From the NCBI GenBank assembly GCA_003963145.1, contig RXJJ01000009.1:341337-381869 (forward strand): 40,533 nt of DNA. The letters run 5' to 3'. How positions within the stretch are numbered: position 1 is the first letter of the stretch; every line of letters begins with the position of its first letter. Made by a program: the position numbers and the translations under genes. This DNA comes from Bradyrhizobiaceae bacterium (lineage in GTDB: Bacteria > Pseudomonadota > Alphaproteobacteria > Rhizobiales > Xanthobacteraceae). The notes under the pieces are model-generated. The model was not told where the DNA came from and made no database searches. It saw only the letters and a list, made by a program, of their open reading frames with translations. Below are positions 1 to 40,533 of this stretch, piece by piece.

Positions 1-641
1 TTGGCGAGAATTTCGCGGCCCTTGGCGATACGCGTATCGTTCACGAGCACGTCAAGATAGTCCCACACCGATTTGGTGAATTCCGGCTGCTGGTCCATCA
101 GATCCATGATGCGCAGGTCCGGCACGAGGTTCGCGGTAAAGCGCTGAAAGTTCGCCGGAGTGACGCCGCGCCGTGCGGCCGCGGGCCACATCGACGCAAC
201 GCAGTTGTTGAAATTCGCGGCCGCCTGGCGAATGGCATCCGCTGTCATTTCCGGATGACCCGATGCGCCATCCTCGCCGCTCCATTGTTTCGCGGGCGTC
301 GCCTGCGCCAGCCGGCGCATCGGCAACATCGCGCGCGGCACAGGCGCTCCGGGCTGCGGAATCGAACCGGTGACTTCGGCGGTTTTGGCCGTAGTCGTAC
401 TGGCGGACGTTTTGGCCACAGGTGTTTTCGCGGCGGACGACTTGGCGAGCGCCGGTTTTTTGGCCGCGGGCTTGCCGGGCGTCGCGGATACGGGACCATT
501 GGAAACAGCCTTGGCCGCGACACTATTCGCGGGAGCCGACGCCAGCGGGCCACCGCCGGAAGAGCTTTGCGCCCATAGCTGTGATGGCCCCGAAATGGCC
601 AGCACCGCCACCGCGAATGATATTGTGCCAAAGCCGCGCAT
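1..641 (-). CDS. Lytic murein transglycosylase (MltB/SLT_2-like), 3' part cut by window edge
   Basis: The gene starts at ATG 641 and runs out of the window at base 1, so only 213 residues are visible. An N-terminal signal peptide ends near SQLWAQ, followed by an Ala/Lys/Pro-rich linker with several short AK-type repeats (about residues 30-105). The segment FNNCVASMWPAAARRGVTP, followed by QPEFTKSVWDYLD, matches the start of the MltB/SLT_2 transglycosylase domain, where residues of the first helices precede the catalytic Glu. That Glu is not in the window. Such enzymes cleave the MurNAc-GlcNAc bond in periplasmic peptidoglycan and leave 1,6-anhydro ends. The ribosome site AGGAGAGG sits just upstream of the ATG. 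Family assignment is from recognised sequence; the exact subfamily cannot be settled from this part. Confidence 0.8.
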   Translation of the reverse strand, partial: MRGFGTISFAVAVLAISGPSQLWAQSSSGGGPLASAPANSVAAKAVSNGPVSATPGKPAAKKPALAKSSAAKTPVAKTSASTTTAKTAEVTGSIPQPGAPVPRAMLPMRRLAQATPAKQWSGEDGASGHPEMTADAIRQAAANFNNCVASMWPAAARRGVTPANFQRFTANLVPDLRIMDLMDQQPEFTKSVWDYLDVLVNDTRIAKGREILA

Positions 642-776
642 GCCCGTCCTCTCCTAAGCCATCCTGCCACAGGAGGCCCGGACACGGTTTCCAAAACGCT
701 AACAGGCGCAAAACAAAGCGAAGATTTTTGCCGGATTGTGGCGGCGAAAGGCCGCGTCCGACTGAATTAGAAAGCT

Positions 777-1805
777 TTATACCGGCGGAGGGTTGCGCTC
801 GAGGAAAGTCGTGCGCTGGTGCCAATACGGATAGGCCAGCGGCACCGAGCTCGCCTCGTCCAGCTTCGCCACCTGCTCCTTTGTCAGATTCCAGCCAACG
901 GCACCCAGATTCTGCTTGAGCTGCTCCTCGTTGCGCGCGCCGACGATCAGGGTCGAGACGGACGGACGCTGCAACAGCCAGTTGAGCGCGATCTGCGGCA
1001 CGCTCTTTCCGGTTTCCTTGGCCACGTCGTCGAGCGCATCGACCACGCGATAGAGATAATCGTCCGGCACCTGCGGGCCGCGATCCGCCGTCACCGGCAG
1101 ACGGCTGGTCTCGGGGCGCGGCTGGCCGCGGCGAATCTTGCCCGTGAGACGTCCCCATCCGAGCGGCGACCACACTACCGCGCCGAGACCCTGATCGAGG
1201 CCGAGCGGCATCAGCTCCCATTCATAATCGCGGCCGACCAGTGAATAGTAGGTCTGATTGGCGACGAAACGCGGGTAACCGTATTTTTCCGCCACCGCCA
1301 GCGACTTCATGATGTGCCAGCCGGAAAAATTCGACACGCCAATGTAGCGAAGCTTGCCGGCGCGCACGAGGTGATCGAGCGTCGCCATCACTTCTTCGGG
1401 TGGCGTCATTGCATCGTAGCCGTGCAACTGAAACAGGTCGATGTAATCGGTGCCGAGACGTTTCAGCGAACCCTCCACCGCACTCAAAAGATGCTGGCGC
1501 GAGGAGCCGACATCGTTCGGCGCGTCTGAAAAGCGGAACGTCGCCTTGGTCGAGATCAGAACCTTGTCGCGGCGGCCCTTGATCGCCTCGCCGAGCACCT
1601 TTTCGGATTCGCCGCTGGAATAGACGTCAGCCGTGTCGAACATGCTGACCCCCGCGTCGAGACAGATGTCGAGCAGGCGGCGCGCGCCGGCGGCGTCGGT
1701 GCTGCCCCATGCCGCGAAGAAGTCGCCTTTGCCGCCGAACGTACCGGCGCCGAAGGACAGGACGGGGACAGTGAGGCCAGAAGCCCCGAGACGACGATAT
1801 TCCAT
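777..1805 (-). CDS. Aldo/keto reductase
   Basis: 342 residues, beginning MEYRRLGASGLTVP. I place the start at ATG 1805, where similarity to the family begins, with GGAG about nine bases upstream; an open frame extends to 1955 but its extra 50 residues look non-coding. The catalytic tetrad of the superfamily is visible: Asp57 and Tyr62 in FDTADVYSSGESE, Lys87 in VLISTK, and His128 in DLFQLHGYD. These NADPH-dependent cytosolic TIM-barrel enzymes reduce aldehydes and ketones. The closest general type is the YajO/Tas-like, oxidoreductase-barrel group of about 340 residues. The physiological substrate cannot be read from the sequence. The gene stands alone, divergent from galU. Confidence 0.9.
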   Translation of the reverse strand: MEYRRLGASGLTVPVLSFGAGTFGGKGDFFAAWGSTDAAGARRLLDICLDAGVSMFDTADVYSSGESEKVLGEAIKGRRDKVLISTKATFRFSDAPNDVGSSRQHLLSAVEGSLKRLGTDYIDLFQLHGYDAMTPPEEVMATLDHLVRAGKLRYIGVSNFSGWHIMKSLAVAEKYGYPRFVANQTYYSLVGRDYEWELMPLGLDQGLGAVVWSPLGWGRLTGKIRRGQPRPETSRLPVTADRGPQVPDDYLYRVVDALDDVAKETGKSVPQIALNWLLQRPSVSTLIVGARNEEQLKQNLGAVGWNLTKEQVAKLDEASSVPLAYPYWHQRTTFLERNPPPV

Positions 1806-2136
1806 GAAACCGGCTCCATCAGACAAACGAACCGCCGATCGGCGGATAAGCAATTCAGCGAGAGAAAGGGATAATGCGCCAGAGCGCATCCAACCAGTCA
1901 CATCGTGGACATGACGAATATGCGGGAAGAAGGCGACAGGCGCATAATTCCGCAAGATGCGGACATTCCGGCCAGGCTAGGCCGTTTTGCGGCCTTTGTT
2001 TTCCGGCTCAAACAAGCTACCAGACCGGGGCTTGACCCTGGCATTTCGGCAGGCAACTTCTTGCGCCGTGACGACTTTATGCTTTAGCCCCTTTATCGAA
2101 TAAGTTGAACTCCCGACAGACCTCAAAGAAAGCATC
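1806..2136. other. Divergent intergenic region between aldo/keto reductase and galU
   Basis: 331 bases without a credible gene. Short frames here lack ribosome sites and family resemblance. It must hold the promoters of both flanking genes, but I see no convincing -35/-10 pair. The only structured element is the hairpin at 1979-2004, described separately. Confidence 0.5.
1979..2004 (+). terminator. Hairpin followed by a T-rich run upstream of galU
   Basis: AGGCCG (1979-1984), loop TTTTG, CGGCCT (1990-1995), then TTGTTTTCC. This has the form of a small intrinsic terminator reading on the plus strand, although no plus-strand gene precedes it. It could be an attenuator in a long galU leader, or chance. 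The stem is only six base pairs. Confidence 0.3.
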
Positions 2137-3012
2137 ATGAAAATCCGCAAAGCCGTCTTCCCCGTCGCCGGCCTCGGCACACGTTTTTTGCCCGCCACCA
2201 AAGCCATGCCGAAGGAAATGCTCACCGTCGTGGATCGCCCGCTGATCCAGCACGTGGTCGACGAGGCGCTGGAAGCGGGGATCGAGCATCTCGTGTTCGT
2301 CACCGGACGCAACAAGGGCGTGATCGAGGACCATTTCGATCGTCCCTATGAGCTCGAAGACACGCTGGAAGAACGCGCCAAGAAACGCGAACTCGAAATT
2401 CTCGAGCGCGATCAGCCGCAGCCCGGCACGACCTCCTTCACGCGCCAGCAGCAGCCGCTCGGCCTCGGCCATGCGGTATGGTGCGCGCGAGAAATCGTCG
2501 GCAACGAGCCGTTCGCCGTGCTGCTTCCCGACGTGCTGGTGAAAAACCGGCCCAGCGGACTGAAGCAGATGATCGACGCCGCCAAGGCAGCCGGGACCGA
2601 CAAGGCCAACATCATCGCCGTGGAAGAAGTGCCGATGGATCAGGTCCACATGTACGGCGTCGTCGGCGTCGGCAAGCCGAAGGGCGACATGTTCGAACTG
2701 AACGGCATGGTGGAAAAGCCGAAGAAGGAAGCGGCGCCGTCCAATCTGTCGATCACCGGCCGCTACATTCTGCAGCCGGAAATCTTCAACATCCTCGAAA
2801 CGCAGGAGCGCGGGGCCGGCGGCGAAATCCAGCTCACCGACGCCATGCTGGCGCTCGCGGCCAAACAGCCCTTCTACGGCTTCAAGTTCAAGGGCAAAAG
2901 CTATGATTGCGGCTCGAAGGCCGGCTTCCTTGCCGCCAACATCGCCTACGCGATGGACCGCGAGGAACTGCGTGACGGACTGCTCGCCGAAATCCAGACC
3001 TACGTGAAATGA
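2137..3012 (+). CDS. galU: UTP--glucose-1-phosphate uridylyltransferase
   Basis: 291 residues, the usual length of bacterial GalU. The N-terminus KIRKAVFPVAGLGTRFLPA contains the nucleotide-binding signature GxGTRFLPxTKxxPKEM; later DYG/ENG-type elements are replaced by the typical GalU blocks EVPMDQVHMYGVV, FELNGMVEKP and GEIQLTDAM. The enzyme makes UDP-glucose from UTP and glucose-1-phosphate, feeding lipopolysaccharide, exopolysaccharide and osmoregulated glucan synthesis (called exoN in some rhizobia). It is cytosolic. The gene converges on the receiver-protein gene with only eight bases between stop codons. Start chosen at ATG 2137, where the conserved N-terminus begins. Confidence 0.95.
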   Translation: MKIRKAVFPVAGLGTRFLPATKAMPKEMLTVVDRPLIQHVVDEALEAGIEHLVFVTGRNKGVIEDHFDRPYELEDTLEERAKKRELEILERDQPQPGTTSFTRQQQPLGLGHAVWCAREIVGNEPFAVLLPDVLVKNRPSGLKQMIDAAKAAGTDKANIIAVEEVPMDQVHMYGVVGVGKPKGDMFELNGMVEKPKKEAAPSNLSITGRYILQPEIFNILETQERGAGGEIQLTDAMLALAAKQPFYGFKFKGKSYDCGSKAGFLAANIAYAMDREELRDGLLAEIQTYVK

Positions 3013-3020
3013 AACGCGAG

Positions 3021-3386
3021 CTAATGCAGCGCGCGCTCCGCTTCACGCAACACATCGAGCGGCGCCCACGGCTTCGCCATGAAGGTGGTTCCGTCCGGCA
3101 ACCGGCGCACACGCGGCGCGCCTGACGTCACCACCACCCGCAAATCCGGAAAGCGCTGGCGCGCAATAAACGCCAGCTCGATGCCGTCCATCTGTCCGGC
3201 CAGCTCGACGTCGGTGAACATCATCGCCAGCCTCATTCCAATGCGATCGAGTATCCGAAGCGCGGCTTCCGCGCTTTCGCACTGGATCACATGCATCTCG
3301 CTCTCCTCGAGCAGAATACTGACGAGCATGCGCTGTGCATCGTCGTCCTCAACGACGAGTGCCGTTGGCCGCAAAGCCTGTGCCAT
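3021..3386 (-). CDS. Single-domain response regulator (CheY-like receiver)
   Basis: 121 residues comprising one receiver domain and no output domain. The acidic pocket is EDDD (residues 13-16), the phospho-acceptor is Asp59 in FTDVELAG, the conserved Thr/Ser is Thr87 in VVVTSG, and Lys105 lies in FMAKPW. It therefore should be phosphorylated by a histidine kinase elsewhere and act through protein contact. Such stand-alone receivers are common in rhizobia. A strong ribosome site, GAGGAGG, precedes ATG 3386. No kinase gene is adjacent, so the partner cannot be named. The segment from DGIELAF to FPDLRVVV is typical of receivers related to hybrid-kinase C-terminal domains. Confidence 0.9.
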   Translation of the reverse strand: MAQALRPTALVVEDDDAQRMLVSILLEESEMHVIQCESAEAALRILDRIGMRLAMMFTDVELAGQMDGIELAFIARQRFPDLRVVVTSGAPRVRRLPDGTTFMAKPWAPLDVLREAERALH

Positions 3387-3405
3387 GGCAAAACCTCCTC
3401 GTTAT

Positions 3406-3437
3406 CCGCCTTGACGATGGAAAAACCATCAAGGCGG
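3406..3437. repeat. Imperfect inverted repeat between tautomerase gene and receiver gene
   Basis: A 12-bp arm pair (left arm has a three-base bulge) encloses a loop of five A. Reading on the minus strand it lies after the tautomerase stop and 20 bases before the receiver gene start. It may end the MarR-tautomerase transcript or structure the receiver leader; it lacks a clear following T run. Confidence 0.35.
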
Positions 3438-3483
3438 CTCAGGTTTCGCGGGAACCGTCAGTTTTTCGGGGAAAGAGGTGCCG

Positions 3484-3873
3484 TTATTTCGGCGCGTACT
3501 GCATCAGGCCGCCGCCAAACGACCAATCCTCGCGCGCGGTATCGCTGAGAACGATAAACACGTCCTCCTTGCGGATGCCGGCCTTCGCGTGAAGATCGTC
3601 GGCGATCTTCTTGTAGAACGCCTTCTTGACGTCAGTCGAACGGCCCGCCACCCAGGTGACATGGATGAAAACGATATTCGGCGTATAGCTCACGCCGAGA
3701 TAGCCTTCGGCCGGATAAATCATCTGGTCGGAATCGTGCAGCGTGATGATCTGGAATTTATCGTGCTGCGGCACGTTGGCGATTTCCGTCATCGCATTGT
3801 AGACGGTCTCGCTCACTGCCTTGCGCAGTTCAGGAGTCGAGGTTTTTGCAAGATCGATTCGGACGAGCGGCAT
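3484..3873 (-). CDS. Tautomerase superfamily protein (4-OT/MIF fold)
   Basis: 129 residues starting MPLVRIDL at ATG 3873. After removal of Met the protein begins with proline, the catalytic base of the tautomerase superfamily. The length and the blocks FQIITLHDSDQM and FIHVTWVAGRS fit the roughly 130-residue branch annotated as tautomerase family protein (cis-CaaD-like duplicates), not the 62-residue 4-oxalocrotonate tautomerase. Substrate is unknown. The open frame extends upstream into the MarR gene, but the N-terminal proline fixes the start. It lies 28 bases downstream of the marR gene and is probably cotranscribed, so it may be the target of that regulator. Confidence 0.85.
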   Translation of the reverse strand: MPLVRIDLAKTSTPELRKAVSETVYNAMTEIANVPQHDKFQIITLHDSDQMIYPAEGYLGVSYTPNIVFIHVTWVAGRSTDVKKAFYKKIADDLHAKAGIRKEDVFIVLSDTAREDWSFGGGLMQYAPK

Positions 3874-3901
3874 GGAAACTCCGGATGAGATGATGGACGC
3901 G

Positions 3902-4318
3902 CTAGGCGTGGGGACCGGCGCCGACGCGCGCCAGGATACGGAATACCGATTTCTCTTCATTGCCGAGCGCTGCGCGCATCTTCGCCTGCACCCTGCGCCA
4001 TAGCGGCCGCGCCTTTTCCAGCGCTGCCCGGCCTTTTGAAGTGAGTTTGACGATCTTGGCGCGCTCGTCCTCGCCCTCACAAAATGTAATCAGACCGTCG
4101 CGTTCCAGGATTTTCAGATTGCGGCCGAGCGTCGACCTATCGAGATCGACGATGCGCGCGAGCTGGCTGATGGTCGGCTTTTCCGCCCCTTCAAGCCGCC
4201 GCAGCACGCGGAACATCGTGATTTTCAGCCCCGAAGGCTCCAGCGCGCGATCGTAGATTTCGGTCGCGGCATGCGCGGCCTGACGCAGCGAGGTGCAGAG
4301 GCAGGGATCATCGGACAT
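3902..4318 (-). CDS. MarR-family transcriptional regulator
   Basis: 138 residues with the winged-helix core from about residue 35 to 105: LKITMFRVLRRLEG, then TISQLARIVDLDRSTLGRNL (recognition helix) and the wing ITFCEGEDERAKIVKLTSKG. An N-terminal CLC motif (Cys6 and Cys8) is present and could act as a redox or ligand sensor, but that is inference. The protein should bind as a dimer and repress the marR-tautomerase unit. A perfect 14-bp palindrome overlaps its own -10 region. The start codon lies only about two bases from the predicted transcription start, so the mRNA may be leaderless; no Shine-Dalgarno sequence is visible. Confidence 0.92.
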   Translation of the reverse strand: MSDDPCLCTSLRQAAHAATEIYDRALEPSGLKITMFRVLRRLEGAEKPTISQLARIVDLDRSTLGRNLKILERDGLITFCEGEDERAKIVKLTSKGRAALEKARPLWRRVQAKMRAALGNEEKSVFRILARVGAGPHA

Positions 4319-4324
4319 GGTTTA

Positions 4325-4355
4325 AGGGTATATACCCTCTATATGAGAAGGTCAA
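4325..4355 (-). promoter_or_regulatory. Promoter and palindromic operator of the marR-tautomerase unit
   Basis: On the minus strand TTGACC (4355-4350) is followed after 17 bases by TATACC (4332-4327). The perfect palindrome AGGGTATATACCCT (4325-4338) covers the -10 element and ends seven bases before the start codon. This is the usual position for MarR autorepression. Binding by this MarR is inference from position and symmetry. Confidence 0.7.
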
Positions 4356-4372
4356 TTATTGCGAATGACATA

Positions 4373-4909
4373 TCAAGATACTTTCACGCCAAAGGTCACA
4401 ACAGCTAGGATTGCGAACATCAACATTATAGATTTATAGAAGAATTCAATTTTGCCGTCAGAATGAAGCTTCCCACTTTCCTTGAAGCGTTTTTCGCTTA
4501 TAACCCAACCAAAAAGCGTTTTAATTAGAGGCGGCAATTCAACCGGGCTAAATTCAGATATTTGTTGCGACAGCCGTATATGCACGTCGCTCATTTTTGA
4601 AATTTCTTCTTCAAGTCTTGTAGCTTCCTTTACGGCTCCTATTAGCAATCTGTGATACCAATAACGATCAACAAAATAAAATAGCGCCGTCATGAATATC
4701 GCAGCCAAACACAACACTGGCGCAAACGATATTCCGCATATCAATCCGATTTTCTCTTTTATAGTGTAACCTACGCCCGCAATGAGAGCGACAACTATGG
4801 TGGCGAAAATATTTCGGACATTCATTTCAACGGTGTTGAAATGTTGTTCCACCTCAATTGCAGTCTTCCAAAGATCTACAATTTCCTTTGCTGACAATCG
4901 ATCACTCAT
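4373..4909 (-). CDS. Three-helix membrane protein of unknown function
   Basis: 178 residues. Three hydrophobic helices are evident at about 33-50, 54-80 and 159-176. Between the second and third lies a charged, helical segment (about 85-155, including HRLLIGAVKEATRLEEEIS) that probably faces the cytoplasm. I do not recognise the family with confidence; the layout of paired N-terminal helices and a helical cytosolic part recalls small membrane effectors, without a motif to prove it. ATG 4909 overlaps the HAD gene stop in TGATG, so the two are translationally coupled. The gene is AT-rich (23 G/C in the 60 bases 4381-4440), unlike its neighbours, which suggests horizontal acquisition. Confidence 0.75.
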   Translation of the reverse strand: MSDRLSAKEIVDLWKTAIEVEQHFNTVEMNVRNIFATIVVALIAGVGYTIKEKIGLICGISFAPVLCLAAIFMTALFYFVDRYWYHRLLIGAVKEATRLEEEISKMSDVHIRLSQQISEFSPVELPPLIKTLFGWVISEKRFKESGKLHSDGKIEFFYKSIMLMFAILAVVTFGVKVS

Positions 4910-5769
4910 CAGAGCCCATTCAACCCCAACAATTCCGGAAAACCAGTTTTCAAAATGGCATTAGCTTTGACGTCGCGCTTCTTCAAGCTCCGATCACGCT
5001 CCACGTCCTCGTCAGTCCAATGAGAGACCTCTCTAAGCAAATCATATCCTGGCTGACCTCTTGCCTCGCCATATTGAGCCCAAACACCAAAAACACGCGC
5101 CTCCTTTGCCATCAAAACATCTTTATAAAGACTATCACCCACGTACACGGAGTTTCTTTGGGTTGATCCAACCTCATCTATAATTTGGCGGAGAATGGCA
5201 GGATCAGGCTTTAATCGACCCTTACCTACTGATCGATGTTTTGTGTTTTGTATTTCGTAATATTCAGAAGGGCGACTTCTAATTTTTTCTAGATAATTGT
5301 TGTCCGGCGTCTCGTGATCATCTGATGTAAAAAGAAAATCAATCAGACCATCGAGACCAAAGTGCTTAAACCGCATGACCGTGTAAAAGGTCTGTGACTC
5401 TGTAAAAACCACTAGAGTTTTTCCCGAACTTCTTAAATTAATTAACGTATCCATTACACCCGGATAAAGGACGAGATGCTTTGTTCTTGCTTCTCTAAAT
5501 TTTTCGATTGCCGGACGATACTTTGCGATCGTTGCTTCAACAGAACCATCTCGAATGATGTCAAGATGCTCGATCAAAAAAGCATACTCAGACGTATGAT
5601 GTTTCTGATGGATGGCGCGAATTTGCTCCTTCAGAACATCTAATGGAATTCCGCTTATCCGATGAATTTCACCAAGCATGGCACTAAATGAATAATACCA
5701 CTGGGCTACCCAGTCGTAGAGTGTGTTATCAAAATCCAAAATTACTGTTCTGAAATCAGAGCCTGACAT
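4909..5769 (-). CDS. HAD-superfamily hydrolase (phosphatase-like)
   Basis: 286 residues from ATG 5769. All four HAD motifs are visible: I, LDFDNTLYDW, with nucleophile Asp12 and Asp14; II, VVFTES; III, the lysine in RLKPDP; IV, VYVGDSLYKD. A helical C1-type cap fills residues 30-110. DxDNTLY resembles the pyrimidine 5'-nucleotidase and phosphoglycolate phosphatase groups, but the substrate is unknown. A TTG at 5787 could add six residues; ATG 5769 has GGAG about 12 bases upstream and directly precedes the conserved domain. AT-rich like its partner at 4373-4909, with which it shares one base in TGATG. The pair looks like a transferred two-gene unit inserted between the marR and SGNH genes. Confidence 0.85.
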   Translation of the reverse strand: MSGSDFRTVILDFDNTLYDWVAQWYYSFSAMLGEIHRISGIPLDVLKEQIRAIHQKHHTSEYAFLIEHLDIIRDGSVEATIAKYRPAIEKFREARTKHLVLYPGVMDTLINLRSSGKTLVVFTESQTFYTVMRFKHFGLDGLIDFLFTSDDHETPDNNYLEKIRSRPSEYYEIQNTKHRSVGKGRLKPDPAILRQIIDEVGSTQRNSVYVGDSLYKDVLMAKEARVFGVWAQYGEARGQPGYDLLREVSHWTDEDVERDRSLKKRDVKANAILKTGFPELLGLNGL

Positions 5770-5836
5770 TGCACGAATCCACTCCAATAAATGTTGGCCG
5801 CATAAACACTACGATATGTCTCTTAACATGTTCTTG

Positions 5837-5854
5837 ATTTGTTCTGCAACAAAT
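5837..5854. repeat. AT-rich perfect inverted repeat
   Basis: ATTTGTT, four-base centre CTGC, AACAAAT. It lies between the SGNH gene stop (5867) and the HAD gene start. It could be a weak terminator hairpin for the SGNH transcript, or an operator of the HAD unit. No T run follows. Confidence 0.35.
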
Positions 5855-5866
5855 TTGTAGCTCTTC

Positions 5867-6628
5867 TTATCTCACCGCAGCCACAATTCCCCGCGCGAGG
5901 CCCCGGCCGACACAATTATAGCCGTCCTCGCTCATGTGCAGGCCGTCGAGCGAGGACAGCGCCAGAAACGGCACGCCGCTGTCCACCGCCTTATGCATCA
6001 CATCGAAGCGGCGGAAATAAGCGACGTCTTCCTGCTGTGCTGCGGCGGCGATAGCCCCCTGCATCTTGGCGTATTGGGTGGCGAGGATCATCGGCGTGAA
6101 CTGCTGGTCCATCAGGACGACGTCCGCGCCCTGCGCCTTGATCGCGCGAATGCCTGTGACGATCTTGCTCTGGAGGCTTTCACCGCTTTCCAGCCATGTG
6201 AAATCGTTGCCGCCCATTTGCCACACCACAAGATCTGGCTTGTGCGCGAACACGTCTGTTTCGAAGCGCGCCATGTTGCCGGGAATGGTGTCCCCGCTGC
6301 GTCCCGAATTGACGATGGTGATGCGTGCGTTCGGAATCAGGCGGAGCAACTCGCTCTTCATGACCTCGGGATAGGTCTTGGCCTGATCGGTCATCCACAA
6401 TCCGACCGTGGAGGACGAGCCGATGGCGACGATTGTCAGCGGCTGATTGGATCTTAGAACGGATGCCGTGCGCGGCAGCTTCGCACCAAGAGGAAAATTT
6501 TTCGCGACCGCGAGACACGTCTCGGCGGCGGTTGCGCCCTGCGCGTGAGCAGCCAGCGGCATCGCGATCGGCGCTGTTAAAAGCATCACGGCTACGCAGC
6601 CTTCGATAATCCTGAATTTAGGCTTCAC
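5867..6628 (-). CDS. Secreted SGNH/GDSL-type hydrolase
   Basis: 253 residues with an N-terminal signal peptide ending near PLAAHAQ, so it should act in the periplasm or outside. SGNH blocks are clear: block I IVAIGSSST (Ser nucleophile), block II NSGRSGDT, block III QMGGNDF (the Asn), and block V DGLHMSEDGY with the Asp-His pair. Family members are esterases or acyl/acetyl hydrolases acting on lipids or polysaccharides. The neighbouring outer-membrane barrel gene makes an envelope polysaccharide role possible, but that is inference. I choose GTG 6628 because GAGG lies ten bases upstream; the TTG at 6637 would be too close to that site. Confidence 0.88.
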   Translation of the reverse strand: MKPKFRIIEGCVAVMLLTAPIAMPLAAHAQGATAAETCLAVAKNFPLGAKLPRTASVLRSNQPLTIVAIGSSSTVGLWMTDQAKTYPEVMKSELLRLIPNARITIVNSGRSGDTIPGNMARFETDVFAHKPDLVVWQMGGNDFTWLESGESLQSKIVTGIRAIKAQGADVVLMDQQFTPMILATQYAKMQGAIAAAAQQEDVAYFRRFDVMHKAVDSGVPFLALSSLDGLHMSEDGYNCVGRGLARGIVAAVR

Positions 6629-6753
6629 GCAACCCAATCCTCGTTCACGAGGCCCGACAAGACCGGCGATCGGTTTCGCACATCAACAGCCCGCCGCGCC
6701 AGAGCGCATTGCCGTTCAACGATTACAATTGCCTAGCGCGTCGCCACCGCGGC

Positions 6754-8385
6754 TCAGCGCTGCACGCGCACACCGAGCATAACCACCGTTCCGGTCGCCG
6801 ACGCGCCCGGGGCGGTGCTGTCGAGCCAGTCCTGCCGCACGCTGCCCTTGATCTGGAGCGTGCGGCTCAGCTTGTAAACCAGATCGCCCTCGACGAAATA
6901 GCGTTTATCGGAGCGCACGCCGTCGTAATCGGTGGTCCCGTAACCGCCCTTGAGCGAGGCGATCAGCCAGCGCCGCAGAGCATGATCGACGGCGAGCGTG
7001 TAATCGCGCGAGATCGAACCGGAGGCGTTGGGCAGCGTGGTTTCGTCGATCGAGGACGTGGCGTTGAAGCGCACGGTGGTCAGCCCGGTCGCGGTCCATA
7101 CCAGTGAGCCGGAGGTCAGAAGACCCTGCAGCCGGTTGAGCCGCGGATCGGCATAGTCTCGCAGCTGATATCCGATGGCGATGTCGCCGGTCAGCAGGCG
7201 GGAAAATTCGAACGTGGTGCCGCCTTTCAGATAGCCGCCGGTGGAGTCGCGCGCAAAACCGTTGCTGTCGAAGTAAAGCTGGTGGATGCGTGTATCCGCC
7301 TCGAACTCGGCGAACGGCTTGATGCCCGGCGTCAGGTCGTAGCTGACGCGCGCGATCCCGCCATACTGATCGTAATTGCGGTCGGCATTGCTCGAGGTCG
7401 AGCCGTCGGTGAGTTTGGAATTCTGATACTGGGTGTGATCGATGGTTCCGGCGAGCGATACCTGCACACGACTAAAATCCTGCTCGACGCCGAGTGTCGC
7501 GCCGCTGGTCGTGTAGATCGGATATTTTTCCAGACCGACCTGCACGTTCGGGCTGCCCGGGTTGTCGGTGCCGACACGCAGCCGTAACTCGGTGTTAATC
7601 CGCGTGTCACGTGTCACATCGATGCGGCCGTCGATCTTGCCGGTGAAGTCGGGGCGGTCGATGCTGGTCGGTACCGGCGACACATTGCTGACCGTCGATG
7701 GGAATGTCGTGCCATAGCCGGTAAACGAGCCGCGCAGATCCACCACCAGCGAATGCCGCTGCCAGTCGGACGTCGCCAGCAGTTCCGGCGAGATCATGTA
7801 GAGCCATGATCCCTTCGGCGTGCTGACGCGGCCGGGATTGCTGTCATAGCCCCCGGAGAGTTCGACAGCCGCCTTGGTCAGAAAACCGCCGGTATAAAAG
7901 CCGACCTGACCGAACGGATCGTCATCATATCTCAGCCGCCGGCGCGGCGGTTGCCCTTCCACTGTGCCCGCGACGGCCGGTGGAACGGGAGTTTCCGCGC
8001 GCTTCGGCAGGGGTTTTTCGATTTGCGGATTGCCAGGTCCAGTGACTTTCGGCTTCGGCGCGCCGGGGTAGAGTTTGGGTTTCTGTTTCTTTCGATTGAG
8101 CGAGTCGAAGCCGGTTTCCGCCGCGCCTGAGCCGGCAGGCGTTTCATAGGACGGAATGGCACCCACGCGCGACGGGGCGATGCTTTCGCGCAATGCCGGC
8201 GCACTGCCTTGTGGTGTTGCAGCCGACTCGGCGTCCGGACTTCGCCGCAACGGCGAGCGATCGAGCGGCGCGAAGCCGCCCGGGGCCGGCGCCATCATTT
8301 CGGGTGTCAAAGCCTGAGCGAAAAGCGGCGTGACGAGCCAGAGCCAAAAAGCCGGACTCCAGACCAGAGCCATAAGGCCGCGCAT
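6754..8385 (-). CDS. Outer-membrane beta-barrel protein (BBP2-type)
   Basis: 543 residues. Start is set at ATG 8385, giving a signal peptide that ends LFAQA; an open frame reaches GTG 8511, but the extension is Arg-rich and has no ribosome site. Residues about 25-165 are a low-complexity Pro/Ala/Lys-rich periplasmic linker. From about 165 (DPFGQVGFYTGGFL) to the end there are alternating amphipathic strands with YGT, GGYDSNPG, YDQYGG and aromatic girdles, ending in V-Q-R. This fits the putative beta-barrel porin 2 / outer membrane beta-barrel family found beside exopolysaccharide genes in alphaproteobacteria. Its cargo is unknown. The last residue is Arg, not the usual aromatic. Confidence 0.8.
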   Translation of the reverse strand: MRGLMALVWSPAFWLWLVTPLFAQALTPEMMAPAPGGFAPLDRSPLRRSPDAESAATPQGSAPALRESIAPSRVGAIPSYETPAGSGAAETGFDSLNRKKQKPKLYPGAPKPKVTGPGNPQIEKPLPKRAETPVPPAVAGTVEGQPPRRRLRYDDDPFGQVGFYTGGFLTKAAVELSGGYDSNPGRVSTPKGSWLYMISPELLATSDWQRHSLVVDLRGSFTGYGTTFPSTVSNVSPVPTSIDRPDFTGKIDGRIDVTRDTRINTELRLRVGTDNPGSPNVQVGLEKYPIYTTSGATLGVEQDFSRVQVSLAGTIDHTQYQNSKLTDGSTSSNADRNYDQYGGIARVSYDLTPGIKPFAEFEADTRIHQLYFDSNGFARDSTGGYLKGGTTFEFSRLLTGDIAIGYQLRDYADPRLNRLQGLLTSGSLVWTATGLTTVRFNATSSIDETTLPNASGSISRDYTLAVDHALRRWLIASLKGGYGTTDYDGVRSDKRYFVEGDLVYKLSRTLQIKGSVRQDWLDSTAPGASATGTVVMLGVRVQR

Positions 8386-8692
8386 GGCAAAACCCGCCGC
8401 AAACGCGCGCCTTTTCTGCGCGCGGCGGCGAGACTGCAGACCCGGGGCATTCCGCCCTGCTGGCACGTCCCGCAACCTTTCCGGTAATCTTTCCGGCGAG
8501 CCGGAAAACACAACAAACGCAATGAGTTGCGACGAAGCAGGCGCTTCGGCACGAGGCCGAACGCCGTTAACAGAGTTAAAACAATTATGGTTAATGAGGC
8601 GTTGAGAACGCCCCGACGCATCGCGCGATGTCTTTGAACGTGCTAAAGGAAACGCCGTATCGGCGGCGCGGCCGCCCCTATCCGGATTTCAC
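8386..8692. other. Divergent intergenic region between barrel protein gene and kdsD
   Basis: 307 bases with no credible gene. A short perfect hairpin, GGCGTT-GAG-AACGCC, lies at 8598-8612. Promoters for both genes should be here, but I cannot pick a convincing pair of elements. Confidence 0.45.
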
Positions 8693-9700
8693 ATGGCCAA
8701 TCCCAAAGCGCGGGCTTCAACTTCCGTGAATGACCCAACATCTCCGGCCATCGAATCGGCGCTGCGTACCCTTGAGGCCGAGGCCGGCGGCGTCACCGCC
8801 CTCGCCGCCGCGCTGAAAGCCGATCTCGGACCCGCCTTCGTCGCCGCGGTCGAGCGCATCCGTAACGCCAAAGGCCGTCTGATCGTCACAGGTCTTGGCA
8901 AATCAGGCCATATCGGCCGCAAGATCGCCGCGACCTTCGCGTCAACCGGCACGCCTTCGTTTTTCGTCCACGCCTCGGAAGCCAGCCATGGCGATCTCGG
9001 CATGATTACCGCCGACGATGTGATCATGGCGCTGTCCTGGTCCGGCGAGACGGCCGAGCTGAAAAACCTGATCAATTACTCGCGGCGCTTTCGCATCGGC
9101 CTGATCGCTGTGACGTGCGACGCCCAGTCGACCCTCGGCGCGGCCGCCGACATTGCGCTGACGCTGCCGAAGGCGCGCGAGGCCTGGCACAATCTGGCCC
9201 CAACCACCTCGTCGGTCATGCAACTCGCCATCGGCGACGCGCTCGCGGTCGCCCTCCTCGAAAGCCGCGGCTTTACCGCGCTCGATTTCAGCGCACTGCA
9301 TCCCTCCGGCAAGTTAGGGGCGATGCTGAAATTCGTGCGCGACCTGATGCACAAGGACGCCGCAGTGCCGGTGAAACCGCTCGGCACCAAAATGTCTGAT
9401 GCGCTGGTTGAAATGACTTCGAAGGGCTTCGGCTGCGTCGGCATCGTAGATACGCGCGGCGATATCGTCGGCATCGTCACCGACGGCGACCTGCGCCGCC
9501 ACATGCGGCCGGACCTGATGACCGCAAGCGTGGATGACGTGATGACGAAGAATCCGAAGACCATCGGCCCGGACATGCTGGCGAGCGAGGCGCTGGAAAT
9601 TCTGAATGCTTCGCAGATCACGGCGCTGATCGTCACGCAAGGCAAGACGCCGGTCGGCATCGTGCACCTGCACGATATCCTCCGCGCAGGCGTGGTCTAG
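8693..9700 (+). CDS. kdsD: D-arabinose-5-phosphate isomerase (KpsF/GutQ family)
   Basis: 335 residues. An N-terminal SIS sugar-isomerase domain (about 50-190) has VTGLGKSGHIGRKIA and ALSWSGETAE; two CBS domains follow (about 215-275 and 280-335), with GIVTDGDLRRHM and VGIVHLHDI. It interconverts ribulose-5-phosphate and arabinose-5-phosphate, the first step to KDO for lipopolysaccharide. His-85-type and other active-site positions were not checked individually. The neighbouring outer-membrane gene fits an envelope context. Start ATG 8693. Confidence 0.93.
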   Translation: MANPKARASTSVNDPTSPAIESALRTLEAEAGGVTALAAALKADLGPAFVAAVERIRNAKGRLIVTGLGKSGHIGRKIAATFASTGTPSFFVHASEASHGDLGMITADDVIMALSWSGETAELKNLINYSRRFRIGLIAVTCDAQSTLGAAADIALTLPKAREAWHNLAPTTSSVMQLAIGDALAVALLESRGFTALDFSALHPSGKLGAMLKFVRDLMHKDAAVPVKPLGTKMSDALVEMTSKGFGCVGIVDTRGDIVGIVTDGDLRRHMRPDLMTASVDDVMTKNPKTIGPDMLASEALEILNASQITALIVTQGKTPVGIVHLHDILRAGVV

Positions 9701-9710
9701 CCACCAAGCG

Positions 9711-10154
9711 CTAAACCAGCCCCACGCGCAGCCGTGCTCCGTCCGCCTGCTCGATCCTGACGCGGCTGCCGGCCGGGGCATCAGGTCCTTCGACGCGCCA
9801 GATGGTATCGTCGATCCTCACGGTGCCGATGCCGTCCACAATCGGCTTCTCCAGCGTCAGCACACGGCCGACCAGACCCGCAGTCCGGCGGTTGAGAAAC
9901 GGCTTGTCGGTTTCGCTGGCGCTTGGCCGTCCGAAACGCCGCCACAGCGGCACCATCGCAGCCGACAGCACGGCAAATATCAGCAGCTGGCTTTGCCACG
10001 ACGAGGCGATGAAAAACGACAGGATGCCAACGATCATCGCCGCGATCCCGAACCAGAGCAAAAACACGCCCGGCGCGAGCGTCTCAAGCCCCATCAGCAC
10101 GATGCCGACAATGGCCCAGATCCAGTTTCCGAGACCGGAGAGAATATCCGTCAT
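9711..10154 (-). CDS. NfeD family membrane protein
   Basis: 147 residues: two to three N-terminal transmembrane helices (about 8-28, 30-50, 55-70) followed by a soluble OB-fold domain from about 85 (GRVLTLEKPIVDGIGTVRIDDTIWRVEGPDAPAGSRV), the NfeD C-terminal domain. This is the short NfeD form without a ClpP-type protease domain. NfeD proteins work with SPFH/stomatin-like proteins in membrane quality control, and the SPFH gene is directly upstream with eight bases between, so the two form one unit. Start ATG 10154. Confidence 0.93.
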   Translation of the reverse strand: MTDILSGLGNWIWAIVGIVLMGLETLAPGVFLLWFGIAAMIVGILSFFIASSWQSQLLIFAVLSAAMVPLWRRFGRPSASETDKPFLNRRTAGLVGRVLTLEKPIVDGIGTVRIDDTIWRVEGPDAPAGSRVRIEQADGARLRVGLV

Positions 10155-10162
10155 GACGTGGC

Positions 10163-11155
10163 TCAGATCGTCGGCTTGGGCGGCTGCGTGCCTGCGTTGG
10201 GCACGGTCGGACGGCGCGCGGCAGCCGTGGCCGAGGCCGCGCTTTCGCCAAAGGTGGCCTTCGCGATTTCCCCGATGCCGGCGAGCGAGCCGAGAATTCC
10301 CGTCGCCTCGATGGGGAGCATGACAATTTTCTGGTTCGGGGACTGCGCGATCTCCCCGAACGCCTTGATGTACTTGTCGGCGATGAAATAGTTCAGCGAC
10401 GCGACATCGCCCGCGGCGATCGCCTGGCTGACCATCTGCGTTGCCTTGGCCTCAGCCTCTGCGGAGCGCTCGCGCGCCTCGGCGTCACGGAAGGCGGCTT
10501 CCTTACGGCCTTCGGCCTGCAGGATTTGCGCCTGCTTGGCGCCTTCCGCACGCAGAATTTCGGACTGACGCTGGCCCTCGGCCTGCAAAATATCGGCGCG
10601 CTTCACGCGCTCGGCCTTCATCTGCCGGCCCATCGCCTCCACCAGATCGGCTGGCGGCACGATGTCCTTGATCTCGATGCGATTGACCTTCAGGCCCCAT
10701 GGCGACACCGCGGCATCGACCACGCGCAATAACCGCTCGTTGATCTCATCGCGATGCGACAATACCTGATCGAGATCCATCGACCCCATCACGGAGCGGA
10801 TATTGGTCATGGTCAGCGTTACGATAGCCTGATTCAGATTGGACACCTCGTAACTCGCCTTTGCCGCATCGAACACCTGAAAGAATGCGACGCCGTCCAC
10901 GGTGACCGTGGCATTATCCTTGGTGATGACCTCCTGCTCTGGAATTTCGATCACCTGCTCCATCATATTGACCTTGCGGCCGATGCGGTCGAAATAAGGA
11001 ACTATGAGATTCAGACCGGGCTCCAGCGTGCGGGTGTATTTTCCGAACCGCTCCACCGTCCAGTCGTAGCCCTGCGGCACGGTCTTGACGCCCGCAACCA
11101 GCGTGGCGATGACGAGAAAAAGAACCGCGATTGCGAAAATATCGAACCCGGACAT
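10163..11155 (-). CDS. SPFH/Band 7 domain protein, QmcA-like stomatin
   Basis: 330 residues: one N-terminal membrane anchor (about 3-23), then the SPFH domain ([20 protein letters not shown] to about 200), then a coiled-coil with repeated alanine/glutamate motifs ([20 protein letters not shown] and following), and a Pro/Ala-rich tail. Such proteins oligomerise at the inner membrane and with NfeD partners scaffold or modulate proteases and lipid domains. ATG 11155 has GGGAG seven bases upstream; the upstream frame to 11206 is not needed. It overlaps in transcription direction with hemH, 165 bases upstream. Confidence 0.92.
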
Positions 11156-11320
11156 CTGAAACTCCCTGGGATGTTGAAATGCGGGGCGGCATGCAATGCT
11201 TAGCATAGCGGCGTGACGGTTGCGCTGTATCTTAGTGTGCCGACCGATGGAAAAGGTTCAGGAAAAGCCCCCGTGCTCGGCTTAAATCCAGTCTTCTAAA
11301 TCGAATCCAAATCGGGTCTT

Positions 11321-12355
11321 TTAAATCCAGCCTTGCAACTCGCGCAGTACAAGCTGACGGATAACATCCATGCCGGCGTCGCTGTCGTTGAGGCAGGGAA
11401 TGAAAGCAAATTGCTCGCCGCCATTGTGACGGAAAATCTCGGCGTTCTCCTGTGCGATTTCTTCCAAGGTCTCGAGACAGTCGGCGGAGAAGCCGGGCGT
11501 GATGACGGCTATTCTTTTCAGGCCATCCTTCGCCAGTTGCTCCATGGTCTTGTCGGTATAAGGCTGCAGCCACTCCTGATAACCGAAACGCGACTGGAAG
11601 GTCAGCATCAGCCCTTTCTCGTCCAGAGCCATGCGCCTGCGAAGCGCATCGACAGTGGCCGCGCACTGCGCCGCGTAGGGATCGCCCTTGTCGATATAGC
11701 TTTTCGGCATGCCGTGGAACGACGCCACGATGGTTTCCGGCTTGAACGGCAACGCCGACAGATGAGAGTCGATCGAGGCTGCCAGCGCGTCGATATAGGA
11801 GGCATCGTCGTAATAAGGTGGTGTGAACCGCACGGTCGGCTGCGCGCGCATGTCCTTCAAGGCGCTTGCAACCTTGTCCACCACGGTCGCGGACGTCGAT
11901 GCCGAATATTGCGGATAAAGCGGCACGACGAGGATGCGGTCGCATCCTTGCGCCATCAACGAATCGAGGCCGGACTTGATCGAGGGATTCCCGTAACGCA
12001 TGCCCCATTCGACGGCGATTTTCTGATCGGCGATCGACGCGCCAAGCTTCTCGGATTGCCCGCGTGTGATGGTCTTTAGCGGCGACTCGTTCCGCTCGTT
12101 ATTCCAGATTTTCAAATAGTCCTTTGCCTTGCGCGCGGGCCGGATACGCAGAACGATGCCGTTCAGAATCACTTGCCAGATCAGGCCCTGGTTCTCGATC
12201 ACACGCGGATCGGACAGAAACTCTTTCAGATAGACACGCACACCGCGCGCGTCGGCGGTGTCCGGCGTCCCGAGATTGACCAGCAGCACGCCCACGCGGC
12301 CGGCACGCGCCTGAGGCTCGGCCCGGTTCTGATCGAGGGAAACAACAACGCTCAT
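11321..12355 (-). CDS. hemH: Ferrochelatase
   Basis: 344 residues. The last step of haem synthesis: insertion of Fe(II) into protoporphyrin IX, membrane-associated in the cytosol. Visible hallmarks are the start VGVLLVNLGTPD, the catalytic His214 in VASFHGMPKSY, and Glu295 in SADCLETLEEI. Length is normal for alphaproteobacterial HemH. ATG 12355 starts 36 bases after the NicO gene ends, so hemH may be read together with the metal genes upstream. Beyond its stop, 11285-11330 holds short near-repeats of AAATCCAGTCTT type and, further, a weak GGGGGCTTTT hairpin that could end transcription. Confidence 0.95.
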   Translation of the reverse strand: MSVVVSLDQNRAEPQARAGRVGVLLVNLGTPDTADARGVRVYLKEFLSDPRVIENQGLIWQVILNGIVLRIRPARKAKDYLKIWNNERNESPLKTITRGQSEKLGASIADQKIAVEWGMRYGNPSIKSGLDSLMAQGCDRILVVPLYPQYSASTSATVVDKVASALKDMRAQPTVRFTPPYYDDASYIDALAASIDSHLSALPFKPETIVASFHGMPKSYIDKGDPYAAQCAATVDALRRRMALDEKGLMLTFQSRFGYQEWLQPYTDKTMEQLAKDGLKRIAVITPGFSADCLETLEEIAQENAEIFRHNGGEQFAFIPCLNDSDAGMDVIRQLVLRELQGWI

Positions 12356-12391
12356 GATAAAGACGACCTTTCAACAGCGAAGGGTATCCTA

Positions 12392-13582
12392 TCAGAAGCA
12401 CGTCACCCGTTCTGCGGCAATATAGCCCAGCAACAGGCCGGTTCCGAACAGCAGCACCAGAGCGGCCGCGCCGAACTCCATACCGCGTAGAAGCACCGCG
12501 CCGCCGCCATCGCGGCCGGTTGTCATACGCCGCGCCAGACCTTTGGCAGAAACCGCCAGCATCGCGATGCTTGCAACGGTAATTGCGGTCCCGAGCCCCA
12601 TCAGCAGGGTCGCGGCGACGCCGGCCCAGAAAAGCCCCTGAACGAAAGCGAACACCAGCACGAGGATCGCGCCCGAGCAGGGACGAATGCCGACAGTGAG
12701 GATCGCGCTCAACCCCCGCGACCAGCCGCCGGGACCGGCGAGTTCGCTGGGTTCCGGCCCGTGCGAATGTCCGCAATGCTCGCCGTGAACATGTCCGTGA
12801 TCGTGGGGATGATCCGCATGAGCATGCTCGTGGCCGTGGTCATGGCCGTGATGCACATGATCATGCTCGTGGTGAACCGCCCGGGCGTGGTTGTGTCCCT
12901 CGTGAGTATGATCGTGGTGATGATGGTCGTGGCCGTGATGATCGGATGCATGGGCATGCGCCATCGCCGGAACGGCGGCAGGCATCAGATTGGGCACGAA
13001 ATTTGGCGTGGACTTGTCCCGCCAATTGGCAAGCGCGCGGAAAAACCCGCCGCCCTTGCTCCAGGCAAGGCGAGCGCCGAAAGCGGCGATCAGGCCATAG
13101 CTGACGATTTCGACAACGCGCTCGGCGTTGCACATCGCGCCGGCCGTGACATTGAGAATCACCGCACCGATGCCGACGATAGCGATTGCAACCAGTGACT
13201 GCATCAGCGCCGAGGCAAACGACAGCACGATGCCACGCTTTGCCGTCTCTTCGTTGGCCACGAGATAGGACGAAATCACCGCCTTGCCGTGTCCGGGACC
13301 GGCGGCATGGAAAATTCCATAGGCGAAGGAAATGCCGAGCAAAGTCCAGACCGCGGTGCCATCGCTTTTCGCAGCCCGGATGGTCGCCGAGATCTGCCGG
13401 TAAAACTCGGATTGCTTGGCAAGCAGCCAACCGACAATCCCCCCGACCTGGGAATCCGGCATCGCCTTGGGCGCACCAAAGGGGTTTTGCGCCAGCGCCG
13501 TATCAACCGCACATATCGCGACCGCCGAAATGGCTGCGACGATCAGCGCATGACGCAAAAGACTCGAGCGGGATATCTGCAT
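12392..13582 (-). CDS. NicO-family nickel/cobalt transporter with His-rich loop
   Basis: 396 residues. After a signal-like first helix, transmembrane helices flank the signature FHAAGPGHGK (about 91-100). The central cytoplasmic or periplasmic loop (209-274) is extremely His-rich and must bind metal. A second block, VGIRPCSGAILVL, is the other conserved NicO/RcnA signature. RcnA exports Ni2+ and Co2+; other NicO proteins are uptake permeases, and direction cannot be read here. ATG 13582 shares one base with the DUF1007 stop (TGATG), with GGAG eight bases upstream; a GTG at 13591 is less likely. DUF1007 plus NicO is a recurrent pair. Confidence 0.9.
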   Translation of the reverse strand: MQISRSSLLRHALIVAAISAVAICAVDTALAQNPFGAPKAMPDSQVGGIVGWLLAKQSEFYRQISATIRAAKSDGTAVWTLLGISFAYGIFHAAGPGHGKAVISSYLVANEETAKRGIVLSFASALMQSLVAIAIVGIGAVILNVTAGAMCNAERVVEIVSYGLIAAFGARLAWSKGGGFFRALANWRDKSTPNFVPNLMPAAVPAMAHAHASDHHGHDHHHHDHTHEGHNHARAVHHEHDHVHHGHDHGHEHAHADHPHDHGHVHGEHCGHSHGPEPSELAGPGGWSRGLSAILTVGIRPCSGAILVLVFAFVQGLFWAGVAATLLMGLGTAITVASIAMLAVSAKGLARRMTTGRDGGGAVLLRGMEFGAAALVLLFGTGLLLGYIAAERVTCF

Positions 13583-14226
13583 CAGGGGCACTCCACCGTG
13601 ATCTTGTTGGCGAACATCGCACCGTAATTCGCATTGTCGCCGGCGAGAAACTCAGCATCGTTCATCGTCTGCGCTGTTGTGCCATCCGAGGGGCGGATGA
13701 AATTCATCTTGCAGCCTGCGGGCGCACCAATGAGACGGATCGGATCCTTCTGCGCCATCTGGAAATCGATGAAATAACTCGGGTCGAAAATCTCGACCTG
13801 CAGCTGCTGCGACTTGAAAGGCACCTTGAAGGGCAGTGTAAAATGCAGGGTCAGGTTGCCGTTGGTAAACTCCAGATAATAGTCGACGGGATCGCCAAAT
13901 TTTTCCTTCTTCTGGAATCCCACCGCTCCTTCCTTGGCGAAAGTGAAGTAAGCGTACTCTTTAAGCGAGTCGACATTGGTCTGCGCCAGCGACGTCAATT
14001 CCTCGCGCGTGTAGACGCCCTTGGTTTTGTGCGGCAGTCCTTGCAGCGCATAGGCGGCGAACATTTCGTCGAACGTCCATGCATGTCGCACGCCTGTGAT
14101 CGTGCCATCCGGCGCGTAAAGAAGCTCGCTGATCGCGGTGATCCAGACATGCGGATGTGCATGCGCTGTCAGCGGACTCAGCACGAAGGCAGCGACGAGA
14201 CTGAAACAGCGAACGATTTTAAGCAT
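13582..14226 (-). CDS. DUF1007 family periplasmic protein
   Basis: 214 residues with a signal peptide cleaved near TAHAHPHVW. The mature N-terminus HPHVW is the hallmark of DUF1007 and offers two histidines for metal. Remaining blocks (WTFDEMFAAYAL, ILFDPSYFIDF-like VEIFDPSYFIDFQ, KITVECP at the end) fit the family. DUF1007 proteins are regularly paired with NicO transporters and are thought to act as periplasmic metal-handling partners, but no reaction is established. It overlaps the NicO gene by one base and begins 14 bases after the peptidase gene. Confidence 0.9.
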   Translation of the reverse strand: MLKIVRCFSLVAAFVLSPLTAHAHPHVWITAISELLYAPDGTITGVRHAWTFDEMFAAYALQGLPHKTKGVYTREELTSLAQTNVDSLKEYAYFTFAKEGAVGFQKKEKFGDPVDYYLEFTNGNLTLHFTLPFKVPFKSQQLQVEIFDPSYFIDFQMAQKDPIRLIGAPAGCKMNFIRPSDGTTAQTMNDAEFLAGDNANYGAMFANKITVECP

Positions 14227-14240
14227 CGCGTGCCCTGGGA

Positions 14241-16343
14241 TCAGGCCGCCTCCGGAGCATCGAGCAGTCCACGCCGGCGAAGCAGCGCGTCAGGTTCGGG
14301 TTTGCGGCCGCGGAACGCAACATAAGCCTCTTCAGGATCGCGTGATCCGCCTGACGAATAAATGTCATCATGCAAACGTTTGGCAACGGACGGATCGAAG
14401 ATGTCACGCGCCTCCTCGAATGCACCGAATGCATCGGCATCCATCACTTCCGACCACATGTAGCTGTAATAACCGGCCGCATAATGATCGCCGGAAAAGA
14501 TGTGGCCGAATTGCTGCGGACGATGACGCATCGCGATTTCAGCTGGCATGCCGATCTTCTCGAGCTCCTTGCGTTCGAACGCGTGCACGTCGGTGATCGA
14601 GGCTGCCGGCTGGCTATGGAATTCGAGGTCGAGCAGCGCGGAGGACACAAATTCCACCGTGGCGAATCCCTGATTGAATTTGCGGGCGGCGAGGAAGCGC
14701 CTGAGCAGATCGTCCGGCAGCGGCTGGTTGGTCTGATAATGCCGTGCGAACGTCTGCAACACCTGCGGCTGCTCCTGCCAGTGCTCGTAGAGCTGCGACG
14801 GCAGCTCGACGAAGTCGGTGAACACGCTGGTTCCCGACAGCGACGGATAGACCACGTTCGACAGCATGCCATGCAGGCCGTGGCCGAACTCGTGGAATAG
14901 CGTGCGCGCATCGTCCGGCGACAACAGCGTGGGCTGGCCCTCCGCACCCTTGGCGCAATTCAGGACATTGATCACCAGCGGCGCAACATCGCCGTCGAGT
15001 TTCTGCTGGTCGCGCAGCGAGGTCATCCACGCGCCCGAGCGTTTCGAGGGCCGCGCAAAGTAGTCGCCATAAAAGAGAGCCTTGTGATTGCCGGCGGCAT
15101 CCTTCACCTCCCACACCCGCACATCCGGGTGCCAGACCGGGATATCCTTGCGCTCATTGAAGGTAAGCCCGAACAGCCGATGGGCGACGTCAAAGGCGGC
15201 GTCGATCATGCAGTCGAGCGCGAGATAAGGCTTGATCGCGGAATCGTCGAAATTGGCGCGGCGCTGGCGCAGCTTCTCGGCATAATAGCGCCAGTCCCAG
15301 GCCGCGAGCTTGAAGTTGCCGCCCTCCTCCGCGATCAGGGCCTGCAGGGCGTCGCGATCTTTGAGCGCCCGCGCGCGGGCCGGTTTCCAGACCCCCTCCA
15401 GAAGCGCCCGCACATTCTGCGGGGTCTTGGCCATGGAATCCTCGAGGCTGTAGGCGGCAAAACTCGGATAACCGAGCAGTTTTGCGGTCTCCTCGCGCAA
15501 TTTCAGGATCTCAAGGATAGCCGCGGAGTTGTCGTTGGCATTGCCATTGTCGCCCCGGGCGATGAAAGCCTTGTAGACCTTCTCCCGCAGATCGCGGCGG
15601 CTGGAGGACTGCAGGAACGGCTCGACGGAGGAGCGAGACAGCGTCACCAGCATCTTGCCCGGCTGGCCGCGCTCATCGGATGCGGCCTTGGCGGCAGCAA
15701 TGAAGCTCTCGGGAAGGCCGGCAAGATCTCCCTCGCCCAGTTCCAGCGTCCAGGCCTGCTCGTCTGCGAGCAGATTATGGCTGAAAGTGGTGGACAGATG
15801 CGCCAGCCGCTCGTTGATCTCGGCCATCCTTGCCTTGGCGGTCTCATCGAGACCGGCGCCGGCGCGGTGGAAATGGGTGTAGGTCCGCTCCAGAAGGCGT
15901 GCCTGCTCCGGCGTGAGGTTCAGCTTGGCGGCGTTCTGACGCAGGCTGGCGATCCGCGCGAACAGCCTGGCGTCCATCATGATCGGATTCCAGTGCCGCG
16001 CCTGATCCAGCGCCACCCGGCTTTCGATCTCAAGCAACTCAGGCGTCGAATTGGCGCCAACCAGATTATAGAACACGGCCGACACCTTGGAGAGCAACTT
16101 GCCAGACCGCTCCAGCGCCACAATCGTGTTCTCGAAGGTCGGCTCGGCGGCATCGGCCTTGATAGCCGCGACCTCGGCGTCGTGCGCGGCGAAGGCCTTC
16201 TCGAAAGCCGGCTCGAAATGCGCGGGCTGAATGTCACCAAAAGGCGGGGTTTCGAAAGGCGTCTGCCAGGGCTGAAGCAGCGGATTGGCGGTCATGGCGG
16301 GAGTGGCGGCGGCCTTGGCCGGTGTGGCAGACGTCTGTGTCAT
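14241..16343 (-). CDS. M3 family oligopeptidase (oligopeptidase A / Dcp type)
   Basis: 700 residues, the normal length of M3A peptidases. The zinc site is HEFGHGLHGML at about residues 484-494 (His484, Glu485 catalytic, His488); the third ligand Glu should lie about 25 residues later near ELPSQLYEHW. N-terminal block NPLLQPWQTPFETPPFGDIQPAHFEPAF is typical. It degrades short peptides, including cleaved signal peptides, in the cytosol. No signal peptide is visible. Start ATG 16343 with AAGGGA upstream. It is first of a run of six minus-strand genes ending at nfeD. Confidence 0.93.
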   Translation of the reverse strand: MTQTSATPAKAAATPAMTANPLLQPWQTPFETPPFGDIQPAHFEPAFEKAFAAHDAEVAAIKADAAEPTFENTIVALERSGKLLSKVSAVFYNLVGANSTPELLEIESRVALDQARHWNPIMMDARLFARIASLRQNAAKLNLTPEQARLLERTYTHFHRAGAGLDETAKARMAEINERLAHLSTTFSHNLLADEQAWTLELGEGDLAGLPESFIAAAKAASDERGQPGKMLVTLSRSSVEPFLQSSSRRDLREKVYKAFIARGDNGNANDNSAAILEILKLREETAKLLGYPSFAAYSLEDSMAKTPQNVRALLEGVWKPARARALKDRDALQALIAEEGGNFKLAAWDWRYYAEKLRQRRANFDDSAIKPYLALDCMIDAAFDVAHRLFGLTFNERKDIPVWHPDVRVWEVKDAAGNHKALFYGDYFARPSKRSGAWMTSLRDQQKLDGDVAPLVINVLNCAKGAEGQPTLLSPDDARTLFHEFGHGLHGMLSNVVYPSLSGTSVFTDFVELPSQLYEHWQEQPQVLQTFARHYQTNQPLPDDLLRRFLAARKFNQGFATVEFVSSALLDLEFHSQPAASITDVHAFERKELEKIGMPAEIAMRHRPQQFGHIFSGDHYAAGYYSYMWSEVMDADAFGAFEEARDIFDPSVAKRLHDDIYSSGGSRDPEEAYVAFRGRKPEPDALLRRRGLLDAPEAA

Positions 16344-16524
16344 GAAAGTCCCTTAAAAGCCCGATTTTCAGTATTTTCCGGCCGAACCATATAGCACCAG
16401 CTGGGGCTTTTTTACGCCCGAAATGGCGGCACGGAGCCCGATCTCAAGCTTGATCCGGAGGGCGATTTCGCGGAGATTGCGGCCCCCGGGCAGGACCGGG
16501 CCCAAGGACGGATGAGGACAGAGC

Positions 16525-16785
16525 ATGAGCGCCCAGAAGCTGGAAGTCGGAGCCAGAAAGATTGCCTGGCCGAGCGTCATCACCGTCATCAGCGCCGCGA
16601 TCCTGATCGGCGCGGAGGTGTTCGGCGCGGCCTTCGCCGGCGGCTGGGCGCTGGCGATCCTGTTCGGACTCGAAGACACCGGCGCTCACATCCTCCAGGT
16701 GATCCTGTTCGGCATCGGCGTCCTCATCATGGTGGCCTTCGTGCGCGGCGCACAGCGCGTCGAACCCTTCACGCGCAAGGTCTGA
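16525..16785 (+). CDS. Small two-helix membrane protein of unknown function
   Basis: 86 residues, with hydrophobic helices at about 15-40 (WPSVITVISAAILIGAEVFG) and 42-75, and a basic C-terminus. I do not recognise a family. GAGGA lies about six bases before ATG 16525. It diverges from the M3 peptidase gene. Typical of small conserved membrane proteins in this group; no function assigned. Confidence 0.7.
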   Translation: MSAQKLEVGARKIAWPSVITVISAAILIGAEVFGAAFAGGWALAILFGLEDTGAHILQVILFGIGVLIMVAFVRGAQRVEPFTRKV

Positions 16786-17150
16786 GAGGAGCAGCGAAAG
16801 ACTCGCCTCTCAAATCGAGTCTGGCAGCAGAAACCTGCTCCACAAGCTTGCTTTCCGTTAAGCTACTTTAACAGCCGTTCATCTCCGCGCACTGGTTCGC
16901 GTCTCAAGCGCAACACTTCGCACTCATGCGCACGATTTTTTTGCTGCGCGTGAAAAAACTCTTGCGCCCCAGAGTCAAAACTCATATTTGCAGCCTTGCC
17001 CAATTTCGCACGTGCCTGTGGTCGTGTGTCAGTCGGTAGGTATCCGGACAAGAGGCCGGACAGCCGCCAAGGGGACGAAGAACCGAGGGTCGCCGGACCG
17101 GACCGATAAGGTCAGATCAGGAGGCCAGCATCTCTCTCAAGGGGTGCCAT

Positions 17151-17375
17151 TTGAAGGTGACTTCTCTTCTTGCAACCGTGACTGACAGCCGGAGGCGAAC
17201 CGGCGCACCCCGCTCTCAACGGGGGACGCGACTTAAAGCAACGACGGATCGGGCTTTTTTGGTCTCTGTCGGCTCTCCACCAGCCGGCGCGAATACCGAA
17301 GAGGCTTGTCCTTCATTGCCAGGTGTGCGGGCGGGAGCTTTCCCAACCAATCCACGGCAGCACAGTCCGATCTGA
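17151..17375 (+). other. Possible upstream ORF in the decarboxylase leader
   Basis: A frame starting TTG 17151 has AAGGGG (17139-17144) six bases before it and runs 74 codons through both tandem hairpins of the leader. The predicted peptide is Arg-rich near its start (SRRRTGAPRSQR). It could serve as a regulatory upstream ORF, like the ornithine-sensing leader peptide of enterobacterial speF, but it shares no sequence with that peptide and may be spurious. Confidence 0.25.
17188..17224 (+). promoter_or_regulatory. Tandem hairpins in ornithine decarboxylase leader
   Basis: Two adjacent stem-loops of the same size: GCCGG/CCGGC (17188-17192 with 17200-17204) and CCCCG/CGGGG (17208-17212 with 17220-17224), each with a five-bp stem and a seven-base loop, three bases apart. 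They lie 265 bases before the decarboxylase start. Together with the hairpin at 17367-17382 they suggest a structured leader RNA. Confidence 0.5.
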
Positions 17376-17382
17376 GGATCGG
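17367..17382 (+). promoter_or_regulatory. Perfect tetraloop hairpin in ornithine decarboxylase leader
   Basis: CCGATC-TGAG-GATCGG, six base pairs. An earlier GGATCGGGCTTTTTT stretch (17246-17260) carries the same GATCGG and could compete for the CCGATC arm, giving an alternative structure next to a T run. That switch is inference. Confidence 0.45.
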
Positions 17383-17488
17383 CCATCGTCGCGTCTCCAT
17401 CGTGCGGCATGGCTGAGGTCCTTGGGTCAGACGCAATTTTTTGGATGGTTCGCCGCCGGATTCCGGCAGGACCGTTTGGGAGAGTGCC

Positions 17489-18631
17489 ATGACCGACCGT
17501 ATCCAGGAATTTCTGCGCGACCGCCGCAGCAAAGGCCTCGACACTGAGCCCTGCCTCGTTGTCGACCTCGAGGTCGTGCGCGACAACTACCAGACCTTCG
17601 CCAAGGCTCTGCCGGACAGCCGTGTGTTCTACGCGGTGAAGGCGAACCCTGCCCCGGAAGTGCTCTCGCTTCTGGCCTCGCTGGGCTCGTGCTTCGACAC
17701 GGCGACCGTGGCCGAGATCGAAATGGCGCTCGCGGCCGGTGCAACTCCGGATCGCATCTCCTTCGGCAACACCATCAAGAAGGAGCGCGATATCGCGCGC
17801 GCATTCCAGCTCGGCATCCGCCTGTTCGCGGTGGACTGCTCGGCCGAAGTGGAGAAGATCGCCCGGGCTGCTCCCGGCGCCAAGGTGTTCTGCCGCATTC
17901 TCTATGACTGCGCAGGTGCCGAGTGGCCGCTGTCGCGCAAGTTCGGCTGCGAGCCTGAAATGGCGGTCGAAGTCCTCGACCTCGCCAAGCGCCTTGGTCT
18001 GGAACCGGTCGGCATCTCGTTCCATGTCGGCTCCCAGCAGCGCAAGGTGAAGGCGTGGGATCGCGCGCTGGCGATGGCTTCGCAGGTGTTCCGTGACTGT
18101 GCCGAACGCGGGATCACGCTCACCCTTGTCAACATGGGTGGCGGTTTCCCGACGAAGTACCTCAAGGACGTTCCCCCGGTCGTGCAGTACGGCCGGTCGA
18201 TCTTCCGAGCGCTTCGCAAGCACTTCGGCAACCAGATCCCGGAGACCATCATCGAGCCGGGCCGCGGCATGGTCGGAAACGCGGGCATCATCGAGACGGA
18301 AGTCGTTCTGATCTCCAAGAAGAGCGACGACGATGAGAACCGCTGGGTGTACCTCGACATCGGCAAGTTCGGCGGTCTCGCCGAGACGATGGACGAGTCG
18401 ATCCGTTACCAGATCCGCACGCCGCATGACGGCGCGGATATGGCGCCCTGCATTCTCGCCGGCCCGACCTGCGACTCCGCAGACGTGCTGTACGAGAAGG
18501 CGCCGTACCCGCTCCCCGTCACGCTCGAGATCGGCGACAAGCTGCTGATCGAAGGCACGGGTGCGTACACCTCGACCTACTCGTCGGTGGCCTTCAATGG
18601 CATCCCGCCACTGAAGACCTACCACATCTAA
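17489..18631 (+). CDS. Ornithine (ornithine/lysine) decarboxylase, group IV
   Basis: 380 residues. PLP enzyme with alanine-racemase-like fold: PLP-binding Lys51 in FYAVKANPAPEVL, phosphate-binding MGGGFP and EPGRGMVGNAG, and the active-site Cys328 in GPTCDSADVLYEK. It converts ornithine to putrescine (some relatives also take lysine). Putrescine is the substrate of the homospermidine synthase encoded 2.4 kb downstream. ATG 17489 has GGGAGAG upstream; earlier in-frame ATG-like starts lack conservation. The long leader suggests post-transcriptional control. Ends before a strong hairpin. Known symbols for this type vary (speC, speF, ldc), so none is given. Confidence 0.93.
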   Translation: MTDRIQEFLRDRRSKGLDTEPCLVVDLEVVRDNYQTFAKALPDSRVFYAVKANPAPEVLSLLASLGSCFDTATVAEIEMALAAGATPDRISFGNTIKKERDIARAFQLGIRLFAVDCSAEVEKIARAAPGAKVFCRILYDCAGAEWPLSRKFGCEPEMAVEVLDLAKRLGLEPVGISFHVGSQQRKVKAWDRALAMASQVFRDCAERGITLTLVNMGGGFPTKYLKDVPPVVQYGRSIFRALRKHFGNQIPETIIEPGRGMVGNAGIIETEVVLISKKSDDDENRWVYLDIGKFGGLAETMDESIRYQIRTPHDGADMAPCILAGPTCDSADVLYEKAPYPLPVTLEIGDKLLIEGTGAYTSTYSSVAFNGIPPLKTYHI

Positions 18632-18638
18632 GAAAACC

Positions 18639-18660
18639 GGGAGCCGGTGCGCCGGCTCCC
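18639..18660 (+). terminator. Hairpin terminator after ornithine decarboxylase
   Basis: GGGAGCCGG, loop TGCG, CCGGCTCCC: nine perfect GC-rich base pairs, eight bases after the stop codon. The following bases (ATCCCGTCAC) are not T-rich, so termination may be incomplete or the stem may protect the 3' end. Confidence 0.7.
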
Positions 18661-18733
18661 ATCCCGTCACATCGCTAATTTGCTGACAACACTCCGCGGC
18701 CCGTTCGCCGTGTGGAGTGGGGACTGACGTGCC

Positions 18734-19348
18734 ATGACCGCTTTGAAATCGGCTGCTTTGAAAAAGACCGCTTTTGCCCTTGCCGACGCTGCCCCGTTCG
18801 TGATCCGCGCGGAGCGTGCCTCGGACGTCGCCGCGCGGGAAGCGCTGCTGGATGCTGCCTTTGGCGAGAATCGCCATGCGCGCACCTGTCAGCGCCTGCG
18901 CGATGGACGCGCGCCCGCCGAAGGCCTCGCCTTCACGGCGGTGCATCAGGGCCGCGTGGTCGGCACCGTGCGGTTGTGGCACGTCAGCGCGGGGGGCACT
19001 CCCGCGCTGGTGCTTGGCCCGCTGGCGGTCGATTCCGCATGCCGCTTGCTCGGCATCGGCGCAGCGCTGATGAATCACGCGCTGGAAGCCGCCAAAGCGC
19101 GCGGCCACAACGCGGTGATCCTGCGCGGCGACCCGGCCTATTACGAGCGGTTCGGCTTTTCCGCAGAGAAGACCGGCGAGCTCGCACTGCCGGGCCCATT
19201 TGAGCGCGAGCGTCTGCTTGCGGTCGAACTGCGCGAGGGTGCGCTCGACAGCGCATGGGGCATGATTGTCGCCACGGGGAGCAAGACACGCAAGCCACGT
19301 GGCCGCGGCATTGCAGAACCGCAGGAAGCCCCGGCTCTGGCAGCTTGA
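18734..19348 (+). CDS. GNAT family N-acetyltransferase
   Basis: 204 residues. The GNAT domain spans about 22-165: block FVIRAERASDVAAREALLDAAFG, then motif A LVLGPLAVDSACRLLGIGAALM with the acetyl-CoA pyrophosphate loop R-L-L-G-I-G-A, and motif B-like YYERFGFS. It resembles YhbS-type acetyltransferases. The C-terminus is basic and low-complexity (TGSKTRKPRGRG). The substrate is unknown; position after ornithine decarboxylase raises polyamine acetylation as a guess only. Start ATG 18734. Confidence 0.88.
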   Translation: MTALKSAALKKTAFALADAAPFVIRAERASDVAAREALLDAAFGENRHARTCQRLRDGRAPAEGLAFTAVHQGRVVGTVRLWHVSAGGTPALVLGPLAVDSACRLLGIGAALMNHALEAAKARGHNAVILRGDPAYYERFGFSAEKTGELALPGPFERERLLAVELREGALDSAWGMIVATGSKTRKPRGRGIAEPQEAPALAA

Positions 19349-19365
19349 TTAAGGCGGCAAGACAA

Positions 19366-19407
19366 GGCATTGCGGAGCCTCACTCCATAAAGAGGTTTCG
19401 CAATGCC
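19366..19407 (+). promoter_or_regulatory. Hairpin covering the RidA-like gene's ribosome site and start codon
   Basis: GGCATTGCG (19366-19374) pairs perfectly with CGCAATGCC (19399-19407), and the stem continues inward through 19375-19381 with 19392-19398 using two G-U pairs, giving 16 consecutive pairs around a 10-base loop. The ribosome site AGAGG (19391-19395) and ATG 19403 both lie in the 3' arm. This is the geometry of an RNA thermometer or ligand-responsive translation block; the function is inferred. Confidence 0.6.
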
Positions 19408-19792
19408 CCGCCGCCTGATTTCCACCGGATCGCCCTTCGAGAAAACCGCCGGCTATAGCCGCGCCGTGGTCGATGGTGATTTTGTCTTCGTTTCCGGCAC
19501 CACCGGCTACGACTACACGACGATGACGCTGCCATCGGGGATCGCCGCGCAGACGCGCAACTGCTTCAAGACCATCGAAAAGACACTGAACGAGGCCGGG
19601 TTTGCGCTGTCCGATATCGTGCGCGCGACCTATTATCTCGCCCATATCGGCGACGCCGCCCCGATGACCGCGGTTTGCGGCGAAGTTCTGGGCGATATCC
19701 GGCCGGCTGCGACAATCGTCGCCGTTGCGGCGCTTTACGAACCGGAAATGAAAATCGAGATCGAAGTCACGGCCAAGCGCCGTTCGGAATGA
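19403..19792 (+). CDS. RidA/YjgF family protein lacking the usual active-site Arg
   Basis: 129 residues with the Rid fold: VVDGDFVFVSGTTGYD, then NCFKTIEKTLNEAGF, DIVRATYYLAHIGDA, and KIEIEVTAKR at the end. RidA removes reactive enamine/imine intermediates from PLP enzymes in the cytosol; its key Arg lies in a PAR-S/T motif. Here the motif reads RPAATIVAV, with Ala103 where that Arg is expected, so classical deaminase activity is doubtful and the protein may belong to another Rid subgroup. It follows the GNAT gene by 54 bases, through the start-codon hairpin. Confidence 0.9.
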   Translation: MPRRLISTGSPFEKTAGYSRAVVDGDFVFVSGTTGYDYTTMTLPSGIAAQTRNCFKTIEKTLNEAGFALSDIVRATYYLAHIGDAAPMTAVCGEVLGDIRPAATIVAVAALYEPEMKIEIEVTAKRRSE

Positions 19793-19827
19793 CGTCGCCG
19801 ACCGCTGCCAGCACATATGATATTGGC

Positions 19828-19844
19828 GAATGTTATAGCATTGC
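19828..19844. promoter_or_regulatory. Possible degenerate Zur-box-like site upstream of CDF exporter
   Basis: GAATGTTATAGCATTGC lies 69 bases before the exporter start. Its left half, AATGTTATA, is shared with the strong palindrome at 29552-29566 (ATGTTATA on the minus strand); the right half is imperfect. Zur or another metal regulator binding here is a guess. Confidence 0.3.
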
Positions 19845-19912
19845 GAAAATGATGTCCGGCAGCGAGCGATGTAATTGTCGCCCGCTGTCGTTACGGATGG
19901 TAAAACGCGAAT

Positions 19913-20881
19913 ATGGCACACGCGCATGACCACCCACACCAGCACGACCACGCCGCTCATGATGATCACAAACACGATCATTCCCATGCCGGCCACAGCC
20001 ATGCCCCGGCGGATTTCGGCCGCGCCTTTGTCATCGGCATCACGCTCAATGCCGGTTTCGTCGTCGTGGAGGCGCTCTACGGCTTCATCGCAAATTCCAC
20101 GGCACTTCTGGCCGACGCCGGGCACAATCTCTCCGACGTGCTCGGTCTGGTGGTCGCGTGGGTTGCCGCGATCCTGTCCAAACGCCAACCAACGCCGCGC
20201 CTGACCTACGGCCTGCGCAACAGCTCCATTCTGGCCGCTCTTTTGAACGCAATTCTGCTGCTGATCGCGTCCGGAGCGATTTTGCTCGAGGCCATTCAGC
20301 GCCTGATGGAACCCGAACCGATCGCCAGCAAGACAGTGATCGTCGTCGCCACCATCGGGATCGCGGTCAATGGCATTACAGCCTGGCTGTTCGCTTCCGG
20401 CCGCAAGACCGACATCAATATCAAAGGCGCCTATCTGCACATGATGGCGGATGCCGCCGTGTCGCTGGGCGTCGTTCTCGCCGCCATCACCATCTTGATG
20501 ACCGGCTGGCTTTGGATCGACCCCGCGATGAGTCTGGTGATCGTCGCCGTGATCGTCTGGGGAACATGGGGACTTTTGCGGGAAAGCACGGCCATGTCTC
20601 TGGCGGCTGTTCCCTCGCGGATCGATCCCGCCGCGGTACGAACCTTTCTCTCCACCCTACCCGGCGTCGTCTCGATCCACGATCTTCACATCTGGCCAAT
20701 GAGCACCACGGAAACGGCGCTGACCGCCCACCTGGTGACTCCGGCGGGGCATCCCGGGGACGCGTTTCTGATCGAGACCTGTCATCAGCTCAACGATCGC
20801 TTCAAAATCGGGCACACCACTTTGCAAATCGAAAACTCGCCGGACCTCGAGTGTTCGCTAAAACCCGATCACGTGATATGA
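19913..20881 (+). CDS. Cation diffusion facilitator metal exporter
   Basis: 322 residues. A His-rich N-terminus (residues 3-30) is followed by six transmembrane helices. Metal-site residues appear in LADAGHNLSD (Asp68, His71, Asp75) and in HMMADAAVS of helix V; the His/Asp set is that of zinc transporters (ZitB/CzcD/DmeF-like). The C-terminal domain carries SIHDLHIWPMS. It exchanges protons for metal ions across the inner membrane. Zn2+ is most likely; Co2+ or Ni2+ are possible. Ribosome site is weak (GGATGG, about 12 bases upstream). It stands between ridA-like and hss genes. Confidence 0.92.
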   Translation: MAHAHDHPHQHDHAAHDDHKHDHSHAGHSHAPADFGRAFVIGITLNAGFVVVEALYGFIANSTALLADAGHNLSDVLGLVVAWVAAILSKRQPTPRLTYGLRNSSILAALLNAILLLIASGAILLEAIQRLMEPEPIASKTVIVVATIGIAVNGITAWLFASGRKTDINIKGAYLHMMADAAVSLGVVLAAITILMTGWLWIDPAMSLVIVAVIVWGTWGLLRESTAMSLAAVPSRIDPAAVRTFLSTLPGVVSIHDLHIWPMSTTETALTAHLVTPAGHPGDAFLIETCHQLNDRFKIGHTTLQIENSPDLECSLKPDHVI

Positions 20882-20974
20882 CGCCCTGGTGACGCCGCGC
20901 TCCTGCCCGAAACGCCGCCAAGTCGGCGCATAGGCCTTGATTTCATCGGCAATTTGTCGTTTTCAACATCAGCG

Positions 20975-20992
20975 GGCCCGCACATTCGGGCC
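20975..20992 (+). promoter_or_regulatory. Short perfect hairpin in hss leader
   Basis: GGCCCG-CACATT-CGGGCC, 46 bases before the homospermidine synthase start. No T run follows. Role unknown; could be part of the CDF gene 3' end or the hss leader. Confidence 0.3.
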
Positions 20993-21037
20993 GTGACCTG
21001 GCAACCTCTTTTTCCCTGAATAATCCGGAGATTCCCG

Positions 21038-22462
21038 ATGTCGACCAACGTGCATGCACGCATTACAGGCCCCATCGTCATGATCGGCTTCGGCTCGATC
21101 GGCAAGGGCACGCTGCCGTTGATCGAGAAGCATTTCGAATACGACAAATCGCGTTTCGTGATCGTCGATCCGCACGAGGACGGCGAATTGGCCAAAAAGC
21201 ACGGCGTCAGGTTCATCAAGCAGGCTGTGACCAGGGATAATTATCACGAGGTTCTGGTGCCGCTGCTGACCGCAGGCGGCGGTCAGGGCTTTTGCGTCAA
21301 TCTTTCGGTGGACACGTCTTCAGTCGACATCATGACCATGTGCCGCGAGATCGGCGCGCTTTACATCGACACGGTCGTCGAACCGTGGACGGGCTTTTAT
21401 TTCGACAAGAATATGGGCACCGGCGACCGCACCAACTACGCGCTGCGCGAGACATTGCTTGCCGCCAAGCGCAAGAGCGAAGGCGGCACCACCGCTGTCT
21501 CCACCTGCGGCGCCAATCCCGGCATGGTGTCCTGGTTCGTCAAGCAGGCCCTCATCAACCTGGCGCACGACACGAAGACCGAATTCAACGAGCCGAAAAG
21601 CCGCGAAGGCTGGGGCCAGTTGATGCACAAGCTCGGCGTCAAGGGCATCCATATCGCCGAGCGTGACACCCAGCGCTCCAAGAAGCCCAAGCCGATGAAC
21701 GTTTTCGTCAACACGTGGTCGGTGGAAGGCTTTGTGTCGGAAGGCATGCAGCCAGCCGAATTGGGCTGGGGCACCCACGAGAAGTGGATACCCGAGAACG
21801 GCCGCACTCATCCGAAAGGCTGCGGCGCGGCGATCTATCTGCTGCAGCCGGGCGCCAACACGCGCGTGCGCTCGTGGTGTCCCACGCCGGGCGCGCAATA
21901 CGGCTTCCTCGTCACGCACAACGAATCAATCTCGATCGCCGACTATTTCACTGTGCGCGACGGCAGCAATGTGGTCTACCGTCCGACCTGTCATTACGCC
22001 TATCATCCGGCCAACGACGCCGTGCTGTCGCTGCACGAAATGTTTGGTGCGGCGGGCAAGATGCAGCCGTCCTGGCACATTCTCGACGAGAACGAGATCG
22101 AGGATGGTATCGACGAACTCGGAGTTCTGCTCTACGGGCACGGCAAGAACGCTTATTGGTACGGCTCGCAGCTTTCGATCGAAGAGACGCGCCGCATCGC
22201 TCCCTATCAGAACGCGACCGGTCTTCAGGTCTCCTCGGCGGTATTGGCCGGCATGGTGTGGGCGCTGGAAAATCCGCAGGCCGGCATCGTGGAAGCGGAC
22301 GAAATGGATTTCCGCCGCTGCCTCGAAATCCAGACCCCTTATCTCGGGCCGGTGAAGGGCTATTACACCGACTGGACGCCGCTGGCTGGCCGCCCCGGAC
22401 TGTTCGAGGAGGACATCGACACCTCGGATCCGTGGCAGTTCAGGAATATTCTGGTGCGATAA
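21038..22462 (+). CDS. hss: Homospermidine synthase
   Basis: 474 residues. N-terminal Rossmann motif IVMIGFGSIGKGTLPLI binds NAD+. Conserved segments include VVEPWTGFY, STCGANPGMVSWFV, ELGWGTHEKWIP and ESISIADYFTVRDG, matching the bacterial homospermidine synthases of Rhodopseudomonas (Blastochloris) type. It couples two putrescines, or putrescine and spermidine, to sym-homospermidine, the main long polyamine of Rhizobiales. It works with the ornithine decarboxylase at 17489-18631. ATG 21038 has CCGGAG eight bases upstream. Ends before a strong bidirectional terminator. Confidence 0.95.
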   Translation: MSTNVHARITGPIVMIGFGSIGKGTLPLIEKHFEYDKSRFVIVDPHEDGELAKKHGVRFIKQAVTRDNYHEVLVPLLTAGGGQGFCVNLSVDTSSVDIMTMCREIGALYIDTVVEPWTGFYFDKNMGTGDRTNYALRETLLAAKRKSEGGTTAVSTCGANPGMVSWFVKQALINLAHDTKTEFNEPKSREGWGQLMHKLGVKGIHIAERDTQRSKKPKPMNVFVNTWSVEGFVSEGMQPAELGWGTHEKWIPENGRTHPKGCGAAIYLLQPGANTRVRSWCPTPGAQYGFLVTHNESISIADYFTVRDGSNVVYRPTCHYAYHPANDAVLSLHEMFGAAGKMQPSWHILDENEIEDGIDELGVLLYGHGKNAYWYGSQLSIEETRRIAPYQNATGLQVSSAVLAGMVWALENPQAGIVEADEMDFRRCLEIQTPYLGPVKGYYTDWTPLAGRPGLFEEDIDTSDPWQFRNILVR

Positions 22463-22480
22463 AGTTTCGATCAGTTCGAC

Positions 22481-22523
22481 AAATGCTGATGGCCGGGCAC
22501 TTGCGTCCCGGCCATCAGCATTT
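22481..22523. terminator. Bidirectional terminator between hss and adc
   Basis: Seventeen perfect base pairs: arms 22481-22497 (AAATGCTGATGGCCGGG) and 22507-22523, loop CACTTGCGT. T runs occur at both ends (TTTTC on plus, TTTGTC on minus), so it can serve both converging genes. Confidence 0.85.
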
Positions 22524-22546
22524 TCGGGCCACCAAATGTCCAGCGA

Positions 22547-23287
22547 TTACTTCGCCAGATAATCGAAGACCACCGATCCCAGACCGAGCGTCAAATCGGT
22601 CTTGAAGTGGAGCGCTGAAACCACCTCACGCACCGGCAAACGCGCCACATCAGCGAGGGCGTGCGGAAACAGTCCAAGCGCGGCTGGTCCGGTCCAGGCT
22701 TCTTTCAGCGTGATATCTTCGAGGTAATAGCGCACGAGCTCGCAGACTCGCGGCGTCCCGTCCACATGCGGAACGATCTTCAGCATAAAGTTCGGGGTCT
22801 TTAGCGCTTTTAGCAAGGTGTCATGATCGACTGCGCGGTGCTTGTATCCCATGGTCGCGCTCGCGCAGAGCACCGAACCATAATGCAAGGTCCCGACCAG
22901 CACGTCCGTCTCCACCGCCAGCTTCGGTGCGGCAAGCTTTTTCGGGAAACCCCACAGCTCCCGGCCGCCCGCGATCGGCGCGTCATCATCGAGATACATC
23001 GAATGAACATATCCCCCTTCCTCGCCCTTGAAGCGGACGGGGATCACCTGCCCGGTCTCGGTGTAATCACCGAACCCGGTCGAATCCGGCATGCGGATGA
23101 ATTCGTATTTCACCAGATCGCCCGCTACCTCAAGCGGCTCCGGCACGACAGCGGCCAACGCCTCAGGATCGGTGCGATAGGTAATCACGAAAAATTCGCG
23201 GTTGAAGAAACGATACGGTCCCGGCGGAAAAGAGGGATTGGTGAGCGGCATGGCGTATGCCGTACGCTTGACGTCCTCGATTTTCAT
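22547..23287 (-). CDS. Acetoacetate decarboxylase family protein
   Basis: 246 residues. The catalytic lysine pair is Lys116-Lys117 in [12 protein letters not shown], matching the Schiff-base Lys115 and neighbour Lys116 of clostridial Adc. Glu77 in DYTETGQV corresponds to the conserved Glu of the active site, and Arg30 lies in FFNREFF. It would decarboxylate acetoacetate to acetone, but relatives in the Adc-like superfamily use other keto acids, so the substrate is tentative. Start ATG 23287. No operon partner; it is convergent with hss. Confidence 0.9.
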
Positions 23288-23386
23288 AGTGAAGCCCCAT
23301 AATGAGATGGTCGCGCCATCGCACTATGGCTGTCGGCGTCAGAGCTGGCGAGACATTAAAAACAGCAAATGAGCGGGTGCTGTCAT

Positions 23387-23728
23387 TTATTTTTTGATTG
23401 GTTCGCCCATCTTCTCGGCAGGCGCCGCGGGCAAAGCGGGTGCCGCGCCGGCTTTCTGCGCATCCGCGTCGGGACGCGCCGGCTCAGGCGCAGGCGTGGT
23501 CGGTCGCGTGCCACCGGGCTTTGATTCAGCAGGACCGTTGTCGTTACCAGCGGGCACCTGCGGCGAGTTGGAATCCGATGCCGCCGGCGGCGTCACCTGC
23601 GCCATCTGGGAATTCTGCGAGGAGAGCTGCGCCAGTGACAAGCCAGCGACCAGCAGGCCCATCACGATCATGATGGCTGCCAGCACATAGTCCAGTTTTA
23701 TCGCATTTTTCTTTTCGCCTGGCGTCAT
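23387..23728 (-). CDS. Small single-helix protein with Pro/Ala-rich tail, unknown
   Basis: 113 residues: a short basic cytosolic start, one transmembrane helix at about 13-34 (YVLAAIMIVMGLLVAGLSLA), then a long disordered, Pro/Ala/Asp-rich tail that should face the periplasm. No family recognised. The low-complexity tail overlaps frames on the other strand. ATG 23728. The function is unknown; it lies downstream of the mgtC-like gene with a 99-base gap. Confidence 0.65.
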   Translation of the reverse strand: MTPGEKKNAIKLDYVLAAIMIVMGLLVAGLSLAQLSSQNSQMAQVTPPAASDSNSPQVPAGNDNGPAESKPGGTRPTTPAPEPARPDADAQKAGAAPALPAAPAEKMGEPIKK

Positions 23729-23827
23729 TGCAAACTCCGTCGAATAAACAACGGCGCGGGCGTGCCATGGTTCCGCGTTGGGAAAACGGCTCCGTTTATG
23801 GTGAATGCGGCGAAATACCGCTGCGCA

Positions 23828-24556
23828 TCAATCCTTGGCCACACTGCCAGTGGTGACATCCCACGTCGCATGGCGAACGCCGGACCGCGTGGCGAGGTCC
23901 GCTACCACGGCATCGAGTTCTTTGGCTTCGGCTGCGGTACCAACCAGCGTTGCGACAATCTCAACAGCCCCGTCCGGCCTTGCGGTGGTCACAACATCGC
24001 CAACCGGGTAATGAGCCGCCTCCAGCCGCTCGACCAGAAGCTCTCGCAGCGAATCCACCGCACCATGGTCGGCCGTCAGCAAAAATTCGTAGGTTGCTTC
24101 AGTCGTTCGCTCATCCAGCGGGCTGCGATTGATGGCGTTGACCAGCGGACGAAGCAGAGTGTTACCGGCAAGAATGAAGAGGGTCAGCGCCGCTGCCTGC
24201 GCGATGAGGTCCGCGCCCGCGCAAGAGCCGACCGCCGCCGACCCCCAGAGTGTTGCGGCCGTGTTCAGCCCGCTGACATTGGCGCCGTCCTTCATGATGA
24301 CGCCCGCGCCGAGAAAGCCGATGCCCGAAACCACATAGGCGATAATGCGCACCGCGCCGTCGGCGCCCGCGATATGCATACCGATATCGACAAAGGCGAC
24401 AGCAGCGACCGCGACCAGAACATTGGTCCGCAGGCCCGCGTTGCGGAGACGATATTGGCGTTCCGCGCCGATCAGCGTGCCGAGAACGAACGCCGTTGAC
24501 AGGCTAAGCAGCGTGTCGAGAAAATCATAAAACTGAAAGGTCGTCAGGAACCGCAT
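23828..24556 (-). CDS. MgtC/SapB family membrane protein
   Basis: 242 residues. Five hydrophobic helices in residues 15-145, with the family signatures FVLGTLIGAERQYR, NAGLRTNVLVA and GIGFLGAGVIMKDG, followed by NVSGLNTAATLWGSAAVG. The C-terminal part (about 155-242) looks like an ACT-type regulatory domain. MgtC proteins matter for growth in low Mg2+ and for inhibition of F-ATPase in pathogens; others have unknown roles. It begins 16 bases after the WD40 gene, so is in the cobW-WD40 unit. Confidence 0.9.
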   Translation of the reverse strand: MRFLTTFQFYDFLDTLLSLSTAFVLGTLIGAERQYRLRNAGLRTNVLVAVAAVAFVDIGMHIAGADGAVRIIAYVVSGIGFLGAGVIMKDGANVSGLNTAATLWGSAAVGSCAGADLIAQAAALTLFILAGNTLLRPLVNAINRSPLDERTTEATYEFLLTADHGAVDSLRELLVERLEAAHYPVGDVVTTARPDGAVEIVATLVGTAAEAKELDAVVADLATRSGVRHATWDVTTGSVAKD

Positions 24557-24572
24557 GGCGCAGGCTTACGCG

Positions 24573-25592
24573 TTACAGCGCGAGCAGTCCAGCGTCTCCC
24601 TCGTCGCTTGCGAAGGCGAGCAGGCTGCCTTTCGCATTCCAGGCCAGCGCGGTCACCGGATGTCCGGCATTACGGCGCACGAGAATTTCCGCGCCGTCCT
24701 GTATCCGGACCATCAGGATGGTGCCGTCGCTGTATCCGGCGGCAAAAATATCGTCCTTCGGATGGCAGGCCACCACCGTCACCTTGGCCTGCAAGGGTGC
24801 GAGCATTTCGGGCTGCTTTCCCATCGGACCATCCTTGCTGCCGAACGGCCACAGAATCGCGCTGTCCGAACCGGATGTCGCGAGGAATTTTCCGCCCGCG
24901 CTCCATGACATCGAGCGCACACGGGCTGGATATCCGGTCATGCGCATGTGCTTGGCATCGGCCAGCCGCCAGCCATGCAGCGCCGGCTCGTGCATAGAAG
25001 TGACGAGAAATCTGTTATCGGCACTGAAGGTGACGCCAAGATGCGAGCCCTTCCACTCCAGCACTTCGGGCTTGGCGGCCATGTTGGGAAACCACAAGGT
25101 CACGCCATTATAGTGTGCGATGGCCAGCCGCAGCCCCTTCGGCGCGAAGGCTAGCCCGCCTACAGTCGAAGTGACCTCGAACGACTTTTCTTCGCCTTTT
25201 GGCGTTTTCACAAAGGCCGTTTTACCCGCCGACCACGCCACCGTGCCATCGGCGTGAGCGGCGACATTGTCGATCCAGCGGCGCTTGGCGTCGGTCGCGA
25301 GTGTTTCGACTTCACCCTTCGCGACCACCGAAACGATCTTGCCGTCATCTCCGCCGGTCACGAGGCGCTTGCCGTCCGTGACTGCACAGAGAATACCGCC
25401 ATCATGAACGCCGAGCTGTGTCCATGCGCCTTCGGTATCAACCAGCATGACGTGCTCTTCAGCACCGACGAAAGCGGCGGTATCACCAAGGAAATGCACG
25501 AAGGCGGCTGGCGTCTTCAACTCGACTTTGCGGACGCGGTCGGTGACGGAAACGATCGACGACGCATCAGGCGCGAGAGTGAAATCGGTCAT
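24573..25592 (-). CDS. WD40-repeat beta-propeller protein
   Basis: 339 residues made of about six or seven WD40-type blades (for example RVRSMSWSAGGKFLATSGSDSAILW, VVACHPKDDIFAAGYSDGTILMVR, VTALAWNAKGSLLAFASDEGDAGLL). No signal peptide is seen, so it should be cytosolic. The gene shares one base with the cobW stop (TGATG at 25594-25590), pointing to close coupling with that GTPase. I know this WD40-CobW pairing as recurrent in alphaproteobacteria, but no function has been firmly assigned; a scaffolding role in zinc trafficking is a guess. Confidence 0.85.
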   Translation of the reverse strand: MTDFTLAPDASSIVSVTDRVRKVELKTPAAFVHFLGDTAAFVGAEEHVMLVDTEGAWTQLGVHDGGILCAVTDGKRLVTGGDDGKIVSVVAKGEVETLATDAKRRWIDNVAAHADGTVAWSAGKTAFVKTPKGEEKSFEVTSTVGGLAFAPKGLRLAIAHYNGVTLWFPNMAAKPEVLEWKGSHLGVTFSADNRFLVTSMHEPALHGWRLADAKHMRMTGYPARVRSMSWSAGGKFLATSGSDSAILWPFGSKDGPMGKQPEMLAPLQAKVTVVACHPKDDIFAAGYSDGTILMVRIQDGAEILVRRNAGHPVTALAWNAKGSLLAFASDEGDAGLLAL

Positions 25593-26659
25593 CACGCGGC
25601 GACGGTTTTCGCAAAGCCCTCGCGGATCGCCTGTTCGGGCAGATCGCGGCCGATAAAGACGAGACGGCTCTCGCGAGCTTCACCGTCTTTCCATTTACGC
25701 TGATGATCGCCCTCCAGCATCATGTGAACACCCTGAAAGACATAGCGGTCGTCATCGTCCTTGAAGGCAAGAATTCCCTTGGAACGCAAAATCTTCTGCC
25801 CGTCCTTGGCGACCAGATCCTGAAGCCACGGCATGAATTTCATCGGATCGATCGGCTTGTCGGTCCGCAGCGAGAGCGATTGCATATCCTCGTCGTGATA
25901 ATGCTTCAATCCATGACCGTGGTGATGATGCCCGTGGTCGTGGTGATGGTTATGCCCGTGATCATGATGATCGTGGTCGTGGTGATGATCGTGATCGTCG
26001 CCACCGTCGAGGAAATCCGGCTCGATATCCAGAATGCGGCCGAGGTCGAATGCACCGCGCTCCAGAACGTCCGACAGCTTCACTTTCGCCCGTTCGGTGC
26101 GATGAAGCGTAGCGTAGGGATTGATGCCGCGAATCCGCGCCTCGACTTCCTCCAGTTCGTCCTTACCGACCAGATCGGTCTTGTTCAGCACGATGACGTC
26201 AGCGAACGCGATCTGGTTCTTGGCTTCCGGCGCATCCTTCAACCGCTCGCTCAGCCATTTGGCATCCGCCACGGTCACCACCGCATCGAGCGTGGTCTTC
26301 TCACGGACGTCGTCATCAACAAAGAATGTCTGCGCCACCGGGGCGGGGTCGGCGAGACCGGTGGTCTCGACGATGATCGCGTCGAACTTGCCCTTGCGCT
26401 TCATCAGACCGTCGATGATCCGAACGAGATCGCCGCGAACGGTGCAGCAGATGCAGCCGTTGTTCATTTCGAACACTTCCTCATCAGCGCCGACAATGAG
26501 ATCGTTGTCGATGCCGATCTCGCCGAACTCGTTGACGATCACAGCATATTTCTTGCCGTGGTTCTCCGACAGGATGCGGTTCAGGAGCGTCGTCTTGCCG
26601 GCACCAAGGTAGCCGGTGAGGACGGTGACGGGGATTTTAGCGGTGGACGGTTCGGACAT
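25592..26659 (-). CDS. COG0523/CobW-type GTPase with His-rich loop, zinc metallochaperone-like
   Basis: 355 residues. Walker A GYLGAGKT (16-23), the metal-binding CxCC motif Cys69-Ile-Cys71-Cys72, guanine-specific NKTD, and a long His/Asp run between about residues 228 and 265 before the CobW C-terminal domain. Such GTPases (ZigA, YeiR, CobW) deliver metals; location beside a znu operon favours zinc. ATG 26659 has GGAG seven bases upstream; starts at 26686 and 26725 fall in the upstream repeat and are rejected. Start of the cobW-WD40-mgtC unit, 99 bases after znuA. Confidence 0.9.
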
Positions 26660-26682
26660 TGGCACTCCGGGCACATCAAATG

Positions 26683-26727
26683 GCATGCTCCCTTCGGAAA
26701 ACAGGTTTCCGCTTTTCCGGATCATGC
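26683..26727. repeat. Intergenic palindromic repeat of Bradyrhizobiaceae type
   Basis: About 45 bases bounded by GCATG and CATGC with an inner inverted repeat, TCGGAAAA...TTTTCCGG, around AACAGGTTTCCGC. Elements with this GATCATGC...GGAAAA...TTTTCC layout are, to my knowledge, very common between genes in Bradyrhizobium and relatives. It separates znuA from cobW. No second copy was noticed in this window. Confidence 0.55.
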
Positions 26728-26758
26728 CCTGAACGCGCTGGGCGGCGGGTGGCCCCGC

Positions 26759-27676
26759 CTAGCCAGCCAGCGCGCTGGTCAATGCCCTTATATTGTGCCG
26801 AACCATATCAATGTAAGTGGGGGCCTCACCGTTTTCCTCGGTCAAACTGTCCGAATACAGGGTCCCCCCGACCTTTGACCCGGTCTCGGTGGCGATCCGC
26901 CGCATCAAACGGGGATCGCTTATATTTTCAAGAAAAACGGCGGGGATTTTCTGCTTTTTGACCTGGGTAATAATGGAGGCAATGTCCCCGGCACTGGGCT
27001 CGGCGTCGGTTGAAACGCCTTGCGGGGCAATGAAGGCTATTCCATAGGCGGCGGCAAAGTAGCCAAACGCGTCATGGGTCGAGATCACATGGCGGCGGTC
27101 GGGAGGGATTCTTGCCAGCATGTCCCGCACCTCGCGGTCAAGCGCGTCGAGCCTGGCGAGGTACGAGCCGGCATTGGCGCGGTAGGTCGTGGCGCCGGCC
27201 GGGTCCACGGCGATCAGGGCATCGCGAATATTGGCGACGTAGATTTTCGCGTTGGACACGGATTGCCAGGCGTGCGGGTCCGCTTCGCCGCCGTGCTCGC
27301 CCGCGCCTGCCTCACCTGCCGCAATCCTGCGCGGCGTGATGCCTTGGCTCGCGACCACCGTGGCTGCCTTGCTGCCCGACGACTGAATCAGACGGGGCAG
27401 CCATCCCTCCAGCCCCAGACCATTGAGGATGACGAGTCTGGCATTGGCGATTTTCTGCGCGTCCGCAGGCGCTGGCGTATAGACATGGGTATCGCTGTTC
27501 GGACCAACCAGCGTCGTGACATTCACCCGATCGCCGCCGACATTCTTCGTGAAATCGCCGAGGATGGAGAATGTCGCGACGACATTGATCTTGTCGTGTT
27601 CAATCCTGCCCTGTTCCGCGCAGGCCGGAGCCACGAACGCAACCAAAGCAATCCAGCAGACCGCAAGACGCCGCAT
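26759..27676 (-). CDS. znuA: Zinc ABC transporter substrate-binding protein
   Basis: 305 residues with a signal peptide ending APACA-EQ. Cluster A-I ligands: His64 in DTHVYTP, His135 in DPHAWQS, His201 in STHDAFGYF, with Asp276 near the end. A third His where Mn-binding relatives have Glu supports zinc. The His-rich loop of enteric ZnuA is almost absent (only GEHGGE at 126-131), so it is of the compact AztC-like form. It captures Zn2+ in the periplasm for the permease encoded just upstream. ATG 27676 with GAGGA eight bases upstream. Confidence 0.9.
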   Translation of the reverse strand: MRRLAVCWIALVAFVAPACAEQGRIEHDKINVVATFSILGDFTKNVGGDRVNVTTLVGPNSDTHVYTPAPADAQKIANARLVILNGLGLEGWLPRLIQSSGSKAATVVASQGITPRRIAAGEAGAGEHGGEADPHAWQSVSNAKIYVANIRDALIAVDPAGATTYRANAGSYLARLDALDREVRDMLARIPPDRRHVISTHDAFGYFAAAYGIAFIAPQGVSTDAEPSAGDIASIITQVKKQKIPAVFLENISDPRLMRRIATETGSKVGGTLYSDSLTEENGEAPTYIDMVRHNIRALTSALAG

Positions 27677-27686
27677 CAGATTGTCC

Positions 27687-28556
27687 TCAAGCTTCCAGAT
27701 GGCGACCCGGGAACAGCTGCCGCGCAAGTCCACCGACAGGCCCCAGCAGAACCGACAGCACATAGAAGCAGGCAGCCACGAGAATGATCGCCGGGCCTGA
27801 CGGCACCTTGGTCTGAAACGACAGCACGAGCCCGAGATAGCCGGACAGCGCCGCAGCAACCACGGCCACTCCGATCATGCCCGCGACATCGCGCGACCAG
27901 AATTTGGCGATGCCCGCAGGCAGGATCATGAGGCCCACGGCCAGCAGGGTCCCGAGCGCCTGAAAACCATTGACCAGATTGATCACGACAAGCGCCAGAA
28001 ACGTCAGATGCGCGGGTGCGCCGGCGTGGCTGACGGTGCGCAGAAAGAGGGGATCGACGCATTCAATCACCAGCGGACGATAGATAATCGCGAGCAGAAC
28101 AAGCGTGATGGTGGCGTTGAAGGCAATCACCAGCAAAGTGGGGTCATCCATTGCGAGGATATTGCCGAACAGCACGTGAAGAAGATCGATATTCGTACCG
28201 CGAATGGAGACGATCGTGACACCAAGCGCCAGCGAAACGAGATAAAAAGTCGCCAGCGAAGCATCCTCCTTGATCTCGGTGGTCCGCGACACCAGTCCCG
28301 CCAGTATCGCGACCGCAAAACCGGCGATCAGCCCCCCAAAGGTCATTGCGAACAGATTGAGGCCCGAGATCAGAAAACCGATAGCCGCCCCGGGCAGGAT
28401 CGCATGCGCCATCGCGTCGCCGACCAGACTCATGCGGCGCAACATGAGAAACACGCCGATCGGCGCACCGCCAAGCGCCAACGCGATGACACCCGCAAGC
28501 GCGCGGCGCATGAACTCGAAATCAGCGAAGGGTGCAATCAGAGCGCCGAAGATCAT
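27687..28556 (-). CDS. znuB: Zinc ABC transporter permease
   Basis: 289 residues, about eight transmembrane helices, of the ABC-3 family: MRRALAGVIALALGGAPIGVFLMLRRMSLVGDAMAHAILPG carries the family signature LRRMSLVGDAMAHA. Forms the inner-membrane channel of the Zn transporter. Either TTG 28562 or ATG 28556 can start it; neither has a good ribosome site, and translation may be coupled to znuC, whose stop lies seven bases upstream. I choose ATG 28556. It ends ten bases before znuA. Confidence 0.92.
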   Translation of the reverse strand: MIFGALIAPFADFEFMRRALAGVIALALGGAPIGVFLMLRRMSLVGDAMAHAILPGAAIGFLISGLNLFAMTFGGLIAGFAVAILAGLVSRTTEIKEDASLATFYLVSLALGVTIVSIRGTNIDLLHVLFGNILAMDDPTLLVIAFNATITLVLLAIIYRPLVIECVDPLFLRTVSHAGAPAHLTFLALVVINLVNGFQALGTLLAVGLMILPAGIAKFWSRDVAGMIGVAVVAAALSGYLGLVLSFQTKVPSGPAIILVAACFYVLSVLLGPVGGLARQLFPGRHLEA

Positions 28557-28562
28557 GGGCAA

Positions 28563-29321
28563 TTACGCAGCTCGTGCAGAATTCTTTTCCACACAGCACG
28601 GCGCGGCAGCGTCATCGAATGCCTCGCACATGTGGCGTGCGGCCAGAAGATTGTCGGCCGTCAGAATGCTGGCCGTCGCCCCCCACGCCACCGGCGAGCG
28701 CGCGAGCAACAGCGTCTCGGGGAAATTCATGCGGACCATATCCATGTCATGCAGCGCCGCCAGCACGGTGCGCTTTTCCGCATGCCAATGCCGCACAAGC
28801 GCGATCAGATCGGCGGAAGTTTTGGCATCGATGGCGTTGAACGGTTCGTCGAGCACGATCACGCGTGCGTCCTGCACCAGCACCCGTGCGAACAGCATGC
28901 GCTGCATCTGACCGCCCGACAGCGTACCGATGGTCCGGTTCTCGAAACCATTCAGACCAACAGATGCCAGCGCGGCGATAATCCGCCCTTGGTCGGCCTT
29001 GTCGAAGCCGCCGAACAGGCCCGTCTTGCGCCATAGTCCCGTACCGACGAAATCAAATACGGAAATCGGAAATGTGCGATCGATGTCCGCGGTCTGCGGC
29101 AGGTAGGCGATGTCGCGAGTATCGAGACCGCCGCGATCGATCGTGCCCGACAGCGGCTTGAGAATGCCGACAATACCGCGAAACAGCGTCGATTTACCTG
29201 CGCCGTTCGGACCGACCAAGGCAAGCAACGCCCCCTCGCTCACTTCGCCGGTCAGGTGATGCACGGCAGGATGCCGGTCATAGCCGAGTGTGACATCGCG
29301 AAATTGAAGCTGCGTCCCCAT
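28563..29321 (-). CDS. znuC: Zinc ABC transporter ATP-binding protein
   Basis: 252 residues. Walker A GPNGAGKST (37-45), signature LSGGQMQR, Walker B VIVLDEPF, and a switch His in ALHDMDM. It powers ZnuB. The C-terminus contains an unusual Cys pair (APCCVEKNS), possibly metal-related. ATG 29321 lies two bases after the small His-rich gene's stop, with GAGG in the end of that gene as ribosome site (GAGGTAGCGATG). A further upstream ATG-like start at 29354 would overlap that gene and is less conserved. Confidence 0.92.
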   Translation of the reverse strand: MGTQLQFRDVTLGYDRHPAVHHLTGEVSEGALLALVGPNGAGKSTLFRGIVGILKPLSGTIDRGGLDTRDIAYLPQTADIDRTFPISVFDFVGTGLWRKTGLFGGFDKADQGRIIAALASVGLNGFENRTIGTLSGGQMQRMLFARVLVQDARVIVLDEPFNAIDAKTSADLIALVRHWHAEKRTVLAALHDMDMVRMNFPETLLLARSPVAWGATASILTADNLLAARHMCEAFDDAAAPCCVEKNSARAA

Positions 29322-29323
29322 CG

Positions 29324-29500
29324 CTACCTCATCGCCAGCACAATGACCGCCCACAGGCCCGCGCTAATCGCCACCGCACCGGCAAGCCGCACGGCAAGCG
29401 AGGTTCGCAGAATCGACCAGCCCACGGTTTGCGCCGGATGTGGCGTGTGGTGATCATGGTCATGACTATGCGGATGACGGGAAGAAGCGGCGGCGCTCAT
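29324..29500 (-). CDS. 58-residue His-rich single-helix membrane protein heading the zinc operon
   Basis: Encoded from ATG 29500 to TAG 29324 and too short to be obvious by length. The N-terminal 22 residues contain eight His, many in HxH spacing (RHPHSHDHDHHTPHPA), followed by one transmembrane helix (about 36-57). It is the first gene of the unit His-rich protein-znuC-znuB-znuA, with two bases to znuC, and sits directly behind the Zur-like promoter. I do not recognise the family; it resembles CbtB-like small metal membrane proteins only in size and plan. A role in gathering zinc or sensing for the transporter is inference. Confidence 0.75.
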   Translation of the reverse strand: MSAAASSRHPHSHDHDHHTPHPAQTVGWSILRTSLAVRLAGAVAISAGLWAVIVLAMR

Positions 29501-29551
29501 GGATAGTTTTCTCGAGGGGCGGCTTGTAGATTGATCCGTCCCTTAGGGTAA

Positions 29552-29566
29552 CGTTATATTATAACA
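29552..29566 (-). promoter_or_regulatory. Zur-box-like operator and -10 of the zinc operon
   Basis: GTTATA-T-TATAAC (29553-29565) is a perfect palindrome and on the minus strand contains TATAAT (29563-29558) at a -10 position 52 bases ahead of the first start codon. Its form agrees with alphaproteobacterial Zur operators (TGTTATA-N-TATAACA type). Zinc-loaded Zur would block the promoter. No zur gene is in this window. Confidence 0.7.
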
Positions 29567-29611
29567 TACACCCCGTCCAGAAGCATACAAGGCTCTGATA
29601 AATAACAGAAT

Positions 29612-29986
29612 TCAGGTAAAATGCCTGACCAGGGCGAGCCCAGCGAACAGACCGGCAATAGACAGCAGGACCGAGCCTATCACGTAAAAGGCAGCGAGCC
29701 CGATTTCGCCACGCTCATAAAGAACAGCGGCGTCGAGGGAGAAGGCGGAAAAGGTCGTGTATCCGCCGAGGATGCCGGTCATGATGAAAACGCGCCAATG
29801 GTGCGACGCCTCGCCCTTGAAAGCGAGATAACCGGCAATCAGCCCCATCACTGTCGAACCAGTAATGTTGATGAGCATGATGCCATAGGGAAAATCCGTT
29901 CCGAATAAACGTCCACAGGTCACGTTTACAAAGTGGCGGATGCTCGCACCCAGTCCGCCACCAACAAAAACAAGAAGATAGTTCAT
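29612..29986 (-). CDS. crcB: Fluoride ion exporter CrcB/Fluc
   Basis: 124 residues, four transmembrane helices, with GGGLGASIRH in helix I, the hydrophilic NITGS motif, and TTFSAFSLD in helix III, all typical of Fluc channels, which work as antiparallel dimers. Start at ATG 29986, where conservation begins; the frame to 30040 has no support. No fluoride riboswitch is seen upstream. A 15-base palindrome, TGGCGCA-A-TGCGCCA (30016-30030), lies about 30 bases upstream. Single CrcB gene, not the split pair. Confidence 0.93.
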   Translation of the reverse strand: MNYLLVFVGGGLGASIRHFVNVTCGRLFGTDFPYGIMLINITGSTVMGLIAGYLAFKGEASHHWRVFIMTGILGGYTTFSAFSLDAAVLYERGEIGLAAFYVIGSVLLSIAGLFAGLALVRHFT

Positions 29987-30015
29987 CACGTCTATCCCGA
30001 TTGCCCGTGATGTTT

Positions 30016-30030
30016 TGGCGCAATGCGCCA
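30016..30030. promoter_or_regulatory. Palindrome upstream of crcB
   Basis: TGGCGCA-A-TGCGCCA, perfect with a single central base. It lies about 30 bases before the crcB start and about 50 after the sodB terminator. May be an operator or a hairpin in the leader. Function unknown. Confidence 0.4.
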
Positions 30031-30078
30031 CACGCGGCAAGACTTGTCATCAATATTCAAGCGCTGTGCCAAACAATA

Positions 30079-30102
30079 AAGGGCGGCATTGCTGCCGCCC
30101 TT
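30079..30102 (-). terminator. Intrinsic terminator of sodB
   Basis: AAGGGCGGCA-GCAA-TGCCGCCCTT on the minus strand, ten perfect pairs, then TATTGTTTGG. It lies 28 bases after the sodB stop. The stem with AAGG at the other end may also act in the opposite direction, but no gene needs it. Confidence 0.85.
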
Positions 30103-30130
30103 CGGTCGAATGACAGGAAAAGGCTCTCTC

Positions 30131-30727
30131 TCAAGCCTTTTCGAAAAGCTGCTCGACATATTCCCAGTTCACAAGATGATCGACAAACGCCTTGAGATAG
30201 TCGGGGCGACGGTTGCGATAATCGATATAATAGGAATGTTCCCACACATCGACGCCGAGTATCGGGGTAGCTCCGTGCACCAGCGGGCTTTCGCCGTTCG
30301 GCGTTTTCGAGATTTCGAGCTTGCCGTTTTTCACCGAAAGCCAAGCCCAGCCGGAGCCGAACTGGCCGACGCCAGCGGCGGCAAAATCGGTCTTGAACTT
30401 TTCCAGACCACCGAGATCCTCATCGATTTTCTTGGCCAGCTTGCCGGGCAATTTATCGCCGCCGCCATTTGGCTTCATCCAGTTCCAGAAATGCAGGTGA
30501 TTGTAGTGCTGGCCAGCATTGTTGAAAATGGCGGGATTTTTTCCAAAGGAGCCCTTTACAATATCCTCAAGGGACTTGCCCTCGAATTCGGTACCCTTGA
30601 TCGCGTTGTTTCCGTTGGTGACGTAGGCCTGATGGTGCTTGTCGTGATGGTACTCCAGCGTCTCCTTGGACATATGGGGCTGGAGCGCATCGTAAGCGTA
30701 AGGCAAATTCGGGAGCGAGAAGGTCAT
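30131..30727 (-). CDS. sodB: Superoxide dismutase, iron type
   Basis: 198 residues. Metal ligands: His27 (LEYHHDKHH), His77 (HYNHLHFW), Asp160 and His164 (LGVDVWEHSYYID). The second-sphere Gln73 comes from the N-terminal half (NAGQHYNH), the position typical of Fe enzymes. It turns superoxide into oxygen and H2O2, cytosolic, without a signal peptide. ATG 30727. Single gene with its own terminator, divergent from the ModA-like gene. Confidence 0.95.
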   Translation of the reverse strand: MTFSLPNLPYAYDALQPHMSKETLEYHHDKHHQAYVTNGNNAIKGTEFEGKSLEDIVKGSFGKNPAIFNNAGQHYNHLHFWNWMKPNGGGDKLPGKLAKKIDEDLGGLEKFKTDFAAAGVGQFGSGWAWLSVKNGKLEISKTPNGESPLVHGATPILGVDVWEHSYYIDYRNRRPDYLKAFVDHLVNWEYVEQLFEKA

Positions 30728-30919
30728 GGGGATACATCCGCAATGATGGGAGAGAAGACTTAACGTGGGGGACTATAGAAGGTTTCGCCAGCGGGAAACA
30801 GACGCATGGGCATCTTTTGGCCAGCCCGCCTCAGGCCAGAGCCGGCACGCCAAGCGCGTTTGACTTTGTCCGAAGTGCCTGTATCGACGAATATCGAAGC
30901 CGGGGGCATAATCAAGTCC

Positions 30920-31681
30920 ATGAAATGGATCATTTTATCGATCGCCGTCATTCTTGTGAAAATTTCGGCCCCGGCCGGCGCGGCCGAGATTGCCGTGATG
31001 AGCGGTGGTGCGCCAAGAGAGGTTCTGGCGACGCTGATTCCGGAGTTCGAAAAACGAACCGGTCACCACGTAAAGATAAATTACGTTCTGATTTCTGCTC
31101 TGCGGCAAAAAATCCTGTTCGGCGAAATTACCGACCTTGTCATCATGTCGACCAGCATCATCGACAATCTCGTCGAGGCGGGGCGACTCCTGTCTGAGGG
31201 CCGCGATTCCTTCGGCGCGCTCAAGCTTGTCGCGATCGTGAAAAAAGGCACGCCGCCGCCGGACATTTCCACCCCCGAGGCATTCCGCAACGCGCTGTTG
31301 AACGCCAAATCGGTGATCTATTCGACGCCGACATCGACTCCGAGCGGCGCGCATCTCACCAATCTGCTGTCGCAACTCGACATCGCCGATGCGGTGGAAA
31401 AGAAACTGACCTATCGGCCGGCGCTGGAAGGTGGTGTGTCGCTGGTTGCCAATGGCACTGCCGAGCTCGGCATTTACCCATTCAGCGAGGTCATCCATGA
31501 GCACGGCGTAACGTCAGCCGGTGAACTCCCCGATGAATTCCAGCTCAATCTGATTTACGGTGCCGCCGTCACGGCCGTGAACAAAAATGCCGAGCCCGCG
31601 ATGGAGCTGATCCGGTATCTCGCCGCGCCCGAAAATCGCGAGACATGGCATCGTCTCGGATTCGACCCGCCGCCGCCCTGA
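30920..31681 (+). CDS. ModA-like periplasmic binding protein
   Basis: 253 residues with a signal peptide (MKWIILSIAVILVKISAPAG, then AAEI). The mature protein starts EIAVMSGGAPREVLATLIPEFEKRTGH and contains SVIYSTPTSTPSGAHL and TAELGIYPFSEV, typical of the type II PBP/ModA-like family (PF13531). It lacks adjacent permease or ATPase genes, so transport is doubtful; stand-alone members may sense or scavenge oxyanions. ATG 30920 has only GGGGG about 14 bases upstream as a poor ribosome site. It ends 12 bases from the tail of the E1 gene. Confidence 0.85.
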   Translation: MKWIILSIAVILVKISAPAGAAEIAVMSGGAPREVLATLIPEFEKRTGHHVKINYVLISALRQKILFGEITDLVIMSTSIIDNLVEAGRLLSEGRDSFGALKLVAIVKKGTPPPDISTPEAFRNALLNAKSVIYSTPTSTPSGAHLTNLLSQLDIADAVEKKLTYRPALEGGVSLVANGTAELGIYPFSEVIHEHGVTSAGELPDEFQLNLIYGAAVTAVNKNAEPAMELIRYLAAPENRETWHRLGFDPPPP

Positions 31682-31693
31682 CCTTCATCCTCG

Positions 31694-34117
31694 CTATTTC
31701 GGCAGCGCGCGAAGATAACGCACGTGCCGGCCTGTGCTGACCGCCTGCGCGGCATGGATGATCGCGTTCGTGTCGATGCCGTGATGATGGTAGAGGTCGG
31801 CAATCGTCCCGGTCTGGCCGAAATGCTCGACACCGAGCGCCTTGACTCGATGTCCATTGATGCTGCCAAGCCACGATAATGTCAGCGGATGACTGTCGAC
31901 CACGGTAACAATCCCGCAATCGCGATCGAGCGATTCGAGCAACCGCTCGATATGACTCTTCGCCGAATGATTGCCGCGCTGGCGCGCGCGTTCGGCGGCC
32001 TGCGCACCGGCGTTCAGGCGATCCGCCGAAGTGACGGCGAGCAGCGCGACCTCGCGGCGATCCTCAGCCAGCAGACCCGCCGCCGCGACGGCCTCCGGCG
32101 CGACCACGCCCTGATAGGCAATCACCACGGATGTGTTCGGCCCCGGCGGCCGCATCCAGTAGGCGCCGTTGACGATGTCGTGCTCAAGCTCAGGCGTCAT
32201 CGTCCGCACCGGCTGCTCCAGCGGGCGGGTGGACAGGCGCAGATAAATCGAGCCACCCGTCTGATCGCGCAGCCAGGTCGTCTCGTCCGGATCGCCCTCG
32301 CCGCTTCGCTGCATGTAATCGAAACCGAAGCGCATCATCACCGCGAGCTCATCGTTGAACGCCGGCTCGAACGCGCATAGCCCGTCCTGCGCCATGCCGA
32401 CCAGCGGCGTGCCGATCGACTGGTGCGCGCCGCCTTCCGGAGCGAGGGTGACGCCCGACGGGGTCGCCACCAGCATGAAACGCGCATCCTGATAACACGC
32501 ATAGTTGAGCTGGTCTGCCGAGCGGTAGATGAACGGATCGTACACCGTGCCGATCGGCAGCAAGCGCACGCCATTGAGCGAATGCGACAGGCCGAGCGCG
32601 GACAGCATGATCATCAGGTTGGACTCGGCGATACCGAGCTCGAGATGCTGTCCCTTCGGACCGAAGGTCCAGTTATAGGTCGAGGGAATGCGCTCGGCCC
32701 TGAATGTGTCGCTCAATTCCTCGCGTGCGAACAATCCGCGCCGGTTCACCCACGGCCCGAGATTCGTTGACACCGTCACGTCAGGCGAAGTGCTGACGAT
32801 GCGATCGGCGAACTCGGTTTCCTCGCGCGCGATCTCGTTGAGAATTTGTCCGAAACCCATCTGGGTCGAAACCGGCTTGCCGCCATGCGGCGGCACCGCC
32901 AGCGTCTGTGGAACCTCGATATGCCTGTCGGACAGGCGGCGGGTGCCACTTGCAAAGAACGGCGCGGATTTCACGAATGCTTCGAGATCCTTGCCGGGAA
33001 TGCGCGCGCCTTCCCATTTGTCCCACTCATGCCCCGGCCGCACGTCCATGCTTTGCTGCAATGTCTCCAGTTGTTTGGGCGTCATCAGCCCGGCGTGATT
33101 ATCCTTGTGCCCGGCGAGCGGAAGTCCGAAGCCCTTGATGGTGTAGCAGATGAAGCAGGTCGGGCGCTCATCCTTCGCGGCATCCTCGAACGCCTTGAGA
33201 AGGCTTGGCAGGTCGTGGCCTCCAAGATTGTTCATCAGCGCCGATAATTCCTCGTCACTGCGCCGGTCGATCAGCGCGCTGACCGGTCCCTGATCGCCGA
33301 TCTCGTCGTGCAGTTTCTTGCGCCACGCCGCGCCACCCTGAAAGGTCAGCGCCGCATAGAGCTGATTGGGGCAACGGTCGATCCAGTCACGCAGCACCTC
33401 GCCGCCAGGCTCGGCGAACGCCTGCTGCTGCAGCGTGCCGTGCTTGAGAATCACGACGTTCCAGCCAAAATTGGCGAACATCTGCTCGAACTTCTGCCAC
33501 AGTCCTTCGCGGATTACGGCGTCGAGCGACTGACGATTGTAATCGACGATCCACCAGCAATTGCGCAGATCATGTTTCCAGCCCTCGATCAGGGCCTCGT
33601 AGATGTTGCCTTCATCCATCTCGGCGTCGCCGACCAGCGCCACCATCCGTCCTTCAGGACGGTCTTTCATCCATCCATGCGCGGCAACATAATCCTGCAC
33701 CAGCGACGAGAACAGCGTCTGCGCCACGCCAAGACCGACCGAGCCGGTCGAAAAATCCACGTCATCGGTGTCTTTCGTGCGCGAGGGATAGCTCTGTACG
33801 CCCTTGAAGCCGCGGAAGTTCTGCAGCTTCTCCAGCGTCTGGTTGCCGGCCAGATACTGGATGGCATGAAAGATCGGACCGGCGTGAGGCTTCACCGCGA
33901 CGCGATCCTGCGGACGCAAGGTGTTGAAATAGAGCGCGGTCATGATGGTGGAAACGGAAGCGGATGAAGCCTGATGGCCACCCACTTTCACCTCGCCCGC
34001 CTCACGCAGATGATTTGCGTTGTGGATCGTCCATGACGCCAGCCACAGCACACGCCGCTCCAGCTCGGCAAGAACGGCGAGTCGGTCTTTCTGCGATGCC
34101 ATTTTCTGCGATCCCAT
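31694..34117 (-). CDS. Homodimeric 2-oxoacid dehydrogenase E1 (AceE/MdeB-like)
   Basis: 807 residues, transketolase-like thiamine diphosphate enzyme. TPP/Mg motif GDAEMDEGN (163-171) with NCWWIVDYNRQSLD after it; other blocks are KPHAGPIFHAIQYL, ELGIAESNLMIMLSALGLS (activating Glu) and QDARFMLVATPSG. It matches the AceE-type E1 that uses pyruvate, but is shorter than enteric AceE (about 887). An Lrp-family gene is divergently next to it, as in Pseudomonas mdeB-mdeR, where the E1 homologue acts on 2-oxobutyrate from methionine. So pyruvate or 2-oxobutyrate are both possible. No E2/E3 genes are adjacent. ATG 34117 has GGGAGG eight bases upstream; 34123 would be too close. Confidence 0.88.
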   Translation of the reverse strand: MGSQKMASQKDRLAVLAELERRVLWLASWTIHNANHLREAGEVKVGGHQASSASVSTIMTALYFNTLRPQDRVAVKPHAGPIFHAIQYLAGNQTLEKLQNFRGFKGVQSYPSRTKDTDDVDFSTGSVGLGVAQTLFSSLVQDYVAAHGWMKDRPEGRMVALVGDAEMDEGNIYEALIEGWKHDLRNCWWIVDYNRQSLDAVIREGLWQKFEQMFANFGWNVVILKHGTLQQQAFAEPGGEVLRDWIDRCPNQLYAALTFQGGAAWRKKLHDEIGDQGPVSALIDRRSDEELSALMNNLGGHDLPSLLKAFEDAAKDERPTCFICYTIKGFGLPLAGHKDNHAGLMTPKQLETLQQSMDVRPGHEWDKWEGARIPGKDLEAFVKSAPFFASGTRRLSDRHIEVPQTLAVPPHGGKPVSTQMGFGQILNEIAREETEFADRIVSTSPDVTVSTNLGPWVNRRGLFAREELSDTFRAERIPSTYNWTFGPKGQHLELGIAESNLMIMLSALGLSHSLNGVRLLPIGTVYDPFIYRSADQLNYACYQDARFMLVATPSGVTLAPEGGAHQSIGTPLVGMAQDGLCAFEPAFNDELAVMMRFGFDYMQRSGEGDPDETTWLRDQTGGSIYLRLSTRPLEQPVRTMTPELEHDIVNGAYWMRPPGPNTSVVIAYQGVVAPEAVAAAGLLAEDRREVALLAVTSADRLNAGAQAAERARQRGNHSAKSHIERLLESLDRDCGIVTVVDSHPLTLSWLGSINGHRVKALGVEHFGQTGTIADLYHHHGIDTNAIIHAAQAVSTGRHVRYLRALPK

Positions 34118-34204
34118 GACCATTGCCTCCCGTTGAAAGCGCCCGTTCAGAAGGCGATAGCAAAGCCTAATCCCAACCGGATGGGCACACTTCTCAAACC
34201 ATTG

Positions 34205-34224
34205 CAATAATCCCGCAATTATTG
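34205..34224. promoter_or_regulatory. Inverted repeat operator in the E1/Lrp divergent promoter
   Basis: CAATAAT-CCCGCA-ATTATTG, perfect 7-bp halves with six between, and a further AATAAT at 34226-34231. AT-rich imperfect dyads of this kind suit Lrp-family regulators. The gap is 151 bases and shared by both genes. Binding by the adjacent Lrp protein is inferred. Confidence 0.55.
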
Positions 34225-34268
34225 GAATAATGTACCAACAATACCAGATTATATGAGTTTTTATCCCA

Positions 34269-34730
34269 ATGGCCAAGCTCGACACAATCGACCGCAAAAT
34301 TCTCGCGATTTTGCAAAAGGACAGCCGCATCACCATGCAGGATCTCGCCGAGCGCGTCGGCCTGTCGGTGTCGCCATGCCACCGGCGGGTGAAGCTTCTG
34401 GAGGAGAACGGCGTCATCACACGCTACAGCGCCATGGTGGACCAGAAATCGCTCGGCCTGCATGTCAGCGTTTTCATTTCCATCAAGCTGGAACGGCAAA
34501 AGGAAGAGGATCTCGACCGCTTCGCCAAGGCGATCTCCGGATGGAGCGAGGTGCTCGAATGTTATCTGATGACAGGCAACCGCGACTATCTGCTGCGAGT
34601 CGTCGCAGCCGACCTCGCTTCATATGAGACGTTTTTGAAAACCAAACTGACGCGCCTCAACGGCATCGCCTCGATCGAATCCAGCTTTGCCCTCAGCCAG
34701 GTGAAATATTCGATATCGCTTCCGGTCTGA
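34269..34730 (+). CDS. Lrp/AsnC family transcriptional regulator
   Basis: 153 residues. N-terminal HTH: LDTIDRKILAILQKDSRITMQDLAERVGLSVSPCHRRVKLLEENGVI (about 4-50), C-terminal RAM/ligand-binding domain (65-150) with GLHVSVFISIKLE and CYLMTGNRDYLLRVVAADL. Such proteins respond to amino acids and form octamers. The divergent E1 gene makes it a likely MdeR-type activator responding to methionine or related amino acids. ATG 34269; ribosome site not evident. Confidence 0.92.
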   Translation: MAKLDTIDRKILAILQKDSRITMQDLAERVGLSVSPCHRRVKLLEENGVITRYSAMVDQKSLGLHVSVFISIKLERQKEEDLDRFAKAISGWSEVLECYLMTGNRDYLLRVVAADLASYETFLKTKLTRLNGIASIESSFALSQVKYSISLPV

Positions 34731-34795
34731 AACAGCACTCTGTGCTCGAACACAGCATCGCGCGCTTTGCTGCTCATTCGCACTTGGTGATTGCA

Positions 34796-34830
34796 ACAAA
34801 AAAGCCGTCAGATCGGTGATCTGACGGCTT
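34796..34830 (-). terminator. Intrinsic terminator of the initiator tRNA gene
   Basis: On the minus strand, AAGCCGTCAGATC-ACC-GATCTGACGGCTT followed by TTTTG: 13 perfect base pairs and a T run, immediately after the tRNA 3' end (34835). Confidence 0.92.
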
Positions 34831-34834
34831 AACT

Positions 34835-34911
<77 letters not shown>

Positions 34912-35263
34912 ATAAACTTTGATCTTTCAACGGCGCATCAGACCGTTTCAACGCCGTTTGGCGTCGAAAAACCTGTCCGGAAGCTTCCAGAGAAGGGCAT
35001 CGGGGCTCCGCCGCCGATGTGAAGGCTATGTATCAACGAGGCCTGCCTTTGGAAAGGGCTTTGGCCGATCTTTTTCACGATTTTATGACGCTCTCCGATA
35101 AGCGAAAAATCCGTTGTCGTTCTTTTTTCACGCCCGCTTCAAGAGCCAAGTCAGCGCGACTAACGCCTCAAATCATCCGGCACCGGCAGCCCGTGCCGAC
35201 AACCTCTTTGTTTTTACGAGCAGCTTTCGTCCAACTGATAACAAGCGTTCGTTCGGCAATTAT

Positions 35264-35277
35264 AGGACTATAGTCCT
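35264..35277. promoter_or_regulatory. 14-bp perfect palindrome upstream of GntR gene
   Basis: AGGACTATAGTCCT, 88 bases before the gntR start and 43 before its predicted -35. Possible second operator site, binding factor unknown. Confidence 0.5.
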
Positions 35278-35306
35278 TACTCCGCGAAACACGCGAGGAA
35301 TCTTGC

Positions 35307-35351
35307 TTGACGCGCCCATAATCGCGTGGAATTTTGGAATTCCGAATTCCA
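35307..35351 (+). promoter_or_regulatory. gntR promoter with 17-bp operator
   Basis: TTGACG (35307-35312), 17 bases, AATTTT (35330-35335). Directly after it is the perfect palindrome TGGAATTC-C-GAATTCCA (35335-35351), ending 13 bases before the ATG. Placed at the start of transcription, it should let the GntR protein block its own promoter. Promoter elements are weak matches; the palindrome is certain. Confidence 0.65.
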
Positions 35352-35364
35352 GTTTTGGCATTTC

Positions 35365-36054
35365 ATGAACCCGCTCGACCCGACGCCCAATCTGATCGAT
35401 CAGGTTTACGCCCGTATTCTGGAAGGAATCGCGGACCACAGCCTGCCGCCTGGCCACCGGATCCGGCAAAGCGAACTCGCGGAGCGACTGGGCGTCTCCC
35501 GTCAGCCGGTCAGCCATGCCTTGCATCTACTGCACCGGCAGGGGCTTGTGGTCGAAAGTGGACGCAAGGGATTCGAAGTCACGCGTCTCGACCCAGTGCG
35601 AATCCGTCAGCTTTACGAAGTTCGCAGCGCTGTTGACGGTCTTGCCGCTCGTCTTGCCGCGCAACACGCCACCACAGATGCATCAGGCCGCGCCGATCTG
35701 GAACAAGCGTTGCACGCCGGACGTCATATCGACGACACCACGCCGCTTGCGACCTTGATTGCGCGCGATGATGATTTTCACCGCGCGATCTACCGGCTGT
35801 CGGGAAATCCGGCGATCGAGGAAACAGTCACTTCGCAGTGGCCGCATATGCGCCGGTCGATGGCGATGGTTCTTGCCGAATTGAACTATCGCGTCAGCGC
35901 ATGGGACGAACATGAGGATATCGCCGCGCGGATTCTCGCAGGCGATGCGGCAGGCGCGGAAGCCGCAGCACAGATGCATGCGCTGACCGCCGGACGAACC
36001 ACCGAGGAACATTTGAAGGCGCAAGCCGGGAGGCGTGCAAGCAAGGCGGCCTGA
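35365..36054 (+). CDS. GntR-family regulator with FCD ligand domain
   Basis: 229 residues. Winged helix (about 10-75): LIDQVYARILEGIADHSLPPGHRIRQSELAERLGVSRQPVSHALHLLHRQGLV. FCD domain (80-210) with the usual metal or ligand residues in RDDDFHRAIYRLSGN (Asp135, His139), DEHEDIAARI (His183) and His205. These regulators sense carboxylic acids from catabolic pathways. ATG 35365 is preceded by the 17-bp palindrome. Downstream genes: an EctD-like dioxygenase 49 bases on and a SAF oxidoreductase, probably its targets. Confidence 0.92.
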   Translation: MNPLDPTPNLIDQVYARILEGIADHSLPPGHRIRQSELAERLGVSRQPVSHALHLLHRQGLVVESGRKGFEVTRLDPVRIRQLYEVRSAVDGLAARLAAQHATTDASGRADLEQALHAGRHIDDTTPLATLIARDDDFHRAIYRLSGNPAIEETVTSQWPHMRRSMAMVLAELNYRVSAWDEHEDIAARILAGDAAGAEAAAQMHALTAGRTTEEHLKAQAGRRASKAA

Positions 36055-36103
36055 AAATCAAAATCGTCAATCCAATAAGAATCAACCCAAGGGAGAAAAC
36101 AAC

Positions 36104-36904
36104 ATGCGTTTAACGCAGGACCAGATCGATACGTTCAACCGGGAAGGCTGGCTGCTGCTGCCGGAGCTTTTCACGCCGGAAGAAGTGAACCTTCTCCGGC
36201 ACGAAGCGCTGGAAATCTACAAGGAGCATCGCCCCGAGGTCTGGCGCGAGAAAAACGGCGCGCCACGCACCGCCTTCGCCGCGCATACCTATAACGAAGC
36301 GTTTCGCCTTCTCGGCGCGCATCCGCGCATGATCGAACCGATCGAACAGGTGTTCGGCGAAAAACTTTACATGCACCAATACAAGATCAATGCAAAATCG
36401 GCCTTCACCGGCGAAGTCTGGCAATGGCATCAGGATTACGGCACATGGAAGCGAGATGACGGCATGCTCCAGCCGCGGGCGATGAATATCTCGGTGTTCC
36501 TCGACGAGGTGATGCCGATCAACGGCCCGCTTATGCTGGTGCCGCGTAGCCACAACGCCGGCGACCTCAAGGCCTCGCACGATCTGCAGACGACGTCTTA
36601 TCCCTTGTGGACTCTCGATGAAGAAACGGTGACGCGGCTGGTGCGGGAAGGCGGCATCGTCGCACCGACCGGAAAGCCGGGCAGCATGCTGATGTTCCAC
36701 GGCAATCTCGTGCACGGTTCGGCCGGCAACATCACGCCCTACCCGCGCAAGATCGTGTATCTGACACTCAACGCGGTTTCCAACTACATTCGCACGCCGA
36801 CCCGGCCGGACTTCATCGCGCACCGCGATTTCACGCCGATCGAAACGGTGGATGATGACGCGCTGGTGCGCCTCGCCCGGGCCCACCGCCAGGCCGCGGA
36901 ATAG
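36104..36904 (+). CDS. Phytanoyl-CoA dioxygenase family Fe(II)/2-oxoglutarate oxygenase, EctD-like
   Basis: 266 residues. Iron ligands are His109-x-Asp111 (WQWHQDYGTW) and His204 (NLVHGSAGN); the 2-oxoglutarate Arg is likely Arg215 in ITPYPRK. The blocks WHQD-GTW...DDGM, NGPLMLVPRSH and VHGSAGNITPYPR strongly recall ectoine hydroxylase EctD, so it probably hydroxylates a small amino acid-like substrate. But there are no ectoine genes here, and the product cannot be named. GGGAG seven bases before ATG 36104; the earlier frame start at 36035 lacks one. Likely cotranscribed with gntR. Confidence 0.9.
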   Translation: MRLTQDQIDTFNREGWLLLPELFTPEEVNLLRHEALEIYKEHRPEVWREKNGAPRTAFAAHTYNEAFRLLGAHPRMIEPIEQVFGEKLYMHQYKINAKSAFTGEVWQWHQDYGTWKRDDGMLQPRAMNISVFLDEVMPINGPLMLVPRSHNAGDLKASHDLQTTSYPLWTLDEETVTRLVREGGIVAPTGKPGSMLMFHGNLVHGSAGNITPYPRKIVYLTLNAVSNYIRTPTRPDFIAHRDFTPIETVDDDALVRLARAHRQAAE

Positions 36905-36930
36905 AGCTTACTCTCATTGAGAGAAGCGTT

Positions 36931-36969
36931 GCGGCGAAGCAATCCGGTGCAATTGGGTTGCTTCGCCGC
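36931..36969. repeat. REP-like palindromic element of Bradyrhizobiaceae type
   Basis: GCGGCGAAGCAA pairs with TTGCTTCGCCGC, and the stem extends by TCC/GGG (one G-U), around loop GGTGCAATT. It is followed by CCTGCAATGACGACG. The motif TTGCTTCGCCG...CAATGACG is frequent between genes in Bradyrhizobiaceae to my knowledge. It lies between the dioxygenase and SAF genes, and may attenuate or stabilise the mRNA. Confidence 0.6.
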
Positions 36970-37015
36970 GCCTGCAATGACGACGTCACCAATCATTCCA
37001 TTTCAGAGTTTTGTC

Positions 37016-38347
37016 ATGAACCTTCATCATCTCCTCGAAAAACGCCGCGCCGCCGGAAAGCCTGTCCGCGCCGCACTGATCGGTGCCGGAAAATTCGGAT
37101 CGATGTTTCTCTCGCAGGTGCCGTACACGCCCGGCATTGAGGTCGCTGTCATTGTCGACCTTGACCCGGAGCGTGCGCGAGATGCCTGCCGCACCGTGGG
37201 CTGGGATGCGGATCGAATCGCGGCAACGACCTTTACCAAGGATTCGTCGGCAGCCTTCGCCGGGCCGATTGAAGTCATAGTTGAGGCCACAGGCAATCCT
37301 GCCGTCGGCATCCGTCACGCACGCTTGGCGATCGCTTCGGGCAAGCATATCGTCATGGTCAATGTCGAGGCCGATGTACTCGCCGGCCCCTTGCTCGCCG
37401 AGGAAGCGCGCAAGGCCGGCATTGTTTATTCGTTGGCCTATGGCGATCAACCGGCGCTCACCGCTGAGATGGTGGACTGGGCGCGCGCCACCGGCTTCAA
37501 GGTCGTCGCCGCGGGCAAGGGTACCAAATATCTACCGATGTATCATGACGTGACGCCGAAGGATGTCTGGAGTCACTACGGATTAACAGCCGACGAGGCC
37601 CAGTCTGCAGGGATGAACCCGCAGATGTTCAACTCGTTTCTCGACGGCACGAAGTCGGCCATCGAAATGGCGGCGATCGCCAATGCAACCGGCCTCGATG
37701 TTCCATCGAAGGGGCTGCTGTTTCCGCCCTGCGGGGTTGACGATCTTCCACATATCATGCGCCCGCGCGAGCAGGGTGGCGTGCTTGAAAAATCCGGGAT
37801 CGCCGAAGTCGTCTCCTCGCTCGAGCGCGACGGGCGCCCCGTGTTCCGCGATCTGCGCTGGGGCGTCTATGTCGTCATGGAAGCACCGAACGATTATGCG
37901 GCCGACTGTTTCCGCCAGTACGGGCTGAAGACCGATGCCTCCGGTCGTTTCGCGGCGATGTACAAACCGTATCACCTGATCGGGCTCGAACTGAATATCT
38001 CGGTCTTGTCGGCGGCACTTCGCGGCGAGCCGACCGGACAGCCGCAAGGATTCCGCGGCGATGTCGTCGCGGTCGCCAAACGCGATTTGCGTGCAGGCGA
38101 AATGCTCGACGGCGAAGGCGGCTATACCGTCTGGGGACGGGTGATGCCGGCGGCCGATAGCCTGAAAATCGGCGGCCTGCCGATCGGCCTCGCACATGGC
38201 GTCAAGCTGAAGCGCGATATAGCTCATGGCGTGGCCGTCTGCTGGGCCGATGTCGAGATCGCCGCCGGAAACGACACAGTGGCGGTACGCCGCCAGATGG
38301 AGCAGCGTTTCGCCGTGCCGGATCAGGCATCCGCACTATCGGCTTAG
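37016..38347 (+). CDS. SAF-domain NAD(P)-dependent oxidoreductase, homoserine dehydrogenase-like
   Basis: 443 residues. N-terminal Rossmann domain with AALIGAGKFGSMFLSQ and VIVDLDPERA; middle segment VVAAGKGTKYLPMYHDVTP and KSAIEMAAIANATGL similar to homoserine dehydrogenase; C-terminal SAF domain from about 345, DVVAVAKRDLRAGEMLDGEGGYTVWG. Some databases call this type FlgA or homoserine dehydrogenase-like by similarity only. It should oxidise or reduce a hydroxy or keto acid intermediate. It shares its gene block with the GntR regulator and dioxygenase. ATG 37016 chosen at the conserved start; the earlier in-frame ATG 36977 falls in the repeat. Its 3' end overlaps the DUF5996 gene by 12 bases, tail to tail. 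Confidence 0.85.
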   Translation: MNLHHLLEKRRAAGKPVRAALIGAGKFGSMFLSQVPYTPGIEVAVIVDLDPERARDACRTVGWDADRIAATTFTKDSSAAFAGPIEVIVEATGNPAVGIRHARLAIASGKHIVMVNVEADVLAGPLLAEEARKAGIVYSLAYGDQPALTAEMVDWARATGFKVVAAGKGTKYLPMYHDVTPKDVWSHYGLTADEAQSAGMNPQMFNSFLDGTKSAIEMAAIANATGLDVPSKGLLFPPCGVDDLPHIMRPREQGGVLEKSGIAEVVSSLERDGRPVFRDLRWGVYVVMEAPNDYAADCFRQYGLKTDASGRFAAMYKPYHLIGLELNISVLSAALRGEPTGQPQGFRGDVVAVAKRDLRAGEMLDGEGGYTVWGRVMPAADSLKIGGLPIGLAHGVKLKRDIAHGVAVCWADVEIAAGNDTVAVRRQMEQRFAVPDQASALSA

Positions 38348-39301
38348 CGTGGATCCGCTCTTTGCGCGGTCCACCGCTTGACGCTCTAGTGCCGCCCGAT
38401 CCCAGCGCGCGGCATTGGCAGCTGCTTCATAGGTGCTTTGCAGGAATTCCATCAGCGTATGGTCGGGCGATATTGAACGCCGCACATCGTCGTAGTCGAG
38501 AATAAATTCGCGCAGGTTGGGATCGAATCGTGCCTCTTGAGGGCGAAGCGGCGCGTCGGCGAAGCCAGGCGGCTCGGGATAGGCATAGGAGTAAAAGGCC
38601 GGTTTGCCATATCCGCCATTGCCGGGCCAGAAACCGCAGCTCGACACTTCGTGTGAATAGGCTTCCCGCGCAACCCAGTCTCCGAGATTGGGCATTCCGC
38701 CAGGATGCGGTGGCGCTGTCCGTCCGGAGAAACGAGTCACCGCGAGATCGAAACTGCCCCAGAAGAAATGCACAGGACTGACCTTTCCGATAAAGCGCGC
38801 GCGGAATGCGTTCAGCACACGCTCCGCCTGTACCAGAAGCAGCCAGAACCTTTGCGCGGCATTGGCGTCGTAGCTTCTGTGCTGGTCATCCTGCTCGAAA
38901 GGAACAGCGCCCGCAATTTCGACGGGCATGGTCCAGATCTGGACATCGACACCGACATCGAGAAGAGCCTCCATTGCATTCCGGTAGAATTGCGCAACGG
39001 AATAAGGGGCGAGCGGAAATTCGGATTGCTGCTCGTCGCTCGTTGTCACAACGAGGATGTGGCGGCAAAAGTCGAAGTCGATCTGAACGCCGCGGCCGGC
39101 GTAAGGCATGACGGACGTGGTCAGCCCTGTCGTCGTGACGTACAGCGGCACCTGCCACCAGTGATTGACCATCGGCGCCAGCGCCAGACGGACCTTGCCG
39201 ACGACTTGGGTCCACAGATGGAGTGTCGCGCAGGTGTCCTGCCATTCGTCAAATGGCAGAGCAGGCCAGTCGATTGCTTGAGAATCGCCCGCGGTCGGCA
39301 T
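38336..39301 (-). CDS. DUF5996 family protein
   Basis: 321 residues, cytosolic, no membrane helices. Blocks IDWPALPFDEWQDTCATLHLWTQVVGKVRLA, HFFWGSFDLAVTRFSGR and SCGFWPGNGGYG are those of DUF5996. The family is widespread but its function is unestablished. Start ATG 39301 has GAGGGA with good spacing; TTG 39307 would have none. The gene converges on and overlaps the SAF oxidoreductase gene by 12 bases. Confidence 0.87.
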   Translation of the reverse strand: MPTAGDSQAIDWPALPFDEWQDTCATLHLWTQVVGKVRLALAPMVNHWWQVPLYVTTTGLTTSVMPYAGRGVQIDFDFCRHILVVTTSDEQQSEFPLAPYSVAQFYRNAMEALLDVGVDVQIWTMPVEIAGAVPFEQDDQHRSYDANAAQRFWLLLVQAERVLNAFRARFIGKVSPVHFFWGSFDLAVTRFSGRTAPPHPGGMPNLGDWVAREAYSHEVSSCGFWPGNGGYGKPAFYSYAYPEPPGFADAPLRPQEARFDPNLREFILDYDDVRRSISPDHTLMEFLQSTYEAAANAARWDRAALERQAVDRAKSGSTLSR

Positions 39302-39383
39302 CGACAATCCCTCTCTTGCGAACAGAGACTATCGCGACCAGTCGAAGCGTCAATTGCTTCGGGCGCGAGCCCTGTGACACAAC

Positions 39384-39408
39384 AACGCCGCCCCTAAGGG
39401 GAGCGGCG
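39384..39408 (-). terminator. Terminator of the gene at 39442-40002
   Basis: On the minus strand: CGCCGCTCCCC-TTA-GGGGCGGCG with two unpaired bases, then TTGTTGTG. It follows the stop codon by 33 bases. Confidence 0.7.
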
Positions 39409-39441
39409 CCATTCGTCTCTGAAATGAATGCAAAGACGTGC

Positions 39442-40002
39442 CTACTCGTCCTCTTTCATGACTGCGCTGAGCTGATCGTAGTATTTCGTCACCAGCGCGA
39501 TGTTCGCCGGGAACTGGACGTTGGTCGTGTATTTCAGCGCCTCGTTCATCTCGGCAAGAGCTTCCTTCTTGTCCTTCTCGGGTATCTTCTTGTCCGCGGT
39601 CATGTCCGCGATCTGCTTTTTCAGGACTTCGGGCGGCTGGGTGAATGCCTTTGTCTTCGGATCGATCCCGCTCAGCACCAGGCTGACATTGGCGGCAACG
39701 TCGCCATATTCATCGTAGGATGCGAAGCCATCCTTCTTGGCGACCGCCTCGATCTGCGCCTGCACTTTCGCATCCGGATTGTCCTGCTGGGCCGGTGGCA
39801 GCTTGTCGATGATGGCGTCCATCTCCTTCTGCGCCGCGATCAGGCTCTGAATCTGTTTATCGGTCAGCGCAATTTGCTTGACTGCCTGCTGCGCGTCCTG
39901 CGCACCGGGCGCGGGCTGGGCTTGAGCGAAGGCAGCGCCACGCGATAGCGCGAGTGCAAGCGCGATCACGGCAACGATTGTCGAAGGGAAAGCAAAGCGC
40001 AT
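39442..40002 (-). CDS. Secreted protein of unknown function
   Basis: 186 residues with a signal peptide (VAVIALALALSRGAAFAQA). The mature part is helical and rich in Lys, Gln, Ala and Asp, with KQIALTDKQIQSLIAAQKEMDAIIDKLPP and a region DYGDVAANVSLVLSGIDPKT-like pattern; it looks like a small periplasmic helical bundle. I do not recognise a family with certainty. ATG 40002 has GAGGA seven bases upstream; the longer frame to 40041 is not needed. It lies alone between the DUF5996 gene and the rRNA operon. Confidence 0.75.
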   Translation of the reverse strand: MRFAFPSTIVAVIALALALSRGAAFAQAQPAPGAQDAQQAVKQIALTDKQIQSLIAAQKEMDAIIDKLPPAQQDNPDAKVQAQIEAVAKKDGFASYDEYGDVAANVSLVLSGIDPKTKAFTQPPEVLKKQIADMTADKKIPEKDKKEALAEMNEALKYTTNVQFPANIALVTKYYDQLSAVMKEDE

Positions 40003-40171
40003 GAAATCGTCCTCTTTTTCGGTTCGGGCGGTTCCGGACAAACGCGGCGTCTTTGCTCACCGGCCGACACAACGATGCGGTTTTGGGAGTCTGAACATGA
40101 ATGATGTCTGAAAAATATCGGGGTCCGGTGGCTTCCCCGAAACTTGTGAAGTTATGTGATGAAGAAACATG

Positions 40172-40207
40172 ACAAACAAAAACGCCGCCCCGAAAGGAGC
40201 GGCGTTT
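40172..40207 (-). terminator. Terminator of the rRNA operon
   Basis: On the minus strand AAACGCCGC-TCC-TTTC-GGGGCGGCGTTT, nine perfect outer pairs and two inner, then TTGTTTG. It lies about 60 bases beyond the 5S gene; no tRNA lies between. Confidence 0.85.
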
Positions 40208-40265
40208 CATGTGAGAAATCGTAATGAGGAGAGCCTCTCAATGAGGCAGTTTCTGTCCTTGGCAG

Positions 40266-40380
40266 GCCTGGCAGCGACCTACTCTCCCAGGGCTTAAGCC
40301 ATAGTACCATTGGCGCTGAGGAGTTTAACGGCCGAGTTCGGAATGGGATCGGGTTGAGGCTCCTCGCTAGAACCACCAGG
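40266..40380 (-). rRNA. rrf: 5S ribosomal RNA
   Basis: On the minus strand it begins CCTGGTGGTTCTAGCGAGG, includes CCCGATCCCATTCCGAACTC and GAGAGTAGGTCGCTGCCAGG, the standard 5S core and closing helix. Ends are set by the CCTGG/CCAGG helix and could shift by two or three bases (GGCCTGG...CCAGGCC pairs as 40382-40265). Confidence 0.95.
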
Positions 40381-40461
40381 CCGGCGAAGGACAGAAACAC
40401 GAAACAAGCATTTGGTCGTTCAAGTCATCACGCACGAGTATGCGTGGACATTGAAAATGAG

Positions 40462-40533
40462 AGCAATCAAGCCAATCGAACGATTAGTACCGGTAAGCTA
40501 CATGCGTTGCCGCACTTCCACACCCGGCCTATC
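40462..40533 (-). rRNA. rrl: 23S ribosomal RNA, 3' end only
   Basis: On the minus strand the window edge gives GATAGGCCGGGTGTGGAAG and CTTACCGGTACTAATCGTTC, the well-known last bases of 23S. Its 3' border near 40462 is approximate. The order 23S-5S on the minus strand shows the rRNA operon enters from beyond the window. Confidence 0.93.

Follow-up and report, generated by a model that had tools for sequence, protein, structure and literature searches.

A conserved single-helix small protein gene precedes AztABC-like zinc importer genes in a Bradyrhizobiaceae bacterium and other Pseudomonadota

The closest described relatives of the importer considered here are AztABCD of Paracoccus, for which NCBIfam holds curated models, ZnuABC, and ZniCBA, reported from Klebsiella pneumoniae (PMC10797113) and Rhizobium leguminosarum (PMC12183173). 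According to the available text of these two reports, zniCBA of Klebsiella sits between mltB and pncC (PMC10797113), and a Zur motif lies 153 bp ahead of zniC in R. leguminosarum (PMC12183173). The ZniCBA of C. metallidurans carries the same name and is an unrelated efflux complex (PMC11647595, as far as its available text goes). Small proteins that stabilise transporters, e.g. MgtU and MgtS, are treated in the available part of a review (PMC10710835), and for the zinc carrier BbZIP the accessible text proposes that a cytosolic histidine-rich stretch acts as a zinc sensor limiting uptake (PMC10256678).

Here, we analysed a window of 40,533 nucleotides from a Bradyrhizobiaceae bacterium that carries a zinc importer operon on the minus strand. 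Family models assign its transporter genes to an AztA-like ABC ATPase (28563..29321), an AztB-like permease of the ABC-3 family (27687..28562) and an AztC-like periplasmic zinc-binding protein (26759..27676), the start of the last being placed by inference at the ATG that encodes residue 62 in the ORF as listed. The Azt models scored best for all three proteins, each slightly under its NCBIfam cut-off (AztA 215.7 bits against 220, AztB 253.8 against 280, AztC 331.2 against 350), while the Znu scores were far below theirs (ZnuC 95.3 against 306, ZnuB 81.2 against 284, ZnuA 71.4 against 268). We therefore file the importer as a sister of AztABC that is neither ZnuABC nor a proven AztABCD, and the znu-type assignment of the preliminary description of this DNA is not retained. 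The resemblance to AztABCD extends to the A-B-C gene order and to the association with zinc and Zur, but the window proteins fall under the curated cut-offs and the genome has no match to AztD at E <= 1e-40. Furthermore, the loci of AztABCD order that we read have no small helix gene, whereas the window operon has one. ZnuABC is likewise a cluster A-I zinc ABC importer, but the window ATPase stays far from the ZnuC cut-off (95 versus 306 bits). ZnuABC is not known to have such a small gene.

The small gene, its upstream box and the surrounding operon

Directly ahead of aztA, an ATG at position 29500 opens a frame of 58 codons on the minus strand (29324..29500), whose TAG stop is followed, after two bases, by the start codon of the ABC ATPase gene (ATG at 29321). 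The protein reads MSAAASSRHPHSHDHDHHTPHPAQT-VGWSILRTSLAVR-LAGAVAISAGLWAVIVLAMR and consists of a histidine-rich tail (residues 9-21), a PHPAQT linker, a WSILR juxtamembrane stretch and a hydrophobic C-terminal helix with an R-x11-W signature (R38 and W50). With this helix and a stop codon at the aztA start, it shows the traits by which we define the family. The preliminary description had reported a 58-residue ORF with one membrane helix, located two bases before znuC. The ORF, the spacing and the helix are borne out, the last as a single hydrophobic stretch at about residues 39-56 (by eye), but the neighbouring gene encodes an AztA-like ATPase instead of ZnuC. Seven histidines are present, at residues 9, 11, 13, 15, 17, 18 and 21 with none past residue 22, so that the earlier count of eight in 22 residues was one too high.

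The ORF list, homologue comparison, the signature and codon-level constraint together identify this small ORF as a real gene. In 116 of 179 proteins, the window's included, which share a common S-x-x-[RG]...R-x11-W frame and were anchored on that motif, the in-frame pN/pS over 2768 pairs was about 0.35-0.36 for the core of the small gene and 0.37 for the tail stretch, compared to 0.25 for aztA. Shifting the core frame by one or two bases raised it to 1.45 and 2.04. A chance ORF in GC-rich DNA has a negligible probability, being contradicted by all of the conservation evidence and by the control ABC ATPases described below (0/23), even though histidine-rich frames are not rare in the window, where three other stop-to-stop frames have at least seven histidines in 22 residues.

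Upstream of the gene, a motif scan located the Zur-box-like palindrome GTTATATTATAAC (29553..29565), which reads GTTATA-T-TATAAC with zero mismatches and is conserved at this place in related loci. A palindrome search allowing up to two mismatches gave two matches in the window against 0.07 expected in shuffles. The minus-strand TATAAT at 29563-29558 lies within the palindrome, and a promoter scan of that strand reported no sigma-70-like pair; the perfect palindrome with TATAAT noted earlier is thus present in both its parts, but the scan lends it no sigma-70-like pair. Standing ahead of the operon, the palindrome has the GTTA-N5-TAAC form expected of a putative Zur box, and the accessible text of a study on Caulobacter uses the same motif for Zur (PMC4176598). 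In 137 of the 139 loci with such a box (up to one mismatch), it lies upstream of the small-gene start, at a median distance of 18 bp, which makes the small gene the first gene of the unit. The view that a small histidine-rich protein heads a Zur-type zinc operon thus holds, in that a conserved small histidine-rich single-helix protein is encoded behind a Zur-like box and ahead of the importer genes.

According to the gap table, no more than 5 nt separate the stop of the small gene from the start of aztA in 138 of 179 loci, overlaps included. Such tight spacing would also be expected of a leader ORF that serves translational coupling or attenuation of aztA and whose peptide is unimportant, but the residue-level constraint and the retention of the R-x11-W helix across Pseudomonadota make this highly improbable.

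On the same strand, aztC is followed within window positions 23828-26725 by genes for a CobW/COG0523 GTPase, a WD40 protein and MgtC. The GTPase gene (25592..26725, minus strand) is the next gene and possibly in the same operon, as is that of the WD40 beta-propeller protein (24573..25595, minus strand), which is not AztD by NCBIfam. Together, these downstream genes look like part of a longer zinc-starvation operon. On the other side, a crcB gene of the fluoride channel family (29612-30040, minus strand) ends 46 bp ahead of the Zur-like box and adjoins a gene for an Fe/Mn superoxide dismutase (30131-30727, minus strand); another Bradyrhizobiaceae locus (L141) seemingly has the same crcB neighbour. 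Elsewhere in the same genome, the palindrome GTTACATTGTAAC (locus L044, about 1502; G000 C32:287735) precedes a TonB-dependent-receptor-like gene by a few hundred bases and is a candidate second Zur target.

Distribution of the small gene

A protein search returned 27 proteins of 58-66 residues, including the window's own, and those named by their source were called "hypothetical". At the nearest aztA loci, the frame was found directly upstream in 30 of 30 and the box in 24 of 30. The reading frame and the histidine pattern, on whose conservation the preliminary description had staked its claim, are both kept in near relatives. From a genome scan, 80 named loci were retained, mostly from Bradyrhizobium, Afipia, Tardiphaga, Nitrobacter and Rhodopseudomonas, and all of them have the small gene (78 by script, 2 by reading). 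After merging of identical aztA sequences, 248 distinct aztA loci were read, and a small helix gene was present in 229 (227 by profile and two, L219 and L220, by eye) and absent from 19; this proportion is biased upwards, since the small ORF itself served to retrieve L046-L075, and the window's own profile match is true by construction, since its protein is among the profile rows. A fairer sample comes from an even draw of the order, in which 118 of 297 genomes had aztA at E <= 1e-70. The gene was counted in 100 of these and absent in 14, and the remaining four, uncounted there, have a profile match just upstream.

The association extends beyond the order. A draw from the phylum gave 27 genomes of other classes that matched at E <= 1e-45. 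The profile detects the small gene in 26 of them, and in the 27th a helix ORF was recognised by eye. R-x11-W was found in 25 of the 26 profile-positive loci. Two loci of the same order from this draw, L319 and L325 of family f24, which lie outside the 248, have no small gene. Among 40 more distant ABC ATPases, 17 have a binding protein downstream or none detected behind the permease, and nine of these A-B-C-type loci pass the profile, six have a divergent helix ORF by eye and two have none (L357, L361). L363 passes the profile with the Trp missing, and L356 passes it without R-x11-W. In the other 23, the binding protein is encoded upstream or no such partner is found close by, and none has a helix ORF at this place (0/23). 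In L364-L368, which are distant A-B-C-order importers (39-41% identity), the same spot is occupied by another kind of small helix protein, mostly of the LTELS...LLWLAI type, perhaps a second small-subunit family.

ZniCBA of Klebsiella (PMC10797113) and R. leguminosarum (PMC12183173) has the same operon layout. In Klebsiella, an ORF with R-x11-W precedes zniC, but this ORF has no histidine tail. In a K. aerogenes record, in which mltB (annotated in pieces) and pncC are the flanking neighbours, it is a 35-residue "Uncharacterised protein" overlapping zniC by 4 nt. The same ORF of 35 residues is found in a K. pneumoniae record (profile E 1.6e-7), again overlapping zniC by 4 nt, but is not listed there as a gene; the zniC match of this record, in two pieces, is likewise unlisted. 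A related ORF before zniC in Enterobacter scores more weakly (E about 0.007) and is missing the Trp. The box GTTATGTTATAAC lies 134-137 bp ahead of zniC in K. aerogenes, K. pneumoniae and Enterobacter. The main text of the Klebsiella importer paper (PMC10797113), as searched, does not mention the small ORF, nor does the accessible text of the R. leguminosarum paper (PMC12183173). The 153 bp between Zur motif and zniC in that species would leave room for such an ORF, and in a Neorhizobium relative, examined in its place, a plasmid copy has the small ORF.

The absences are concentrated on the tree. On a 95-row AztA+AztB tree (a quick tree with SH-aLRT support only), presence or absence of the small gene requires two changes, and 18 of the 19 rows that lack the gene fall into a single group with a support of 99. 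This group includes every row with aztD downstream of aztC, e.g. Paracoccus sp. MA, Mesorhizobium and Klebsiella plasmid loci, and also loci of Sinorhizobium and Shinella in which aztD adjoins aztA. In L262 and L278, aztD is found elsewhere nearby and the small gene is kept. One large clade, that of the aztABCD order, works without the small gene; that it lost the gene is a reading and not a result, since the root was not inferred. Among 147 loci with at least 4 kb of downstream sequence, two have both aztD and the small gene, 10 only aztD, 127 only the small gene and eight neither (Fisher 3e-9), but this anticorrelation corresponds to a single event on the tree and so gives no independent support. 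We also considered that the helix might have become part of AztB in loci lacking the gene, and rejected this because the median AztB lengths of the two groups are 290 and 291. A small gene hidden in the aztABCD operons was likewise rejected, as L225-L227, L230 and L232 gave no profile match; the hydrophobic frame that ends 69 nt ahead of aztA in L232 is unrelated, and L226 has a weakly hydrophobic one that ends 110 nt ahead.

Signature, histidine tail and predicted topology

R-x11-W occurs in 227 of the 229 homologues and falls within the hydrophobic stretch in 226; for other frames of these upstream regions, the corresponding figure is 0 of 760. The tail varies far more. At least five histidines are present in 134 of the 229, 2-4 in 10 and none or one in 85, and in further relatives the tail is shortened or gone with the helix kept; tail lengths are approximate, as the start codons of homologues were assigned with a fixed rule. 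Many homologues thus have no histidines, and zinc binding cannot be the core job of the protein. By this comparison, the R-x11-W helix is the constant part and the histidine tail an optional, not a defining one.

Although the C-terminal flank is short (median 2 residues) and gives the charge rule little to compare, the flank preceding the helix has more lysine and arginine than the one following it in 177 of 179 proteins; the two flanks are equal in the other two proteins, and the opposite bias occurs in none. The N-terminal tail is therefore predicted to be cytosolic and the protein tail-anchored. This bears on the earlier suggestion that the protein takes zinc from periplasmic ZnuA, or more broadly that a periplasmic histidine-rich part exchanges zinc with AztC/ZnuA. 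The histidine-rich sequence would suit such an exchange, and the clade with the periplasmic AztD is mostly without the gene, which is absent from 10 of the 12 loci that have a nearby aztD. However, the charge bias places the N-terminus inside, no cleavable signal is apparent by eye, and the aztD pattern reduces to the one tree event described above; a predicted cytosolic tail fits the suggestion poorly, and we consider it very unlikely.

The C-terminus of AztA likewise bears a histidine-rich tail in 20 of 242 loci (6 of the 248 were dropped as cut or too short) with 10 changes on the tree; examples are L203, L226, L228, L264, L267, L290, L291, L292 and L294. With one exception, the small protein of these loci is absent or has fewer than five histidines. 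An exclusion between the two tails (both in 1 of 242, small protein only in 133, AztA only in 19, neither in 89; Fisher 1e-6) was rejected as there are too few independent pairs. A link between the histidine tail and a downstream cobW (82/97 versus 17/40) was likewise not upheld, falling to 10/23 versus 8/25 on tree rows with no support from independent pairs. The tail has no clear relation to the histidine loop of AztC.

A purely structural role has to be weighed against these data. The small protein could be an assembly or stability factor that shields AztB from proteolysis, its tail being a metal-buffering ornament of some lineages. The 37 diverse members share only the start Met, R38 and W50, several of them having 34-45 residues and no histidines, the tail is labile with 11 changes on the tree, and stabilising small proteins such as MgtU and MgtS are known, as the consulted part of the review describes (PMC10710835). 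But histidine tails recur, also on AztA, and the frame of the tail shows constraint of its own (pN/pS 0.37), so that we judge a purely structural factor unlikely.

A putative fourth component of Azt/Zni-type importers

The constant site at the ATPase start, the Arg/Trp helix and the specificity for an importer subfamily argue for a dedicated subunit that sits against AztB, and we consider the small protein to be probably a dedicated single-pass membrane subunit of the Azt/Zni-type importer. Covariation with AztB exceeded all six cluster shuffles (mean top-10 z 7.5 versus 4.7-6.1), which is suggestive, but about 61 effective sequences are too shallow a set to show contact. We infer contact with AztB, co-expression and a zinc role of the tail. 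The adjacent or overlapping genes make production together with AztA probable, and the Zur-like box suggests that this occurs when zinc is short. The C-terminal helix would then rest against the permease AztB and stabilise or gate the transporter, with R38 at the predicted cytosolic membrane face and W50 inside the helix. In the window's lineage, the histidine-rich arm, presumably zinc-binding, would be near the channel exit and the ATPase, where it may sense or accept zinc leaving AztB, and thereby either throttle uptake once the cytosol has sufficient zinc or hand the metal over. We lean towards this account as a whole, i.e. an AztB-side helix that stabilises or gates the transporter, combined with a cytosolic zinc role of the tail where present. 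Cytosolic sensing or acceptance of zinc by the tail is, as a separate proposal, a tentative one that falls somewhat short of even chances. The C-terminal histidine tails of AztA, which are surely cytosolic, support the importance of a cytosolic tail. Sensing at the exit and acceptance of imported zinc appear to be its two likeliest uses, between which sequence cannot choose. BbZIP offers a possible precedent for a cytosolic histidine-rich sensor in a zinc importer, to judge from the available text (PMC10256678), but there the stretch is a loop of a ZIP carrier and here it would belong to a separate subunit of an ABC importer.

The window protein matched no Pfam or NCBIfam family, and the idea of a CbtB-like histidine-rich small subunit was not borne out by these searches. 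The 37 diverse homologues gave only stray single matches in these collections (E 0.007-0.089), and the PDB contained nothing convincing (best E 0.3). In three records, the gene is missing from gene tables that are incomplete by design; with no family model either, the small gene is easily missed. No description of the family was found in the portions seen of open-licence PubMed Central papers, subscription literature being outside that scope. Like AcrZ, MgtS, MgtU and LucB, as covered in the consulted part of the review (PMC10710835), the protein is very small, membrane-bound and tied to a transporter, but the partner here is a zinc ABC importer and part of the family has a predicted cytosolic histidine tail; the comparison is one of general features. 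Small partners of transporters are therefore already known, and what is new here is, by sequence comparison, a wide and unannotated family tied to the Azt/Zni zinc importers.

In its broadest form, the proposal would be that Azt/Zni importers of Pseudomonadota are four-component systems with an ancestral first-encoded subunit that was lost in the aztABCD-order clade, and that part of them have a cytosolic histidine arm, sometimes placed on the ATPase instead, which senses zinc and shuts the importer. Taken in full, this remains doubtful. If the small protein is indeed such a subunit, the present view of a widespread zinc importer family, Klebsiella ZniCBA included, would lack a conserved component, and reconstitutions from A, B and C alone would be incomplete. 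One could then also test whether zinc ABC importers of bacteria have, in addition to Zur, a direct means of sensing zinc in the cytosol.
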